Below, in pieces: positions 1-64,000 of a stretch of 64,000 nucleotides of DNA; position 1 is the first letter of the stretch, and every line of letters starts with the position of its first letter. Location: the NCBI RefSeq assembly GCF_001425825.1, contig NZ_LMDM01000047.1, positions 49,862 through 113,861 on the forward strand, given 5' to 3'. The position numbers and the translations under genes were made by a program. The stretch is from Rhizobacter sp. Root1238. Lineage in GTDB: Bacteria > Pseudomonadota > Gammaproteobacteria > Burkholderiales > Burkholderiaceae_C. Under the pieces are notes generated by a model. It worked only from the letters and a program-made list of their open reading frames with translations, made no database searches and was not told the DNA's origin.

Positions 1-134
1 ACTGACTGTCGCCGACTGTTTGACCACAGCGAACGAAGTGAGCGGAGGGAGTTTCGGCGACGGGCCAACTGACTGTCGCCGACTGTTTGACCACAGCGAA
101 CGAAGTGAGCGGAGGGAGTTTCGGCGACGGGCCA
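1..134. repeat. 67-bp direct tandem repeat, two perfect copies
   Basis: Bases 1-67 and 68-134 are identical, and the array may continue beyond the left edge. Each unit holds a short inverted repeat (GTCGCCGA near its start, TCGGCGAC near its end), so each can form a stem-loop. The middle portion (CGAACGAAGTGAGCG) looks like an intergenic repetitive element rather than coding sequence. The remaining bases 135-318 up to glyQ show no convincing gene and presumably hold the glyQS promoter. Confidence 0.9.
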
Positions 135-318
135 TGAAGCCAGTCAGCGGAGGGAAGTCCTCGGCCCCCGGGGGGCCGAGGACCGCCCCCGACGGCGCGC
201 CACAGCCTCCCCGCACGCGCCTTCCGCACCAACGAGCGAACGAGCCCCAGGACGCGCCCCCTAGAATCGCCAGTTCCGCGTTCACCCGGCGTGACGCATC
301 TTCCATCTTCGAACCCCT

Positions 319-1239
319 ATGCTGACCTTCCAGCAAATCATCCTGCGCCTGCAAGACTACTGGGACCGCCAGGGCTGTGCGCTGCTGCAGCCGTACGACA
401 TGGAGGTCGGCGCCGGCACGAGCCACACTGCCACCTTCCTGCGCGCGCTGGGCCCCGAACCGTGGAAGGCTGCCTACGTGCAGCCCAGCCGCCGCCCGAA
501 GGACGGCCGCTACGGTCAGAACCCGAACCGCCTGCAGCACTACTACCAATACCAGGTCGTGCTGAAGCCGGCGCCGGCCAACATCCTCGAGTTGTACCTC
601 GGCTCGCTCGAAACGCTCGGCTTCGACCTGAAGGCCAACGACGTGCGCTTCGTCGAGGACGACTGGGAGAACCCGACGCTCGGCTGCTGGGGGCTCGGCT
701 GGGAGGTCTGGCTGAACGGCATGGAGGTCACGCAGTTCACCTACTTCCAGCAGGTCGGCGGCATCGACTGCAAGCCGATCACCGGCGAGATCACCTACGG
801 GCTGGAGCGCCTGGCGATGTACCTGCAAGGCGTCGACAACGTCTACAACCTGCAGTGGACCGACACGCTGAGCTATGGCGACGTCTACCTGCAGAACGAG
901 ATCGAGCAGAGCACCTACAACTTCGAGCACAGCGACGTCGACTTCCTGCTGCAGGCCTTTGCCGCGCACGAGAAGCAGGCCACCTACCTGATGGCGCAGC
1001 AGCTCGCGCTGCCGGCCTATGAACAGGTGCTGAAGGCCGGCCACACCTTCAACCTGCTGGACGCGCGCGGTGCGATCAGCGTCACCGAGCGCGCCGCCTA
1101 CATCGGCCGCATCCGCAACCTGGCGCGCGCCGTCGCGAAGGCCTACCTCGACAGCCGGGCCCGCCTCGGGTTCCCGATGGCACCCAAGGACTGGGCCGAC
1201 GAAGTGATCGAGCAACTGAACAAGAAGAAGGCGGCCTGA
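319..1239 (+). CDS. glyQ: Glycine--tRNA ligase alpha subunit
   Basis: Catalytic alpha subunit of the bacterial alpha2beta2 glycyl-tRNA synthetase, a class II enzyme that activates glycine and charges tRNA-Gly in the cytoplasm. The 306-residue length is typical. The N-terminus ([20 protein letters not shown]) and the internal stretch [19 protein letters not shown] are highly characteristic. The ATG at 319 is taken because the family signature begins there; no strong Shine-Dalgarno sequence precedes it. The beta subunit gene follows after 3 bases, so the two are one transcript. Confidence 0.99.
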
Positions 1240-1242
1240 GCG

Positions 1243-3339
1243 ATGAGCCACAAGAACCTGCTGGTCGAGCTGTTCGTCGAGGAACTGCCGCCGAAGGACC
1301 TGAAGCGCTTCGGCGAGTCGTTCTCCGCGACGCTGTTCGCCGGGTTGAAGGCGCGCGGCCTCGCCACCGACCACTCCGCGGTGACCGCCTACGCGACGCC
1401 GCGCCGGCTGGCCGCCCATGTCAGCGCGGTGCGCGCGCAGGCCGACGACCGCGCGGTGTCGCTGAAGCTGATGCCGGTCAGCGTGGGCCTCACGCCTGAC
1501 GGCCAGGCCACGCCGGCGCTGCTGAAGAAGCTCGCGAGCGTCGGTGCCGATGCATCGGTGCTGCCGCAGCTGAAACGCCAGCCCGACGGCAAGGCCGAGG
1601 CGCTGTTCTACGACAGCCTCGTCAAGGGCCCGATGCTGGCCGAAGGGTTGCAGCAGGCGCTCGATGAAGCGCTGGCCGGCCTGCCAATCCGCAAGGTGAT
1701 GCAGTACCAGCTGGCCGATGGCTGGAGCAGCGTGAACTTCGTGCGCCCGGCGCATGGCCTGGTCGCGCTGCACGGCGCCGACGTGGTGCCGCTGCAGGCG
1801 CTGGGCCTGACGTCGGGCCGCGAGACGCGCGGCCACCGCTTCGAGGCGGCGGTCGAGCCGGTGGTGCTGCTGGATGCCGACCACTACGCGCGCCAGCTCG
1901 AAGAGCAGGGCGCGGTGATCGCGAGCTTCGCGGCCCGCCATGCCGAGATCGTTCGCCAGCTCGACCATGCGGCGAAGCAGCAGGGGCTGCAGCCGATCGA
2001 CGATGCCGCGCTGCTCGACGAGGTGACCGCGCTGGTCGAGCGGCCGAACGTGCTGCTGTGCCGCTTCGAGCCGGAGTTCCTCGACGTGCCGCAGGAATGC
2101 CTGATCCTGACGATGAAGGCCAACCAGAAGTACTTCCCGCTGCTCGACGCGGCCGGCAAGCTGACCAACCAGTTCCTGGTCGTCAGCAACATCCGCCCGG
2201 CCGATGCGAGCCGGGTGACCGGCGGCAACGAGCGCGTCGTGCGCCCGCGGCTGGCCGATGCGAAGTTCTTCTTCGACCAGGATCGCAAGAAGTCGCTGGC
2301 CGACCGCGTCGGCGGGCTCGACAAGGTGGTCTATCACGGCAAGCTCGGCTCGCAAGGCGAGCGGGTGCAGCGGGTGCGGGCCATTGCCGCTGGCATCGCG
2401 AAGCAGGTGGGCGCCGATGCGGTGCAGGCCGACCGCGCCGCACTGCTCGCCAAGGCCGACCTGCTGACCGACATGGTCGGCGAGTTCCCCGAGCTGCAAG
2501 GGATCATGGGCGGCTACTACGCGCGCCACGACGGCGAGACGAACGACGTGGCGCTGGCGGTCGAGGACCACTACAAGCCGCGCTTCGCCGGCGACGAGCT
2601 GCCGCGCGGCCAGGTCGGCGAGATCGTCGCGCTGGCCGACAAGCTCGAGACGCTGGTCGGCCTGTTCGGCATCGGCCAGCTGCCCACCGGCGACAAGGAC
2701 CCGTTCGCGCTGCGCCGCCATGCGCTGGGCGTGATCCGGCTGCTGACCGAGCGCCAGCTCGCGCTCCCGCTCGACACGCTGCTGCACGATGCGGCGCAGG
2801 CTTTCGGCGACAGGATCACCGATGCCAGCGCCGCGCTGAGCGACTTCATCTACGAGCGCCTGGCCGGCGTGCTGCGCGAGCAGGGCGCGACCGCGCAGCA
2901 GGTCGACGCCGTGCTGTCGCTGCGCCCGAAGGAACTCGACGACGTCGGCAAGAAGTTGGCCGCCGTGCGAGCGTTCGCCGCGCTGCCCGAGTCCGAATCG
3001 CTGGCGGCCGCCAACAAGCGGGTCAGCAACATCCTGAAGAAGGCCGACGGCGAGGTGATCGAGCAGGTCGACGCGGCGTTGCTGGCCGACCCGGCCGAGA
3101 AGGCGCTGCACGCCGCGCTGGTCGACATCGAACGGATCGCCCGGCCGGCATTCGACCGCCGCGACTTCACCGCGTCGCTGCAGGCGCTGGCGGCCTTGAA
3201 GGCGCCGGTCGACGCCTTCTTCGACCAGGTGATGGTCAATGCCGACGACCCGAAGATTCGCGCGAACCGGCTTGGCCTGCTCGCCACCTTGCGCAGCGCG
3301 ATGAACCGCGTCGCCGACCTCTCCCGCCTCGCCGCCTGA
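1243..3339 (+). CDS. glyS: Glycine--tRNA ligase beta subunit
   Basis: Beta subunit of glycyl-tRNA synthetase, needed for tRNA recognition by the alpha2beta2 enzyme. At 698 residues it is close to the usual ~690. It begins NLLVELFVEELPPKDL, has the conserved LTMKANQKYFPL segment and the HD-like stretch with ARHDGE and NDVALAVEDHY, and ends in a helical DALR-type anticodon-binding region. It is separated from glyQ by 3 bases, and the next gene (gmhB) starts shortly after its stop, which suggests an operon continuing through the acyltransferase. Confidence 0.99.
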   Translation: MSHKNLLVELFVEELPPKDLKRFGESFSATLFAGLKARGLATDHSAVTAYATPRRLAAHVSAVRAQADDRAVSLKLMPVSVGLTPDGQATPALLKKLASVGADASVLPQLKRQPDGKAEALFYDSLVKGPMLAEGLQQALDEALAGLPIRKVMQYQLADGWSSVNFVRPAHGLVALHGADVVPLQALGLTSGRETRGHRFEAAVEPVVLLDADHYARQLEEQGAVIASFAARHAEIVRQLDHAAKQQGLQPIDDAALLDEVTALVERPNVLLCRFEPEFLDVPQECLILTMKANQKYFPLLDAAGKLTNQFLVVSNIRPADASRVTGGNERVVRPRLADAKFFFDQDRKKSLADRVGGLDKVVYHGKLGSQGERVQRVRAIAAGIAKQVGADAVQADRAALLAKADLLTDMVGEFPELQGIMGGYYARHDGETNDVALAVEDHYKPRFAGDELPRGQVGEIVALADKLETLVGLFGIGQLPTGDKDPFALRRHALGVIRLLTERQLALPLDTLLHDAAQAFGDRITDASAALSDFIYERLAGVLREQGATAQQVDAVLSLRPKELDDVGKKLAAVRAFAALPESESLAAANKRVSNILKKADGEVIEQVDAALLADPAEKALHAALVDIERIARPAFDRRDFTASLQALAALKAPVDAFFDQVMVNADDPKIRANRLGLLATLRSAMNRVADLSRLAA

Positions 3340-3378
3340 CCCATGCCGCGCGAAGCACGCCTCCCGAGGTCCGACGCC

Positions 3379-3986
<608 letters not shown>

Positions 3987-3987
<1 letters not shown>

Positions 3988-4730
3988 TGTCGAAATTCAT
4001 TGCGGCGCTGCGTTCGCTGCTGTTCGTGCTGTGGATGGCCGCCACCGTGATCCCGTGGGCGGTGTTCTCGCTGATCGCGTCGATCTTCATGCGCGGCACG
4101 CCGCTGTTCTGGTTCACCACCTTCTGGCTGCGCATCGCGATCACCGGCTGCCGCTTCATCTGCGGCGTGCGCTACCAGGTGCAGGGCATGGAGAACCTGC
4201 CCGACGGCCCGGCCATCCTGTGCCCCAAGCACCAGTCGACCTGGGAGACCTTTGCGTTCCCGACGCTGATGCCGCGCCCGCTGTGTTATGTGTTCAAGCG
4301 CGAGCTGCTGTACATCCCGTTCTTCGGCTGGGCGATGGCGCGGCTCGACATGGTGCACATCGACCGCAGCAAGCGCACCGAGGCCTGGTCGCGCGTGGCC
4401 GAGCAGGGCCAGCGCTTCATGTCGCAGGGCAACTGGGTGATCATGTTCCCCGAGGGCACGCGCATCGCGCGCGGCCAGCAAGGCACCTACAAGACCGGCG
4501 CCACGCGGCTGGCGGTGGCCACCGGCGCCTCGGTGGTGCCGATCGCCGTCAACTCGGCGCGCTGCTGGCCGCGCAAGTCGTTCCTGATCCGGCCGGGCCT
4601 GGTCACGGTGTCGATCGGCAAGCCGATCGCGCCGGCCGGGCGCCAGGCCGACGAGCTGATGCGCGAGGTCGAGACCTGGATCGAGGCGGAGATGCGGCGC
4701 ATCGATCCCGAGGCCTATTCGACGCAGTAG
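3987..4730 (+). CDS. 1-acyl-sn-glycerol-3-phosphate acyltransferase (PlsC family)
   Basis: Membrane-associated acyltransferase making phosphatidic acid from lysophosphatidic acid. A hydrophobic N-terminal segment is followed by an HX4E variant (HQSTWE) of the HX4D catalytic motif and by FPEGTR, the glycerol-phosphate-binding motif. At 247 residues it is a normal length. The ATG at 3987 shares its A with the gmhB stop codon, so the two are translationally coupled. Being next to gmhB fits an envelope-lipid role. Which PlsC paralogue this is cannot be told from the sequence. Confidence 0.93.
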
Positions 4731-4766
4731 CAAAAAGTCGAGGAGCCGCTCTTACAATCGCGGCCC

Positions 4767-5726
4767 ATGACTCGACCTGTGCCGGGCCCCGAAATATCGC
4801 AGCTGTCGCTGTTTGATGAGCCGCCGCCGGTGTCGTCGTCTTCGCTCTCGTTGGCATCCCCTTCCCTCTGGCCCTCGCTGCCGCGCACGCCGTTGCGCCC
4901 ACCGGTGGCCGATGTCTCTCCGGCGCCTGCGCCGGTCGCCGCTCCTGCGGTGTCCAGCCTGCAGCCCGCCGTCTTCCGCCATCCGCAGGCGCAGCGCGAG
5001 ATCCGCCTGAACGATCACCTGGTCGGCTATGCGCTGCGGCGTGCGCGCCGCACCAGCATCGGCTTCGTCGTCGGCACCGAAGGCCTGAGCGTCGCGGCGC
5101 CGAAGTGGGTCGGCCAGCAGGACATCGAGGCCGCGCTGCGCGAAAAGGCCGGCTGGATCCTGCGCAAGCTGGTCGAGCAGCAGCAGCGCGGGCAGCGGCT
5201 GCAGGCGGCCAAGGTCGACTGGCGCGACGGCACCGGCATCCCGTTCCTCGGCGAGACGGTGATCATCGTGCTCGATTCGCGCGCCACCGGGGCGATCCTG
5301 AACACCGATGCCGCGGCGCTGCCCGGCGTGCCGCGGCTGACGCTGCATGTGGGGCTGCCGCAGACGGCCGCGCCCGAGCAGATCCGCGATGCGGTGCAGA
5401 GCTGGCTGCAGCGCCAGGCGCGGCGCATCTTCGAAGACCGCTGCCGGCATTTCGCGGCGCAGCTGAACGTGCGCTACACGCGGCTGAGCCTGTCGTCGGC
5501 GCAGACGCGCTGGGGCAGCGCGAGCGCCGACGGCCGCATCCGGCTGAACTGGCGGCTGATCCACTTCGCGATGCCCAGCATCGACTACGTCGTTGCGCAC
5601 GAGCTGGCGCACCTGCGCGAGATGAACCACAGCCCGCGCTTCTGGGATGTCGTGCGCTCGGTGATGCCGGATTTCGAGCAGGTGCGCGGCACGCTGAAGG
5701 ACGACGTGCTGCCGGTGTTCGACTGA
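4767..5726 (+). CDS. YgjP-type metal-dependent hydrolase (DUF45)
   Basis: Zinc-dependent hydrolase of the YgjP/SprT-like family. The HELAH motif (H278, E279, H282) is followed by H288 in NHSPRFW, giving the HExxH...H metal site, with the family's TRWGS stretch at 248-252. About 75 N-terminal residues are Pro/Ser/Ala-rich and probably disordered, which makes the protein longer than the ~170-240 residues usual for the family. The start is taken at the first ATG. Substrate is unknown; E. coli YgjP has been described as a UTP pyrophosphatase. It follows the acyltransferase gene by 36 bases. Confidence 0.88.
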   Translation: MTRPVPGPEISQLSLFDEPPPVSSSSLSLASPSLWPSLPRTPLRPPVADVSPAPAPVAAPAVSSLQPAVFRHPQAQREIRLNDHLVGYALRRARRTSIGFVVGTEGLSVAAPKWVGQQDIEAALREKAGWILRKLVEQQQRGQRLQAAKVDWRDGTGIPFLGETVIIVLDSRATGAILNTDAAALPGVPRLTLHVGLPQTAAPEQIRDAVQSWLQRQARRIFEDRCRHFAAQLNVRYTRLSLSSAQTRWGSASADGRIRLNWRLIHFAMPSIDYVVAHELAHLREMNHSPRFWDVVRSVMPDFEQVRGTLKDDVLPVFD

Positions 5727-5751
5727 GCAGGGCGGGCACAATCCCCCGCTG

Positions 5752-7176
5752 ATGTTCAGCCTCAACCGCTACTCTTTTCGCCAGCTGCTGCTCGTCGCCT
5801 TCCTGCTGATCGCCGCGCTGCTCAGCGCGGCCTCGCTGCGCGGCCTGTTCCAGCTCGAAGGCCTGCTGCGCCAGAGCAGCGAGGGCGCGCGCCAGGCCGT
5901 CGCTCACACCGCCGATGCGCAGGTGCTGGCCGAGCGCACCGTCGCGATGGAGCGCGCCGCGCGCCAGTACCTGGTGCTCGACGACCCGGTGCTGCGCCAG
6001 CGCTTCGAAGAGGCCGCGCGCGACGCCACCTCGGCACTCGCCCGGCTGGCCGACAACCGCATCCCGTCGAACCTGGCTGCCGACTGGCGCGCCACCGAGG
6101 CCGACATCGAGGCCCAGCTGAGCGGCCCCGAGCCGGCGATCCGGCTGCGCGAGGTCACCGTCACCACCGCGTTCCGCGAACTCGAATCCATCAACGCCGC
6201 GATCGCCGAACAGGTGCGCCTGGCCACCGAGGCGCGCAACCAGGTGCTGATGAACGAGCTCGAGGTCGGCCGCACCCAGCTCGGCCGGCAGATCCTCGCG
6301 GCGATCGGCATCTCGATCGTGCTCGCGCTCGGCTTCGGCCTGTGGCTCGCGCGCCCGCTGAAGCGCCTGGAGCGCGCCGTGGTGAGCCTCGGCGAGAACC
6401 GGCTCGACCAGCCGATCGACATCCAGGGTCCGACCGACGTGCGCCTGCTCGGCCGCCGCCTCGAATGGCTGCGGCTGCGGCTGGCCGAACTCGATTCCGA
6501 CAAGTCGCGCTTCCTGCGCCATGTCTCGCACGAGCTGAAGACGCCGCTGGCCGCGCTGCGCGAAGGCGTCTCGCTGCTCGAGGACGGCGTCACCGGCGAG
6601 CTCAGCGAGAACCAGCGCGAGGTCGCGCGCATCCTGCGCCAGAACACCCACGTGCTGCAGAGCCAGATCGAGGACCTGCTGCGCTTCAACGCGGCCGCGT
6701 TCGAAGCGCGCCAGCTGGTGCGCCGCAAGACCGAGCTGACCGCGCTGATCAGGAACCTGGTCGCACAGCAGCGGCTGCAGTGGCAGGCCCGCCAGCTCGC
6801 GGTGGTCGTCGAGGGCGAACCGCTGAGCGCCGAGGTCGACGCCGACAAGCTCGGCACGGCGCTGGGTAACCTTTTGTCGAACGCGATACGCTTCAGCCCG
6901 CTCGGCGCTACCATCCGTTTTTCCGTGACCCGCGTGCCCGGCCGTGCCTGCATCGACATCGTCGACCAGGGCCCGGGCGTTGCGGCTGCCGACCGGGCCC
7001 GCGTGTTCGAGCCTTTCTACCGCGGCGAACGCCAGCCGGGCGACGCGGTGCGCGGCAGCGGCATCGGCCTGTCCATCGTGCACGAGTACGTCACGGCCCA
7101 TGGCGGCCAGGTCGAACTGATGGACGACGGCAGCTCCGGCGCTCACTTTCACATCGAATTGCCCCATGCGCGTTAG
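5752..7176 (+). CDS. glrK: Sensor histidine kinase, GlrK/QseE-like
   Basis: Membrane sensor kinase of 474 residues. There is a TM helix near residues 10-28, a helical periplasmic domain, a second TM around 185-200, a HAMP region, HisKA with H260 in SHELKTPL, and a HATPase with GNLLSNA, DQGPGV and GSGIGLSIV. The order kinase - lipoprotein - sigma-54-dependent regulator is the glrK-qseG-glrR (qseEGF) arrangement of enterobacteria, which is the main reason for this name. The kinase stop lies 11 bases inside the next gene. Confidence 0.88.
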   Translation: MFSLNRYSFRQLLLVAFLLIAALLSAASLRGLFQLEGLLRQSSEGARQAVAHTADAQVLAERTVAMERAARQYLVLDDPVLRQRFEEAARDATSALARLADNRIPSNLAADWRATEADIEAQLSGPEPAIRLREVTVTTAFRELESINAAIAEQVRLATEARNQVLMNELEVGRTQLGRQILAAIGISIVLALGFGLWLARPLKRLERAVVSLGENRLDQPIDIQGPTDVRLLGRRLEWLRLRLAELDSDKSRFLRHVSHELKTPLAALREGVSLLEDGVTGELSENQREVARILRQNTHVLQSQIEDLLRFNAAAFEARQLVRRKTELTALIRNLVAQQRLQWQARQLAVVVEGEPLSAEVDADKLGTALGNLLSNAIRFSPLGATIRFSVTRVPGRACIDIVDQGPGVAAADRARVFEPFYRGERQPGDAVRGSGIGLSIVHEYVTAHGGQVELMDDGSSGAHFHIELPHAR

Positions 7177-7867
7177 TCGTCCTGCCCTTCGTTGCGCTCC
7201 CGCCTGGCTGGCCACGCCGCTGTTGGCCAGCCTGCTGGCGGCCTGCGTGACGCCGCCGGTCGAGCTGCCGCCGCCCGCGCCTGCCGCGTCCGCCCCGGTG
7301 CCGGCGGCACCCGCCGCTTCTGCCGTCGTGATCCTGGTGCCGGCGCCGGTCGAACCGGCCGACCAGGTGTCGCGGCAGATCCTCGGCTACCACGAGCAGC
7401 TGCGTCAGATGTCGGCCGCCGACCTCGGCAACGAGATCACGCGGCTCAATGCCATCGTCAGCGCGAACACCGCCGCGGCACCGACCGGCGCGGTGATCGA
7501 GCTGGCGCTCGCGCTCTCGCAGCAGCACAACGGCGGCGACGTGCCGCGCGCGGTGCAGTTGCTCGAATCGGTCGTCAAGACCGGCGCGCCCGAGCTGCAG
7601 CCGTGGCAGCCGATGGCCCGCCTGCTGCTCGCCCGCATCGCCGAGCAGCGCCGGCTCGAGGATGCGTTCAACCGCGAGGCCGCGCAGCGCCGCGACCAGC
7701 AGCGCACGCTGCAGCAGCTCAACGAGAAGCTCGAGGCGCTGAAGGCGATCGAGCGCAGCATGACGACCCGGCCCGGGCCGGGCGCGGCCGCGGTGCCGGC
7801 GACACCGGCGGCCCCGGCGACCGCCCCGCCCGCCGCATCCGCCGCACCCGCCCCGAAGGCGCCCTGA
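7166..7867 (+). CDS. qseG: QseG-like outer-membrane lipoprotein
   Basis: Lipoprotein of 233 residues with a signal peptide ending in the lipobox LLAAC, a Pro/Ala-rich linker, a helical domain, a basic coiled-coil-like stretch (QRRDQQRTLQQLNEKLEALK) and an Ala/Pro tail. In E. coli, QseG connects to GlrK signalling. Here it lies between kinase and regulator and overlaps the kinase by 11 bases, so it is probably a sensor accessory. The identification rests on position and lipoprotein character more than on recognisable sequence. Confidence 0.75.
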   Translation: MRVSRPALRCAPAWLATPLLASLLAACVTPPVELPPPAPAASAPVPAAPAASAVVILVPAPVEPADQVSRQILGYHEQLRQMSAADLGNEITRLNAIVSANTAAAPTGAVIELALALSQQHNGGDVPRAVQLLESVVKTGAPELQPWQPMARLLLARIAEQRRLEDAFNREAAQRRDQQRTLQQLNEKLEALKAIERSMTTRPGPGAAAVPATPAAPATAPPAASAAPAPKAP

Positions 7868-7878
7868 CGCGCCACCGC

Positions 7879-9255
<1,377 letters not shown>

Positions 9256-9264
9256 GCGGCAGGT

Positions 9265-10695
9265 TCACGCCGCCCATGCAGCGTCGTGCGTGCCCGGCGG
9301 CATCGACGGCCAGCGCCACAGCGGCGGGGTGTCGGAGAACTGCGCCGCATGCCGCGCCGCGACCAGGCGGCCGAAGCCGGACGGTTCGCTGACCAGCCAA
9401 GGCGCGATCTCGGGTGCGGTGACCGACAACCCAGCGTCGACCCGCCCGAGCGAACGCAGCCAGCGGCCGACGCCGGCCAGCGACACCTGCACATGCCAGC
9501 TGCCGCCTTCTTGTGCCTGCCGCCACAGGGCGGCCTGCGTGCCGAAGGCCAGCAGGTACCCGGCCGCGTAGTCGAGCGCCTGCAGCGGCAGCGCCTGCGG
9601 CTTCGCGGCGCCCGCCGCGCGAGCTTCGGCGTCGTTGAAGCCGGTGGCGGTCTGCACCAGCGAATCGAAGCCACGCCGCGTCGCCCACGGCCCGCTGGCG
9701 CCATAGGCCGACAGCGACACCGCGACGATGCCCGGCCGCAGCGCGGCCAGTTGCGCCGGTCCGAAACCGAGCGCCGCCAGGCCGCCCGGCCGGTAGCCCT
9801 GCAGGAACACATGCGCGTCGGCGAGCAAGGCCTTGAGCCGTTCACGGCCGGTGGGCTCGCGCAGGTCCAGCTGGGCTGACCGCTTGCCACGGCTGGTCTC
9901 GGCGATGCCCTCGATGTTGGGCAGGTGCGGCGCGTTCAGCAACAGCACCTCCGCGCCATAGGCCGCCAGCGTGCGACCGGCCACCGGGCCGGCGAGGATT
10001 CGCGTCAGGTCGAGCACGCGCAGCCCGTGCAGCGGGCGATCGGTGGCATCGGACGGCGGCCGGGCTATCGGGCTGGCGCCACCGATGCGGTCGATGCGAA
10101 CCGTCGGCTCGCCGGCCAGCGCCAGGGCCTGCGGATGCCGGTCCCATTCGTCGAAGCTGCGCAACGCGGCGACGACCAACCCGGCCTGCGCCGCGGCGTC
10201 TTCGACATCGTCGGCACGCCAGCCGCGCAACGCCTGCTCGACCGCAGCGCGCTCGGTGCGCTCGCCGACCGGGCAGCCGAGCAGCTTCAGCGCGCCGTCG
10301 CGGTGGTGTGCGAAGTTGGCGTGGATCCGAACCCAGCCCGGTGCGCCGATGCCGTGGCCGCAGGGGTACAGCCCCGACAGCTTGTCCCACACCTGCGGCG
10401 CGCGGCCGTCGAGCGTGAAGTGGGCGCAGCTTTCGAGCACCGCGTGTTCGCGCGGCACCAGCACGCGCTGGCGGCGGCCCTGGTGCAGGTGCCACAACTC
10501 GGCCGCCGCGCCGGCCGCAGCCGCCATGCTGGCCTGGATCGCATCGGCGACGGCGAACGAACTGGGCAGCACCGGTGCGTTGCCGGGCACGCTGAGGTGG
10601 TCGAGCCCTGCGGCCGGCAATCCGGCCTGCTGCCACAGGGTGGCCAATGCGCGTCGTACTGGAGAGACGAGGGAGTCACGATCTTCGAATGGCAC
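9265..10695 (-). CDS. Type III (CaiB/BaiF family) CoA-transferase
   Basis: Predicted CoA-transferase of 476 residues. The motif that usually opens the family (GLRVLDLTRILAGPVAGRTL) appears only at about residue 225, followed by SRGKRSAQLDLR and QGYRPGGLAALGF. The preceding 220 residues resemble the usual C-terminal portion (GLVVAALRSFDEWDRHPQA), so the order is permuted relative to classical CaiB; this layout occurs in a known long subfamily. The start is a GTG with CAGGAG six bases upstream. Substrate is unknown. It converges with glrR, 9 bases apart. Confidence 0.88.
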   Translation of the reverse strand: MPFEDRDSLVSPVRRALATLWQQAGLPAAGLDHLSVPGNAPVLPSSFAVADAIQASMAAAAGAAAELWHLHQGRRQRVLVPREHAVLESCAHFTLDGRAPQVWDKLSGLYPCGHGIGAPGWVRIHANFAHHRDGALKLLGCPVGERTERAAVEQALRGWRADDVEDAAAQAGLVVAALRSFDEWDRHPQALALAGEPTVRIDRIGGASPIARPPSDATDRPLHGLRVLDLTRILAGPVAGRTLAAYGAEVLLLNAPHLPNIEGIAETSRGKRSAQLDLREPTGRERLKALLADAHVFLQGYRPGGLAALGFGPAQLAALRPGIVAVSLSAYGASGPWATRRGFDSLVQTATGFNDAEARAAGAAKPQALPLQALDYAAGYLLAFGTQAALWRQAQEGGSWHVQVSLAGVGRWLRSLGRVDAGLSVTAPEIAPWLVSEPSGFGRLVAARHAAQFSDTPPLWRWPSMPPGTHDAAWAA

Positions 10696-10854
10696 ACGGT
10701 GCTCCTGGCAAGGTGACGATGGAGTGCATTCTGGACGGTCCCTGATGTTCGCCTCAGGGTGCTTTGACAGTGAACTGTTTGCACTCGCTTGTGACTCAGG
10801 TTGCTGGGCGAGCGAAGTGCGCTTGCCTGAATTTCATCATGTTGGAGCAGTGAA

Positions 10855-11490
10855 ATGAGTGTTGGTCATGTTGCCCGAGGCGATCGCCGAGTCGCGCGAA
10901 TCGCGTCTCATCTGCTGGAACGTCTCGGCAATAAAGTCAGACGTTTTCGTCAGCGAGCAGGAGATCTTTGCAGCGCAGTTGCCGATCAAGTCAGTCCACG
11001 GCGACCTGTGATGCCTTCTCCCGAAGAGCTGCTCCGTTGCCCGGATGAAGGCGGTTCAACGAAGTTTGTGTTGTTGCCTGAGGCCTACGACAACGCTCGA
11101 CGGTCCGCCGGGACTTCCAGCCCGCACGGGTCCAGATCGAACGGCCTCGACACACGCAGTTCGGATCGATTCCACCGAGATCGCAAGAGCGGCGACTCGG
11201 CAACCCGCGGAACTCAGCCCGCGGACATGGACATCTTCAGCGGCTTCAAGCTGCCTTCTGATCCAGAAGTCCCGGCTGCGAGAATTGACACCACCCGTGC
11301 GTCGCCGCGTATCCCGAAGTCGAGTGGTCGGAACGATCTGAATGCTCACAAAAACAATTCGATCAAGCTGAAACCCAATTTGCTCTGGCAGGACGATCCA
11401 CGCGACAGCACGTCGTCATCGTCCTCGTCGTTGGGAAGCTATCTTCGTTGGCCGAATGACACTCACAAAAACGACCCTGACGCCCATTGA
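10855..11490 (+). CDS. Hypothetical hydrophilic protein in atypical-composition DNA
   Basis: Unrecognised 211-residue reading frame. A good ribosome site (GGAG, 7-base spacing) precedes the ATG. The protein is rich in Ser, Arg and Asp, has no signal peptide or membrane segment, and carries a run of serines near the end (STSSSSSSLGS), so it is probably largely disordered. Codon use is unlike the neighbours: many A/T-ending codons such as GAT, CGA and CGT. It stands alone between the CoA-transferase and a repeat-poor gap. It could be acquired DNA, a secreted or effector-like protein, or a spurious frame. Confidence 0.4.
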   Translation: MSVGHVARGDRRVARIASHLLERLGNKVRRFRQRAGDLCSAVADQVSPRRPVMPSPEELLRCPDEGGSTKFVLLPEAYDNARRSAGTSSPHGSRSNGLDTRSSDRFHRDRKSGDSATRGTQPADMDIFSGFKLPSDPEVPAARIDTTRASPRIPKSSGRNDLNAHKNNSIKLKPNLLWQDDPRDSTSSSSSSLGSYLRWPNDTHKNDPDAH

Positions 11491-11540
11491 GTCTTGACGC
11501 CCCCCCGTAGGTGAGCGGGCCGCGTGTTTTCGGCGTGGGG

Positions 11541-11747
11541 TCAGCGGGGTTTTCTGACATTCCCCGTCTGCTGCCTCTCGTCCGGCTCGGCCGCGCCGCT
11601 GACGGGCTGGCTCACCGCCTTGCCGATCGACTCCAGCACGTTGTCATCGTCCTTCGGCGGTGTGCCCGGGCGGCGGCCTTCGCGTGCGGTCGGCGTGCTG
11701 GCCGGCGTGTACGAAGGCGGCGCGGAACGGTCGGTGGGTTTCGGCAT
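11541..11747 (-). CDS. Small hypothetical protein (68 aa)
   Basis: Short hydrophilic protein starting MPKPTDRSAPPSYTPASTP and ending in NVRKPR, rich in Pro, Thr, Asp and Lys, hence probably disordered. AAGGA lies about 7 bases before the ATG. It follows the TrxB-like flavoprotein gene by 71 bases on the same strand and may share its transcript. No family recognised. Confidence 0.6.
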   Translation of the reverse strand: MPKPTDRSAPPSYTPASTPTAREGRRPGTPPKDDDNVLESIGKAVSQPVSGAAEPDERQQTGNVRKPR

Positions 11748-11818
11748 GAGGTGGTCCTTGAGGTGAGGCTGCCGGGCAGCGGGCATGCGATGCGGCAATC
11801 CACATGCCCGTGCCGCGG

Positions 11819-12760
11819 TCAGCTGCCCAGCCCCGCCACCAGCGACCGGTGCAGCGCGACACCAGCCAGCACGCCGTCGGCCGAGGCGAGCGTCGCGTTG
11901 TGCCGCATCTGCGCCGCGTCGCCGGCCGCGTAGACGCCGGGCACGCTGGTCATCTTCAGGTCGTCGACGCGCAGCATCGAGCCGATCGGGCCGTCGACGA
12001 TCTCGCAGCCGAGCGTCGCCGCCAGCGGCGCGGCGGCGATGCACACGCGCGGTGCGATGAACATCGCCTGCAGCGGCAGCAGGCGACCATCCACCAGCCG
12101 CGCGCCGGCGAGGTGCGGCAGCGGGCCTTCCAGGCCGCTGACCACGGCCGGCTCGACCGCGACGCCATGCTGGCGCAGCAGCTCGCTCGACGCGTCGTCG
12201 ATCGCGTTGCCGTTCAGCAGCAGCGTGGTCGGGCCCCAGTCGGCGATCAGCAAGGCGTGGTGCGCCGACTCGGGCGAGCCGTACAGCACCCCCAGCCGCT
12301 GGCCGCCGAACTCGTAGCCGTGGCAATAGGGGCAGTGCAGCACGCTGGCGCCCCAGCGGGCCTGCAGGCCGTCGATCTCCGGCAGCAGGTCCTGCACGCC
12401 GACCGCCAGCAGCAGGCGGCGCGCGGCGAGCGTGCTGCCGTCGTCGAGCGACACCGTGAAGCGCCGGTCGCCGCCGGCGTCGTCGTCGATCACGCGCGCC
12501 TCGACCGCGCGGCCATCGACGAAGCGCACCGACGGATAGGCCCGCAGCCGCTCGCGCGCCGCGGCGATCAGCTCGAAGGGCGGCGTACCGTCGTGCGCGA
12601 AGAAGCCGTGCGCATGCGCGGCAAAGCGGTTGCGCGGCGCGCCGTCGTCGACGACGCAGACCGGCCGGCGCGCACGGGCCAGCTGCATCGCAGCCGACAG
12701 GCCGGCGAAGCTGCCGCCGATCACGATCGCGTCATGGGTGGATTCAATGGGAATGCTCAT
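11819..12760 (-). CDS. TrxB-like NAD(P)/FAD-dependent oxidoreductase
   Basis: Flavoprotein of 313 residues built like low-molecular-weight thioredoxin reductase: N-terminal FAD-binding GGSFAGLSAA (residues 15-24), the redox pair CPYC at C143/C146, a pyridine-nucleotide domain, and a C-terminal FAD segment GVYAAGDAA. It probably reduces a small thiol partner or acts as a disulfide or NAD(P)H oxidase. The gene overlaps the upstream Rrf2 regulator by 17 bases, so the pair are co-transcribed and presumably redox-regulated. Whether it is true TrxB is doubtful, since the usual motif CATC is replaced by CPYC. Confidence 0.9.
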   Translation of the reverse strand: MSIPIESTHDAIVIGGSFAGLSAAMQLARARRPVCVVDDGAPRNRFAAHAHGFFAHDGTPPFELIAAARERLRAYPSVRFVDGRAVEARVIDDDAGGDRRFTVSLDDGSTLAARRLLLAVGVQDLLPEIDGLQARWGASVLHCPYCHGYEFGGQRLGVLYGSPESAHHALLIADWGPTTLLLNGNAIDDASSELLRQHGVAVEPAVVSGLEGPLPHLAGARLVDGRLLPLQAMFIAPRVCIAAAPLAATLGCEIVDGPIGSMLRVDDLKMTSVPGVYAAGDAAQMRHNATLASADGVLAGVALHRSLVAGLGS

Positions 12761-13211
12761 GAGAAAGGTCCTTCGGTGAATGGCCGCCGGCCAGCATGCG
12801 GCGGTGGAAATCGTTCGACAGGTCGGCGAGCGTGACCTGCCCGAGCCGCTTCAGCAGCAGCGCCTCGGCGTCGTGGCAGGCGCTGTCGAGCGCGGCGTTG
12901 ACCGCCTGCTCGACCAGGCAGCCAGGGCTTTCGGTGCGGTTGCCGAGCGCCAGCAGCGCCGGCGAGCCGAGCGCCGCGTGGATGTCGCCCAGCGTCACTT
13001 CATTCAGCGGGCACGACAGCACCCAGCCGCCGCCATGCCCCTTGGCCGACGCGACGAAGCCCGCTTCGCGCAGGCCGGTCATCAGCCGGCGCACGACGAC
13101 CGGGTTCGTCTGCATCGCCGCGGCGAGCGACTCCGACGTGGCCGGGCTCTTCAGCTCGGCCATGTGCAGCAGCACGTGCAGGACACCGGAAAGCTTGCTG
13201 TCTCGTTTCAT
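12744..13211 (-). CDS. Rrf2-family transcriptional regulator
   Basis: 155-residue winged-helix regulator. The HTH lies about residues 25-50 (ATSESLAAAMQTNPVVVRRLM), followed by the wing FVASAKGHGGGWVLS. Cysteines in SPGCLVE and DSACHDAE could bind an iron-sulfur cluster as in IscR/NsrR, though the spacing is not diagnostic. It shares a transcript with the flavoprotein gene and has a perfect palindrome over its own start codon, so it is likely a redox-responsive autorepressor. Confidence 0.93.
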   Translation of the reverse strand: MKRDSKLSGVLHVLLHMAELKSPATSESLAAAMQTNPVVVRRLMTGLREAGFVASAKGHGGGWVLSCPLNEVTLGDIHAALGSPALLALGNRTESPGCLVEQAVNAALDSACHDAEALLLKRLGQVTLADLSNDFHRRMLAGGHSPKDLSHEHSH

Positions 13212-13232
13212 GCAACATTATGAGTTGCATGA
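13208..13232. promoter_or_regulatory. Palindromic operator over the rrf2 start codon
   Basis: Perfect 9-bp inverted repeat: TCATGCAAC (13208-13216) and GTTGCATGA (13224-13232), separated by 7 bases. The left arm contains the start codon of the Rrf2 gene read on the minus strand. Its position and symmetry make it a likely binding site for the Rrf2 protein itself. Confidence 0.6.
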
Positions 13233-13281
13233 GTGTGGATTCGCCGCCCGCCGGGCGGATGACCCCGCGGCGGGCGAGGGC

Positions 13282-14349
13282 TCAGCCGGCGTTGCCGGAC
13301 GCTGCCCCTGCCGCCGTCACCACCCGGTGCACGAAGTCGAGCTTGCGCACCACCGGTTCGGGGACCACGAACGGGTACGCGTCGTGCGAGCCGAGGCTGC
13401 GCGACATCGCGTTGATGAACTGCGAGATCGGCAGCCAGCGCTCGACCAGCGCCGGCGCGAGCGCACCGTCGCGCAACTCCAGCGCCGCCGCGCGCACCGG
13501 CGCGCCGCCCGGCGACGCGAGCTGCAAGCCCCAGGCCGACGCGGTTTCCAGCCCGTCCTGAACGTGCAGGTAGTGGGCCCAGCACTCAGCCCAGTCCTCC
13601 CAGGGGTGCGCGCTCGCGTAGGCGCTGACGAACTGCTCCGGCCAGTCGGCGCGCGGCGCCGCGTAGTGCGCCTGCAGCGCCTGCGCGTAATCGGCGCGCT
13701 CGTCGCCGAACAGCGTGCGGAACTCCTCCAGCCACGGCGTGCCGTCGACCAGCAGGTCCCAGTAGTAGTGGCCGATCTCGTGGCGGAAATGGCCGAGCAG
13801 CGTGCGGTACGGCTCGTGCATCTCGGTGCGCGCCTGCTCGCGGCGCGCATCGTCGGCCTCGCTGACGTTCAGCGTGATGGTGCCGTTGTCGTGGCCGGTC
13901 ATCACGCGCTGGCCGGGCTGCAGCTCCTGCAGGAATTCGAACCACACGCCGTGTTCGGGGTCGACGGCCTTGCTGCGCACCGGCAGGCCGAGCGACAGCA
14001 GGCTGTAGACCAGCCGCCGCTTGGCCTGCTCGATCAGCCGCCACGACACCAGGTTGTCCGGCTCGCTGAGCGCCGGCAGGATGTGCGTGGTCTGGCACGA
14101 GGTGCACAGCGTGTCGTCGCTGTCGGCCCGCACCATCCAGTTGCAAGCCTGCGCGCTGGTGTAGTTGTGGCAGGGCTTCTGCGCGGCGGCACCTTCGCGC
14201 AACCGCTGCCACGCGCCGTCGTCGGCGATCTCGAAGGCGCCCATCTCGCGCTCGTCGGGCACGAAGCCGAGTGCGGCGCCGCAGCGCTCGCAGGCCACGT
14301 TCTCGAAGAACACGCGCAGTCCGCAGCGTTCGCAAGCCAATGTCTTCAT
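13282..14349 (-). CDS. Putative zinc-binding metallopeptidase with zinc ribbon
   Basis: 355-residue protein. An N-terminal four-Cys zinc ribbon (C6, C9, C20, C23) is followed by a further Cys group (C60, C69, C82, C85), then a protease-like HEIGH motif (H190, E191, H194) in GHFRHEIGHYYWDLL. This layout matches the bacterial putative zinc-binding metallopeptidase family (zinc-ribbon plus Mx-type peptidase). No signal peptide, so it is cytoplasmic. Substrate unknown. It lies 50 bases upstream of the Rrf2 operator on the same strand. Confidence 0.85.
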   Translation of the reverse strand: MKTLACERCGLRVFFENVACERCGAALGFVPDEREMGAFEIADDGAWQRLREGAAAQKPCHNYTSAQACNWMVRADSDDTLCTSCQTTHILPALSEPDNLVSWRLIEQAKRRLVYSLLSLGLPVRSKAVDPEHGVWFEFLQELQPGQRVMTGHDNGTITLNVSEADDARREQARTEMHEPYRTLLGHFRHEIGHYYWDLLVDGTPWLEEFRTLFGDERADYAQALQAHYAAPRADWPEQFVSAYASAHPWEDWAECWAHYLHVQDGLETASAWGLQLASPGGAPVRAAALELRDGALAPALVERWLPISQFINAMSRSLGSHDAYPFVVPEPVVRKLDFVHRVVTAAGAASGNAG

Positions 14350-14590
14350 CGCACGAGGATAGGGCGCGGCAGCGCGGCGGATCCGGGCCGATCGGGCCGT
14401 CGAGCTGTAGGACGAAGTCGCATTCGCTTGTCACTCCCCCTCAAGGAGGGGGCGCCGAGGCACCCACCCTGAAGGGCGGGTTCTCGCATCTGTCACGCAA
14501 GCTCCACCACAATGGCAGGTCCAGTCCGGGGACCTTGCATCCGACCACCGGACAGCGACGTACGACAAGGACGTGGAAAGGGAAAGGCCG

Positions 14591-15199
14591 ATGATGTTCA
14601 CGCTGCGCGTTGCCCCCGATTGGGCCGAACAGGTCCGCAGGATCCGCGAGTCGGTCACCGAAGAAAGCCACCTGATCCGGCCCGACAACGGCTTCTACCG
14701 CATCTGCCATGCCGGCGATGCGAGCTTCCAGGTGCGCGTGCTGCCGGGCAGCGGCATGAAGGCCGTCGAGTTGCGGCTGCGCGAGAGCGACCTCGAGGTG
14801 ACCCATGTCGATGGCCGGCTCGATGGCGGCCGGCCCGACAGCGGTGCCGCCCGGCTCGACGAGCACGCGCTGATGGTGCTGAGCGTGGTCGGCTCGTTGC
14901 GCAGCGATGCGCTCGCGGCCCGGATCGGCCAGCTGCGGCGCGTCGCGTCGACCGGCCTGCCGGGCGCGCCGGCGCAGCTGCCGGCGAGCGAATTGCGGCA
15001 GGACGCGCGGACCTGGGGCCCGGCCAGCGAATCGATCTTCAATGCGCTGAGCTCGACCGCGCGCGGCATCGCACTGAAGCGCCGCGCCGAGCTGACGCCG
15101 CTGCAGCGCCACTTCAGCGAGCGGGTGGAGCTCGCGAAGGTCGAGCCGGGGCTGCAGGCCGCGGCACGCGGCATCGCGGTGCTGAAGCGCCCGAAGTGA
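14591..15199 (+). CDS. Hypothetical protein
   Basis: 202-residue protein of unknown family, starting MMFTLRVAPDWAEQVRRI. It is soluble with no obvious motif; a C-terminal half rich in Arg/Ala looks helical. Two adjacent ATGs (14591, 14594) follow a GGGAAAGG Shine-Dalgarno-like run, and the second has the better spacing. The upstream gap (14350-14590) holds a CCCCCT/GGGGG hairpin-like repeat at about 14436-14453 and otherwise nothing recognisable. Codon use is host-like, so it is a probable real gene. Confidence 0.75.
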   Translation: MMFTLRVAPDWAEQVRRIRESVTEESHLIRPDNGFYRICHAGDASFQVRVLPGSGMKAVELRLRESDLEVTHVDGRLDGGRPDSGAARLDEHALMVLSVVGSLRSDALAARIGQLRRVASTGLPGAPAQLPASELRQDARTWGPASESIFNALSSTARGIALKRRAELTPLQRHFSERVELAKVEPGLQAAARGIAVLKRPK

Positions 15200-15218
15200 C
15201 CTGACGCCGCAGCCCTCG

Positions 15219-15749
15219 TCAGGGCACCGCGCGGCAGCCGGTCAGCAGTTCCAGCAGGCGGGCCTGGATGGCCTTGCGCGAGCGCTCGTTCGCGAACTCG
15301 CCGCGCGACACCAGCTGCGCACCGGCCGGCGTCTTGCGAAAGCCGTTGAGCGCGGCAAGCTCGTCTTCGGTGTACTCGGGCATCGGCGCCGTCAGCGGCT
15401 CGCCGGCGTCGAGCCGCGCCTGCACGACGCTGCGTTCGGTGTACTTGCGGCCGGCCGGCGTCGCGAGGAAGGCCTCGATGGCGTCGACGTCGGCGGCGCT
15501 CCAGTTGTCCTTCACCGCGGTCTCGAAGACCGGCACGAGCGCCGCGGGCTGCAGCGCTTGCACGCAGGTGGCGGCGTCGACGCCGACCTTGTTGCCGGCC
15601 CGGGCCTCGCGCATCGCGGCCTGCACGCCGACCAGCGTCGAGCGGGCGAGCAGCGTGGCGCTGGCGGTGGGCGTGGCCGCCGCAGCGGTGCCGGCGCAGG
15701 CCAGCAGGGTTGCCACAACGGTGGCGGTGAGCATGGTGGTGTATCGCAT
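15219..15749 (-). CDS. Exported DUF2059-like protein
   Basis: 176-residue protein with a signal peptide (MRYTTMLTATVVATLLACAG, cleavage near ATA/AAA-rich residues 20-26). The mature part contains FLATPAGRKYTERS and FRKTPAGAQLVSRG, resembling the repeated helical motif of DUF2059 periplasmic proteins. Two cysteines (C62, C172) could form a disulfide. It is divergent from the next exported protein across a 162-base promoter region. Function unknown. Confidence 0.75.
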   Translation of the reverse strand: MRYTTMLTATVVATLLACAGTAAAATPTASATLLARSTLVGVQAAMREARAGNKVGVDAATCVQALQPAALVPVFETAVKDNWSAADVDAIEAFLATPAGRKYTERSVVQARLDAGEPLTAPMPEYTEDELAALNGFRKTPAGAQLVSRGEFANERSRKAIQARLLELLTGCRAVP

Positions 15750-15911
15750 CGGGCGATTTTGGCGCATCCGCCGTGCCGGTCCGCAACGGCCGGTAAGTGG
15801 GCGGTAAACGCGCGGCGTAGGCCGATCCTGCGTGGCATTCGGCCCGCCGTCCGACAGACTCTCTTGCCACGGTTGCACAGACTTCAGCGATCCACACTGA
15901 AGGAGCCGCTG

Positions 15912-16346
15912 ATGAAGACCGCCACCTTGATGCGCTCGCTCGCGCTGGCACCGTTGATCATGCTGAGCATTCCCGCGGCGATGGCCGCCGACAAGGCCGC
16001 GCAGCAGTCGGCGCGTGCCCGCTTCGAGCAGGACAGTGCCGTCTGCAACAGCGGCCGCTCCAACCAGGACCGCGCGACCTGCATGCAGGAAGCGCGCGCC
16101 GCGCTCGCGGCGTCGCAGGGCGGACGCCTGCCCGAGGTCGACCCCAGCCTGGCCCGCAACGCGACCAGGCGGTGCGCCGCGCTGCCGATCGACGATCGCA
16201 AGGACTGCGAAGCCCGCATGCAAGGGCAGGGCACGACCAGCGGCAGCGCCGCGGCCGGCGGCATCTACCGCGAGCTCGTCACGCGCACCGTCGGGCCGGT
16301 GGAACCGGCTGCGTCGGGCGCCGCGCCGGATCCGGAGCGCAAGTGA
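15912..16346 (+). CDS. Exported hypothetical protein
   Basis: 144-residue protein with a clear signal peptide (MKTATLMRSLALAPLIMLSI, cleavage after AMA at about residue 25). The mature portion has four cysteines (in AVCNSGRS, ATCMQE, RRCAALP, KDCEARM), consistent with two periplasmic disulfides. AGGAG six bases upstream supports the ATG. Its last 82 bases overlap the 3' end of the convergent ABC-F gene. No family name can be assigned with confidence. Confidence 0.8.
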   Translation: MKTATLMRSLALAPLIMLSIPAAMAADKAAQQSARARFEQDSAVCNSGRSNQDRATCMQEARAALAASQGGRLPEVDPSLARNATRRCAALPIDDRKDCEARMQGQGTTSGSAAAGGIYRELVTRTVGPVEPAASGAAPDPERK

Positions 16347-18001
16347 TCGCCGCCTGAGGCCGGCCACCGCCATCGGTGGCTCGGCCGCAACGCCTCGATG
16401 AACTCCGAATCGTGGCTGGCCACCAGCAGTGCGCCTTCGAAGCCCTGCAGCGCGCGCTGCAACTCCAGCGTGCTGTCGAGGTCAAGGTGGTTGGTCGGCT
16501 CGTCCAGCAACAACAGGCAGGCCGGCTCGCGGCGCCACAGCGCACAGGCGAGGGCGGCCTTCAGGCGTTCGCCCGCGCTCAGTGCGCCCATCGGCAGCAC
16601 GACCCGCGCCGCATCCAGGCGCAGCTGGGCCAGCCGCGTGCGCAGCTCGCCAGGCGGCAGCGGACAGTCGAGCATGCGCAGGTGGTCCAGCAGCGACCGC
16701 TGCGGTGGCAGCGAGGCCGCGCCGTCCTGGTCGAGCATCGCGAACGGCACATGCAGCGTGGCGCTGCCCGCGGCCGGTGCGAGCAGCCCGGCGAGCACGC
16801 GCAGCAGCGTGCTCTTGCCGCAGCCGTTCGGGCCGGTCAGCGCAATGCGCGCCGGGCCGCTGACCGAGCCGTCGCACAGCGGCGCATCGCCGTGCGGAAG
16901 CTGCAGGCCGTCCAGGCGCAGCACCCGCTTGCCGGGCACGACCCGGCTGGCGGGCAGCGCGACGAACACCGCCGGCGCGTGCGCGACGCGACGCGCGGCG
17001 TCCCGCACCGCCGCGTCGAGCGCGCCGCGCGTGCCGGCGTCGCGCTTCATGTCGCGCGCCTGGGTCGCCTCGGACGTTTCGCGCATGCCGTTGATCGCGA
17101 TCGCCGACAGGTTCGCGCCGCGCGCGCTCTCGCGTGCCTGCGCGTGCCGGCGCTGCCGCGCCTCGTGCTCGCGGCGCAACCGGGCCAGCACCGTGTCGCG
17201 CTCGGCGCGCGCGTGGGCGAGCGCAGCGTCGGCCGCCGCCGCTTCGGCGTCGCGACGGGCGGCGTACAGCGCGTAGTCGCCGCCGTAGATCGCCAGGCCG
17301 CGCGGTCCCAGCTCGACGATGCGGTCGACCGCACGCAACAGCGGCCGGTCGTGGCTGACCAGCACCACGGTGCGCTTGCACTGCCTCAGCCAGCGCTGCA
17401 GCCATGCGCGCGCCGGTGCATCGAGGTGGTTGCTCGGCTCGTCGAGGACCAGGCTGTCGGCATCGGCCACCATCGCGCCGGCCAGCGCGACGCGCATGCG
17501 CTCGCCGCCGCTGAGCGCAGCCATCGGCGTGTCGGGCGAGAGCTGGGGCAGCCCGGCGTCGGCGAGCCCTTGCGCGATGCGCGCGGGCAAGTCCCAGTGG
17601 CCGTCGGCGAGCAGCAGGTCGTCGGCGGTCGCGCAGCCTGCGGCCAGGCGGTCGACGGCCGCCAGCGCGCTGGCCACGCCCATCGCATCGGCCACGCGAC
17701 GCGGGTCGTGCGCGAGCAACGGCGGCGACACCAGGTGCACGCGGCCGGCGCGTTCGACGCATCCCTCCGACGGGGCGAGGTCGCCGGTCAGCAGTCGAAC
17801 CAGCACGCTCTTGCCGACGCCGTTGCGCCCGACGATGCCGAGCCGCCCGGGCCCGATCGCCAGCGACAACGGGACCGACCACAGCGAGCGGCCGTCGGGC
17901 GTGCGCCATTGCAGGTCGCGCAGCTGAAAAGCGAAGGACGAAGAAGAAGGGGCGGGCGGATGCGCCCCGGACGGGCGTCGGCCCGTGGAGATCGATGACA
18001 T
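16265..18001 (-). CDS. ABC-F family ATPase
   Basis: Soluble duplicated-ATPase protein of 578 residues without membrane segments. Domain 1 has Walker A GRNGVGKS (58-65) and signature LSGGERMRVALAG; domain 2 has Walker A GPNGCGKST and signature LSAGERLKAAL. Between them is a charged linker with an ARRDAEAAAADAALAHARAE helix. ABC-F proteins act on ribosomes as translation factors or antibiotic-resistance factors; which type cannot be told. The C-terminal ~27 residues extend past the usual end and overlap the convergent exported-protein gene. Confidence 0.9.
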   Translation of the reverse strand: MSSISTGRRPSGAHPPAPSSSSFAFQLRDLQWRTPDGRSLWSVPLSLAIGPGRLGIVGRNGVGKSVLVRLLTGDLAPSEGCVERAGRVHLVSPPLLAHDPRRVADAMGVASALAAVDRLAAGCATADDLLLADGHWDLPARIAQGLADAGLPQLSPDTPMAALSGGERMRVALAGAMVADADSLVLDEPSNHLDAPARAWLQRWLRQCKRTVVLVSHDRPLLRAVDRIVELGPRGLAIYGGDYALYAARRDAEAAAADAALAHARAERDTVLARLRREHEARQRRHAQARESARGANLSAIAINGMRETSEATQARDMKRDAGTRGALDAAVRDAARRVAHAPAVFVALPASRVVPGKRVLRLDGLQLPHGDAPLCDGSVSGPARIALTGPNGCGKSTLLRVLAGLLAPAAGSATLHVPFAMLDQDGAASLPPQRSLLDHLRMLDCPLPPGELRTRLAQLRLDAARVVLPMGALSAGERLKAALACALWRREPACLLLLDEPTNHLDLDSTLELQRALQGFEGALLVASHDSEFIEALRPSHRWRWPASGGDHLRSGSGAAPDAAGSTGPTVRVTSSR

Positions 18002-18318
18002 GGCTGGCTTTCCGAGGAAGCTTCCGAAGAAGCAGGCACGCCACGCCGCATGAGGGGCGTGGAACGGCGTTCGAAGGAAAGGCTCAGCGGCGCATCGGTC
18101 TGCCAGGCAGGGTGGGGGAGGCGGCGATCCTAGCGGCGGCGTCGCAGCGCGTCAACGCACCGGCGGCCGGGCGGCGCCTCATCCTCACTCTGGAGGATGA
18201 GCGGCTGCAAACGAGGCTACCAAAGGTCGCAAGAACGCCGCAAGCGCTGCCCTGCGGCGCTGTAGGACGCGTACCATCGTCCGCAAACCAGCGACCGCTG
18301 ACGCAGCAAAGGCGCGAC
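18002..18318. other. Intergenic region between ABC-F and hybrid kinase
   Basis: 317 bases between two divergent genes. It must hold both promoters. No tRNA-like or riboswitch-like structure and no clear palindromic operator was recognised; AAAGG at about 18308-18312 is the ribosome site for the kinase. A short leader attenuator for the ABC-F gene is possible but not demonstrated. Confidence 0.5.
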
Positions 18319-20130
18319 GTGGAGACGACAGCCCCCGGTCCCGGCGACGAGCCCGGCCTCATGCTCGAGGCCGGCGAGCTGGCTGCGCGCAAGGCCGGCA
18401 ACGCGCGCCGCGTCTACACGGTCCAGATCCCGGCGATCCGCACGATCGGCTTCGTGATCGTCTGCCTGATGGTGGTGCTGCAGGCGGGGCGCGAAGGCAC
18501 TGCGCTGGCGCCGCCGCAGCTGGCGCTGATCGGCATCAACCTGCTCTACGCCTGGCTCGGCTGGATCGCGCTGCGCTGGGGCTGGCAGCGCACCGGCCGG
18601 CTCGACCTGAGCATGCTGCTGTTCCATGTCGACGTGCTGGTGTGGATCGCGAACCTGCACTACCTCGAGAAGTCGAACCTGTTCTTCGCCTACCTGCTGC
18701 TGATGCGGGTGGCCGACCAGGTCGGCTTCGGCTTCCGGCGCGCGTTCTGGTTCAACCACGTCACGGTGGTCGCCTACCTGGTCTACGCGCTGTGGCTGTG
18801 GGTCTACGAGCCGGCCGCGGTGCAATGGATCGACCGGCTGGCGATCGCCGCGACGATGTACGTGCTCGGCGCCTACCTGGCGGTGACCGGCCTGGTGATC
18901 GAGCGGCTGCGCAACCGCATGCGCGTCGCGGTGCGTTCGGCGCGCGAGCTGGTCGACAGCCTCGAGCAGGCGAGCCGCGCGAAGTCGCAGTTCCTCGCGA
19001 TGGTGAGCCACGAGATCCGCACGCCGATGAACGGCATCCTCGGCACCACCGAACTGCTGCTGTCCACCCCGCTGCAGCCCGAGCAGCACCGCTATGCGAA
19101 GACGGCGCACCGCTCGGCGATGGCGCTGCTCGCGCTGATCGACGACGTGCTCGACCTGTCGCGCATCGAGGCCCGCAAGCTCACGCTGCACCCGACCGCG
19201 GTGGACGTGGGCGCGCTGGCCGCCGAGACCGTCGAGCTGATGAGCTTCGCCGGCCGCGACAAGCCGGTCACGCTGAACTGCTCGCTGCCGGCCGGGCTGC
19301 CGGCCGTCGTCGAGTGCGACCCGGTGCGGCTGCGCCAGGTGCTGGTTAACCTGCTGCACAACGCGATCAAGTTCACCGAGCGCGGCACCGTCGCGCTGGT
19401 CGTCACGCTGCAGGACGACACGCCCGAAGCGGTGCGGCTGCGCTTTCGGGTCGAGGACACCGGCATCGGCATCCCGGCCGACCAGCTCGGGCCGATCTTC
19501 GATGCATTCACGCAGGTCGACGGCAGCAGCACGCGCCGCCACCGAGGCAGCGGGCTCGGCCTGGCGATCGTCAAGCAGCTGGTGGAATTGATGGGCGGGG
19601 ACATCGGCGTCAGCAGCGAACCGGGCGTCGGCTCGGCCTTCTGGGTCGAGCTGGCCATGAAGAAGTCGACCGCGACGCCGGCCCCGTCGCCCACCGCGCT
19701 GGCCGCCGAGCCGGTCGCGCCGCGCGGCCCGCTGCGCGCGCACGTGCTGCTGGCCGAAGACGACCCGGTCAACCAGATGGTGCTGCACAGCATGCTGGTG
19801 AAGCTGGGCTGCGAGGTCGACATCGCGGCCGACGGTGCCGCCGCGTTGCGCGCCGCGCAGGTGTTCCGGCACGACCTGATCTTCATGGACCTGCACATGC
19901 CGGTGATGGACGGCCACGACGCGGCGCGCCATATCCGTGCGTGGGAGCGCGAGCAGGGCGGCTACACGCCGATCGTCGCGCTGACCGCCGACGCGCTCGA
20001 CGGCGACCGCGAGCGCTGCCTGGAGGCCGGCATGAACGACGTCGTCACGAAGCCGGTCAGCACCGCGATGCTGGCCGCCGTCATCGAGCGCTGGACGGCG
20101 CACCGGACGCCGCCGGCATCGACCTGGTGA
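18319..20130 (+). CDS. Hybrid sensor histidine kinase / response regulator
   Basis: 603-residue membrane kinase. Several TM helices lie between about residues 40 and 195 without a periplasmic domain, then HisKA with H231 (SHEIRTPMNGILG), HATPase (NLLHNAIKF, DTGIGI, GSGLGLAIV) and a C-terminal receiver with D524 (FMDLHMPVMDG). It has no HPt domain, so a separate phosphotransfer protein is needed for output, or the receiver is self-regulatory. The GTG at 18319 is chosen because AAAGG lies six bases upstream; an in-frame ATG at 18361 is the alternative. No cognate regulator is adjacent. Confidence 0.9.
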   Translation: METTAPGPGDEPGLMLEAGELAARKAGNARRVYTVQIPAIRTIGFVIVCLMVVLQAGREGTALAPPQLALIGINLLYAWLGWIALRWGWQRTGRLDLSMLLFHVDVLVWIANLHYLEKSNLFFAYLLLMRVADQVGFGFRRAFWFNHVTVVAYLVYALWLWVYEPAAVQWIDRLAIAATMYVLGAYLAVTGLVIERLRNRMRVAVRSARELVDSLEQASRAKSQFLAMVSHEIRTPMNGILGTTELLLSTPLQPEQHRYAKTAHRSAMALLALIDDVLDLSRIEARKLTLHPTAVDVGALAAETVELMSFAGRDKPVTLNCSLPAGLPAVVECDPVRLRQVLVNLLHNAIKFTERGTVALVVTLQDDTPEAVRLRFRVEDTGIGIPADQLGPIFDAFTQVDGSSTRRHRGSGLGLAIVKQLVELMGGDIGVSSEPGVGSAFWVELAMKKSTATPAPSPTALAAEPVAPRGPLRAHVLLAEDDPVNQMVLHSMLVKLGCEVDIAADGAAALRAAQVFRHDLIFMDLHMPVMDGHDAARHIRAWEREQGGYTPIVALTADALDGDRERCLEAGMNDVVTKPVSTAMLAAVIERWTAHRTPPASTW

Positions 20131-20183
20131 CGCAGCGGCAGAACGCCGCGCGGCCCGCTGCCGGCCGCCTCGCGCTCACAACC

Positions 20184-20663
20184 TCACATCCAGCCCTTGC
20201 GCCGCGCGGCCTCGATGTCGTGCGCCTTCTGCAGCTTCGCCAGGTTGGCGGCGTTCAGCTTGTCGTACTGCGGGTGCTTCGCGAAGTACGGCCCGAGCCA
20301 GCCGTCCTCGTGCGTGAACGACATCGTCCACGCGAGGTTCGGCGGGAAGACCTGGTAGTCGCGCAGCATCGCCCTCGCCGGGCGTTGGTCGGTGGTGAAC
20401 GCGAGGTCGCGGTCGTTGGACAGCACGATGTAGCCGGGCGCCTGCTGCTGGTCGTACGCGGCCTGCGCCGCCTCGCCCGACACGCTCGGGTAGCGCTCGT
20501 TGCTGAAGACGTGCCACAGGTAGGCGCGTGCGTTGACGCCGAAGCGGTCGAGGCCGAAGACCTCGAGCCACTGCGCGACCAGCGCAGCCACCTCCGGCTT
20601 CGTGAAGGTGGAGGTGACCCGGCCCGGCGTGACCAGCGGTTCGTGGAGGCGGCGATCGACCAT
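20184..20663 (-). CDS. DUF4275-like protein
   Basis: 159-residue soluble protein. The segments AYLWHVFSNERYPSVSGEAA, TMSFTHED and WLGPYFAKH match what is remembered of DUF4275 (FLWHxFS, THE, GPYF), a family of unknown function. An ATG at 20663 is used; a GTG nine bases upstream (20672) is possible. Convergent with the hybrid kinase and divergent from the cellulase gene. Confidence 0.65.
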   Translation of the reverse strand: MVDRRLHEPLVTPGRVTSTFTKPEVAALVAQWLEVFGLDRFGVNARAYLWHVFSNERYPSVSGEAAQAAYDQQQAPGYIVLSNDRDLAFTTDQRPARAMLRDYQVFPPNLAWTMSFTHEDGWLGPYFAKHPQYDKLNAANLAKLQKAHDIEAARRKGWM

Positions 20664-20777
20664 CGCGCGCACTCTAGCGCACCGGATCGCTCACCGAAAC
20701 CAGCGCACTGAAACCCGCTGTTACCGCGGGCAGGACACCTCGCCCGCGGAATCTCGCCTACCCTCGGCCTTCATTTT

Positions 20778-20791
20778 TGAAAACGGTTTCA
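20778..20791. promoter_or_regulatory. LacI-family operator-like site before GH5 gene
   Basis: TGAAAACGGTTTCA is a 14-bp near-palindrome with central CG and 6 of 7 symmetric pairs. It fits the TGNNANCGNTNNCA pattern of LacI/CcpA-family operators. It sits immediately upstream of the GGGGAG ribosome site of the cellulase gene, where bound repressor would block transcription. A related site precedes the GH16 gene. Confidence 0.55.
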
Positions 20792-20806
20792 ACGAAGGGG
20801 AGCGTG

Positions 20807-22618
20807 ATGGTGTCGAACAGGAATTCCGTGTCGTCGTGGCGTGCCGTCCTCACCGCCGCGCTGTTGTCGGTGGCCGCAGCCGGCCCGGCGCTGGCCGACG
20901 TGCCGGCGCTGTCGGTGCGCGGCAACCAGCTGCTGGTGGGCGGCACGCCCGGCAGCCTGTCGGGCGTCAGCTACTACTGGAGCAACAACGGCTGGCCGGG
21001 CGCGCGCTTCTACAACGCGAGCACGGTGGGCTGGCTGAAGTCGGACTGGAAGGCCACGGTCGTGCGCGCGGCGATGGGCGTGGACGAAGCCGGCGGCTAC
21101 CTGCAGGACCCGGCATCGAACAAGGCGCGCCTGAAGGCGGTGGTCGACGCGGCGATCGCGAACGACCTGTACGTGATCATCGACTGGCATTCGCACTACG
21201 CCTACCAGTACCAGGCGCAGGCGATCGAGTTCTTCCAGGAGATGGCGCGCACCTACGGCAAGAACAACCACGTCATCTACGAGATCTACAACGAACCGAA
21301 GAACGACGCGAGCTGGAGCGGCAACGTCAAGCCGTATGCGCAGGCGGTGATCGGCGCGATCCGCGCGATCGACCCCGACAACCTGGTCATCGTCGGCTCG
21401 CCGAACTGGTCGCAGGACGCCGACGTGGCGTCGCGCGACCCGATCACCGGCTACGCGAACATCGCCTACACGCTGCACTTCTATGCCGGCACGCACGGCC
21501 AGTTCCTGCGCGACAAGGCGAGCACGGCGATGGCCAACGGCCTGGCGCTGTTCGTCACCGAATGGGGCTCGGTGAATGCCGACGGCAACGGCGGCGTCGC
21601 CACCGACGAGACCAATGCCTGGGTCGCCTTCATGAAGGCCCACAACCTGAGCAATGCCAACTGGGCGCTCGACGATGCGCCGGAAGGCTCGGCCGCGCTC
21701 GCCTCGGGCGCCAGCTCGACCGGCGGCTGGCCGGAATCGGCGCTGACCGCGTCCGGCAAGCTCGCGCGCAGCATTGTGCGGGGCTGGGGCGGCACGCCGC
21801 CGCCGGCCGCCTGCGCCAACACCGCGCTGCCGGCGAAGCTGCAGGCCGAGAGCTGGTGCCAGATGTCGGGCGTGCAGGTCGAAGCCACCACCGATGCGGA
21901 CGGCGGCAGCAACCTCGGCCACATCGACGCCGGCGACTGGATGACCTATGCGGTCGACGTGCCGGCCGACGGCAACTACCGCGTCTCGTACCGCGTCGCG
22001 GCGGCCGCCGGCGGCGCGAGCCTGCAACTGGAGCAGGGCGGCGGCACGCCGGTGTTCGGCACGGTCGACATCGCCGGCACCGGCGGCTGGCAGAACTGGT
22101 CGACGGTGTCGCACGTGGTCGCGCTGAAGGCCGGCAAGCAGGTGCTCGGCGTGTCGACGAAGACCGGCGGCTTCAACCTGAACTGGCTGCAGGTGGAGCG
22201 GGCCGACGGCAGCGGGTCGACGCCGCTCGCGACGGTGAAGGCCAGCACCTTCTCGCAGATGAGCGGCGTGCAGACCGAGGCCACCTCCGACGCCGGCGGC
22301 GGCCAGTCGGTCGGCTACATCGACGCCGGCGACTGGCTGTCGTATGCCGGCACGCCGATCACGGTGCCGAGCACCGGCACCTACACGATCGCGTTCCGGG
22401 TCGCGAGCCTGAATGGCGGCGGCTGGTTCTCGTTCGAGGAGGCCGGCGGCGCACCGGTGTATGCGACCGTGTCGGTGCCGGCCACCGGCGGCTGGCAGAA
22501 CTGGACGACGATCAAGGCGACGCTGACGCTGACCGCGGGCACGCACAAGTTCGGCTTCAAGGCGCAGAGTGGCGGCTGGAACCTGAACTGGTTCAGCGTG
22601 ACACCGGGCGTGCAGTGA
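20807..22618 (+). CDS. GH5-family endoglucanase with two CBM6 modules
   Basis: Secreted glycoside hydrolase of 603 residues. Signal peptide 1-30 (cleavage GPALA/DVPAL), GH5 catalytic domain about 31-330 with acid/base E163 in YNEPKN and nucleophile E252 in VTEWGS, then two CBM6-type modules (about 343-465 and 480-603) with repeated GYIDAGDW / TGGWQNW / NLNWLQV motifs. It probably hydrolyses beta-1,4-glucan. GGGGAG four bases before 20807 fixes the start rather than the in-frame ATG at 20777. A LacI-type site overlaps the leader. Confidence 0.93.
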   Translation: MVSNRNSVSSWRAVLTAALLSVAAAGPALADVPALSVRGNQLLVGGTPGSLSGVSYYWSNNGWPGARFYNASTVGWLKSDWKATVVRAAMGVDEAGGYLQDPASNKARLKAVVDAAIANDLYVIIDWHSHYAYQYQAQAIEFFQEMARTYGKNNHVIYEIYNEPKNDASWSGNVKPYAQAVIGAIRAIDPDNLVIVGSPNWSQDADVASRDPITGYANIAYTLHFYAGTHGQFLRDKASTAMANGLALFVTEWGSVNADGNGGVATDETNAWVAFMKAHNLSNANWALDDAPEGSAALASGASSTGGWPESALTASGKLARSIVRGWGGTPPPAACANTALPAKLQAESWCQMSGVQVEATTDADGGSNLGHIDAGDWMTYAVDVPADGNYRVSYRVAAAAGGASLQLEQGGGTPVFGTVDIAGTGGWQNWSTVSHVVALKAGKQVLGVSTKTGGFNLNWLQVERADGSGSTPLATVKASTFSQMSGVQTEATSDAGGGQSVGYIDAGDWLSYAGTPITVPSTGTYTIAFRVASLNGGGWFSFEEAGGAPVYATVSVPATGGWQNWTTIKATLTLTAGTHKFGFKAQSGGWNLNWFSVTPGVQ

Positions 22619-22643
22619 GGTGAGCGCGGCAGCCGTGGGCGGC

Positions 22644-23045
22644 TCACCATCCCTTGCCAGGCTTGTCGGGCTGTCGCTGGGTGATCTTGGCCGACTTCAC
22701 CTGCTCGCGCGTGAACAGGAACAAGCTCTCAGGGCTTCGCTCGCCGCGCTCGACCTCGCGTTCGAGCTGCGCATTCCTGGCGGCAATCGACGGGTCTCCG
22801 GTGTAGCGCTTCCGGCGGCGGGTCTTTCCAGGCGGGGAGGTCACATGGGCGAGCATGCGGTCCAGCACGCCGCGATCTCCCTGCAGCAACAGCAGCGACT
22901 CTTCCATCGTGATGCCCGCAGCATCGAGGGCGGCGCCTAACCTCACCCAGTACTCGACTTGTTCCGCGAGCGAACGATGGACCGCCATGCCGGCTGCTGC
23001 GGCAAGGTCATACACACCATCGGACACGCGGATCGATTTGGCCAT
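22644..23045 (-). CDS. ParD-like antitoxin-family protein
   Basis: 133-residue protein. Its N-terminus (MAKSIRVSDGVYDLAAAAG, then HRSLAEQVEYWVRLG) matches the ParD-like antitoxin family (PF11903 type), a ribbon-helix-helix-like DNA-binding group. The C-terminal half is basic and hydrophilic (PGKTRRRKRYTGD). No toxin gene is adjacent on either side, so it is an orphan or a stand-alone regulator. An inverted repeat lies just upstream of its start. Confidence 0.75.
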   Translation of the reverse strand: MAKSIRVSDGVYDLAAAAGMAVHRSLAEQVEYWVRLGAALDAAGITMEESLLLLQGDRGVLDRMLAHVTSPPGKTRRRKRYTGDPSIAARNAQLEREVERGERSPESLFLFTREQVKSAKITQRQPDKPGKGW

Positions 23046-23054
23046 CGTGCCATC

Positions 23055-23077
23055 TTATGTGGCATTTGGCGACATAA
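23055..23077. promoter_or_regulatory. Inverted repeat upstream of the ParD-like gene
   Basis: TTATGT (23055-23060) and ACATAA (23072-23077) form a 6-bp inverted repeat with an 11-base spacer, ending 10 bases before the ParD-like start codon on the minus strand. A TGCCA/TGGCA pair (23048-23064) overlaps it. Possible autoregulatory operator. Confidence 0.35.
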
Positions 23078-23087
23078 CAAGAAGGCC

Positions 23088-23969
23088 TCAGCACCCCCCG
23101 AACGCCCTCGCCACCCGCACCAGCTTGTCCGGATTGCGCTGCACGTGGATGCGCACGATGCGCTCGCCGTCGGTCTCGCACGACTGCGCCGATTCGAGCA
23201 CGCCGTTGAAGAAGCGCAGCAGGCCCCATTCGCCGTTGATCAGCGCGAGCTCGACGCGCAACTCGTCTTTCCACCGCAGGTTGGCCGAGAAGAGCAGCTG
23301 CGCGATGCGCTGGCCGCCCAGCATCGGCCGCCCGAAGCTCGGCACCTTGCCGCCGCCGTCGCCGATCAGCTCGGCATCCTCGGCCAGCATCGCCTTCAGC
23401 GCCGAGAAATCGCCTCCGGTCAGCGCCTGCGCGAAACGGCCCAGCAGGCGCCGGTGCGTGTCGGGCGACACCTCGAAGCGCGGCTGCTCCTCGCGCAACT
23501 GCACGCGGGCGCGGTGCACCAGCTGGCGGCAGGCGGCCTCGCTCTTGCCGATGGTGCTGGCCAGTTCGTCGTAGTCGGCGTCGAACACCTCGCGCAGCAG
23601 GAAGGCGGCGCGCGCCTCGGGCGTCAGGCGCTCCAGCATCAGCAGGAAGGCGACCGACAGGTTGTCGGCACGCTCCAGCATCTGCTCCGGCGAATCGGGC
23701 GAATCGGTCAGCACCGGCTCGGGCAGCCACAGGCCGGCGTAGTGCTCGCGCTGGACCTTCGCGGCGCGCAGCCGGTTGATCGACAGGCGGGTCGCGACGG
23801 TGACCAGCCAGCCGGTCGGGTCGTCGCGCGCGACGTAGTCGGCCTCGTGCCAGCGCAGCCAGGTGTCCTGCACCACTTCCTCGGCCTCGGCCAGCGAGCC
23901 GAGCATGCGGTAGGCGATGCCGCGCAGCCGGGGGCGCAGGCCGTTGAAGGTGAGCGAGGCGGTGTCCAT
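23088..23969 (-). CDS. ECF41-group RNA polymerase sigma factor (SigJ-like)
   Basis: 293-residue ECF sigma factor with region 2 (RMLGSLAEAEEVVQDTWLRW), the linker motif WLPEP (81-85), region 4 (LSVAFLLMLERLTPEARAAF) and a C-terminal SnoaL-like extension carrying DGGGK (204-208) and NPDKL. These are hallmarks of ECF41 factors, where the fused domain controls activity in place of an anti-sigma factor. The ATG at 23969 is used; no Shine-Dalgarno sequence precedes it, and the promoter motif lies only 7 bases upstream, so the mRNA may be leaderless. The SDR gene lies 37 bases upstream on the same strand. Confidence 0.92.
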   Translation of the reverse strand: MDTASLTFNGLRPRLRGIAYRMLGSLAEAEEVVQDTWLRWHEADYVARDDPTGWLVTVATRLSINRLRAAKVQREHYAGLWLPEPVLTDSPDSPEQMLERADNLSVAFLLMLERLTPEARAAFLLREVFDADYDELASTIGKSEAACRQLVHRARVQLREEQPRFEVSPDTHRRLLGRFAQALTGGDFSALKAMLAEDAELIGDGGGKVPSFGRPMLGGQRIAQLLFSANLRWKDELRVELALINGEWGLLRFFNGVLESAQSCETDGERIVRIHVQRNPDKLVRVARAFGGC

Positions 23970-23976
23970 CGAAGGA

Positions 23977-24004
23977 GAACGTTCGAGGGACCCATTCTGT
24001 GACA
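23977..24004 (-). promoter_or_regulatory. ECF41-type promoter for the sigma factor gene
   Basis: On the minus strand: TGTCACA (24004-23998), 16 bases, CGTTC (23981-23977), 7 bases, ATG. As remembered, ECF41 factors recognise TGTCACA-N16-CGTC. The same element with identical spacing to the ATG occurs before the LysR gene, supporting autoregulation. Confidence 0.7.
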
Positions 24005-24006
24005 AC

Positions 24007-24759
24007 CTAGGCTTGCGCGGCGAACCACTGCGCGAACGTCACCTGGCCGAGGCGTGCGTTGTCGCCCGCCACCAGCGTGCGGTCGTCGATCTCGGCACCG
24101 AAGTAGCGCGACTGCGCGTCCGCGACGACGCGGCGCGGGTCACCCTTGGCGACCAGGAAGCGCTGCACCAGCTCGGCCAGCCGGATGCGCTCCGGGCCGC
24201 CGATCTCGACCGTCGTGCGCAGCGGCTTGCCGAGCGCCACGTCGTGCATCGCCTCGGCCACGTCGTCCGACGAGATCGGCTGCACGAAGGCCGGCGACAG
24301 CCGCACCGTCTGGCCGTCGGCCTCGGTGCCCGATTGCGCGATGCCGCCGAGGAACTCGAAGAACTGCGTCGAGTGCACCAGCGAGTACGGCAGCGGCGAG
24401 GCCTTGATCAGCGCCTCTTGCGCGAGCTTGGCGCGGAAGTACCCGCTCGCCTGCAGCCGCTCGGTGCCGACCACCGACAGCGCGACGAGGTGCCCGACGT
24501 CCGCGGCGGCGGCCGCGGCCAGCAGGTTGCGGGTCGAGGTCTGGAAGAAGCTCATCACCGCGTCGTCGGCGAACGACGGCGAGTTCGACACGTCGACCAC
24601 CACCTTCGCGCCGGCCAGCGCGGCGGCCAGGCCCTCGCCGGTCAGCGTGTTGACGCCGGAATTGGGCGAGGCGGCGAGCACCTCGTGGCCGCTGCGGGCG
24701 AGGCGTTGCACGAGCTTGCTGCCGATCAGGCCGGAGCCGCCGATCACGACGATCTTCAT
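24007..24759 (-). CDS. NmrA/SDR-like NAD(P)-binding oxidoreductase
   Basis: 250-residue atypical short-chain dehydrogenase. The dinucleotide-binding motif GGSGLIGS lies at residues 8-15, followed by VVDVSNSPSFADDAVMSFF and a YFRAKLAQEALI helix in place of the classical YxxxK site. Such proteins are common partners of ECF41 sigma factors. It is the first gene of the pair with the sigma factor, and it is divergent from the LysR gene, with the 43-bp box between them. Substrate unknown. Confidence 0.88.
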   Translation of the reverse strand: MKIVVIGGSGLIGSKLVQRLARSGHEVLAASPNSGVNTLTGEGLAAALAGAKVVVDVSNSPSFADDAVMSFFQTSTRNLLAAAAAADVGHLVALSVVGTERLQASGYFRAKLAQEALIKASPLPYSLVHSTQFFEFLGGIAQSGTEADGQTVRLSPAFVQPISSDDVAEAMHDVALGKPLRTTVEIGGPERIRLAELVQRFLVAKGDPRRVVADAQSRYFGAEIDDRTLVAGDNARLGQVTFAQWFAAQA

Positions 24760-24820
24760 GGTGGGCTTTCAGAGTTGCGAAGGGTGGGTGGATGCTAGGA
24801 AGCGCATCCCGCCGCCGGAA

Positions 24821-24863
24821 GCCCTGCGGGAGGGACCACGCTGTTGCCCGCCGCGCACCAATC
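24821..24863. promoter_or_regulatory. 43-bp box, copy A (SDR / LysR intergenic)
   Basis: A 43-base element between the divergent SDR and LysR genes. A second copy, identical at 37 of 43 positions, lies upstream of the AhpD-like gene at 26472-26514. It includes GGGACCACGCTGTTG and GCACCAATC. A likely LysR-type activator site shared by the three transcription units. Confidence 0.65.
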
Positions 24864-24879
24864 TTTTTTTTCGGTGGCG

Positions 24880-24907
24880 TGTCACAAGGCCCGGGGCTCG
24901 CGTGTTC
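24880..24907 (+). promoter_or_regulatory. ECF41-type promoter for the LysR gene
   Basis: TGTCACA (24880-24886), 16 bases, TGTTC (24903-24907), 7 bases, ATG at 24915. The architecture and spacing are the same as upstream of the ECF41 gene, with one change in the -10 element (TGTTC for CGTTC). Confidence 0.6.
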
Positions 24908-24914
24908 TACAGGC

Positions 24915-25904
24915 ATGGACACCTCGAACCCGCTCGCTTCACCCCCGGCCGGCGACACGCTGGCCGCCAGTTTCGCGGCCAGCTATGCCGGCGTGGTCGC
25001 CTTCATCGCCGTCGTCGACGAAGGCAGCTTCGCGAAAGCTGCCGACCGGCTCGGCATCGGCCGCTCGGCGGTCAGCCGCAGCGTGCAGAAACTGGAGGCC
25101 CAGCTCGACGCCCGGCTGTTCCACCGCACCACGCGCAGCACGGCGCTGACGCGCGAGGGCGAGCTGTTCCATGCGAACTGCCGGGTCGGCGTCGACCACA
25201 TCCAGCAGGCGCTGGACGACATGCGCGAACTGCGCCAGGGCCCGCCGCGCGGGCCGCTGCGCATCGTGTCGACGGTGGGCTTCGGCCGCAAGGTGGTGGC
25301 GCCGCTGCTGCGCGGCTTCCAGGCGCGCTACCCGGAGATCGCGCTCGACCTGCGGCTCGACGACCGCCCGGCCGATTTCACCGCCGACGGCATCGACGTC
25401 GCCTTCCGCGACGGCCGCCTGGACGACAGCCAGGTGATCGCGAAACGGCTGATCCCGATGCGCCTGGCGGTGGTCGCATCGCCGGGCTACGCGCGCGAGC
25501 ACGGGCTGCCGCGCAGCGTCGACGAGCTGGCGGCGCACCGCTGCATCAACCTGCGGCTGGCGTCGAGGCGGGTGCGGGACTGGGAGTTCAAGGTCGATGG
25601 CCAGCCGCGCAAGCTGGTGCCGCCGTCGCAGCACACCTTCAACGATGCCGACCTGGTGCTGCAGGCCGCGCTGGACGGCCAGGGCCTCGCGCAGGTGGCC
25701 GCCTACCAGGCCGGCGAGCTGCTGCGCAGCGGCCAGCTGGTGACCTGCCTGGAGGACCAGGCACCGGACGACGGCGGCCACTACCTGTGCTACCTGAGCC
25801 GCCGCCAGTTGCCGGCGCGCATCCGGGTGTTCATCGACCACATGAGCACCGAGATGCGTGCGCTCGACTTCGACTGCCCGCTGGCGGCGACGGCGCTCAG
25901 CTGA
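24915..25904 (+). CDS. LysR-family transcriptional regulator
   Basis: 329-residue LysR protein: N-terminal winged HTH (FIAVVDEGSFAKAADRLGIGRSAVSRSVQKLEAQLDARLFHRTTRS, about residues 29-74) and a substrate-binding domain with VGFGRKVVAPLL and GIDVAFRDGRL. The ATG at 24915 is chosen because it lies at the end of a promoter-like element with the same 7-base gap as the ECF41 gene. It is divergent from the SDR-sigma pair and upstream of the convergent AhpD-like gene, so it is the natural candidate to bind both 43-bp boxes. Confidence 0.93.
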   Translation: MDTSNPLASPPAGDTLAASFAASYAGVVAFIAVVDEGSFAKAADRLGIGRSAVSRSVQKLEAQLDARLFHRTTRSTALTREGELFHANCRVGVDHIQQALDDMRELRQGPPRGPLRIVSTVGFGRKVVAPLLRGFQARYPEIALDLRLDDRPADFTADGIDVAFRDGRLDDSQVIAKRLIPMRLAVVASPGYAREHGLPRSVDELAAHRCINLRLASRRVRDWEFKVDGQPRKLVPPSQHTFNDADLVLQAALDGQGLAQVAAYQAGELLRSGQLVTCLEDQAPDDGGHYLCYLSRRQLPARIRVFIDHMSTEMRALDFDCPLAATALS

Positions 25905-26376
25905 GCTTGGCCTTGTCGAGGCCGAACGCGGTGTCGGACGAGCCCGGCACGGTGCGGAACGCGACGTTGATGCGGTTCCACGCGTTGATGTTCATCACGA
26001 CGTAGGTCAGGTCGGTCAGCTCCTTCTCGGACAGCTGGCCGCGCACGCGCTCGTAGATCTCGTCGGGCACGCCCTGCGGCGACAGCGTGGTCAGCGCCTC
26101 GGTCCAGGCCAGCGCGGCGCGCTCGCGCGGTTCGAACAGCGTCGACTCGCGCCAGATCGCGAGGTGGTGCAGGCGCAGCGGGCGCTCGCCGTGCATCGTC
26201 GCCTGCTTGATGTGCATGTCGACGCAGAAGCCGCAGCCGTTGATCTGCGAGGCGCGGATCGAGACCAGGTCGTGGATCTTCTCCTCGATCGTGCTGTCAT
26301 GCACCGCGGTGCTGAACGCGACGAACTTCTTGAATAGTTCGGGCGCCTGCTGAACGTAATTGATGCGTTGGGTCAT
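25897..26376 (-). CDS. AhpD-like / carboxymuconolactone decarboxylase-family protein
   Basis: 159-residue peroxidase-like protein with the redox motif C48-G-F-C51 followed by H55 (NGCGFCVDMHIKQ), as in AhpD alkylhydroperoxidases. ECF41 neighbourhoods typically encode such a protein together with an oxidoreductase or epimerase, and this window has both. GAAGGAG six bases upstream of 26376 fixes the start. It probably reduces organic peroxides. Its 3' end overlaps the convergent LysR gene by 8 bases. Confidence 0.92.
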   Translation of the reverse strand: MTQRINYVQQAPELFKKFVAFSTAVHDSTIEEKIHDLVSIRASQINGCGFCVDMHIKQATMHGERPLRLHHLAIWRESTLFEPRERAALAWTEALTTLSPQGVPDEIYERVRGQLSEKELTDLTYVVMNINAWNRINVAFRTVPGSSDTAFGLDKAKLS

Positions 26377-26471
26377 CACATGCTCCTTCGTGTCCCCAGT
26401 GCGGCTGGGGTGCCCGGGTTCTGCGGAGTGCGGAATGGGCAGATCGTAGGAGCCGGGTGCGCGCCGCGGTA

Positions 26472-26514
26472 GGCCTGCGGCGGGGACCACGGTGTTGACC
26501 GCCGGGCACCAATC
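26472..26514. promoter_or_regulatory. 43-bp box, copy B (upstream of AhpD-like gene)
   Basis: Identical to copy A at 37 of 43 aligned positions with no gaps. It ends about 96 bases upstream of the AhpD-like ATG. It contains GGGGACCACGGTGTTGACC and GCACCAATC, with a GGTG/CACC dyad on the minus strand. Confidence 0.65.
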
Positions 26515-26535
26515 GGGCCGGCGTCGCGCTTCAGG

Positions 26536-26760
26536 TCAGGCCGACGGCGGCGTCAGCTTGCGAACCTGCGCGGCCACGTCGGTGAGCTGGATCTTCAGCG
26601 CGTCGATCTCGCCGTCGATCGCTTCCGAGAAGGTCTCCAGCAACGCGCCGAAGGCCTTCACGTCCTCGTTGTCGGCCCAGCCGTTGGCCTGGGCCAGGCC
26701 CTGGAACTTCTTCGCAATGCGCTCGGCCGTGATGCCGGACCTGGTGTGCGTGGCGTTCAT
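26536..26760 (-). CDS. Small helical hypothetical protein (74 aa)
   Basis: 74-residue acidic, helix-rich protein (MNATHTRSGITAERIAKKF, then LLETFSEAIDGEIDALKIQL), probably coiled-coil. AGGGGA precedes the ATG with suitable spacing. It sits between the AhpD-like gene and the GH16 gene and is divergent from the latter. No family recognised. Confidence 0.65.
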   Translation of the reverse strand: MNATHTRSGITAERIAKKFQGLAQANGWADNEDVKAFGALLETFSEAIDGEIDALKIQLTDVAAQVRKLTPPSA

Positions 26761-26844
26761 GGTGTTTCCCCTGAGTGAGTGGTGTGGATCGCCATCGTGC
26801 CACCGTCGCGCCGCCCGGCCGGCGCGTTGCAAAGTGGTGCCTTC

Positions 26845-26858
26845 TGAAACCGCTTGCA
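26845..26858. promoter_or_regulatory. LacI-family operator-like site before GH16 gene
   Basis: TGAAACCGCTTGCA fits TGNNANCGNTNNCA with 5 of 7 symmetric pairs, 85 bases before the GH16 ATG. It resembles the site before the GH5 gene, suggesting one LacI-type regulator encoded elsewhere. Confidence 0.45.
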
Positions 26859-26943
26859 AAACCGCTAGGATCCGGCCATGGGCGCCGTCAGAGTGCCCGG
26901 CAGCCGCGCCGATCGCCACACACATTTCGTTGGAGGACAACCC

Positions 26944-28509
26944 ATGAAGAAACTGCGACCCTTGCTTGCGCTGCTGCTGGGCCTGCTCGGCGCGCCATTC
27001 GCGTTCGCGCAGAACTGGCAGCTGGTCTGGCAGGACGAATTCCACGGCAGCATCAGCCCCGACTGGGTCTTCGAGACCGGCACCGGCTCGGGCGGCTGGG
27101 GCAACAACGAGCAGCAGTACTACCGGCGCGAGAACGCGACGGTCGAGAACGACGCGTTGGTCATCACCGCGAAGCGCGAGGATTTCGGCGGCATGCGCTA
27201 CACCTCGGCGCGCATGAAGACGCAGGGCAGGAAGAGCTTCAAGTTCGGCCGCATCGAGGCGCGCATCGCGCTGCCGGGCAAGCAGGGCACCTGGCCGGCG
27301 TTCTGGATGCTGGGCAGCAACATCTCGACCGTCGGCTGGCCCGCGTCGGGCGAGATCGACATCATGGAGCAGATCAACACCGGCGCCGACGTCTACGGCA
27401 CGGTGCACTGGCAGGCCGCCAACGGCAGCTACGCGTCGTACGGCGGGCACGTGGCCACCAGCATCAACAGCTACCACGTGTATGCGGTCGAGTGGGACAC
27501 GAACACCATCAAGTGGTTCGTCGACGGCGCGCAGTACCACGTGATCGACATCAGCAACAACGCCGGCGGCACCGATGAGTTCCAGCGCGATTTCTTCCTG
27601 CTGCTGAACATGGCGGTGGGTGGCAACTGGCCGGGCTTCAACATCGACGAAGGCGCGCTGCCGGCGCGCATGCTGGTCGACTACGTGCGGGTCTACCAGC
27701 CCGGCACCACGACCACGACGCAGGCGGCCTGGACCAGCCAGAACATCAACGGCAACGTGATCCGCCACGCGGCAAGCCGCGGCCGCATCGACCCGGCCGG
27801 CAGCGTGTCGCCGATCGCCGACGGCAACTGGACGATGGTGCCGGGCCTGGCCGGCGGCGGCGTGTCGTTCCAGTCGGTGAACTACCCGAACAGCTACCTG
27901 CGCCACCGCAACGGCGAGGTCTGGCTCGACGCGAACGACAACTCGACGCTGTTCCGCCAGGATGCGACCTTCAACCAGCGTGCGGGCCTGGCCAACGCCG
28001 GCGCGACCTCGTTCGAATCCTGGAACTTCCCCGGCCGCTACCTGCGCCACCGCAATTCGCTGCTGTACGTCGAGGGCATCTCGAGCGACGGCGACCGCAA
28101 TGACGCGACCTTCGCGCGCACGCCGCTGCTGCAGGGCTCGGCGATCACGCTCGAGGCCGAGAACTACGCGGTGCAGCAGGGCATGACGGCCGAAGCCTGC
28201 ACCGAAGGCGGGCAGAACCTCGGCTACATCGACGCCAACGACTGGGTGGTGTGGGACGTCAACGTGCCGAGCAGCGGAACGTGGACGGTGCAGTACCGCG
28301 TCGCGAGCCAGAGCGGTGGTGGCGTGCTGCAACTGGAGCGTGCCGGCGGCACGCAGGTGTACGGCAGCCTCGGCGTGCCGGCGACCGGCGGCTGGCAGAA
28401 CTGGACCACGGTCTCGCACCAGGTGCAGCTGAGCGCCGGGCAGCAGCAGATCGCGGTGAAGGCGCTGCAGGGGGGATGGAATCTGAACTGGATCAAGCTC
28501 AGCCGCTGA
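26944..28509 (+). CDS. GH16-family beta-glucanase with AbfB (CBM42-like) and CBM6 modules
   Basis: Secreted 521-residue hydrolase. Signal peptide 1-22 (cleavage FAFA/QNW), GH16 catalytic domain to about residue 255 with the EIDIME motif (E137 nucleophile, D139, E142 acid/base), an AbfB-like beta-trefoil about 260-395 (repeated NSYLRHRN / GRYLRHRN), and a C-terminal CBM6. The EIDIME form suggests a laminarinase-type beta-1,3-glucanase. GGAGG seven bases before 26944 fixes the start. The arabinose-binding type module is unusual company for GH16. Confidence 0.92.
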   Translation: MKKLRPLLALLLGLLGAPFAFAQNWQLVWQDEFHGSISPDWVFETGTGSGGWGNNEQQYYRRENATVENDALVITAKREDFGGMRYTSARMKTQGRKSFKFGRIEARIALPGKQGTWPAFWMLGSNISTVGWPASGEIDIMEQINTGADVYGTVHWQAANGSYASYGGHVATSINSYHVYAVEWDTNTIKWFVDGAQYHVIDISNNAGGTDEFQRDFFLLLNMAVGGNWPGFNIDEGALPARMLVDYVRVYQPGTTTTTQAAWTSQNINGNVIRHAASRGRIDPAGSVSPIADGNWTMVPGLAGGGVSFQSVNYPNSYLRHRNGEVWLDANDNSTLFRQDATFNQRAGLANAGATSFESWNFPGRYLRHRNSLLYVEGISSDGDRNDATFARTPLLQGSAITLEAENYAVQQGMTAEACTEGGQNLGYIDANDWVVWDVNVPSSGTWTVQYRVASQSGGGVLQLERAGGTQVYGSLGVPATGGWQNWTTVSHQVQLSAGQQQIAVKALQGGWNLNWIKLSR

Positions 28510-28576
28510 GTATCGGCGCGGCTTCAGGCGGAGGCGAGGGTCGGCATGGCGGGCGCTCCGTCATGCGTTGGAGGGC

Positions 28577-29884
28577 TCAACCCAGCGGCAGCACCAGCCG
28601 GGCTTCCAGCCCGCCGGCGCTGCGGTTGTGCAGGCTCAGCTGCGCGCCCATCGCGATCGCCAGCTGGTGCGCGATCGCCAGCCCCAGCCCGGTGCCGCCG
28701 GTGCTGCGGTTGCGCGAGCCTTCGAGGCGGTAGAACGGCTTCAGCACCGCCTCCAGCTGGTCGTCGGGAATGCCCGGTCCGTTGTCGAGCACCGACAGCG
28801 TCAGCCGCGTGCCGTCGGTTTGCACCCGCAGGCCGACCTCGCTGCCGAACGACAGCGCGTTGTCGACCAGGTTCGTCAGGATGCGGCGCAGCGCGTTCGG
28901 CCGCGAGACGATCGGCGCGCCGGCGCGCCCTTCCAGCGCCACCCGCTCGCCGGCGTCTTCGTAGTCGGCGACCAGGCTTTCGAACAGCGCATCGGCGTCG
29001 ATGCGGCACGGCGCCTCGGTCGCGCCGTGCAGCGTGCGCGCATAGGTCACGCCTTCGCGCACCAGCAGGTTCATCGCGTCCAGGTCCTGGCGGATCTTGT
29101 CGCGGTCGGGGCCGTCGTCCATCAGGTCGGTGCGCAGCCGCATGCGGGTGATCGGCGTCTGCAGGTCGTGCGAGATCGCGGCCAATATCTCGACCCGCTC
29201 GGCCGCGTAGCCGGCAATTCGCTGCTGCATCGCGTTGAAGGCCCGCGCCGCGTGCGCGACCTCGCTCGGGCCTTGCTCGGGCAGCGTGCGGCCCTTCAGG
29301 TCGGGGCCCAGCTCGTCCGCCGCGGCGGCCAGTTCCGCCAGCGGCCGTGTCAACAGCCGCACCGCGATCCACGCGCAACCCGCCAGCACCGCCAGCTGCG
29401 CGGCCAGCACCCAGTTGACCCAGCCCGACACCGGCATGTCGACGCGGCGCGCATGCACGATCACCATGCTGGCGTCGGACAGGCGCACCTGGATCTGCAA
29501 CCCGCCGACCGGCTCCGGCACCTGCACCACACGCACCGTCTCGAACGGCTTCATCGCATCGACGATCGCCGTCGCGAACTGCCGCAGCATCGGCACCTCG
29601 GGGGCCGGTCCGTCCGCGCTGCCGCCGAGCGAGAAGCGGTAGTTGCGGCGCTCCAGCCGCGCGAGCCAGCCGTCGCGCTCGGCCGCGGGCAGCCGGTCGA
29701 GGATCGCGATCGAGCTCGCGATGTCGCGCTCGATGCCGAGCATCATCAGCTCGCGCAGCGCCATGCCGCGCTCGTAGCGGATCAGCACGAAGGTCAGCCC
29801 CTGCGCGATCGCGAGGCCCAGCACGATGATCAGCGTGACCCGCGCGAACAGCGAGCGCGGCATCGGCAGGGTGACGTTGATCAT
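28577..29884 (-). CDS. Sensor histidine kinase, EnvZ/OmpR-type
   Basis: 435-residue membrane kinase. TM1 about 15-35, periplasmic domain about 40-150, TM2 about 155-178, HAMP, HisKA with H239 (SHDLQTP), HATPase with NLVDNAL, DNGPGIP and GTGLGLAIAHQL. The likely partner is the OmpR-type regulator at 30524-31264, separated by the ohr gene and on the opposite strand. Confidence 0.93.
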   Translation of the reverse strand: MINVTLPMPRSLFARVTLIIVLGLAIAQGLTFVLIRYERGMALRELMMLGIERDIASSIAILDRLPAAERDGWLARLERRNYRFSLGGSADGPAPEVPMLRQFATAIVDAMKPFETVRVVQVPEPVGGLQIQVRLSDASMVIVHARRVDMPVSGWVNWVLAAQLAVLAGCAWIAVRLLTRPLAELAAAADELGPDLKGRTLPEQGPSEVAHAARAFNAMQQRIAGYAAERVEILAAISHDLQTPITRMRLRTDLMDDGPDRDKIRQDLDAMNLLVREGVTYARTLHGATEAPCRIDADALFESLVADYEDAGERVALEGRAGAPIVSRPNALRRILTNLVDNALSFGSEVGLRVQTDGTRLTLSVLDNGPGIPDDQLEAVLKPFYRLEGSRNRSTGGTGLGLAIAHQLAIAMGAQLSLHNRSAGGLEARLVLPLG

Positions 29885-29923
29885 GGCTGGCGGTCCGTTG
29901 CAGTGGGGTCGGGCGGCCCCGGG

Positions 29924-30349
29924 TCAGGCGATGAGGAAGTCGACCTCGATGTTGCCGCGCGTCGCGGCCGAGTACGGGCAGGTCTGGTGCGCGGCATCGA
30001 CGAGGCGGCGCTTCACGTCGGCGTCGAGGCCCGGCAGGCTGATCGACAGTGTGACACCCAGCGCGTAGCTCGCGTCGCCAGCGGTCTTGCCGAGCGATAC
30101 GCGGGCGTCGATCGCGGTGTCGGCCGGGAACTTGATGCCCAGCTGGCGGGCCGCGATCTGCATCGCGCCCATGAAGCAGGCCGAGTAGCCGACGCCGAAC
30201 AGCTGCTCGGGGTTGGTGCCGGGCTTGCCGGATCCGGGCGGGCTCAGCTGCACGTCGAGCGCGCCGTCGCTGGAACGGCCCGCGCCGTCGCGGCCTCCGG
30301 TGGTGTGGGTGGCAGCGGTATAGAGAACGTTGGCGATCTTCTGCAGCAT
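29924..30349 (-). CDS. ohr: Organic hydroperoxide resistance protein (Ohr/OsmC family)
   Basis: 141-residue thiol peroxidase reducing organic hydroperoxides. Peroxidatic C58 (GYSACFMGAM) and resolving C124 (HQTCPYSAATRGN) are present, with the usual length and the N-terminal YTAATHTTGGRDG. GAAGGA precedes the ATG. It lies between a kinase and its probable regulator and may be a target. No OhrR gene is adjacent. Confidence 0.95.
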   Translation of the reverse strand: MLQKIANVLYTAATHTTGGRDGAGRSSDGALDVQLSPPGSGKPGTNPEQLFGVGYSACFMGAMQIAARQLGIKFPADTAIDARVSLGKTAGDASYALGVTLSISLPGLDADVKRRLVDAAHQTCPYSAATRGNIEVDFLIA

Positions 30350-30523
30350 GGCGAATCCTTCACGAGGGGTGGTTGAAGCGAGCCTGTATTGCAACGGCCC
30401 GCTGTATCCCCGGTGTGTCGGCCACCCTCCGGATTTGCATTCGCATGTAGGCGGTGCGCGACCCGGACACACTGCCATACAAAGCGGCTGCGTCCGGGCG
30501 GCCGCCGCACTACAGTCACGGCC

Positions 30524-31264
30524 ATGCAAGCCAAGCCCAGCGACCATGTGCTGATCGTCGACGACGATCGGGAGATCCGCGAACTGCTGACCACCTACCT
30601 GGTCAAGAACGGCCTGCGCGTGGTGGCCGTGCCGACCGGCCGGCACATGCGCGCGGCGCTGGAGGAACAGGGCCCGTTCGACCTGATCGTGCTCGACCTG
30701 ATGCTGCCCGGCGAAGACGGGCTGACGCTGTGCCGCGACCTGCGCAGCGGCAAGTACAAGGCGACGCCGATCGTGATGCTGACCGCGCGCAACGAAGAGG
30801 CCGACCGCATCCTGGGGCTCGAGATGGGCGCCGACGACTACCTCGCGAAGCCGTTCGCCGCGCGCGAGCTGCTGGCGCGCATGCGCTCGGTGCTGCGCCG
30901 CACCCGCATGCTGCCGCCGAACATGCGGGTGGCCGAGGCGTCGCACCGGCTGGCGTTCGGCGAGTGGGAGGTCGACACCGTCGCGCGCCACCTGCTCGAC
31001 GAGCAGGGCGTGATGGTGGCGCTGAGCGGTGCCGAGTACCGGCTGCTGCGCGTGTTCCTCGACCACCCGCAGCGGGTGCTGAGCCGCGACCAGCTGCTGA
31101 GCCTGACGCAAGGCCGCGAGGCCGAGCTGTTCGAGCGCTCGATCGACCTGCTGGTCAGCCGGCTGCGCCAGCGGCTGCGCGACGATGCGCGCGAGCCGCG
31201 CTACATCAAGACGGTGCGCAGCGAAGGCTATGTCTTCGCGTCGGCGGTCGAGTCGCGCGACTGA
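30524..31264 (+). CDS. OmpR-family response regulator
   Basis: 246-residue regulator with an N-terminal receiver (acidic D13-D15, acceptor D58 in VLDLMLPGEDG) and a C-terminal winged helix (LSGAEYRLLRVFLDHPQRVLSRDQLL). It is divergent from ohr and, beyond it, from the sensor kinase, its probable partner. The ATG at 30524 directly precedes the receiver fold. Confidence 0.94.
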   Translation: MQAKPSDHVLIVDDDREIRELLTTYLVKNGLRVVAVPTGRHMRAALEEQGPFDLIVLDLMLPGEDGLTLCRDLRSGKYKATPIVMLTARNEEADRILGLEMGADDYLAKPFAARELLARMRSVLRRTRMLPPNMRVAEASHRLAFGEWEVDTVARHLLDEQGVMVALSGAEYRLLRVFLDHPQRVLSRDQLLSLTQGREAELFERSIDLLVSRLRQRLRDDAREPRYIKTVRSEGYVFASAVESRD

Positions 31265-31277
31265 ACGTCGCAAATCT

Positions 31278-31398
31278 CCGTTCGGGCTGAGCCTGTCGAA
31301 GCCTGAACCCGCTCGCCCTGAGCTTGTCGAAGGGTCGGGCTGAGCCTGTCGAAGCCCTGCCCCTGGCACGAGCGTTTCGACAAGCTCAACGCGAACGG
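31278..31398. repeat. Cluster of four REP-like elements between convergent genes
   Basis: Three direct copies of a TTCGGGCTGAGCCTGTCGAA-type element (31278-31302, 31311-31334, 31335-31356) and one inverted copy (31374-31398). They fill the space between the convergent regulator and thioredoxin-like genes and can form long stem-loops, so they may also act as a bidirectional terminator. Confidence 0.85.
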
Positions 31399-31401
31399 AT
31401 T

Positions 31402-31944
31402 TCAGGAGGCCAGCAGCGCCTTGATCTTGTCTTCGGTCTCGCCATAGCGGCCTTCGCCGAAGTGCGTGTAGACGATGCGGCCCTGCTTGTCGATCAGGTA
31501 CAGCGCCGGCCAGTACTGGTTGCCGTACGCCCGCCAGGTGGCGTAGTCGTTGTCCTGCGCGACGGCATGCCTGATCTGCAGCTTGCGGATCGCCTCCTGC
31601 ACGTTGGGCGTCGACTTCTCGAACGCGAACTCCGGCGTGTGCACGCCGATCACGACCAGCCCCTGGTCCTTGAACTTCTCGTGCCATTCCTTCACGTGCG
31701 GCAGCTGGTTCAGGCAGTTGCTGCAGGTGTAGGTCCAGAAGTCGACCAGCACCACCTTGCCGCGCAGCGCGTCGATCTTCAGCGGCGGCGAGTTCTGCCA
31801 GCTGGCGATGCCCTGGAAGTCGGGCGCCGCCACCGGGTGGGTGGCGGCCGGGCTGCCGCTGGCCGGCGGTGCGGCCAGCGTGACGAGGGCCACCGTCGCG
31901 GCGATGGCCACGACGGCGAGGAGGGCGTTGGATCGGAGGCTCAT
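31402..31944 (-). CDS. Periplasmic thioredoxin-like protein (TlpA/DsbE type)
   Basis: 180-residue thioredoxin-fold protein with an N-terminal signal or anchor (NALLAVVAIAATVALVTLAA) and active site C74-S-N-C77 (WTYTCSNCLNQ). The GVHTPEFAFEKSTPN stretch is typical of the family near bacterial cytochrome and peroxide genes. Predicted periplasmic disulfide reductase; partner unknown. Confidence 0.9.
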   Translation of the reverse strand: MSLRSNALLAVVAIAATVALVTLAAPPASGSPAATHPVAAPDFQGIASWQNSPPLKIDALRGKVVLVDFWTYTCSNCLNQLPHVKEWHEKFKDQGLVVIGVHTPEFAFEKSTPNVQEAIRKLQIRHAVAQDNDYATWRAYGNQYWPALYLIDKQGRIVYTHFGEGRYGETEDKIKALLAS

Positions 31945-32073
31945 GGCGGTGGGGCGGAGTGGCGGTGCGCGGATTCTTGAGTGCGCACCGCCACCGCCGC
32001 GGTTTCTTCGTAGACCTGTGTGTCGGCCCGGCGCCCCGACACATTACGTTTCACGCGAATGACCGCGTGCCGC

Positions 32074-32781
32074 TCAGGGTTCGGTCACGGTGGCGAGGTT
32101 GCGCACGCCCCTGTCCGTGCCATCGACATTGAAGAACTGGTACTGGATCGGTCCGTAGCCCGGCGCAACCCACATCACGGTCGTCCCGAAGGACGGCAGG
32201 GTGTCGTCGAGGATCTTGAAGCGGCAGGCGTTCGGGAAGGTGCGACCGGCCATCGTCAAGGTCTCGTGGCCTTCGAAGGTCCAGGTCTCCTGCTCGGCCT
32301 CGGCCAGGAAGCCGCCGTTGGTGAAGTAGTTGTTGTCGGTGTACTTGAACGTCATCGTCTGTTGGGGGGCCAGCGTGTTCGGCACCAGGAAGCCGGTGTA
32401 GACCGACTTCGTGGCCTGCACGCCCTCGGGCGTGTAGTCGTAGTCGCCCCAGAAGCGCACGCCGTCGGCGTCGACCGAAAAGTACTGCGCGGAGGCGCGC
32501 GAGGTGCCTTCGACATCGAAGTACTGGAGTTGCACCGGATGGACGGCGCCGTCGAACTTTTCCTGGGTGTAGAAGACCGACTTGGCGACATAGGTCTTGT
32601 CCGGATCGGAGATCGTGTAGCGCAGGCCGGGCTTGACCGTGAAGCAGTCGCTGACGCCGGGCAGCGTCTCGACCGGCGGGTCGGCCGCCGGCGGGCAGTC
32701 ATCGCCACCGCCACCGCAGGCGGCGAGCGTGGCGCAGAGGCCGGCGATCAACAGGAACGAAGGGGTGCGTGATAGTTGCAT
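32074..32781 (-). CDS. Hypothetical lipoprotein
   Basis: 235-residue protein with signal peptide and lipobox (LCATLAACGGGG). The mature domain is beta-rich with many aromatic residues (KYTDNNYF, WTFEGHE) and two further cysteines. No family recognised. The ATG at 32781 starts the signal peptide; no clear ribosome site is present. The divergent gap to 32977 includes an AT-rich stretch at about 32870-32935. Confidence 0.75.
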   Translation of the reverse strand: MQLSRTPSFLLIAGLCATLAACGGGGDDCPPAADPPVETLPGVSDCFTVKPGLRYTISDPDKTYVAKSVFYTQEKFDGAVHPVQLQYFDVEGTSRASAQYFSVDADGVRFWGDYDYTPEGVQATKSVYTGFLVPNTLAPQQTMTFKYTDNNYFTNGGFLAEAEQETWTFEGHETLTMAGRTFPNACRFKILDDTLPSFGTTVMWVAPGYGPIQYQFFNVDGTDRGVRNLATVTEP

Positions 32782-32977
32782 GATGATATGAAGAAGAGTT
32801 GGAGGGGCAACCGACAAGGCTCCGCCCATCCCATGCCGAACAGAAGATCGGCATGACGGCTCAGGTTGTTTGGTGTCTTGTTAGTTGCGGTAATGAACGA
32901 ACACGCAGGACATGCGTTGACATGACATGCGCGTAAAGAAGCGTTACGGCGCGGCCATCGCGGCCGACAATCGGCGG

Positions 32978-34213
32978 ATGCGTCCACATCACCTGCCATG
33001 GCTGCTGCTCGCTCCGCTGGTCGCGCTCGCGGCGCCCGACGAGGCGGCGCTCGGCCGGGCCGCCGGCTACCCTGCGGCCCGCACGTTGCGGCAGGCGTAT
33101 CAGGAGCCGTGGCTGGTCGGGTCGTTCAGCGCGATGGACAGCTTCAACCCGTCGTGCATGCTGGCGCCGGCCGACGAGCCGGTCGCACTGAAGGCCGCGG
33201 CCACCGAGACGCCGTTCACCTACCGCTACCAGGGCCAGCGGCTGACGCTCGACGACTACATGCAGCACCAGCGCGCCACCGGCCTGCTGGTGGTGAAGGA
33301 CGGCGAGATCGTCGCCGAGCGCTACAACTACGGCCGCACGCCGGCGATGCGCATGCTGTCGAACTCGATGGCGAAGACGATCACCGGGCTGGCGGTGATG
33401 AAGGCACTGGAAGACGGGCTGGTGAAGTCGCTCGACGACCCGGCCGAGGCCTATGCGCCTGCGCTGAAGGGCACGTTGTACGGCGGCACGCGGCTGGTCG
33501 ACCTGCTGCGCATGGCGTCCGGCGCGCGCTACGTCGAGGACTACACGGCGGACGACGATCGCGCCCGCTTCAATGCCACGGCGCGCCGCGCCGGCATCGC
33601 GCAGGCGGTGCGCGAGGTCACCGAGCGCAGCGACCCGCCGGGGCAGCGCTTCAACTACGCCGGCGCGCAGACCGAGGTGCTGGGCCTGGTGCTGCGCGGT
33701 GCGACCGGCCGCACGCTGTGCGCCTACGTCGGCGAGCGCCTGTGGAAGCCGATCGGCGCGCAGGCGGCGGCGAGCTGGCTGCTGAACCCGGCCGATGGCG
33801 TGGAGCTCGCGCAGGGCGGCTTCAACGCGACGCTGCGCGACTACGCGCGGCTCGGAATGATGATGGCCGCCGATGGCCGGGTGAACGGTGCCGCGGTGGT
33901 GTCGCGCGAGCACCTGCTCGACATGACCGACCCTGCGCGGCAACCCGAGGCCTTCCGGCCCGGCCAGATGCAGTACCACGGCAGCAGCTACTTCGGCTAC
34001 GGCTTCCAGACCTGGCTGCTGCCGGGCCGGCAGCGCCGCTTCATGCTGCAGGGCGTGTACGGCCAGGCGATCCTCGTGGACCCGGCGTTGAAGCTGGTGG
34101 TGGTGCACACCGCGGTCGGCAAGGATGCCTCGGGCGACGCGAGCGGAAACCACCTCGGCGCGGAGCGCAACGCGCTGCTGCGCGGCATCGTCGCGACCTA
34201 CGGCGACTGGTAG
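32978..34213 (+). CDS. Serine hydrolase, class C beta-lactamase-like
   Basis: Exported 411-residue protein of the beta-lactamase/penicillin-binding-protein-like family. A signal peptide (HLPWLLLAPLVALAAP) leads to the catalytic SMAK (SxxK) in LSNSMAKTITG, a FNYAGAQTEVLG segment at the YxN-like position and an HTAVGK C-terminal motif. It is probably an esterase or peptidase rather than a true beta-lactamase. The ATG at 32978 begins the signal peptide. It ends inside the convergent SWIM gene by 16 bases. Confidence 0.9.
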   Translation: MRPHHLPWLLLAPLVALAAPDEAALGRAAGYPAARTLRQAYQEPWLVGSFSAMDSFNPSCMLAPADEPVALKAAATETPFTYRYQGQRLTLDDYMQHQRATGLLVVKDGEIVAERYNYGRTPAMRMLSNSMAKTITGLAVMKALEDGLVKSLDDPAEAYAPALKGTLYGGTRLVDLLRMASGARYVEDYTADDDRARFNATARRAGIAQAVREVTERSDPPGQRFNYAGAQTEVLGLVLRGATGRTLCAYVGERLWKPIGAQAAASWLLNPADGVELAQGGFNATLRDYARLGMMMAADGRVNGAAVVSREHLLDMTDPARQPEAFRPGQMQYHGSSYFGYGFQTWLLPGRQRRFMLQGVYGQAILVDPALKLVVVHTAVGKDASGDASGNHLGAERNALLRGIVATYGDW

Positions 34214-36228
34214 TCGCTGCGCTCCAGCAGCGCCGCATCCTCATGCAACTGTCGCAGCGCCAGCAGCTGCAGCAGCGCCGGCGCGAGCGGCGCATCGCCG
34301 GGGCCGGCCTGCGCTGCGGCGGCCTCGCCGGTGAGGGCCTGCAGCCGTTGCGACAACTCGCGCAGCCCGGCCGCCTCGAGCCGGCGCGCGAGCGGTGCCG
34401 ATTCACCGGCCCATGCGCGCGGCAGGCGCGACAGCCCGTGGTGCAGCAGCGTCGCCAGGTGCTGCCGCAGCGCGTCGAGCTGCAGCGTGCACGGGTCGGC
34501 CCCCGCCGGCTGCGCGCTGCCCAGCGGCAACGCGCCCAGTGCGCCGCTTGCCACCGCGAAATCCGGCACCAGCAGCCCGCCCTCGCAGCCCAGCGCCCAC
34601 GGCTCCAGGCTCGGCACGCCGTGCTGCCAGCCCAGCACGCCCGCCACGTGGCGCAGTGCGCCGTGCCGCCCGCTCGCGGCCGCGGCCAGCGCATCGAGCG
34701 CGTGCGGCACATGGCGTTCGTGGAAGCGCTGCACCAGCAGCGGCGCGCCCTGTGCATCGCGCAGCAGCACCGCCACGCCCTGCGCATTGGCGTCGTAGGC
34801 CGGCGGCTCCACCTCGGCCGGGCTGAACACGATGAAACGCCGGGCCGCATGCCGCGGCTGCAAGGCCGCCGTCGGGTGCGCCTGCTGCTCGGCGCGCAGC
34901 GCCGCCACGCTGTCGAAGCGCACCGGCGCGCCGAGCTGCGCCCAGTCGGCCGCCTGCGGCAGCACGCTGTTCTGCGAGCTGCGCGCACGTGCCAGCCGCA
35001 CGCTGCCGTCGGGCCGCCGCGCCGCCTGCTGCGCGAGCAGCTGACCGCGCGCCAGGGCCTCCAGCAGCACGCCGGGCGCGAGCCGCTCGGCGGCACGGAT
35101 CGCCGCCTCGTCGGCACGCCGCGCCTCGGGCACCTGCCAGGCATGCGCCAGCACCAGGCGCGTGCCGGTGTCGATGTCGGCCATCACGAGGGTGCTGCGG
35201 CGCGCCTCGCCGTCGCGCTGCGTGCGCGCACCCAGACACATCAGCCGGACCCGGTCCAGCGCGGTCTCGCCGGCCTGGCCGATGCCCAGCACCGCGCCGG
35301 CATGGCCGGGCAGGCCGCCCGCGGCCAGCCGCAGGCCCAGCTCGGCCAGCAGGTCCACGCCCTGCGCGGCGTCGTACAGCGCGCGGCGTTTCGCGTAGCC
35401 CTCGCCCCAGGTCTCCAGGTCGGCCAGCAGCAGCGACAGCCACGCCGCCTCTGCCGATGCGATGCGCGCGGTCGACAGGCCCTGCATCCACGCGTCGGCC
35501 CCCTGCGACACGCCGTGCCGCACGATCGCTTCCACCAGCTGCTCGAAGGGCGCCCGCTCGACCGCGTGGGCGCGGCCCGCCACACCGAGCCGCACCGTGA
35601 GCTGCGGGGCCGCCGCGTCCTGCGCCCGCGCGGCGCGGAACGCCCACAGGCCGAGCGCGACGTGCTCGCAGGCCGCGGCGCGCACGCAATCGCAGCGCGC
35701 GGCCTCGAGCGCGGCGCCGCCCCAGTAGCGCACGGTGGCGCTCGGCAGGCGCGCGGTGTCGCAGGCGTCGCCGCCGCCGCGCTGCCGCACCTCGATGCTG
35801 ATGCCGGCATCGCGTTGCGCATCGGCCACCGCCAGCAGCGCGGCCGGCACGACGCGGGCCAGTGCCGCGTCGTCCGCCTCGGCCACCGGCGCGGCGGCGG
35901 GCAGCGGCTCGGCCGCCTGCGCCGTGGCGGATTCGCGGTACGCCAGCGCCGCGATCACGCGGTGGCGGCACACGCCGGCCGCATTGCAGCTGCAGCGCGC
36001 ATCCTGGATCGCCACGCCGGCCGGCCAGCGGCACGACACGCCGTCGTCGAACGTCGCCTCCAGCAGCCCCTGCGCGTCCACCGCCAGCCGCGGCCGGTAG
36101 CCGCCGGCCAGCTCGCGCACCGCCCGCTTGACGATGCCGGCATTCGCCGCATGCGACAGCGCCTCGGGCGACAGGTGCAGCAGGTCGTCCCGGGCCGGGC
36201 TGCTCACTTCAGCTTCTCCGCCAGCCAT
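34198..36228 (-). CDS. SWIM zinc-finger protein (YehQ-like)
   Basis: 676-residue protein with two SWIM-type CxCx5CxH motifs exactly 100 residues apart: C79/C81/C87/H89 and C179/C181/C187/H189. SWIM domains bind DNA or protein. The rest is alpha-helical with no enzyme motif seen. It is the last gene of the six-gene operon and overlaps the VWA gene by 25 bases. Counterpart of E. coli YehQ by content and position; function unknown. Confidence 0.88.
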   Translation of the reverse strand: MAGGEAEVSSPARDDLLHLSPEALSHAANAGIVKRAVRELAGGYRPRLAVDAQGLLEATFDDGVSCRWPAGVAIQDARCSCNAAGVCRHRVIAALAYRESATAQAAEPLPAAAPVAEADDAALARVVPAALLAVADAQRDAGISIEVRQRGGGDACDTARLPSATVRYWGGAALEAARCDCVRAAACEHVALGLWAFRAARAQDAAAPQLTVRLGVAGRAHAVERAPFEQLVEAIVRHGVSQGADAWMQGLSTARIASAEAAWLSLLLADLETWGEGYAKRRALYDAAQGVDLLAELGLRLAAGGLPGHAGAVLGIGQAGETALDRVRLMCLGARTQRDGEARRSTLVMADIDTGTRLVLAHAWQVPEARRADEAAIRAAERLAPGVLLEALARGQLLAQQAARRPDGSVRLARARSSQNSVLPQAADWAQLGAPVRFDSVAALRAEQQAHPTAALQPRHAARRFIVFSPAEVEPPAYDANAQGVAVLLRDAQGAPLLVQRFHERHVPHALDALAAAASGRHGALRHVAGVLGWQHGVPSLEPWALGCEGGLLVPDFAVASGALGALPLGSAQPAGADPCTLQLDALRQHLATLLHHGLSRLPRAWAGESAPLARRLEAAGLRELSQRLQALTGEAAAAQAGPGDAPLAPALLQLLALRQLHEDAALLERSDYQSP

Positions 36229-37349
36229 GCGGCGAGCTGCCCCGGCGTCATCGCGCCGACCTGCGCGCCGGCCTCGACCAGCCGGCCGGCGAGCTCCTTG
36301 TCATAGACCGGGTCGGCGCGTTCGTCGAGCGCGGCCAGCCCGAGCACCGTGCTGCCCTGCGCCACCAGCGCGCGCACGTGGCCGATCAGCACGTGCTCCG
36401 GCATGCCTTCGATGAAGTCGCTGACGATCACGACCACCGCCCGGCGCGGCACGCTGATCCGCTCGGCCGCATAGCCCACCGCCTTGCCGATGAAGGTGCC
36501 GCCGCCGAGCTGCACGCCCATCAGCACCTCGACCGGGTCGGTGACGCTGTCGCTCAGGTCGACCACCTCGGTGTCGAACGCGATCAGGTGCGTCTTGATG
36601 CCCGGCAGGCCCCACAGGCAGGCCGCGGTCACTGCCGAATGGATCACCGAGTTCAGCATGCTGCCGCTCTGGTCGACCAGCAGGAACACCTGCCAGGGCT
36701 CCAGCACGCGCCGCGTGTTGACGTGGAACAGCGGCCGCTGGATCACCAGCCGCCCGCGCTGCACGTCGTAGTGGCGCAGGTTGCGCTTCAGCGTCTCGCG
36801 CGCGGCGAACTGGGCGGCCGCGCCCTGCAGGCTCAGCTGCTGCGGCTTGCGCACGCCGCTGAAGGCGCGCTGCACCTGCTTCGCGAGCTTCTCGACCAGC
36901 TCGCGCACCACCTTGTCGACCAGCTTGCGCGCCATCGCCAGCACCTGCGGGTTCATCAGGTGCTTGGTGCGCAGCACCGCCTGCAGCAGCGCCGGGTTCG
37001 CCGTCGCGCGCTCCAGCACGTCGAGGTTGGTCACCACCTCATCGATGCCGTAGCGCTCGATCGCGTCGCGCTCCAGGCGCTCGATCGTCTCCTTCGGGAA
37101 CAGCTCGTGGATGCCATTGATCCACTCCGGCACCGTCAGCTGCGAAGCCTCGCTGCCGCCGTGGCGCTCGAGCGTGTCGTCGGCCTGGCGGCCGTCCTGC
37201 GACGGGTCGTCGCGGCCGTACAGCCAGGCGAGCGAGCGGTCCATCGCGGCCGCGCTGCCGCCGGCCGCACCGAGGCTCGCGTCAGCGGCCTCGCCGAGCA
37301 GCAGGCGCCAGCGCTCGGCGGAATCAAGGTCGGGCAGCGGCTTCGTCAT
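36204..37349 (-). CDS. VWA domain protein (YehP-like)
   Basis: 381-residue protein with a helical N-terminal half and a C-terminal von Willebrand A domain carrying the metal-binding DQSGS motif (D226, S228, S230) and further MIDAS residues in GGGTF. VWA proteins of this kind work with MoxR ATPases as adaptors. Start at 37349: the ribosome site (GAGGGG on the minus strand) lies in a repeat element shared with 62713-62799. Counterpart of E. coli YehP. Confidence 0.92.
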   Translation of the reverse strand: MTKPLPDLDSAERWRLLLGEAADASLGAAGGSAAAMDRSLAWLYGRDDPSQDGRQADDTLERHGGSEASQLTVPEWINGIHELFPKETIERLERDAIERYGIDEVVTNLDVLERATANPALLQAVLRTKHLMNPQVLAMARKLVDKVVRELVEKLAKQVQRAFSGVRKPQQLSLQGAAAQFAARETLKRNLRHYDVQRGRLVIQRPLFHVNTRRVLEPWQVFLLVDQSGSMLNSVIHSAVTAACLWGLPGIKTHLIAFDTEVVDLSDSVTDPVEVLMGVQLGGGTFIGKAVGYAAERISVPRRAVVVIVSDFIEGMPEHVLIGHVRALVAQGSTVLGLAALDERADPVYDKELAGRLVEAGAQVGAMTPGQLAAWLAEKLK

Positions 37350-37433
37350 GACAACCCCTCGCTCGATGAGTACATCGATCGATCCCCCGAGGGGATGCGG
37401 GCCGGCTTGGGAGCGGCCCGGCGCTCGGCCCGC
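37349..37433. repeat. Intergenic repeat, copy 1
   Basis: An 85-base element filling the gap between the DUF5682 and VWA genes. Bases 37380-37433 match 62747-62799 except for one inserted base; the flanking 31 bases match at 22 positions. It includes the hairpin CCCCCGAGGGG and supplies the ribosome site of the VWA gene. Confidence 0.85.
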
Positions 37434-37434
37434 C

Positions 37435-39768
37435 TCATGCGAGCAGCCCGATCTGCTGGGCCCACGCCAGCGCCTGCGCCTCGACGCGCCGCGCATCGAG
37501 CAGCGCCTCGGTGCCGTCGTGCAGCTTCAGCAGCCGCTGCCGCTGTCCGGCATCCAGGCCGAGCAGCCGCGCGACGTGGGCCGCCAGTGCGCCGCGCTCG
37601 CGCGGCGGAAACCAGCCGAGCGCCGAGCGCAGCGCCGGCAGCGCGACCAGGAAGTCCTCGACGCCCATGCCGTCGAGCGCCGCATGGATGGCGCGCACGA
37701 TGCCGTCGCTTTCGCTCGCGAGCGCCCGGGCGCACGAGAACAGGCCGTAGAGGAAATCGCCGAGCGCGTCGCGCGGCGGCATCGCGCGGGTGATCGCGAT
37801 CACCTCGTCGCGCGCGGCCTGGACACTGTCCGCCAGTGCCTCGTGCTGGTACGCGACCCCGAGCGCCGCGCCGCGCAGCGCCGGCGGCTTCGACGCGCTG
37901 CGCGCGAGGCGGGCCATCGTCTGCCGCACGAAGTCGCCGTCTAGCGTGGGCAGGTGCAGCCGCAGCAGCGTGTCGAACACGGCGGCGGCGCGCACGTCGG
38001 CCTCCAGCAGCTGCGGGCTGCCGATGCCGTCGCGGCCCTCGAGCAGCCACAGCAGCTGCCCGGCCATCAGCGCCAGCGTGTCTTCGAGCAGGTCGCGCGG
38101 GTCGTCGCCCCAGAAGCCGGCCTCGACGATCGCGGCCAGCGATTGCGCGGCGCGCGCGAGCGCCCCGTGGTCGTGGCTGCTGCCGATGCCCTGGCGCAGC
38201 TGCTGCGCGAACTCGTGGCCCATGTCGAGCAGGCCGGCACGGATCGCCTGCATCAGGCAGCGCGTCAGCACCGCGGCGTCGCCGGGCGCATCGGCCACCT
38301 GGCGCAGCAGTGCCTGGCGCGCGGCGGATTCGAGCGTGGCGCCGTGCACCGCGGCCTCGATCAGGTCGGGGTGCCAGCGCTCGGTCTGCTGCAGCCGCCA
38401 GTGCTCCTCGAAGTTCAGCTCGCGGGCCAGGCCGCGCGCGGCGCGCGGGGCCTTGGTGTCGACCAGCTGCACGCCGCTGATGTCCAGGCAGCGCAGTTGC
38501 CACAGCAGTTGCGCGCGCGGCACGTCGTCGGCGCGGCGGCGGTCGAGCACCAGCGTGTGCGGCGTGCGCTCGACCTGCAGCCCGTGCGCGGCCAGCCGCT
38601 GCCGCACGTCGTGCAGCAGCGGCGGCAGCGGCGTGTCGCCATGCAGGCGGCCGGCGCCGTCGCCGGTCAGCGCGAGCAGTGCCTCGCGCAGCACCGGGTG
38701 GTGCTGCGTGCCGAGGCGGCGGTCGTTGCTCCACGGTGCCGGTGCCTCCAGCGCTTCCTTCACGACGGCCGATTGCAGCGCGTCGAGCAGGTCGGTGCGC
38801 AGCGGCACCGCATGGCCGCGCAACGCGGCCAGCGCGGCGGCGCTGCGCTCGAAGGCCAGCAGGTCGGCGGTGGACAGCGGCACCTGCGCCCGGCGCAGCC
38901 GCGCGACCATGCGCGCGACCGCGCGGTCTCCGGCCGGCTGCAGGCCGTGCTGCCACACCCACTGGTAGTACATCGGCGACGGCAGCCCCGCGGCATAGCC
39001 GCCGAGGGCGTCGACCTGGCGGAATTCGAACGGCACCAGGTAGCAGCCGGCGGCGCGTTCGTCGGCCGGTTGGGGCACGTCGGGTTCGTCCGGCGTCGCT
39101 GCGGCCTGCGTGCGCTCCAGCGCCGGCTTGTGCCAGCCGCCGCACACCACCAGCACGCGTTCGAAGTTCGACGCGGCCCACGCGACCCACTGCGCCATGT
39201 GGGCCTCGCGCGCCTGGTCCTGCGGGGTGCCGGGATCGTCGCCGCGCAGCTCGGCGAAGTACAGGTCGAGCCGGTTCGACAGTTCGTCGGGCGGCGCATC
39301 GGCCGGCAGCGACTCGAACAGGTGATCCCACAGCGCGTCGTCGCTGTCGACGTTGAAGCGGTGGCACAGCTGCGCCACCACCTGCGCGTAACGCGGGCGG
39401 GCGGCGTGCTGGGCGGCGGTGCGGCGCTGCGCATCGGGCAGTGCGCGGTAGCGCCAGTGCGGCAGGTCCATGAAGCGCACCGCCGCGCCGGCCGCGCTGC
39501 CGGCGCGCAGCGCCACCCACTCCGGCGAATGGTCGAGCAGCGGGAACCAGCACTGCGCCGGCCGCCCGTCCTCGTTCGCGTAGCTGTACAGCGCGAGCGG
39601 CAGCTCGTGGTCGAGCAGCAGCTCGCCGAGGCGCGGGTTGAAGTCGCTCGGGCCTTCGATCAGCACCGCCTGCGGCCGCTCGTGCGCGATCGCCTGCGCC
39701 ACCAGCCGCGCGCAGGCGGGGCTGTGGTGGCGCACGCCGATCACGCGGACCCGGCCGGCCGGCATCAT
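37435..39768 (-). CDS. DUF5682 family protein (YehM-like)
   Basis: 777-residue cytoplasmic protein. It begins VRVIGVRHHSPACARLVAQA and contains VLIEGPSDFN and VLVVCGGWHKPAL, characteristic of DUF5682, a family found beside MoxR-VWA genes. Its start overlaps the ATPase stop by 4 bases. No catalytic function is known; the conserved His/Glu/Asp in RHHSP and EGPSD hint at an enzyme. Counterpart of E. coli YehM. Confidence 0.85.
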   Translation of the reverse strand: MMPAGRVRVIGVRHHSPACARLVAQAIAHERPQAVLIEGPSDFNPRLGELLLDHELPLALYSYANEDGRPAQCWFPLLDHSPEWVALRAGSAAGAAVRFMDLPHWRYRALPDAQRRTAAQHAARPRYAQVVAQLCHRFNVDSDDALWDHLFESLPADAPPDELSNRLDLYFAELRGDDPGTPQDQAREAHMAQWVAWAASNFERVLVVCGGWHKPALERTQAAATPDEPDVPQPADERAAGCYLVPFEFRQVDALGGYAAGLPSPMYYQWVWQHGLQPAGDRAVARMVARLRRAQVPLSTADLLAFERSAAALAALRGHAVPLRTDLLDALQSAVVKEALEAPAPWSNDRRLGTQHHPVLREALLALTGDGAGRLHGDTPLPPLLHDVRQRLAAHGLQVERTPHTLVLDRRRADDVPRAQLLWQLRCLDISGVQLVDTKAPRAARGLARELNFEEHWRLQQTERWHPDLIEAAVHGATLESAARQALLRQVADAPGDAAVLTRCLMQAIRAGLLDMGHEFAQQLRQGIGSSHDHGALARAAQSLAAIVEAGFWGDDPRDLLEDTLALMAGQLLWLLEGRDGIGSPQLLEADVRAAAVFDTLLRLHLPTLDGDFVRQTMARLARSASKPPALRGAALGVAYQHEALADSVQAARDEVIAITRAMPPRDALGDFLYGLFSCARALASESDGIVRAIHAALDGMGVEDFLVALPALRSALGWFPPRERGALAAHVARLLGLDAGQRQRLLKLHDGTEALLDARRVEAQALAWAQQIGLLA

Positions 39769-40856
39769 TCCGGCAGCAGGTGCCGCGCCGCGTGGAAGGC
39801 CTGCCAGTGCTCGCCCTTGCGGCGGCTCGCGCGCTGCTCGATGTAGCGGCGGATCTTCTTCAGGTCGTCGGCGTTGTCCTTCGCGGCGGCACCGGCCAGC
39901 GCCTCGACGATGTCGGCCGGCTGGCCGGCGTCGCCGCGCAGGTAGTGGCCGCGCAGCGCAACCGCATGCGCGACGCTGACCGCCTCGGCGGTGCTGACGA
40001 CGGTCGACAGGCGCTCGCCGGCGTTGCCGTCCTTGTCGAGCCCGGTGCGCAGTTCGCGGAAGGTGGTGACCAGCACCTCCAGCACGTCGTCGGACGGCCG
40101 CACCGCGAGCTGGTCCTGCGCCAGCAGCCGCGCGAGCTCGGAGCGCACCAGCGCGAGTTCCTCGTCGTAGTCGGCGATCGGGAACACCGTCTCGAACGCG
40201 AAGCGGCGCTTCAGCGCGGCCGACATCTCGTTGACGCCACGGTCGCGGGTGTTGGCGGTGGCGATCAGGTTGAAGCCGGGCGCGGCGAACACCGCGTTGT
40301 CGTCGGCCAGCTCGGGCACCATCAACAGCCGTTCGGAGAGGATCGACAGCAGGCCGTCCTGCACCTCCGGCGGGCAGCGGGTGATCTCCTCGAAGCGCAC
40401 GATGCGGCCGTCGCGCAGCGCGCGGTACAGCGGCGACGGCACCAGCGCCCGCGGGCTCGGGCCCTCGTTGAGCAGCAGCGCGTAGTTCCAGCCGTACTTG
40501 ATCTGGTCCTCGGTGGTGGCGGCGCTGCCCTGGATGGTCAGCGTGCTGGTGCCGCTGATGGCCGCCGCGAGCAGCTCCGACAGCAGGCTCTTCGCGGTGC
40601 CGGGCTCGCCGACCAGCAGCAGCGCGCGGTTCGAGGCCAGCGTGACCATCGCGCGCTCGAGCAGGCCGGGCGCGCAGACGATCTTGCGGCGGATGCCGGG
40701 CGCGCCGCCGATGAAGCGCATCACCGCCTTCATCGACAGGCGCCAGCCGGGCGGCACCGGGCCGCTGTCGTGCTTCGCGAGCTGGGCCAGCTCGTCGGCG
40801 TAGAGCAGCTCGGCCGGCGGGCGCTGGCTGCGGATGGCGTCGGTGCGTTCGGTCAT
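39765..40856 (-). CDS. MoxR-type AAA+ ATPase (YehL-like)
   Basis: 363-residue AAA+ ATPase. Walker A GEPGTAKS (83-90), Walker B IVRFEEI (E156, E157; EE in place of DE), sensor 1 LIATANTRDRG and arginine-finger region ALKRRFAFE. MoxR ATPases are chaperone-like remodellers acting with VWA proteins. Overlaps both neighbours by 4 bases. Counterpart of E. coli YehL. Confidence 0.93.
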   Translation of the reverse strand: MTERTDAIRSQRPPAELLYADELAQLAKHDSGPVPPGWRLSMKAVMRFIGGAPGIRRKIVCAPGLLERAMVTLASNRALLLVGEPGTAKSLLSELLAAAISGTSTLTIQGSAATTEDQIKYGWNYALLLNEGPSPRALVPSPLYRALRDGRIVRFEEITRCPPEVQDGLLSILSERLLMVPELADDNAVFAAPGFNLIATANTRDRGVNEMSAALKRRFAFETVFPIADYDEELALVRSELARLLAQDQLAVRPSDDVLEVLVTTFRELRTGLDKDGNAGERLSTVVSTAEAVSVAHAVALRGHYLRGDAGQPADIVEALAGAAAKDNADDLKKIRRYIEQRASRRKGEHWQAFHAARHLLPE

Positions 40857-43800
40857 GGCGAGGGCTGCGAGAGTGCGGGATTCAGCAGGTCGATGTCGCG
40901 CAGCATCTCGCTGGCCGACACCGGGTCGAGTGCGTCGAACGATACCGCTTCGACGCTGCCTTCGGCCGAATGGCGCACGAGCGTGAGCCACTCGAGCGAC
41001 TGGCGCGGCTCCATCACGCCGCCGCCGACGAAGATGCCGGGGCTGAAGCGCAGGCCGATGCGCAGGCCACCGGGTGCGTCGCGCGAATACTCGCGGACCA
41101 TGCCGCCGTCTTCGGCGCCGCCGCGCTGCCAGCCCTTCTGGTCGAGGCCGATCACCGCACCGGTCGCGACGTCGCGGTTCTCGAAGCGCTTGATCGTGCT
41201 CTGCTGCTGCTCCTCTGGCGTCAGCGCGTAGGTCTCGCGCTGCAGCTGCTTGAACGGCTGCAGGATCTCGTAGTCGCCGAACAGCTGGCCGAGCTGCGCC
41301 TTCGCGGGCGCATCGAGTTCGAGCACGTGCAGGATGCCGATCGGCGCGGCCTCGGGCAGTGCGAGCGCTTCGTCCGCCGCATCCGCGAGCGTCCAGTCCT
41401 CGGCCACGCGGAAGGGCTGTGCGAGCACGCCACCGTCGTAGGTGGCCCAGGCCAGGCGCGTCGCCAGGTGACGCATCAGCGGATGGGCCAGGAAGAAGCG
41501 CCGGAACTCGGTCGGCGACCAGCGCCGGCGGTTGCGCATCGCGCGCTCCAGCCGCGTGATCTCCAGGCTGGCGATCGAGCGGACATCCTTCTTCAGCTGC
41601 TTGAAGCGCTCGGACGCCGGGCCGGCGAGCGCGGCATCGTCGCCCTTCAGCGGCTTCGGCAGGTCCTTCAGGCGCTGGCCGCCCGCGTCGCGCACGATCG
41701 GCTTCAGGCTTTCGTCGAAGCTGAGCGTGAATCGGCGCGGGCCGAAGTCGAAGACGGCCGCCTCGGGCTCGTCCAGGCCGAGCGTCGGTGCCAGCCGGTC
41801 GCCGAGTTCGTCGAGCGTCAGCCCGCGCGCATCGGCCACCGCCGAGATCATCCCGGCGGCGCGCAGCTGCACGCGCTTGTGCCGGCCCTTGGTGGCCTGC
41901 GTGTTCAGCAGCATCAGCGCCACGTCGGTGCCGATCGCGGCCAGCAGGTCGAGCGCGGATTCGGCGCGGCCGCGCGTGCCCGGCGCGCCCGCCCAATCGT
42001 TGATGCGCGGGACCAGGCGGCGGGCCGTCTCGTCGTTGCCGAGCAGGCCCAGCGTGCGGAAGGCCCAGCCGTCCTTCGACGGCGCGCCGGCAGCGGCCCA
42101 GGCCTCATACAGGTCCCACGCGAAGTCGGCCAGGCTCGCGGGCGTGCACGCGGCCTGCACCAGCGCGACGCCGGGGTAGGGCGCTACGGGCTGGCCGATC
42201 ATCAGCATCTGCACCAGGTGCCCGGTGGCCGCGGTGCCCAGCGCGCCGCCGGCACGCAGTTGCGGTCGCCGCATCGTGGCCACGTCGCAGAAGGCCGGCA
42301 GCGGCGGCATCTCGCCCGGCAGCACGTCCAGCGGATCGGTGGCAAGCAGCACGGTGGCGGCGTGCGTCATCGCGTCGCCGTAGGCTTCGGCGGCTTCGAG
42401 CAGCGCGCTGCGCCCTCCTGCCTGCTCCGCCATCCAGCGCAGCGTGTAGCGCGCGTCATCGCGCTCCGCGCTGTGCTGCGCCGAGAATGCCGTGGGCAGG
42501 GCCTGCAGCAGCATCGTGCGAGGGAACTTCGCAATCCACTCGGCGGCGGCGCTGCGGTGCATGCGGAACTGCCGCAGCAGTTTCGCCATGCGGGGCACCA
42601 GCAAGGGCGTGTCCATCAGCAGCGCGATGCGCGGGCCCTTGCCCTGGTGGGTCGACAGCACCGCGACCATGCCGGGGATGGCGGCCACGTCGAGGCGGGC
42701 CAGCACCTGCTCGGCGTCGAGGCTCCAGGGGCTGAGCATCCAGCGCTCGGGCGGGAAGCTGTTCCACAGCATCCGCTGCGCGGCCTGCGGCGCGTCGAAC
42801 AGCAGCGACATCGAGGCGGAGTTCGCCGCGGTGTCGCCGTCCTGCAGCGGCTGCCCGGCCAGCAGGCGCTGCGCGCCGGCATCGGTCAGCTTCAGCTCGA
42901 CCGGAAAGCCATGCGCATCGCGTTGGGGGTTCAGCTGGCGAGGCGCGGCCTTCACACGTTCCAGCAGGTCCGGCGTCCATGCCAGGGCCTCGGGTGTCGC
43001 GAGGGCCGCAACCTCCAGCACCGGCAACTGCCCCGGCCGATCGGTGCGCAGCCACGGCGGTTCACGCAGGATCGGCGGCAAGGCCTCAGCAGGCGCTTCG
43101 ACCGGGTTCAGCGCCGCCACCGCGCCCTCGAAGCGGGTGCGCAACGCGGGCTCCAGCGCCTCGAGCGCCGCCGGCAAGGCCTGCGGCCACTCATGCGCCA
43201 ACCGCAAGGCCCAGGTCTCGGCAGCCCGGCCGCGTCCGGCCATCGCCTGGCGGATCACCGTGGACAGCACGGCCACCGGATGGGTCTTCGCGAGCTTTTC
43301 CAGCGCGTCGCGCACCTTCTTGTGGTCCGACTGCGCCACCAGCAGCGGCAGCAGGCCGGGCACCCGCATCTGCGCCGCGAGCTTGAGGGCCTGCGTGCCG
43401 AGCTTGGGGTCGCGCGATGCGAGCCGCGTGCGGATGAACCACGCCAGCACGTCCAGCGCCGCCTCGCCGTGCAGCTTCAGTTGCAGCAGCACGCCCTTCG
43501 TCAGCGTGGCGTGGTCGAGCCAGGGGTTGGCCGTGGCGTACGCCAGAAAGTCGGCCGGCGGCATCGCGCACCCGAACAGCACCGCGTGCCGGTAGATCTC
43601 CCTGCCGTGGGCGGCCAGCCAGTCGGCCGCCCATTCGCCGAGGTGCGGGAAGACGAAGGCGCAGGCGCGCGCGGCCGACGACGAGCTCGTCCGGCCGCGC
43701 TGCGCCACCGCGAGCGCGCCTTCATGGGCGGCCTCGTCGGCGCAGGCGACCGCCATGCGCAGCGGATCGAAGCGCGCGAGCCAGTCGCTGTCGGCCTGCG

Positions 43801-43969
43801 GCAGCGTGCCGCCCAACGCGGCTTCGAGTGCGCCGGCCAGGTTCTCCGGCCCCGAGGGCGCGGGCGACGGCAGGTGCACGCCGCGCATCACCGGCAGCAG
43901 CGCCAGCCACTCCGGCGTCCACTGGAACCCGCCGTCGGGCCACACCAGGCCGAGCGGGGCCTTCTTCAT
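40853..43969 (-). CDS. DUF4132 protein without WGR domain
   Basis: 1038-residue paralogue of the next upstream protein. Both share the segments TPASLA-FAWDL-EAW, APSKDG-AF, LGLLGNDETARRL, FGPRRF and RRRW. It begins MKKAPLGLVWPDGGFQWTP, equivalent to about residue 125 of the longer copy, so it lacks the N-terminal WGR domain. The long helical repeat-like region suggests a scaffold. It overlaps the neighbouring genes by 4 bases at each end. Confidence 0.88.
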   Translation of the reverse strand: MKKAPLGLVWPDGGFQWTPEWLALLPVMRGVHLPSPAPSGPENLAGALEAALGGTLPQADSDWLARFDPLRMAVACADEAAHEGALAVAQRGRTSSSSAARACAFVFPHLGEWAADWLAAHGREIYRHAVLFGCAMPPADFLAYATANPWLDHATLTKGVLLQLKLHGEAALDVLAWFIRTRLASRDPKLGTQALKLAAQMRVPGLLPLLVAQSDHKKVRDALEKLAKTHPVAVLSTVIRQAMAGRGRAAETWALRLAHEWPQALPAALEALEPALRTRFEGAVAALNPVEAPAEALPPILREPPWLRTDRPGQLPVLEVAALATPEALAWTPDLLERVKAAPRQLNPQRDAHGFPVELKLTDAGAQRLLAGQPLQDGDTAANSASMSLLFDAPQAAQRMLWNSFPPERWMLSPWSLDAEQVLARLDVAAIPGMVAVLSTHQGKGPRIALLMDTPLLVPRMAKLLRQFRMHRSAAAEWIAKFPRTMLLQALPTAFSAQHSAERDDARYTLRWMAEQAGGRSALLEAAEAYGDAMTHAATVLLATDPLDVLPGEMPPLPAFCDVATMRRPQLRAGGALGTAATGHLVQMLMIGQPVAPYPGVALVQAACTPASLADFAWDLYEAWAAAGAPSKDGWAFRTLGLLGNDETARRLVPRINDWAGAPGTRGRAESALDLLAAIGTDVALMLLNTQATKGRHKRVQLRAAGMISAVADARGLTLDELGDRLAPTLGLDEPEAAVFDFGPRRFTLSFDESLKPIVRDAGGQRLKDLPKPLKGDDAALAGPASERFKQLKKDVRSIASLEITRLERAMRNRRRWSPTEFRRFFLAHPLMRHLATRLAWATYDGGVLAQPFRVAEDWTLADAADEALALPEAAPIGILHVLELDAPAKAQLGQLFGDYEILQPFKQLQRETYALTPEEQQQSTIKRFENRDVATGAVIGLDQKGWQRGGAEDGGMVREYSRDAPGGLRIGLRFSPGIFVGGGVMEPRQSLEWLTLVRHSAEGSVEAVSFDALDPVSASEMLRDIDLLNPALSQPSP

Positions 43970-46900
43970 GGCAGCGGCGCCAGCAGGTCCGCATCGCGCA
44001 GCACCTCGCTCGCGACGATCGGGTCGAGCCGCTCGAACTTCACATGGCCTTGCTGGGCCCAGGTGCCGGCTTCGCGCAGCACGATCTGCGGGATGCGCTG
44101 CTTCGGCTCGTAACTCAGGTCGCCGATCACGGTGCCGGGGTCGAGGTCGAGCTGGACCTCCAGCCCGCCGCCGACGCGCTTCGTGAACCAGCCGACCCAG
44201 CCGCCGTCCTGCGCGTCGCCGCGCTCCCAGCCGCGGTTGACCAGGCCCATCACGCTGCCGGTGGCCACGGTCCTGGCCGCGAAGCGCTTCAGCTCGGTGG
44301 CCTGCAATTCGTCGGGCGTGAGCCGGTAGGTCTCGCGACCGAGCTGCTTGAACGGCTGCAGGATCTCGTAGTCGGCGAACACCTGGCCGAACGCGGCCTG
44401 CATCGGCGCCGGCATCTCCAGCACGTGGACGATGCCGACGTTCGCATCGTCGGGCAGCGTGGCCTGCACGTCGTCGCCGTCGGCGAGCGTCCAGTCTTCG
44501 GCGACGCGGAAGGCGCTGGCCAACGTGCCGGCCGCATCGCCGTCGCGAGCCTCGTACACGCCCCACACCACGCGCGCCGCGAGGTGGCGCATCAGCGGGT
44601 GATCGAGGAAGAACAGCTTGAAATCGGTGGCCGACCAGCGGCGCCGTTCGACCATGCTCATCTCAAGCCGCGTCACCTGCAGGCTGGCGATGGCCTTGGC
44701 GTCCTTCTTCAGCTGCTTGAAGCGATCGGTGGCGGCGTCGGCCAGTGCGGCATCGTCGCTCTTGATCGGCTTCGGCAGGTCTTTCAGGCGCACGCCCTGC
44801 GCGTCCTTCACGAACGGCTTCAGCGTCTCGTCGAAGCCGACGAAGAAACGGCGCGGCCCGAAATCGAGCGCCAGCGCGCCGTGCTCGTCGAGGCCCAGGT
44901 CGGGCACCAGCCGGTCGGCCAATTCGGCGGCGGTGAAGCCGCGCGCCTCGGCCACCGCGGCGATCTTCTCCTTCGCGCGGTCCTGCAGCGCCTTGAACTT
45001 CACCTTGCCGGCGATGCCGTTCAGGTGCATCAGCGCGACATCGCTGCCGATCGCGGCCAGCAGGTCGAGCCCGGTGACCGCGCGCTGGTGCGCCGATTCG
45101 CCAGGCCACTCGCGGATGCGCGGCGCGAGCCGGCGCGCGGTCTCGTCATTGCCCAGCAGGCCGAGCGCGGCGAAGGCCCTGCCGTCCTTGCTGGGTGCGC
45201 CGGCGGCGATCCAGGCCTCGAACAGGTCCCAGGCGAACTCGGCCAGCGAGGCCGGCGTGCACAGCTCCTTGACCATCGCGATGCCGGGGTAGGGTGCTTC
45301 GAGCCGGCTGATCGCGAGCATCGACCCGATGTGCTCGATCGCGCTGGTCGGCAGGGCCTCGCCGCTGTCGCGCAGCACCGGGCGGCGCAGGGCCGGCGCG
45401 ACGAAGAACACCGGCAGCTTCGGCATGCGCGCGGGCAGCACCAGCAGCGGGTCGGCGTCGAGCAGGGCTTGCAGCGCCTGCTGCATCGGGGAGTTGTCGT
45501 CCGACGTGTCGTACGACGCGGCGATCTCGCGGGCGCGCGCCTCGAAGCCGCTGGCCACCAGCCAGCGCAGGCCGAACTGCGCGTTCTCGCGCAGCGTTCG
45601 ATCCGTGCCGAAGGCGAGGGGCAGGGCCTGCGTCAGCGCGGTGTCGGCGTGGGCGCGCAGCCAGGCCATCGCAGGCGCCTTCGCCTTCTTCAGGTTGCGC
45701 AGCGCATGCAGCGCGATCGGCGCGAGCTGGGCGCTGTCGACGTCGATCGCGATCGGCAGCCCGGCTTCCGGATATGACTGCACGTAGCCGACGAAGCCCG
45801 GTACCGCGGCCTCGCCGTGGCGCGCGAGGATGGCGCGGATCGGCGCGCTGGTGTCGTTGTACGAATACCAGTGCTTCGACGGGTAGCTGTTCCACAGCGC
45901 GAGCGCGGCGGGCTCGGGGAACAGCAGCACCACTTCGGGTGTCTGGCCGTAGAAGTACTGCCTGGTGATCTTGAAATCCTCGGGCAGCAGCGGCTGGCCG
46001 GTCATCACGCGCACCTGGCCCTCTGGCGTGATCTGCAGCTCGTTCAGGGCGTACCCGGTCGGGCTCGGCGACTGCTTGTTGCGCCACGGGTTGACCTGGT
46101 GGGCGGCGTGGCGGGCGCGCTCGTCGGGCGACCAGCCGAGGCGGTCCGGCGTGGCGTGGGCGGCGACGTCGAGCGTCGGCAGGTCGGCGGCGCGCGCCTT
46201 GCGCAGCCAGGGCGGCTCGCGCAGCAGCGGCGGCAGCTGGTCGGGCGCGGCCTCGGCGCTCTGCAGCGCGTCGAGCAGCGCCTGGAAGCGCTCGCGTTCG
46301 CCGTCGGCCAGCGTGGGCAGGGCCTGCGCCAGCGCGGCGGGTTCGCGCAACGCGAGCCGCACCGCCCAGCCTTCGGCGAGCCGCGAGCGTGAGGCGAGCG
46401 CGTGGCCGATCACGCAGTTGAGCGTGGCGGCCGGGTAGCGTTCGGACAGCTTGTCGAGTGCGGCGCGCACCTCCTTGCGTTCGATCAGTTCGGTCAGCAG
46501 CGGGATGCTCTGCGGCACGCGCATGCGCAGCACCAGCCCGGTGAGCTTCTCGCTGTTGTCTCGGTCGTCGGCGCGGCGCAGCAGGTCGGCCAGCAACTCG
46601 AAGGCGCCGGCATCGTGCAGCTGGATCTGCAATGCGAGCGCGCCTTGCAGCAGGTAGTACGTCGGCGAGGCTGCGGCCAGGTAGCGCTGCATCGCATCGG
46701 CCGGCACGACGGTCTCGCGCAGGTGGAGGTAGTGGTCCGCGGGCTCCTCGGCCATGCTGGCGAGGGCCCAGTCGGTGCGGTGCGGGCACAGCACGGCGCG
46801 CAGCATCCGGTCGAGCGGCGCGGCAGCGGCTTGCCGCTCGAGCGTGGCGATGGCGGCATCGTGCACGTCGTCATCGGCGGCGGCGATGGCGGCGCGCAGC

Positions 46901-47715
46901 AGCTGGAACTGCGAGCTGATGACGCGGCTCAGCGAGAACGCGTGCGGCTGCGAGCCGCGCGCCAGGTCGAGTGCGATCTCGATCATGAACGGCACGCCGT
47001 GCAGCGCGATGCCGACGTGGGTGGCCCAGGTGAGGCCGTGGGTCCCGTAGATATCACCCTGGTGGAGCACGTTGCCGTGCATGCACTGTGCGCACAGCTC
47101 CAGCCAGAAGTCCGGATCGGCCTGCGCCAGGCGATCGGCCCCGGTCTTGCCGGGAAAGGTGGCGGCGTTCCACTGCGTCCAGTCGCGGTTCAGCTGCGAG
47201 GCCAGCTCAACGAACTCCTGCGCGCGGTGGCTGTACTGCAGATCCCGCACGGTGACGGGCGTGGCGAGCAGGCTGCGGCCGTCGGGAAACGCGGGGGCGT
47301 GGATGCCGCGCACCACCGGCATGGCCTTGCGCAGGGCATCGTTCCATTCGAAGCCGCCGTGCGGCCAGTCGATCGGTGGGGCGTCGGTGGCGGGCGGGGT
47401 GGGGGGCGGCGTCTTCGGCGTCGCGGGCGGTGGGGATGCCGCAGCGGCCTTCGGTGTGGCCGGTGCTGCGGCCGGCGCGGCAACCGCGGCCAGCGTTGCA
47501 CCGGCGGCCACGCCGATCTCACCGTAGCCCTTGCCGGTCTTTTCCTTGACCAGTGCGTCGTGCTCGGTTTGCGCGGCGGCGGCGCTCGCGAACGACTTGG
47601 TCTTGGTCTGGCCGTTGGTGCCGATGCGGCCGAAGCGCACCGTCACGTCGCTGCCGGCCACGGCCACCTCCCAGAACTTGCTCGATGTTCCCTCGACCAG
47701 CTCGAATCGGCGCAT
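43966..47715 (-). CDS. WGR-DUF4132 protein (YehI/MolR-like)
   Basis: 1249-residue protein. WGR domain at residues 1-80 (KFWEVAVAGSDVTVRFGRIGTNGQ), an Ala/Pro-rich linker about 80-125, then a long helical body ending in DUF4132. WGR domains bind nucleic acid in PARPs. First gene of the operon, with AGGAAGGA before the ATG at 47715. Counterpart of E. coli YehI, historically linked to molybdate regulation (MolR) on weak evidence. Confidence 0.9.
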   Translation of the reverse strand: MRRFELVEGTSSKFWEVAVAGSDVTVRFGRIGTNGQTKTKSFASAAAAQTEHDALVKEKTGKGYGEIGVAAGATLAAVAAPAAAPATPKAAAASPPPATPKTPPPTPPATDAPPIDWPHGGFEWNDALRKAMPVVRGIHAPAFPDGRSLLATPVTVRDLQYSHRAQEFVELASQLNRDWTQWNAATFPGKTGADRLAQADPDFWLELCAQCMHGNVLHQGDIYGTHGLTWATHVGIALHGVPFMIEIALDLARGSQPHAFSLSRVISSQFQLLRAAIAAADDDVHDAAIATLERQAAAAPLDRMLRAVLCPHRTDWALASMAEEPADHYLHLRETVVPADAMQRYLAAASPTYYLLQGALALQIQLHDAGAFELLADLLRRADDRDNSEKLTGLVLRMRVPQSIPLLTELIERKEVRAALDKLSERYPAATLNCVIGHALASRSRLAEGWAVRLALREPAALAQALPTLADGERERFQALLDALQSAEAAPDQLPPLLREPPWLRKARAADLPTLDVAAHATPDRLGWSPDERARHAAHQVNPWRNKQSPSPTGYALNELQITPEGQVRVMTGQPLLPEDFKITRQYFYGQTPEVVLLFPEPAALALWNSYPSKHWYSYNDTSAPIRAILARHGEAAVPGFVGYVQSYPEAGLPIAIDVDSAQLAPIALHALRNLKKAKAPAMAWLRAHADTALTQALPLAFGTDRTLRENAQFGLRWLVASGFEARAREIAASYDTSDDNSPMQQALQALLDADPLLVLPARMPKLPVFFVAPALRRPVLRDSGEALPTSAIEHIGSMLAISRLEAPYPGIAMVKELCTPASLAEFAWDLFEAWIAAGAPSKDGRAFAALGLLGNDETARRLAPRIREWPGESAHQRAVTGLDLLAAIGSDVALMHLNGIAGKVKFKALQDRAKEKIAAVAEARGFTAAELADRLVPDLGLDEHGALALDFGPRRFFVGFDETLKPFVKDAQGVRLKDLPKPIKSDDAALADAATDRFKQLKKDAKAIASLQVTRLEMSMVERRRWSATDFKLFFLDHPLMRHLAARVVWGVYEARDGDAAGTLASAFRVAEDWTLADGDDVQATLPDDANVGIVHVLEMPAPMQAAFGQVFADYEILQPFKQLGRETYRLTPDELQATELKRFAARTVATGSVMGLVNRGWERGDAQDGGWVGWFTKRVGGGLEVQLDLDPGTVIGDLSYEPKQRIPQIVLREAGTWAQQGHVKFERLDPIVASEVLRDADLLAPLP

Positions 47716-47775
47716 GCCCCGCGTCCTTCCTGTCTGCTGCGTACAAGCGGGCAACTATATCGGCGCGATGTGTCG

Positions 47776-47835
47776 CGCCGCTCCGTTCGCCCTGAGCAGG
47801 GATCGAGCTTGTCGAGGGCCCGTCCGTCGAAGGGT
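47776..47835. repeat. REP-like element upstream of the WGR operon
   Basis: Degenerate copy of the REP family seen at 31278-31398: CCGTTCGCCCTGAGC, a short insertion, then GAGCTTGTCGAGGG and GTCGAAGGG. It lies in the 141-base gap before the operon. Confidence 0.6.
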
Positions 47836-47856
47836 TGTGGCCGAAGCGTGTCGTCG

Positions 47857-48303
47857 TCAGTAGTAGACGTACACCGTCACGACGGCCACCACGGCCGAGT
47901 CATAGGTGGAGGTGGCGGTGAAGGTCAGCGCGACCGGCGTTGTGAATGAGCGGGTGTCGAAGGTGTCGACGAGGATGCGCGATGCGCTGAGGGTGTCGAT
48001 GGTGACGCCGATGCCGCCGTAGTACACCGTGGTGCCGCTGCCGGCGACCGAGGTGCCGGCGACCTGCAGCGACCAGACGACGGGCTCGCTGGCATCGAGC
48101 TGCAGCGATTCGCCGGCATAGACCGAGATGCTCTGCGACGAACCGGAGTGGATGTGCCCGCTGCTGAGCGGTTCCCCTGCGACGATGATGCCGATGTCGA
48201 ACGTGACGCTGCCGTCGTCACCACCGCCACCGCAGGCGGTGAGGGCCAAGGCCAGGCAGGCCGCGGCGGCGAGCCGCGGCAGGATTCGTGTGACGGGGTG
48301 CAT
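47857..48303 (-). CDS. Hypothetical lipoprotein
   Basis: 148-residue lipoprotein (lipobox ALALTACGGGG). The mature domain is beta-rich and rich in Ser, Thr and Val, ending VVTVYVYY. No family recognised. The ATG at 48303 begins the signal peptide; an upstream ATG at 48336 would add 11 residues. Confidence 0.72.
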   Translation of the reverse strand: MHPVTRILPRLAAAACLALALTACGGGGDDGSVTFDIGIIVAGEPLSSGHIHSGSSQSISVYAGESLQLDASEPVVWSLQVAGTSVAGSGTTVYYGGIGVTIDTLSASRILVDTFDTRSFTTPVALTFTATSTYDSAVVAVVTVYVYY

Positions 48304-48437
48304 GGGCGCATCCGGAGTCGTTGATGGGGCATCCAACGGCTCGGGTGGGCGGTGTGTTGACCGGCGAGGTGTAACGCTTGAAAGTCCGAAGGGGAATCGG
48401 CAACGATCTACCTACAACTGGGAAATGGAGCGTATCC

Positions 48438-49415
48438 ATGGTGATGGCAGCTACTTGCTTGGTCGATGGCCCAGGAGGGGCGTTTGAAGTTGATGTACAG
48501 ACCGCCTTGAAGATGCTTCATGACGCGGAGTCAGAAGGGCGCGACAAGCCAGCGTTTCGATGCGTGTTCTGCGGTGCGCCGGTCAAACCTCACGATGACG
48601 GCCCAAGCGAGCACATGGAGCACTACGACCGCAACCCTTACTGCATTCTCAGCAACGTCAAACAGAGGTCGGCTCCCAGGCGAGCCGTCGTTGATGCGGG
48701 CTGGCAGTGGTCGTTCAACCAACTTCGGAACCAACTGCAGAGTGGCAATGAGGGTGCATATCTGAAGCTGTATTCGCAGAAGAAGAATGAGGCGCTCTTC
48801 TACTCACAGCAGTACAGCGTGCATCCGCTGCATCTCAAGGATCCGGATGAGCTTGGCACCCCGGGCTTGTTCGATGCGATCAGCGAAATCATTCGGCGTT
48901 TGCCAGTGAAGCGAGACCCCCGAGGCTTCTATCGATACGCTGTTCTTGATTGGGTAGCGTTCGTTGAAGTGGTGCGTTCTTTCCATAGAGCGCTGCAGCT
49001 GTCGACCGCCGAGAGTCGGAAGGAGCCCGCGATAACCCGCGAGGAAGGGAAGGCTGCAGCCATTTGGAGAATGATCACGGTGGCGCGCGCGGCAGCAAAC
49101 GCATCTGGTCGTGCCAACCTTCGCGTCTCCAAAGTCAAGGAGGCCGAGTTGTCGGATGCCGAGTTTGCAAAACTGCTCAACGATCTGATCGCTCGACAGA
49201 ATGGCAAGTGCGCCATCACGGACCTCAAACTTGAGTTCGACGAAGAATCGAAAGACAAGGCGTTCCTCTGCTCACTGGACCGCATCGACAGCAATGGCCA
49301 TTACGAGCCGAACAACCTCCAAGTTGTTTGCCGGTTCGCCAATCGGTGGAAAGGCGACCAACTGAACTCTGAATTTAGGCGATTGATCGAGGCGGTGAAG
49401 CGAGGTCGCCATTGA
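48438..49415 (+). CDS. HNH nuclease-like protein
   Basis: 325-residue protein in lower-GC DNA. An N-terminal zinc cluster (C42, C45, H59, H62, C69) precedes a helical middle and a C-terminal HNH-like domain: NGKCAITDLKL, then SLDRIDSNGHYEPNNLQVVC. GGAG seven bases before 48438 supports this ATG. Codon use is less GC-biased than neighbours, suggesting acquisition. It may be a restriction-type or mobile-element nuclease; no methylase is adjacent. Confidence 0.82.
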   Translation: MVMAATCLVDGPGGAFEVDVQTALKMLHDAESEGRDKPAFRCVFCGAPVKPHDDGPSEHMEHYDRNPYCILSNVKQRSAPRRAVVDAGWQWSFNQLRNQLQSGNEGAYLKLYSQKKNEALFYSQQYSVHPLHLKDPDELGTPGLFDAISEIIRRLPVKRDPRGFYRYAVLDWVAFVEVVRSFHRALQLSTAESRKEPAITREEGKAAAIWRMITVARAAANASGRANLRVSKVKEAELSDAEFAKLLNDLIARQNGKCAITDLKLEFDEESKDKAFLCSLDRIDSNGHYEPNNLQVVCRFANRWKGDQLNSEFRRLIEAVKRGRH

Positions 49416-49434
49416 GGCGGTTTGATCGAGAGAA

Positions 49435-49758
49435 TCAAGAACTACTGGACGTGCGAGGGCTTGTTTCCCGAGAGGGGGCTGCCTTCTTGCCAGCCCTGCG
49501 CGCCACTGCCTGCAGGGCGGCCAGCTTCTCATCCACCCGAGCCGCCAACTCCACCGCGCTGAGTTGCACTCCCGCCGCCAGCCTCCAAAACACGCTCACC
49601 GACGGCTGCTTCTTGCCCGCTTCCATCATCGTGATGTAGGGCCGGTCCAGTTCCGCCGCGGCGGCAAGGCCTTCCTGCGTCATCGTCAACTCGTTGCGCC
49701 GTTCCTTCAGAACGGCGCCCAGGGCTTGGACGAGGAGGTCATTTCGGCTGGGTCGCAT
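49435..49758 (-). CDS. XRE-family transcriptional regulator
   Basis: 107-residue protein with a Cro/CI helix-turn-helix (LKERRNELTMTQEGLAAAAELDRPYITMMEAGKKQPSVSVFWRLA) and a short basic, Ser-rich tail. It converges with the HNH gene 19 bases away. Such regulators often control neighbouring mobile or restriction genes. The start at 49758 lacks a strong ribosome site. Confidence 0.88.
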   Translation of the reverse strand: MRPSRNDLLVQALGAVLKERRNELTMTQEGLAAAAELDRPYITMMEAGKKQPSVSVFWRLAAGVQLSAVELAARVDEKLAALQAVARRAGKKAAPSRETSPRTSSSS

Positions 49759-49880
49759 CGCCGCCGACTGTGTCTTTCTCGTTGCCTCAAGACACGTGTC
49801 AGTTGATAACATTCGCTACATGAGTCGCTCGTTGGCAGTTTCGCGATCGGCGTCCGATCCCTCGCCAAACCAGGTGCCCC

Positions 49881-50258
49881 GTGCCCGACCTCCTCATCAA
49901 CTTCATCACCCTCCACCCCGCCACCAACCCCACGCACCGCGCGATCACCCACGTCGGCCTGATGTTCAGCAGTGTCGGTTCGCTGATGTGGCAGCTGCGT
50001 GTCGCCGCCGCCATCGAGCTGATCGAGACCGATGCGCAGCGCCTGTACTTCATCGATCCGATCTCGTGCCGCCGCCGCGAGGTGGAGGTCGAACGTGCCA
50101 GGGGCCGCAGGCCGCACTTGCGCGCCCGCAACGGGACAGGCTGGACCGACGACCTGCTGAACCTGCCCCTGCTCGTTTATCCGCCCCACTGCGACGGCGC
50201 CTTTCCGCCACCGCGGCCCACCCCGCGCGCGCCTTGCAACGAACGGAACATCACGTAG
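49881..50258 (+). CDS. DUF3892-like protein
   Basis: 125-residue protein with ITHVG, AAIELIETDAQRLYFIDP, VEVERARGRRPHLRAR and TDDLLNLP, matching the DUF3892 pattern, a small family of unknown function found in accessory regions. The start is a GTG with CAGG upstream. The Pro-rich tail after NLPLLVYPP is unusual. Confidence 0.7.
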   Translation: MPDLLINFITLHPATNPTHRAITHVGLMFSSVGSLMWQLRVAAAIELIETDAQRLYFIDPISCRRREVEVERARGRRPHLRARNGTGWTDDLLNLPLLVYPPHCDGAFPPPRPTPRAPCNERNIT

Positions 50259-50316
50259 CAGTTTGGGAGGATCACCACCGCTAGCATCCATCGCAAACAA
50301 GGGGAGAGACCGTGCG

Positions 50317-51210
50317 ATGGCACTGATGGAAGAGATCACGCTGCGCAAGCTGGAGATGCTGCTGGCCTACATGGAGACCTGCAACCTGCGGCGTGCCGCC
50401 GAGCAGCTGCAAGTGAGCACGGTCAGCGTGCACCGCGCGCTGCATTCGCTCGAAGACGCGCTCGACTGCGCGTTGTTCCGCCACGAGGGCCGCGAGCTGC
50501 TGCCCACCTCGGCCGCGCTGGCGCTGGCCGATGCCGCGCGCATTGCGGTGAAGGCCCTTCACGACGGCGTGCAGGCGGCGCGCGCGGTCGGCGGCTGGTC
50601 GGCCGGGCGCATCCGCATCGGCTCGCTCTATTCGCTCGGCGTGCAGACGCTGCCGCGGCTCGTCAACGACCTGCGGCAGCTGCGCCCCGAGGTGCAGACC
50701 GAACTGCTGATGGGCTCGAACGCCGAGCTGCTGGTGCAGTTGCATGCCGGCACGGCCGACGCTGCGCTGATGGCGATCCCGCCGGACGAGCCCGACATCG
50801 AATCCTTCGCGCTGTTCGACGACCAGATGTATTTCGCCGCGCCGGTCGGCTCGCGCTATGCGCGCCTCGGCGCTGTCGACCTCGGGGCCTGCGCCGGCGA
50901 GCGCTTCATCACGCTGCGCAAGGGCTTCGCGACGCGCGACGGCTTCGATGCAGCGTTCGGCGGCGCCGGCTTCACGCCGAAACTCGCGATGCAGGTCGGC
51001 GACATCTTCACGCTGATCAACCTGGTCGGCGGCGGCCTCGGCTGCACGTTGCTGCCGGGGCGCGCGCGCGAGGCACTCGGCGGCCGCGTGGAACTGATAC
51101 CGCTGCAGTTGCGCTACCAGGTTCGCCAGCAGATCGGGTTGAACTACCTGCGGGCGAGGCAGCGCGACCCGAATCTGGTCGCGTTGCGCAGGGTGTGTGG
51201 CACGCATTGA
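50317..51210 (+). CDS. LysR-family regulator, MdcR (malonate utilisation)-like
   Basis: 297-residue LysR protein. HTH in ITLRKLEMLLAYMETCNLRRAAEQLQVSTVSVHRALHSLE. The stretches RIGSLYSLGVQTLPRL, MGSNAELL and KGFATRDGFDAAF resemble MdcR, regulator of malonate decarboxylase genes, as remembered. No mdc genes lie in the window, so the target is uncertain. Its GC and codon use are host-like, in contrast to its neighbours. Confidence 0.88.
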   Translation: MALMEEITLRKLEMLLAYMETCNLRRAAEQLQVSTVSVHRALHSLEDALDCALFRHEGRELLPTSAALALADAARIAVKALHDGVQAARAVGGWSAGRIRIGSLYSLGVQTLPRLVNDLRQLRPEVQTELLMGSNAELLVQLHAGTADAALMAIPPDEPDIESFALFDDQMYFAAPVGSRYARLGAVDLGACAGERFITLRKGFATRDGFDAAFGGAGFTPKLAMQVGDIFTLINLVGGGLGCTLLPGRAREALGGRVELIPLQLRYQVRQQIGLNYLRARQRDPNLVALRRVCGTH

Positions 51211-51250
51211 TATGCCGCCGGCGCGAGCCTTCCCGCAGTGTTAACAGGCC

Positions 51251-51748
51251 CTAGCTAGGATTGCTGCGAGTCGTGCCGAACACGTAGCCGAGGATCGATG
51301 TGAGCACAGGCAAAAGCATGTTCAGCAGAAGTAGCTGGCTGTATGACGTCCAGAAATCGCGCGATGCACGCTTCATCTCAACCAGCTTGCCGACGGTGTC
51401 ATTGACCCCACGCAAGGCATCTGGCGAGCTTGCCGCCGCGTAGTGAGCTGCAGCCTGTTTCAGCACTGCCTGCACCGCGACAACTTCCGCTGGAGGGCTG
51501 CTGTATTCGCCGTATGCCACCACGGAGATGAGAGTCACCGCCAATACGGCAATGACTCCCAGGACTCCCCAGGCAAGCCGGATCCCGAGCTTCTGCAATC
51601 CGGAAATGTCTTCTACAGGCAACCTCTGCGGCTCTGTGGTGCGGACGTCCATTCTTGTCGGGGCAGAGTCGTCGGAGGGAGGATCCAGATCCAACTTCAT
51701 CGGCTCTTCAGGATCGTCAGGATCGTCAGTCGGCGGATTGGTTGCCAT
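51251..51748 (-). CDS. Hypothetical membrane protein
   Basis: 165-residue protein: an acidic Pro/Asp-rich N-terminus (about 1-50), TM1 about 57-80 (LAWGVLGVIAVLAVTLISVV), an extracytoplasmic helix and TM2 at the C-terminus (LLLLNMLLPVLTSILGYVF). AGAGG precedes the ATG. Low GC. It starts MATNPP like the small upstream gene's MATRQP, hinting at a pair. No family recognised. Confidence 0.7.
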   Translation of the reverse strand: MATNPPTDDPDDPEEPMKLDLDPPSDDSAPTRMDVRTTEPQRLPVEDISGLQKLGIRLAWGVLGVIAVLAVTLISVVAYGEYSSPPAEVVAVQAVLKQAAAHYAAASSPDALRGVNDTVGKLVEMKRASRDFWTSYSQLLLLNMLLPVLTSILGYVFGTTRSNPS

Positions 51749-51823
51749 GCTCGACCTCTTGGCTCTGGCTTGGGAAACTCCAGCCTATGACCTGGTGGTC
51801 ATCCCTCGCATCCCCTTCTTTGT

Positions 51824-52012
51824 CTAACCAACTTCTCGCACCTCGGCATTGAAGGGGGGTAGATGTTCAAGCGTGCGCTTGATCGACAGATCCAGTTGGG
51901 GAGGTGTCATCTCGTCGGGTGCAACGGGTTCAGGTACCCCACGCGGTCCCACGACAGGCACGGGTCCGGCCGGCGGCCTGGCGATCTCTGGTTGGGGCTG
52001 TCTTGTTGCCAT
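51824..52012 (-). CDS. Small proline-rich hypothetical protein (62 aa)
   Basis: 62-residue protein beginning MATRQPQPEIARPPAGP, Pro-rich and without membrane segments. GGAGG eight bases before the ATG supports it. It lies 75 bases upstream of the membrane protein gene on the same strand. Confidence 0.5.
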   Translation of the reverse strand: MATRQPQPEIARPPAGPVPVVGPRGVPEPVAPDEMTPPQLDLSIKRTLEHLPPFNAEVREVG

Positions 52013-52086
52013 ACACCAAGCCTCCGCGTCTCCATGTGTCACGGCAGGGTATGGCGCATGGCGCCACCCGACATCCCCAGCATTGT

Positions 52087-52326
52087 CTAGCGGCGCGCCA
52101 GTGTTGCTGCGTTGCTGCGATAGGTCAGCGCTGGGGTCGCCAGCCGGGTAACGTCCCGACCGTCTGTATTGGCGGAATAGATCTGACGTCCCTTGCCGAC
52201 TTCCTCGGCCGCCCAGTTCAGAACCGTCAACGCTTCTTCGATGACGTCTGTGTTCTTCTTCAATCCCAGCCGCTCCTTGAGTGGTTCGAGAACGTTGTCT
52301 GGTATCTGAACTCTGATTTCAGCCAT
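52087..52326 (-). CDS. Small RHH-like DNA-binding protein (possible antitoxin)
   Basis: 79-residue protein whose N-terminus (MAEIRVQIPDNVLEPLKERL, then TDVIEEALTVLNWAAEEV) looks like a ribbon-helix-helix fold as in CopG/ParD proteins. AGGGGA precedes the ATG. No toxin-like partner is adjacent. Low GC. It may be an antitoxin remnant or a stand-alone regulator. Confidence 0.65.
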   Translation of the reverse strand: MAEIRVQIPDNVLEPLKERLGLKKNTDVIEEALTVLNWAAEEVGKGRQIYSANTDGRDVTRLATPALTYRSNAATLARR

Positions 52327-52502
52327 GGTGTTCCCCTTGTGAGTGTCGAGCACCTTGCTCGTGCCGTAAATGTGCCACTATTTTTGGATAAATGTTGGCG
52401 AATATTGGGGATGAATCGCCTTGTTTTTTGTCGGCCAGGGCCTACACGAACCTGCCGCTTCGCTTGCGCAAACGCCTCTTCGCGAAGCGTGGCGACGCCA
52501 AC

Positions 52503-52536
52503 AACAAAGGGCTGGATGTTCATCCAGCCCTTTGTT
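52503..52536 (-). terminator. Perfect 16-bp hairpin, rho-independent terminator for the DUF4148 gene
   Basis: AACAAAGGGCTGGATG (52503-52518) and its exact complement (52521-52536) around a 2-base centre. It lies 36 bases past the DUF4148 stop. On the minus strand the right arm ends CCCTTTGTT and continues GTTGG, a modest T-rich tail. Confidence 0.75.
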
Positions 52537-52572
52537 CCTCGTTTGAAGGAGACCCCGCGAAGGCGGGGGTGC

Positions 52573-52920
52573 TCAGTTCGTCGTGCGCGACGAAGCGGCC
52601 TGCGCCGTCATCGCCTTGTCCTGCAGGCGGGCGAGCTCGGTGCGGTATTCCGCGCCGCTGCGCCATTGCTTGTACTGCGCCAGGCGGCTGGCGATGTCGG
52701 GGCGCGTCGGGTCGAAGCTCTCGCGGCCGGCGGCGGCTTCCAGGCCGGCGCGTTGCCACAGCGCCAGGTCGGCCTGCACTTCGGCGCGGGTCAGCGTCGA
52801 CGGTGCGCTGTAGGCCTGGCTGACCGCCTTGTCGGCGTAGGTGTCGGTGTCGGCGTGCGCGGCTTGCGACAGCACGGTGAAGCCCAGGGCGGCGAGGCTC
52901 AGTGCGAGGGTGGCTTTCAT
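52573..52920 (-). CDS. DUF4148 exported protein
   Basis: 115-residue protein with a signal peptide (MKATLALSLAALGFTVLSQA, cleavage after AHA). The mature part has TRAEVQADLALWQRAGL and DIASRLAQYKQWRSG, typical of DUF4148, a small periplasmic family of Burkholderiales. A CusR-box-like site lies 78-93 bases upstream. It is downstream of the two-component genes and may be a target. Confidence 0.85.
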   Translation of the reverse strand: MKATLALSLAALGFTVLSQAAHADTDTYADKAVSQAYSAPSTLTRAEVQADLALWQRAGLEAAAGRESFDPTRPDIASRLAQYKQWRSGAEYRTELARLQDKAMTAQAASSRTTN

Positions 52921-52997
52921 GGTTCGGTACCTTTCACGAAGTGGTTGGGAGTGAAGGCATCGTAGAAAGCGGGACCGCACAGGACCCTGTCGCGCAG

Positions 52998-53013
52998 ATG
53001 ACGTTTTTGTCAG
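52998..53013. promoter_or_regulatory. CusR-box-like site upstream of the DUF4148 gene
   Basis: ATGACG-TTTT-TGTCAG matches the ATGACA-N4-TGTCAT core of CusR/CopR boxes except at the outer base of the right arm and the last base of the left arm. It lies between the kinase stop and the DUF4148 start. Confidence 0.45.
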
Positions 53014-53020
53014 GCGCCGT

Positions 53021-54394
53021 TCATGTGGCCGTCAGCGTGAAACCGAAGGTGTTGCGCCCGGCCTGCGAGCGCGCGAACACCGAGCCGCGGTGCATCAGCG
53101 CGATCGCCTTGACGATCGCCAGGCCCAGCCCATGGTTGCCGCCCGGGTTGCGGCGCGCGCTGTCGACGCGGTAGAAGCGGTCGAACAGGTGCGTCAGGTG
53201 CTGGTCGTCGATCGGGCCGCCGGGGTTGCTGACGGCCACGCGGATCTGCTCGGGGGCGTCGAGCAGGCGCCCGACCTCGACGACGATCTCGTCGCCCGGC
53301 GTCGAATGCTCGATCGCGTTCTGCAGCAGGTTGCCGAGCGCGCGCCGCAGCAGCGCCGTCTCGACGCAGCCGCGCTCGTCGCCCTGCACGCGGATGCGCA
53401 CGCCGCGTTCGTCGAGCAGTGCGTCGAGGTAGTCGGCCACCTTGTGCACCTCGTCGGCGATCGAGGTGTCGGCATGGCGCGACGCGGCCGCGCCCTGGTC
53501 GGCGCGCGCAAGGAACAGCATGTCGTTGACGATGCCCTTCAGCCGTTCCATCTCCTCCAGGTTGGAGCGCAGCACGTCCTCCAGCTCGTCGGCGCTGCGC
53601 TCGCGCGTCAGCATCACCTGCGTCTGGCCGATCAGGTTGGTGAGCGGCGTGCGCAGCTCGTGCGCCACGTCGGCGTTGAAGGCCTCCAGCTGCTGGTAGG
53701 CGGCCTGCAGCCGCGCCAGCGCGCCGTTGAACGACGCGGTCAGGTTGTCCAGCTCGGCCGGCATCGGCTGCAGCACCAGCCGCTGCTCCTGGTGGTTCGG
53801 GTCGAGCGCCTGCGCTTGCCGGCTCAGCCGGTCCAGCGGGCGCAGCCCGACGCGGGCGATGACGTAGCCAAGGCAGCCCACCGCCAGCACGCCGGCCAGG
53901 CCCAGCCCGATCAGCGCGAAGCGGAAGTCCTCCAGCGTCTGCAGGAAGCGCAGCGGGTCCTTGACCAGCACCAGCGTCACCGCGGGGCGGTCGCCGTCGG
54001 CCGGCAGGTGGCGGGACCAGGTCAGCAGCTTGCATGGGTGGCCGGGCTCGACCAGTTCGCCGTAGCCGCCGGCCATCGCCAGCGCCTCGATGTCGGCACG
54101 GCGCGGGCCGTAGCGGAAGGTCGGCACGTCGCTGACGACCCACAGCCGCACGTCGCTGCGCTCCATCTCGAGGGTGTTGAACTTCGGCGTGAGCCACAGC
54201 CGCCACTGCGATTCGTCCTGCACGCGCTGCACGATGGATTCGGCCCAGCCGGCGCGCAGCCGCATCTCGCCGCGCACCTGCTCCATCATCCCGCCGTTGA
54301 GCATGCGGTACAGCGCCCAGCCGCCGACCAGGAACACCACCGCGGCGCAGCCCGCGAACATCAGCGTGAGCCGCATCGACAGCCGGCGCGTCAC
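53021..54394 (-). CDS. Heavy-metal-type sensor histidine kinase (CusS-like)
   Basis: 457-residue membrane kinase. TM1 about 8-30, periplasmic domain about 31-158, TM2 about 160-182, HAMP, HisKA with H245 (ADVAHELRTPL), HATPase with GNLLQNAIEH and NHGLGLAIVKAI. The gene starts GTG, overlapping the regulator stop by 4 bases (GTGA). It resembles the CusS family; the signal could be copper, silver or another metal. Confidence 0.92.
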   Translation of the reverse strand: MTRRLSMRLTLMFAGCAAVVFLVGGWALYRMLNGGMMEQVRGEMRLRAGWAESIVQRVQDESQWRLWLTPKFNTLEMERSDVRLWVVSDVPTFRYGPRRADIEALAMAGGYGELVEPGHPCKLLTWSRHLPADGDRPAVTLVLVKDPLRFLQTLEDFRFALIGLGLAGVLAVGCLGYVIARVGLRPLDRLSRQAQALDPNHQEQRLVLQPMPAELDNLTASFNGALARLQAAYQQLEAFNADVAHELRTPLTNLIGQTQVMLTRERSADELEDVLRSNLEEMERLKGIVNDMLFLARADQGAAASRHADTSIADEVHKVADYLDALLDERGVRIRVQGDERGCVETALLRRALGNLLQNAIEHSTPGDEIVVEVGRLLDAPEQIRVAVSNPGGPIDDQHLTHLFDRFYRVDSARRNPGGNHGLGLAIVKAIALMHRGSVFARSQAGRNTFGFTLTAT

Positions 54395-55077
54395 GGCGAG
54401 GCCTCCGCGTCGCGCGCCTCGAGCACGTAGCCCATGCCGCGCATCGTGTGCAGCAGCTTGACCGGGTAGGGGCCGTCGAGCTTGGCGCGCAGCCGCTTCA
54501 CCGCGACCTCGACGACGTTGGTGTTGCTGTCGAAGTGGATGTCCCACACCAGCTCGGAGATCTCGGTGCGCGACAGCACCTGGCCCGGCCGGCGCGCGAG
54601 CGTGGTCAGCAGCGAGAACTCCTTGGCGGTCAGGTCGATGCGGTCGCCGCCGCGCTGCACCTTGCGGCCCAGCAGGTCGAGCACCATGTCGCCGATCGTG
54701 ATCGTGGTCGGCTCCTGTTGGCGGCTGCGGCGCGACAGCGCATGCAGCCGCGCGCTGAGTTCGAGGAACGAGAACGGCTTGACCAGGTAGTCGTCGGCGC
54801 CGTCCTGCAGGCCGCGCACCCGGTCTTCGATGCCGTCGCGCGCGGTCAGCATGATGATCGCCACCTGCTTCACGCGGCGCACGTCGCGCAGGATCTCGAA
54901 GCCGTCGATGCCGGGCAGCATCGCGTCGAGCACGATCACGTCGTGCCGGCCTTCGAGCGCCGCATGGCGGCCGTCGATGCCGTTGTGCTCGACGTCGACG
55001 ACGTGGCCCTGCTCGGTCAGCCCGCGGCGCAGGTAGTCGGCCGTTTTCGGTTCGTCTTCGATGATCAGGACGCGCAT
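54391..55077 (-). CDS. Heavy-metal-type response regulator (CusR-like)
   Basis: 228-residue OmpR-type regulator: receiver with D51 (VIVLDAMLPGIDGFE) and winged helix with LTAKEFSLLTTLARRPGQVLSRTEI, typical of CusR/CopR. Start at 55077. A near-perfect CusR-type palindrome 44 bases upstream suggests autoregulation. Confidence 0.93.
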   Translation of the reverse strand: MRVLIIEDEPKTADYLRRGLTEQGHVVDVEHNGIDGRHAALEGRHDVIVLDAMLPGIDGFEILRDVRRVKQVAIIMLTARDGIEDRVRGLQDGADDYLVKPFSFLELSARLHALSRRSRQQEPTTITIGDMVLDLLGRKVQRGGDRIDLTAKEFSLLTTLARRPGQVLSRTEISELVWDIHFDSNTNVVEVAVKRLRAKLDGPYPVKLLHTMRGMGYVLEARDAEASP

Positions 55078-55120
55078 TCCCGGGAGTTTAGTGACGCTGC
55101 CCGGGCCGGCGGCTGTCATG

Positions 55121-55142
55121 CAGATGACAAATCTGTCATCTG
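55121..55142. promoter_or_regulatory. CusR-box-like operator
   Basis: CAGATGACA (55121-55129) and TGTCATCTG (55134-55142) with a 4-base spacer form a perfect 9-bp inverted repeat. The core equals the ATGACA-N4-TGTCAT of known CusR/CopR boxes, 44 bases upstream of the regulator start. Confidence 0.75.
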
Positions 55143-55148
55143 GCGCAT

Positions 55149-55204
55149 CCCGGATGCCAATCCGGGATTCGTGCCGAGGGGACCCGGATTGGCATCCGGG
55201 CTAC
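55149..55204. repeat. Palindromic REP-like element, copy 1
   Basis: Perfect 18-bp inverted repeat (55149-55166 and 55183-55200), arms CCCGGATGCCAATCCGGG and its complement, followed by CTAC. Related to 62811-62853. Confidence 0.85.
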
Positions 55205-55210
55205 GGGGAA

Positions 55211-56395
55211 TCAGGGCGCGGCGAACGTGACCTGCGTCGCGACGATCCGCGTGCCGTCGAGCGACGGCAGGCCGCTCACCGTGGCGAGCCGGCCGTTCGC
55301 CAGGTCGGCGGCCGCCCCACCGCTGAACGCGGTGCCGTCGTCGAACACCACCGGCGTGTTGCGGATGCGGAAGCTGCGCGTCACCGCGTCGAGCTCCTGC
55401 ACCGCGCCGACCAGCGCGAAGCTGGCGATCGCCGGCACGCTGTCGTCGTGCACGATCACCCGCGCCGCCACCAGCGTGCCGGCCAGCGTGCTGCCCAGCA
55501 CGCCGACGCGCGCGCCCAGCACGACCTTGGCCTCGTCGCCGTCGAAGTGCGCGGTGACGGCGTCCACCGCGATGCCGTTCACCTTGAAGCTGCGCGAACT
55601 GAGGATCTCGGTCACCGTGCCCTCGACCCGCGCCACCGGATGGTCGCCGAGCATCAGGTCGGCGGTGCGCACCGAGGTGGCGGCGAGCTGGCCGCTCTCG
55701 GCGAGCAGCCGCACGCTGAGGAAGTCGCCGATGTCAACCGGCGGCACCGCGCTGCCGGCCACGCCGCCGACGCCGATCACCTCGCTGCCCAGCGTCAGGC
55801 TGGGTGCCTGCGGGTCGCGCGCCGCGACCACGCCGCGGATCTTGAAGAACGTCGCATCGGGCAGCTGCTCGATCCGCGTCGCGGCGTACTGGCGCGTCAG
55901 CGGGTCGTACTGCGAATACACCTGCACCGTCATGCCCGGCACCAGCGCGCTGAAGCCGCCGGTCAGGCTGCCGTCGAACAGCGTGCGCGCGCCGACGATC
56001 ACCGTCTGGCCGAGCACGGTGAAGCTGCCGGCGGCGGCGTCCACCGCGCCGACCGGCCCGACCAGGTCGCTGACGACGCGGATCACCTGTGCGGTGGAGG
56101 TGGCCTGCGCGGCACGGGTGTCGAGCGTGCCGCCCTCGACGATCACCGTCATGCCGAGCTTCAGCTGGTCTTTCGTCAGCAGCGCGCCCTGTTCGTCGCG
56201 GATCTCGGCACTGTCGTCGTCGAAGCGCACGTCGTTGACGAAGATCGAGCCGAGCCCGCTGATCGGGCCGGACGCGATGATGCCGGTGCCGCCGCTGTCG
56301 ACACCGCCGCCGCAGCCGGTCAGGTGGGTGATCAGCAGCGCGGCGGCCAGGAGCCCTGCGGTCAGGCGGCGGCGGGTCGGTAAGCGGGTGTTCAC
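55211..56395 (-). CDS. DUF5666 lipoprotein
   Basis: 394-residue lipoprotein with lipobox THLTGCGGG and several repeats of a beta-barrel-like OB module (e.g. VEGTVTEILSSRSFKVNGI, VRGVVAARDPQ-type segments), as in DUF5666. The start is GTG, overlapping the DUF6502 stop by 4 bases. Envelope role unknown. Probably regulated by the upstream DUF6502 protein. Confidence 0.85.
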   Translation of the reverse strand: MNTRLPTRRRLTAGLLAAALLITHLTGCGGGVDSGGTGIIASGPISGLGSIFVNDVRFDDDSAEIRDEQGALLTKDQLKLGMTVIVEGGTLDTRAAQATSTAQVIRVVSDLVGPVGAVDAAAGSFTVLGQTVIVGARTLFDGSLTGGFSALVPGMTVQVYSQYDPLTRQYAATRIEQLPDATFFKIRGVVAARDPQAPSLTLGSEVIGVGGVAGSAVPPVDIGDFLSVRLLAESGQLAATSVRTADLMLGDHPVARVEGTVTEILSSRSFKVNGIAVDAVTAHFDGDEAKVVLGARVGVLGSTLAGTLVAARVIVHDDSVPAIASFALVGAVQELDAVTRSFRIRNTPVVFDDGTAFSGGAAADLANGRLATVSGLPSLDGTRIVATQVTFAAP

Positions 56396-57264
56396 GATGG
56401 GTCGGGCTCGTCGGGTGAAGAGGGTGCCGCCGCCGCGGGCGCTTCGGCATGGAAGGTGTACAGGCCGATGCGCACGCGGCGCGGCGGCGGGTCGCCGGCC
56501 TGGTGCGCGCGCTCGTCGGCGTCGATCATCTTGGTGAGCCGCGGCACCAGCGCGGCCATCAACCCGCGCCATTGCTCGGTGACCAGCCCGCGCAGCTGCG
56601 CGACCGACTCGGCCGACAGGCCGTCGGCGAACACCGCCTGCTCGAAGTGCGGCGGCTTCTCGCCGCTGCTGCCGGCCGCCAGGTTGGCCACCGCGGCCGA
56701 CAGGTGGTCGCCGACGTTGTGGCCGACGAAACCGAGCAGCCGCGACTGGTCGGCGCTGGGCACGAAGGAATCGCGCTCCAGCGTCACGGTGTCGGTCACC
56801 GGGTCGAAGCTGGCGAGACCGAGCCGGCACAGCTCTTCGAGCAGGCTGCGCGGGTGCACGTCGCGCGTCACCGAGCGCGCCAGTTCCTCGAAGCTCTGCG
56901 CCTTGCCCTGGCGCGGCAGCGCCTTCGGGTGGCCGTCCTTGTCCTGCAGGCGCCGGTTGCCCATCCACTTGGTGAACACCTGCGTGGCCGGCGAACTGCG
57001 CGCCGGCGCCTCGGCCGGCGGCGTGTGCGTGATGCGCGTCACCTCGCGGCGCGTCAGGCCGGTGGTGGTGCTGATGCGGCTGACGTCGCGGCTCGCCTGC
57101 GCGCCCGAATGCGCCTCGCGTGCCGCCGCGACCAGCGCGCGCTTCATCGCCTCGGCCAGCAGCGGGAAGCCATGGCCGCGGTCGAGGCACAGCTGCGCCA
57201 GCGGCAGCAGCAGGCGCTCGAGCGCCTGCTGGAAGGCGGCTTCGGTATCGTCGGGTGTTGTCAT
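56392..57264 (-). CDS. DUF6502 family protein, probable DNA-binding regulator
   Basis: 290-residue cytoplasmic protein of DUF6502. Residues about 46-65 (DVSRISTTTGLTRREVTRI) look like a helix-turn-helix, and the following FTKWMGNRRLQDKDG-FEELARSV resembles a winged-helix extension. It heads the pair with the DUF5666 lipoprotein. Palindromes in its promoter region are shared with the divergent DUF4397 gene. The regulatory role is an inference. Confidence 0.8.
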   Translation of the reverse strand: MTTPDDTEAAFQQALERLLLPLAQLCLDRGHGFPLLAEAMKRALVAAAREAHSGAQASRDVSRISTTTGLTRREVTRITHTPPAEAPARSSPATQVFTKWMGNRRLQDKDGHPKALPRQGKAQSFEELARSVTRDVHPRSLLEELCRLGLASFDPVTDTVTLERDSFVPSADQSRLLGFVGHNVGDHLSAAVANLAAGSSGEKPPHFEQAVFADGLSAESVAQLRGLVTEQWRGLMAALVPRLTKMIDADERAHQAGDPPPRRVRIGLYTFHAEAPAAAAPSSPDEPDPS

Positions 57265-57270
57265 GTTTTC

Positions 57271-57289
57271 AATGTGCAACATGCACATT
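57271..57289. promoter_or_regulatory. Palindrome AATGTGCA-N3-TGCACATT, copy 1
   Basis: Perfect 8-bp arms with spacer ACA, 7 bases upstream of the DUF6502 start codon on the minus strand. Occupancy would block its translation or transcription start. Confidence 0.7.
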
Positions 57290-57352
57290 TGATCACGCTT
57301 TTGCAATCCCCGATTTCCCGGGGCTTGTCACCGTGTGTCATGGAATCTACAG

Positions 57353-57375
57353 TGAATGTGCAAGTTGCACATTCA
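57353..57375. promoter_or_regulatory. Palindrome TGAATGTGCA-N3-TGCACATTCA, copy 2
   Basis: Perfect 10-bp arms (57353-57362, 57366-57375) with spacer AGT and the same core as copy 1, 23 bases upstream of the DUF4397 start. The centres of the two copies are 84 bases apart, eight helical turns. Confidence 0.75.
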
Positions 57376-57398
57376 TGAAATCCACTGGAAACGCTTCG

Positions 57399-58688
57399 AT
57401 GAACAAGTTCTTCACCCGCCGGATCCTGGTTGCGATGCTGGCGGCGGCCGCCGTGCTGCCCGGCTGCGGCGGCGGCTCGGACGACGGCGGCGGCTCGCCC
57501 GGCCGCGTGCGGCTGGTCAACGCGACCACCGACTACACGGCGCTCGACTTCTACGCCAACGACGTGCTGCAGACGAAAGAGACCGCGTCGTTCGCGGTCG
57601 GCGCCTATTCGGAGATCGGCTCGGGCACGGTCGCGATGACGCTGAAGCGCAGCGGCTCCACGGCCGCGGCGGCCAGCGTGAGCCGCACCGTGGCGAGCGA
57701 CGGCTACCACACGCTGGTGGCCTACAGCACCGAGACCTCGCTGCGCGCGATGTACATGAACGACGGCGAAGCGGCGCCGACGGCCGGCCAGGCGAAGCTG
57801 CGGGTGATGAACGGCGCGGTCGAGGCCGGCGCGCTCGACGTCTACGTGTTCCCGGTCGATGCCGCATTGGCCGACCAGAACCCGGGGTTCGGCATCGCCG
57901 TCGACACGCTGAGTGCGTACAAGGAGTTCGTGAAGGGCGCGTGGCGCGTCGTCGCGACCGGCGCCGGCAACAAGGCCGACGTGCGGCTGGACCTGCCGTC
58001 GGTGACGCTGGCCGACCAGCAGATCGCGACGCTGGTGCTGACGGCCACACCCGGCGGCGTGCTGGTGCACGGGCTGGTGCTGAACCAGCGCGCCGACGTG
58101 GTCGCGCAGAAGAACCCGTCGGCCCGCGTGCGCGTGGTGGCCGGCACGACGGCCAGCGGTGCGGTGTCGGTGAAGGCGAACGGCATCACGTTGTCGAACG
58201 GCATCGCGTCGCCGGCGATCGTGCCCTATGCGATGGTGCCGGCCGGTGCGGTGACCGGCGAACTGCGGGTGAACGGCGGCGCCGCCCTCGCGCTGCCGGC
58301 CTTCACCGCGCCGCCCGGCGCCGACGTGACGCTGCTGGTGCTGGGCACGCCGGCCGCGCCGACCGCCTTCGTGCTGCAGGACAACAACAAGCCGGCCGCC
58401 GCCACCAGCGCGAAGGTGAGGCTGGTGCACGGCGTCAACGGGCTGGCCGGCAACGTGACGCTGACGGCCGACTACGGCCTGGTCGCCAGCGACATCCCGT
58501 TCGGCCAGGCCTCGGTCGGCGCGAGCCTGGTGGTCGGCAACTCGATCCGGCTGGAGGCGACCTCGCCGGCCGCGGTGTCCCGGCTGTACCTGAACGGCGA
58601 GGCCAACCTGCAGGCGACCAAGGTCTACACGGTGTTCATGCTCGGCGACGCCGCGACGCCGCTCGGCACGCTGGTGCGCGACCGCTGA
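57399..58688 (+). CDS. DUF4397 lipoprotein
   Basis: 429-residue lipoprotein with lipobox AVLPGCGGG. Two DUF4397-type beta repeats are seen (starting VRLVNATTDYTALDFYAND and VRLVHGVNGLAGNVTLTAD). Surface or periplasmic role unknown. The ATG at 57399 is preferred; an in-frame ATG at 57375 overlaps the palindrome. It is divergent from DUF6502-DUF5666. Confidence 0.82.
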   Translation: MNKFFTRRILVAMLAAAAVLPGCGGGSDDGGGSPGRVRLVNATTDYTALDFYANDVLQTKETASFAVGAYSEIGSGTVAMTLKRSGSTAAAASVSRTVASDGYHTLVAYSTETSLRAMYMNDGEAAPTAGQAKLRVMNGAVEAGALDVYVFPVDAALADQNPGFGIAVDTLSAYKEFVKGAWRVVATGAGNKADVRLDLPSVTLADQQIATLVLTATPGGVLVHGLVLNQRADVVAQKNPSARVRVVAGTTASGAVSVKANGITLSNGIASPAIVPYAMVPAGAVTGELRVNGGAALALPAFTAPPGADVTLLVLGTPAAPTAFVLQDNNKPAAATSAKVRLVHGVNGLAGNVTLTADYGLVASDIPFGQASVGASLVVGNSIRLEATSPAAVSRLYLNGEANLQATKVYTVFMLGDAATPLGTLVRDR

Positions 58689-58874
58689 TGCCGGCTGTCG
58701 CTGTCCGGTGACAGGCAAAAAGTCCTGGCGCGACAAGGACTTGGCGAGGCTGCTCCGGACCGCTGTCGCTGCGCGGCGACAAAACGACCGGTCCGGAGCT
58801 CTGTTTTGGCGTCAGATACGGAGAAACCCTCCGTTACGCGTGGCAAGTCGTTGATATCAAACGACTTTTCTTGC

Positions 58875-58890
58875 TGGCACAGGCGTTGCG
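58875..58890 (+). promoter_or_regulatory. Sigma-54-like promoter upstream of opgG
   Basis: TGGCAC-N5-TTGC with the GG/GC dinucleotides exactly 10 bases apart (58876-58877 and 58888-58889). This matches the -24/-12 consensus. The predicted start near 58901 leaves a ~48-base leader before the TTG start. The window's own GlrR-like protein is one candidate activator. Confidence 0.55.
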
Positions 58891-58948
58891 CTGTCATGGC
58901 ATCGCGGCCGTTTTCGACGGCCTTGTTTTGCCAGACAGGAACCACGTT

Positions 58949-60532
58949 TTGCTCGCTGCCCCCGGTCACACCGCGTTCACCGCTCCCGCCATTCGCCGAT
59001 CCGCGACATGGATCCGCGCGCTGGTTTCGCTCAGCCTCGCTGGCCTCGCCGGCCAGGCGATGGCATTCGGCTTCGACGACGTGGCCGAGCGCGCCCGCCA
59101 GATGGCCACCCGCGCTTACACGCCGGTCACGGTCAAGCTGCCCGACGAACTGAAGAACCTCGACTACGACCAGTACCGCGACATCCGCTTCAACCCGCAG
59201 AAGGCGCTGTGGCGGCGCGAGAACCTGCCGTTCGAGCTGGCCTTCTTCCACCTCGGCAAGTTCCAGACCCAGCCGGTGTCGATCAACGAGATCGCGCCCG
59301 ACGGCCGCGTCAACCACGTCGCCTTCGACCGCGCGGACTTCGACTACGGCAAGAACAAGCTGACGCAGAAGGGCTGGGGCGACCTCGGCTTCGCCGGCTT
59401 CCGCGTGCACTACGCGCTGAACAACCCGGCCTACAAGGACGAGCTGGTGGTTTTCCTCGGCGCGAGCTACCTGCGCGCGCTCGGCAAGGGCCAGCACTAC
59501 GGCATGTCGGCGCGCGGGTTGGGCATCGACACCGTCGGCGGCAGCGGGGAGGAGTTCCCGCGCTTCAGCGAATTCTGGATCGAGCGCCCGGCGCCGCAGG
59601 CGACCACGCTGGTGATCCACGCGCTGCTCGATTCGCCGCGCGCGACCGGCGCCTACCGCATCACGCTGCGTCCTGGCGAGGAAACCGCGATCGACGTGCA
59701 GGCCCGCCTGTTCCTGCGCGCCGGCGTCGCGACGCTGGGCCTCACGCCGCTGACCAGCATGTTCGCGCACGGCGAGAACCAGCCGAAGGCCGGAGACTTC
59801 CGCCCCGAGGTGCACGATTCCGACGGCCTGATGGTCGCGACCGGCGACGGCAAGGGCGGCGGCGAATGGCTGTGGCGCCCGCTGGTCAACCCGAACCGCA
59901 CGCTGGTGACCTCGTTCTCGATGGCCGAGCTGAAGGGCTTCGGGCTGATGCAGCGCGACCGCGCGTACACCAGCTACGAAGACACCGAGGCGCAGTACGA
60001 GCACCGCCCGAGCGTCTGGGTCACGCCGCAAGGCAGCTGGGGCCCGGGCCGCGTCGAACTGCTGCAGCTGCACACGCCGGACGAGACCGACGACAACGTC
60101 GTCGCCTACTGGGTGCCCGCCAGCGTGCCGGCACCCGGCCAGCCGATCGACTTCGCCTACCGCATGCAATGGCAGGGCGAGCGCCAGCAGCGCCCGCCGG
60201 CCGGCTGGACGGTGCAGACCCGCCGCGGCCACGGCTTCGTCGACCGCAGCAAGGCGCTCGACCCGCGCGAGGTGCAGTACGTCGTCGACTTCGACGGCCC
60301 GGCGCTGCGCGCGCTGCCCGCCGATGCGGCGGTGAAGGCCGTCGTCACCGCCGGCAGCAACGCCCAGATCGTCGAACGCAACGCCTATCGCAACCCCGCG
60401 ACCGGCACCTGGCGCATGACCGTGCGCGTCAACCGCCTCCAGCTCGCGCAACCCGCCGAGCTGCGAGCCTTTCTCCAAACCGGCGACAACGCCTTGACCG
60501 AAACATGGACCACGATCATTCAACCCGAGTGA
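58949..60532 (+). CDS. opgG: Glucan biosynthesis protein G
   Basis: Periplasmic protein for osmoregulated periplasmic glucan synthesis. The mature part begins FGFDDVAERARQMA after a signal peptide (WIRALVSLSLAGLAGQAMA), and the body contains YDQYRDIRF and the MFAHGENQP segment typical of OpgG. There is no in-frame ATG: TTG at 58949, 8 bases after AGGA, is used (527 residues), while a TTG at 58871 would lie inside the sigma-54-like promoter. Overlaps opgH by 4 bases. Confidence 0.93.
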   Translation: MLAAPGHTAFTAPAIRRSATWIRALVSLSLAGLAGQAMAFGFDDVAERARQMATRAYTPVTVKLPDELKNLDYDQYRDIRFNPQKALWRRENLPFELAFFHLGKFQTQPVSINEIAPDGRVNHVAFDRADFDYGKNKLTQKGWGDLGFAGFRVHYALNNPAYKDELVVFLGASYLRALGKGQHYGMSARGLGIDTVGGSGEEFPRFSEFWIERPAPQATTLVIHALLDSPRATGAYRITLRPGEETAIDVQARLFLRAGVATLGLTPLTSMFAHGENQPKAGDFRPEVHDSDGLMVATGDGKGGGEWLWRPLVNPNRTLVTSFSMAELKGFGLMQRDRAYTSYEDTEAQYEHRPSVWVTPQGSWGPGRVELLQLHTPDETDDNVVAYWVPASVPAPGQPIDFAYRMQWQGERQQRPPAGWTVQTRRGHGFVDRSKALDPREVQYVVDFDGPALRALPADAAVKAVVTAGSNAQIVERNAYRNPATGTWRMTVRVNRLQLAQPAELRAFLQTGDNALTETWTTIIQPE

Positions 60533-62715
60533 GCGCCGACCGATCCGCACCGGGCGCCAGCATGCCGCGCATGAACCGCGGCTCGATGGTGGCTCAGCCG
60601 TGGCGTGGTTTCACGCGCAGCCTGGGCGAGTTGCTCATCGGCACGCTGGCCGGCCTGGGCCGCCTGGTGCAGCCCGGCGCGCGCGGCGTGCCGGTCACGC
60701 CGGCCCCGGCGCCCGCCGCTTGGGAAAACGCCGCGAAGGCGCGCCGCCGCGTGCTGCTGGGACTGGTCGCGCTGTCGGCCGCCGGTGCCACCGCGCTGCT
60801 GGCCACCGTGCTGCCGCCGCATGACAGCGCCTGGCTGCGCAACCTGCAGATCGGCCTGTACGCGCTGCTGTTCGCGTGGGTGTCGGCCGGCTTCTTCACC
60901 GCGATGATGGGCTTCTGGGTGCTGTGGCGCGGCGATCGGCATGCGATGTCGGCATCGTCGGTCGGCAACGAGCCGATCCACAAGAGCGCCCGCACCGCGA
61001 TCATCATGCCGATCTGCAACGAGCAGGTGTCGACCGTGTTCGCCGGCCTGCGCGCCACCGTCGAATCGCTGGCGGCCACCGGCGCGTCCAGCCTGTTCGA
61101 CGTCTACGTGCTGTCGGACACCAACGACCCCGAAATCCGTGCCGCCGAGCTGGCCGCCTGGGCCGAGCTGCGCGCCGAGAGCGGGCTGGCCGAGCGCATC
61201 TACTACCGCTGGCGCACCATCCGCACCAAGCGCAAGGCCGGCAACGTCGCCGACTTCTGCCGCCGTTTCGGCAAGGACTACCGCTACATGGTGGTGCTGG
61301 ATGCCGACAGCGTGATGAGCGGCGACTGCCTGGTGAAGCTGGTGCGGCTGATGGAAGCCAACCCGAACGCCGGCATCCTGCAGACCGCGCCGCAAGCCTG
61401 CGGCCTGGACACCGTGCATGCGCGCTCGCAGCAGTTCGCGGGCCGCGTCGCGGGCCGGCTGTTCACCGCCGGCATGCAGTACTGGCAGCTGGGCGAATCG
61501 CACTACTGGGGCCACAACGCGATCATCCGCGTCGAGCCATTCATGAAGCATTGCGGCCTCGCGCCGCTGAAGGGCCGCGGCGGCCTGAGCGGCGAGATCC
61601 TGTCGCACGACTTCGTCGAAGCCGCGCTGATGCGCCGTGCCGGCTACCACGTGTGGCTGGTGCACGACCTGCACGGCAGCTACGAGCAACAGCCGCCCAA
61701 CCTGCTCGAAGAGCTGCAGCGCGACCGCCGCTGGTGCCAGGGCAATCTGCAGAACGCCCGCCTGATCGCCGAGCCCGGCCTGCACGGCGTGCACCGCGCG
61801 ATGCTGCTGACCGGCGCGCTGGCCTACCTGTCGGCCCCGCTGTGGCTGGCCTTCGTGCTGCTCGGCGCGGGGCTGTGGATGTTCGGCGGCCATCCGGTGT
61901 TCGGGTCGGCGCGCGAGCTGCCGGTCGAGATGGCGCTGCTGTGGCTGGCCACGGCGGTGATGCTGGCGATGCCGCGCGTGATGGGCGTGGCCGCGATCGT
62001 GATGACCGGGCAGCAGCGCCGCTATGGCGGTATCGCCGCGCTGATCAAGGGTGCCGTGCTGGAAGGCGGGCTCTCGGTGCTGCAGGCGCCGGTGCGGATG
62101 ATGGCGCACACGCTGTTCGTGGTGGTCGCGCTGACCGGGCTGAAGCTGGACTGGAAGTCGCCCCCGCGCGAAGCGAGCGACATCGGCTGGGCGGATGCGG
62201 CGCGCCGCTTCATGTTCATCAGCGGTGGCGTGGCGCTGCTGTCGGCGCTGGTGCTGTGGGTGCAGCCGCAAGCCACGCTGTGGCTGGCGCCGATGGGCCT
62301 GCCGCTGCTGCTGGCGGTGCCGCTGGTGGTGCTGACGAGCCGCTCCGGGCTGGGCCAGCGCCTGCTGGCCAACAAGCTGCTGCTGACGCCGGAAGAGCAT
62401 TCGGCTCCGACGGTGCTGCGCCGTGCATGGGCGCATGCGCGCCGCGCGGCGCCGATGCGCCAGTTCCGCGATGCATTGAACGACCCGTGGCTGTTCGACG
62501 TGGTGCGCAGTGCGATGGGTCCGCGCAACACCAGCTGGGGCAGCCGCGGCAAGGCGCGCCGCCTGCTGATGAAGGGCCTGCTGGCCCATCACGACACCGA
62601 GCGCCTGAGCAAGGCCGACCGGATGCGGCTGCTGAGCGAACCGCAGACGATCGTGCGGCTGCGCGATCAGCTGGCGGCCAATGCCAGCCTGGTGCGCACT
62701 GAACGCAGGGCGTGA
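60529..62715 (+). CDS. opgH: Glucan biosynthesis glucosyltransferase H
   Basis: 728-residue inner-membrane GT2 glucosyltransferase making the beta-glucan backbone. Two TM helices near 85-140, catalytic domain with MPICNE, VLDADS and the acceptor motif RRWCQGN (QxxRW-like), then several TM helices (about 425-610). The GTG start (GTGA overlap with opgG) is used; an ATG at 60562 is possible. It forms a translationally coupled pair with opgG. Confidence 0.95.
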   Translation: MSADRSAPGASMPRMNRGSMVAQPWRGFTRSLGELLIGTLAGLGRLVQPGARGVPVTPAPAPAAWENAAKARRRVLLGLVALSAAGATALLATVLPPHDSAWLRNLQIGLYALLFAWVSAGFFTAMMGFWVLWRGDRHAMSASSVGNEPIHKSARTAIIMPICNEQVSTVFAGLRATVESLAATGASSLFDVYVLSDTNDPEIRAAELAAWAELRAESGLAERIYYRWRTIRTKRKAGNVADFCRRFGKDYRYMVVLDADSVMSGDCLVKLVRLMEANPNAGILQTAPQACGLDTVHARSQQFAGRVAGRLFTAGMQYWQLGESHYWGHNAIIRVEPFMKHCGLAPLKGRGGLSGEILSHDFVEAALMRRAGYHVWLVHDLHGSYEQQPPNLLEELQRDRRWCQGNLQNARLIAEPGLHGVHRAMLLTGALAYLSAPLWLAFVLLGAGLWMFGGHPVFGSARELPVEMALLWLATAVMLAMPRVMGVAAIVMTGQQRRYGGIAALIKGAVLEGGLSVLQAPVRMMAHTLFVVVALTGLKLDWKSPPREASDIGWADAARRFMFISGGVALLSALVLWVQPQATLWLAPMGLPLLLAVPLVVLTSRSGLGQRLLANKLLLTPEEHSAPTVLRRAWAHARRAAPMRQFRDALNDPWLFDVVRSAMGPRNTSWGSRGKARRLLMKGLLAHHDTERLSKADRMRLLSEPQTIVRLRDQLAANASLVRTERRA

Positions 62716-62799
62716 TGACGACCCCTCGGCCGCCGGGTACGTCGGCCGATCCCCCGAGGGGATGCGGGCCGGCTTGGGGCGGCCCGGCGCTCGGCCCGC
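62716..62799. repeat. Intergenic repeat, copy 2
   Basis: Near-identical over 62747-62799 to 37380-37433 (one base indel), with a weaker match in the first 31 bases. Directly follows the opgH stop and includes CCCCCGAGGGG, so it may act as a terminator. Confidence 0.85.
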
Positions 62800-62810
62800 T
62801 GCTCGTCGCG

Positions 62811-62853
62811 TAGCCCGGGTGACATCCCGGGTCCCGGATTGGCCTCCGGGCTA
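62811..62853. repeat. Palindromic REP-like element, copy 2
   Basis: TAGCCCGGG...CCCGGATTGGCCTCCGGGCTA, related to 55149-55204. It runs into the stop codon of the GlxA-type gene. Confidence 0.65.
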
Positions 62854-63837
62854 TGAAAGGGTTCGCGCGGTGCGTGGGGTGCCTTCGAGGTGCCGCCCCC
62901 ACGCGCGGCGCAGTTGCAGGTCCGACGCGAACCCCGCGTGCTCCGCGGCCCGCGTGACGCTCGCGCCGCCCGACAAGGCCTGGCGCGCCCGCTCCAGGCG
63001 GATCTTCTCCACATAGGTCATCGGCGACACCGCCGCGTGCTCGGCGAACAGCCGCAGCAGGTGGCGCGTCGTCACGTGCGCCGCATCGGCGAGCGACGCG
63101 AGTGTCCAGTCGTCGCCGGGCCGCTCGCACACCGCGTCCTGCGCGCGGTGCAGCGCCGGGTGGATGTGGTGCCGGTGCGCCAGCAGCGGCGACAGCTCGG
63201 GGTCGTTCGGTGTGCGGCGCAGGTACACGACCAGGTCCTTCGCGACCCGCGCCGCCAGCGCATCGCCGCAGGCCAGTGCGATCAGGTGCAGCGCGAGGTC
63301 GATGCCGGCCGTCACGCCGGCGCTGGTGGCGAGCGCGCCGTCGAGCACGAACACGCGGTTGTCGACCACCTGCGCTTCGGGCGCCAGGCGGCGCAGCATC
63401 TCGATGAACGCGTGGTGCGTGGTGCAACGCCGCCCGCCGAGCAGGCCGGCCCGCGCGAGCAGCAGCGTGCCGGTGCAGACGCCGACGAGGCGATGGTCGT
63501 CGCCTGATTCCAGCAGCGGACCGATGTCGCGGCGCAGCCAGTCGATCGTGTCCAGCGTGGCCGCATCGGGCCGGCCGAGCGCCGCGGCGGGCTGGCCGAC
63601 CACCATCAGCCAGGTCGGCGCATCGAACCGGACGGGCAGCGCCTCGAGCCCCGCCACCTGCAGCCCGACCGAGCTCGCGGCCTGCGCCTGCGGACCGACG
63701 AAGCGCAGCCGGAAGCGTTCCGGCCGGCCCTGATCCGAGAGGTGCGCGTCGGCCAGGCGAAACGCCTCGGCCGGCCCGGCGACATCGAGCAGCAGCGTGC
63801 GCGGCGGCACGACGATCGCGACGTCGACGCGGTTCAT
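62851..63837 (-). CDS. GlxA-type transcriptional regulator (AraC with DJ-1/PfpI domain)
   Basis: 328-residue regulator. N-terminal DJ-1/PfpI-like domain (about 1-185) with the nucleophile-elbow cysteine in VGVCTGTLLLA, and a C-terminal AraC pair of HTHs (WTLASLADAAHVTTRHLLRLF and VTRAAEHAGFASDLQLRRAW). Such proteins respond to small molecules. Start overlaps the upstream partial gene's stop by 4 bases. Confidence 0.94.
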   Translation of the reverse strand: MNRVDVAIVVPPRTLLLDVAGPAEAFRLADAHLSDQGRPERFRLRFVGPQAQAASSVGLQVAGLEALPVRFDAPTWLMVVGQPAAALGRPDAATLDTIDWLRRDIGPLLESGDDHRLVGVCTGTLLLARAGLLGGRRCTTHHAFIEMLRRLAPEAQVVDNRVFVLDGALATSAGVTAGIDLALHLIALACGDALAARVAKDLVVYLRRTPNDPELSPLLAHRHHIHPALHRAQDAVCERPGDDWTLASLADAAHVTTRHLLRLFAEHAAVSPMTYVEKIRLERARQALSGGASVTRAAEHAGFASDLQLRRAWGRHLEGTPRTARTLS

Positions 63838-64000
63838 CGCTGCTCGGGTGGCACGCCGCGCAGGCGCTCGCGCAACGCGGCTTGCGTGGCGGCGTCGACC
63901 GGGCGGTGCTTCGCCGCCGTCTCGGCGGGATAGCGGGCCAGGTGGTTGCCGCCTTTCCAGTCGTTCACCGGCCGCACCGGGCGCGGCACGAAGCCACCGC
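63834..64000 (-). CDS. C-terminal part of an unidentified gene
   Basis: Open to the window edge on the minus strand. The visible C-terminus reads VPRPVRPVNDWKGGNHLARY, then PAETAAKHRPVDAATQAAL and ends RGVPPEQR. It overlaps the GlxA-type gene by 4 bases (ATGA), so the two are co-transcribed. No family recognised from about 55 residues. Confidence 0.7.
   Translation of the reverse strand, partial: GGFVPRPVRPVNDWKGGNHLARYPAETAAKHRPVDAATQAALRERLRGVPPEQR

Follow-up and report, generated by a model that had tools for sequence, protein, structure and literature searches.

The divergent promoter between the DUF6502 and DUF4397 genes of this Rhizobacter genome contained two copies of the palindrome AATGTGC-N5-GCACATT. 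Our analysis suggests, with a probability of about 0.8, that the DUF6502 protein is an autoregulator that binds this palindrome as its operator and controls the DUF6502-DUF5666 operon, whether negatively or positively. Repression was probably the direction of control, judging from the position of the sites in predicted promoters. We infer that DUF6502 is the binder from the co-occurrence of site and gene, from the covariation of the operator with the protein clade, and from the protein model. In the proposed mechanism, a DUF6502 dimer would bind AATGTGC-N5-GCACATT and thereby control its own operon. The features concerned were the following:

55211 to 56395, minus strand: DUF5666 lipoprotein gene (PF18914, E 1.8e-24), its start overlapping the DUF6502 stop (GTGA)
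56392 to 57264, minus strand: gene of the DUF6502 protein, 290 aa (Pfam PF20112, E 1.4e-18; AlphaFold model), the proposed autoregulator
57271 to 57289, no strand assigned: putative operator O1, AATGTGCAACATGCACATT, of the form AATGTGC-N5-GCACATT, with 6 bases between it and the DUF6502 ATG downstream
57325 to 57353, plus strand: predicted sigma-70 promoter of DUF4397, TTGTCA at 57325-57330, 17-bp spacer, TACAGT at 57348-57353
57353 to 57375, no strand assigned: putative operator O2, TGAATGTGCAAGTTGCACATTCA, immediately following the -10 box predicted for DUF4397
57399 to 58688, plus strand: DUF4397 lipoprotein gene (PF14344, E 8.4e-36; alternative start 57375), a candidate second, divergent target in the window clade

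Two sites in a divergent promoter

The first-pass annotation had described two palindromes 84 bases apart, one beside each start codon, and both were found in place. Six bases lay between O1 and the DUF6502 ATG (57264, minus strand), and 25 between O2 and the likely DUF4397 ATG (57399); the alternative ATG at 57375 overlapped the outer edge of O2. The O2 core, AATGTGCAAGTTGCACATT, occupied 57355-57373 and extended to a palindrome with 11-bp arms (57353-57375), and the distance between the two operators was 84 bp from centre to centre. A search allowing up to three mismatches across the window (the whole analysed stretch of 64,000 nucleotides) returned just O1 and O2, while 100 shuffled versions contained 0.10 on average and at most 1. 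The exact pattern AATGTGC-N5-GCACATT occurred twice in the 6.52-Mb genome, both times at this divergent promoter. Three further places in the same genome with up to three mismatches were taken as chance.

The sole promoter-like match between 57200 and 57450 was TTGTCA-17-TACAGT, and the scan of this region found no such match for a promoter of DUF6502 itself. Among the three genomes of the window clade (the window genome, G010 and G004), the operator arms were conserved apart from one change, the five bases of the spacer varied, and both boxes of the DUF4397 promoter were unchanged. The 84-bp distance was identical in G010 and G004.

According to our model, the promoter would have been remodelled in the window clade, with O1 at the start codon of DUF6502 and the start region of the divergent DUF4397 promoter covered by O2. 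This placement may therefore put both transcription units under one regulator. Since the conserved distance corresponds to 8 helical turns, two DUF6502 dimers could cooperate. We propose that the divergent promoter is a local variant of a family-wide operator system.

Other features of the neighbourhood were also recorded. A perfect 24-bp palindrome, CAGCAGGCGCTCGAGCGCCTGCTG, was located inside the DUF6502 coding sequence at about codons 12-19 and was also found in G010 and G004. Periplasmic glucan genes were found on the DUF4397 side (window 58871-62715), namely an MdoG gene (PF04349, E 3e-191) and one for a family-2 glycosyltransferase, which may be its partner mdoH. Downstream of DUF5666 on the same strand (window 53021-55119) came the genes of a response regulator (Response_reg, Trans_reg_C) and of a histidine kinase with a HAMP domain.

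The proposed operator at related loci

Loci were collected by PF20112/DUF6502 searches of genomes and from the best 80 of 209 named relatives (Rhizobacter, Caldimonas, Rubrivivax, Ramlibacter, Aquabacterium, Polaromonas, Rhodoferax, Albitalea, Zoogloea and others, including bins labelled Deltaproteobacteria and Geobacteraceae). Merging proteins with identical first 200 residues reduced 235 loci to 214 distinct proteins, of which 121 belonged to the DUF6502 subfamily of the window (window type, here S1) and 93 did not. Alignment A1 contained 77 of 81 loci including the window (L109, L130, L139 and L149 were excluded), and for alignment A3, 51 of the 55 loci selected were used together with the window. 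Outside the window clade, the S1 proteins in A1 were 39-55% identical to the window DUF6502.

The earlier proposal had been staked on the palindrome being present at other DUF6502 loci, and it was indeed found there. A site with at least 12 of the 14 window-pattern bases stood at the operon start of 96 of the 121 S1 loci, and 79 loci had at least 13 of 14. At the S1 loci there were 109 sites in 58 kb of operon starts and 6 in 1.15 Mb elsewhere, and only 0.08% of loci reached 12/14 when operon starts were shuffled. In operons that began with DUF5666, the site preceded that gene and was about 1.4 kb from DUF6502. Among the 25 S1 loci without a site of at least 12/14, some had the variants AATGGGC-N5-GCCCATT or AATGGGT (Aquabacterium and relatives), some had shorter arms (L083, L128), and several others showed none. 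A generic score, built after the motifs were known, placed 134 of 214 loci above the 99% background level.

The first-pass annotation had drawn the core of the palindrome slightly wider. Among relatives the conserved part was AATGTGC-N5-GCACATT, and the additional inner A/T pair of the wider core was less conserved (A 0.64, T 0.61). Base frequencies were taken over 83 sites, omitting 5 window-clade loci, and the promoter-box counts given below over 84 sites, omitting 3.

The exact site was present in 29 of 299 genomes of the host family, compared with 1 for the reversed control. It occurred in 27 of the 52 genomes that had a DUF6502 match at E 1e-50 or better, in 0 of 67 with weaker matches alone, and in 2 of 180 in which no match was found; in one of these two it lay between what we take to be ATP synthase genes. 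Genome lists were transferred by hand, and a few DUF6502 matches may have been missed because at most 8 candidates were scored per genome. The Fisher p of 8e-22 (27/52 versus 2/247 genomes) overstates independence since the genomes are related, and neither loci nor genome counts are independent. DUF6502 matches were found in 119 of 299 genomes sampled from the host family, 76 of 274 from the class, and 15 of 299 from the phylum.

Some loci carried paired palindromes. Four Ramlibacter loci (L183, L208, L218 and L237) had tandem operators 26-27 bp apart before DUF6502, with the same spacing in L084, and two loci (L146, L151) had two variant AAATGT-type palindromes 60 bp apart before the gene.

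The position of the operator relative to promoter boxes bears on the direction of control. In the 83 aligned S1 sites outside the window clade, TTnA stood before the palindrome and TAnAnT after it. Of 84 sites, 53 had a -10-like box directly after the operator and 32 had a -35-like box, compared with 9 and 7 on the mirror side; both boxes, 17 bp apart, flanked the operator in 27, compared with 0 in the mirror arrangement. Outside S1, no conserved -10 flank was seen in 41 sites. A position between the two boxes is an occlusion position, as predicted from these sequences, so a DUF6502 protein bound there in the relatives should block RNA polymerase, resulting in negative autoregulation. The mark of an autoregulated repressor, a palindrome over its own -35/-10 region or start, was recognised here from consensus boxes rather than mapped start sites.

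Activation from the same sites, for example by promoter remodelling of the MerR type, would leave the rest of the model in place and reverse its sign. MerR sites also lie between the -35 and -10 boxes, as the operator did in the 27 sites above. However, MerR-type promoters have a spacer of 19-20 bp, and the boxes around the aligned DUF6502 sites were 17 bp apart. Moreover, O2 in the window followed the -10 box, which is a repressor position. Activation was thus unlikely, and repression by DUF6502 was the preferred sign.

The DUF6502 protein and its putative operator types

The window protein matched PF20112 over residues 11-275 with 67.2 bits, compared with a curated cut-off of 27. It was therefore a member of this family of unknown function, as were the loci from the PF20112 searches. 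Pfam assigns PF20112 no function, and an operator and a role are proposed for it here. PF20112 was the only Pfam match at E up to 1, and the MarR, IclR and GntR models did not match; none of four proteins scored above the NCBIfam cut-offs. We found no paper naming DUF6502 or PF20112 in a full-text literature search with most subscription journals outside its scope. Motif strings and broader terms likewise returned nothing relevant within the same scope.

The AlphaFold model of DUF6502 was built from 77 aligned sequences (mean pLDDT 86, pTM 0.72). It had helices at 33-51, 57-68 and 72-80, from which we read a helix-turn-helix at about residues 57-80. These were followed by helices 92-102, 125-132 and 138-147 and strands 151-154 and 159-162, read as a winged helix at about residues 92-162, and by two long C-terminal helices (173-199 and 218-255). 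The first-pass annotation had also noticed a helix-turn-helix-like segment in DUF6502. Binding would most likely be by a homodimer through the helix-turn-helix or the winged-helix region.

Foldseek comparison of the model with the PDB found nothing at E 0.001 or better, and TM-scores were low. By title, 16 of the 20 top matches, all weak, were transcription regulators, and almost all of these belonged to winged-helix families, with best E-values of 0.59 for IclR, 0.74 for MarR and 0.79 for GntR. A PDB sequence search found no relative (best E 0.79). Neither search assigned DUF6502 to a known family. The likeness to MarR, IclR and GntR repressors consisted of the palindromic operator in the protein's own promoter and these weak structural matches; DUF6502 differed from them in having PF20112 as its sole Pfam match, no Foldseek E of 0.001 or below, and a conserved lipoprotein partner. 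CRP-type sites are TGTGA-N6-TCACA, and some DUF6502 loci had the similar AAATGTGA-N5-TCACATTT (L155, L290). However, the spacer of the DUF6502 operator was 5, and the window protein matched neither a CRP nor a cyclic-nucleotide domain.

Palindrome discovery that started from no motif recovered AAATGTGC-N5-GCACATTT from the 121 S1 loci. The four other clade groups gave TGGGA-N5 (41 loci), AAATGGGA-N5 (24), ATTTGGGA-N6 (7) and GTGGGA-N5 (21). TGGGA-type half-sites were thus found in all four non-S1 groups, and the N6 spacing in the group around the Pfam core. In all five groups the likelihood at the best spacing exceeded that of the shuffled set, for which fewer starts were used. Among 29 loci of genomes sharing only the class, ATTGGGA-N6-TCCCAAT was found with posterior 1.00 in 19 and 0.01 or less in the other 10. 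A phylum-wide sample of 12 loci, 9 of them from other classes, gave TGGGA-N5-TCCCA with posterior of at least 0.77 in 12/12. The shuffled controls for the class and phylum runs also had fewer starts than the real runs.

The innermost base of the half-site separated the subfamilies. It was C in both arms at 85 of 121 S1 loci and A in both arms at none, compared with 55 (A) and 3 (C) of the 93 non-S1 loci. Among 13 hand-listed genomes that encoded S1 and non-S1 paralogs, 8 had sites at or above the 95% background level for both paralogs, and in 7 of these 8 each paralog kept its own operator type (the S1 site of G101 was borderline); the exception was G208, with the non-S1 site TGGAC. The window genome was one of the 7, with TTTGGGA-N6-TCCCAAA just before its paralog at C23:490169. 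That pattern occurred once in the genome with up to two mismatches, a count that says little because the reversed control occurred 4 times. The simplest history, on a tree that was not formally rooted, would be an ancestral TGGGA operator that changed to TGTGC in the window branch.

The protein sequences varied in parallel. The putative recognition helix had the consensus NRREVTRL in S1 and HRKDVRRL in the TGGGA group. Of the 71 S1 proteins with TGTGC sites, 50 had T at window residue 76, and 39 of the 41 proteins in the TGGGA group had R, K or Q there. With an acidic residue 51, half-site position 5 was GG in 52 cases, GT in 6 and TT in 1; with a non-acidic residue it was TT in 86, GT in 17, GG in 12 and CG in 1. 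Within S1, all five proteins with an acidic residue 51 had G-type sites. A one-residue code linking acidic 51 to G at position 5 was considered, but sister proteins with A51 also had G (L099, L182, L192, L214). Since these sisters have G and the counts follow the tree, the tracking of operator type by residues 51 and 76 was considered a lead rather than a proven code.

A regulator encoded elsewhere might bind the sites at DUF6502-DUF5666 operons, leaving DUF6502 with some other task. This would accommodate the 25 close-match genomes without an exact site and the two that had a site without a DUF6502 match. We considered it less probable even than activation, because the operator letters followed the DUF6502 clade, also between paralogs in 7 of 8 genomes, the exact site was absent from all 67 genomes with distant DUF6502 matches alone, and the linked protein itself was modelled with a helix-turn-helix. 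That the palindromes are RNA hairpins of a leader attenuator or terminator, as the proximity of O1 to the DUF6502 start codon might suggest, was highly improbable, because in 53 of 84 sites of relatives they directly preceded a -10-like box and were therefore upstream of the transcript, base identity rather than pairing alone was conserved, and no terminator-like match was found in 57200-57450.

Target genes of the proposed regulator

DUF5666 was directly downstream of DUF6502 in 207 of 235 loci. In a neighbour survey of 140 loci, the largest cluster, at the DUF5666 position, covered 124 loci, and the next apart from DUF6502 covered 29. Control of DUF6502 and its lipoprotein partner, as first proposed, fits this conserved pair. 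Control of the divergent DUF4397 gene was plausible but confined in scope, since DUF4397 stood beside DUF6502 in 5 loci of three genomes, all of the window clade.

The lipobox cysteine of DUF5666 (Cys28) was invariant in 52 aligned proteins, and the predicted structure was all-beta (pLDDT 90) with tandem OB-like barrels. Single barrels resembled PilY2, CspA and CusF (Foldseek E 0.03 to 0.12); the OB-fold proteins PilY2 (TMt 0.65-0.73, E 0.03) and CusF (TMt 0.66, E 0.12) aligned with them. Unlike PilY2 and CusF, the window DUF5666 was a lipoprotein and had several consecutive barrels. Its sole match below 0.001 was to ribosomal protein S1, in a ribosomal-complex chain titled 'bS1 resolved' (E 7.9e-06, TM 0.14). 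Within the literature searched, DUF5666 was named in 4 papers, in two of them in a table row, DUF4382 in 1 and DUF4397 in 3.

Thirteen exact sites away from DUF6502 were examined, and 4 of them preceded relevant lipoprotein genes. Two stood before genes of DUF4382 lipoproteins (L312, L313) and one before a DUF5666 lipoprotein gene (L315); the fourth (L314) involved a DUF4382 protein that matched our own DUF5666 profile (E 3e-18) but not Pfam's DUF5666. Other sites preceded genes for a subtilase (L318), a thioredoxin-like protein (L321) and two secreted-looking proteins (L310, L311), and L309, L317, L319 and L320 had no convincing target. The remaining site (L316), at the end of a contig and next to a gene like that of DNA polymerase IV, may mark a cut-off DUF6502 operon, because a similar gene lay divergently upstream in 23 of 140 DUF6502 loci. 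The DUF6502 paralog of the window genome was followed by a gene for a DUF4382 lipoprotein. Since some off-locus sites and this paralog adjoined DUF5666 or DUF4382 genes, DUF6502 regulators seem to be tied to glycine-rich lipoproteins.

A second DUF6502 copy of the Pfam-core type, with one in-frame TAG, was found in the window genome (L324, C23:519367-527517) and at L017. It was matched from profile position 47 on, and the gene after it looked like that of the DUF4382 lipoprotein at L323.

More broadly, DUF6502 may be a phylum-wide regulator family with a readable code, in which operators changed from TGGGA-N5/6-TCCCA to TGTGC-N5-GCACA with residues 76 and 51 tracking the change. The dedicated targets of such a family would be glycine-rich surface lipoproteins (DUF5666, DUF4382, DUF4397), which could in turn signal the state of the envelope to it. 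We hold this wider view tentatively, at somewhat less than even odds. The DUF6502 proteins look like previously undescribed bacterial gene switches, and a set of proteins without an assigned function would thus become predicted transcription factors whose operators can be named and whose target is conserved. One regulon would give access to three domain families of lipoproteins (DUF5666, DUF4382 and DUF4397). The family would also offer a natural case of a change in operator specificity, with parallel paralogs in one cell.
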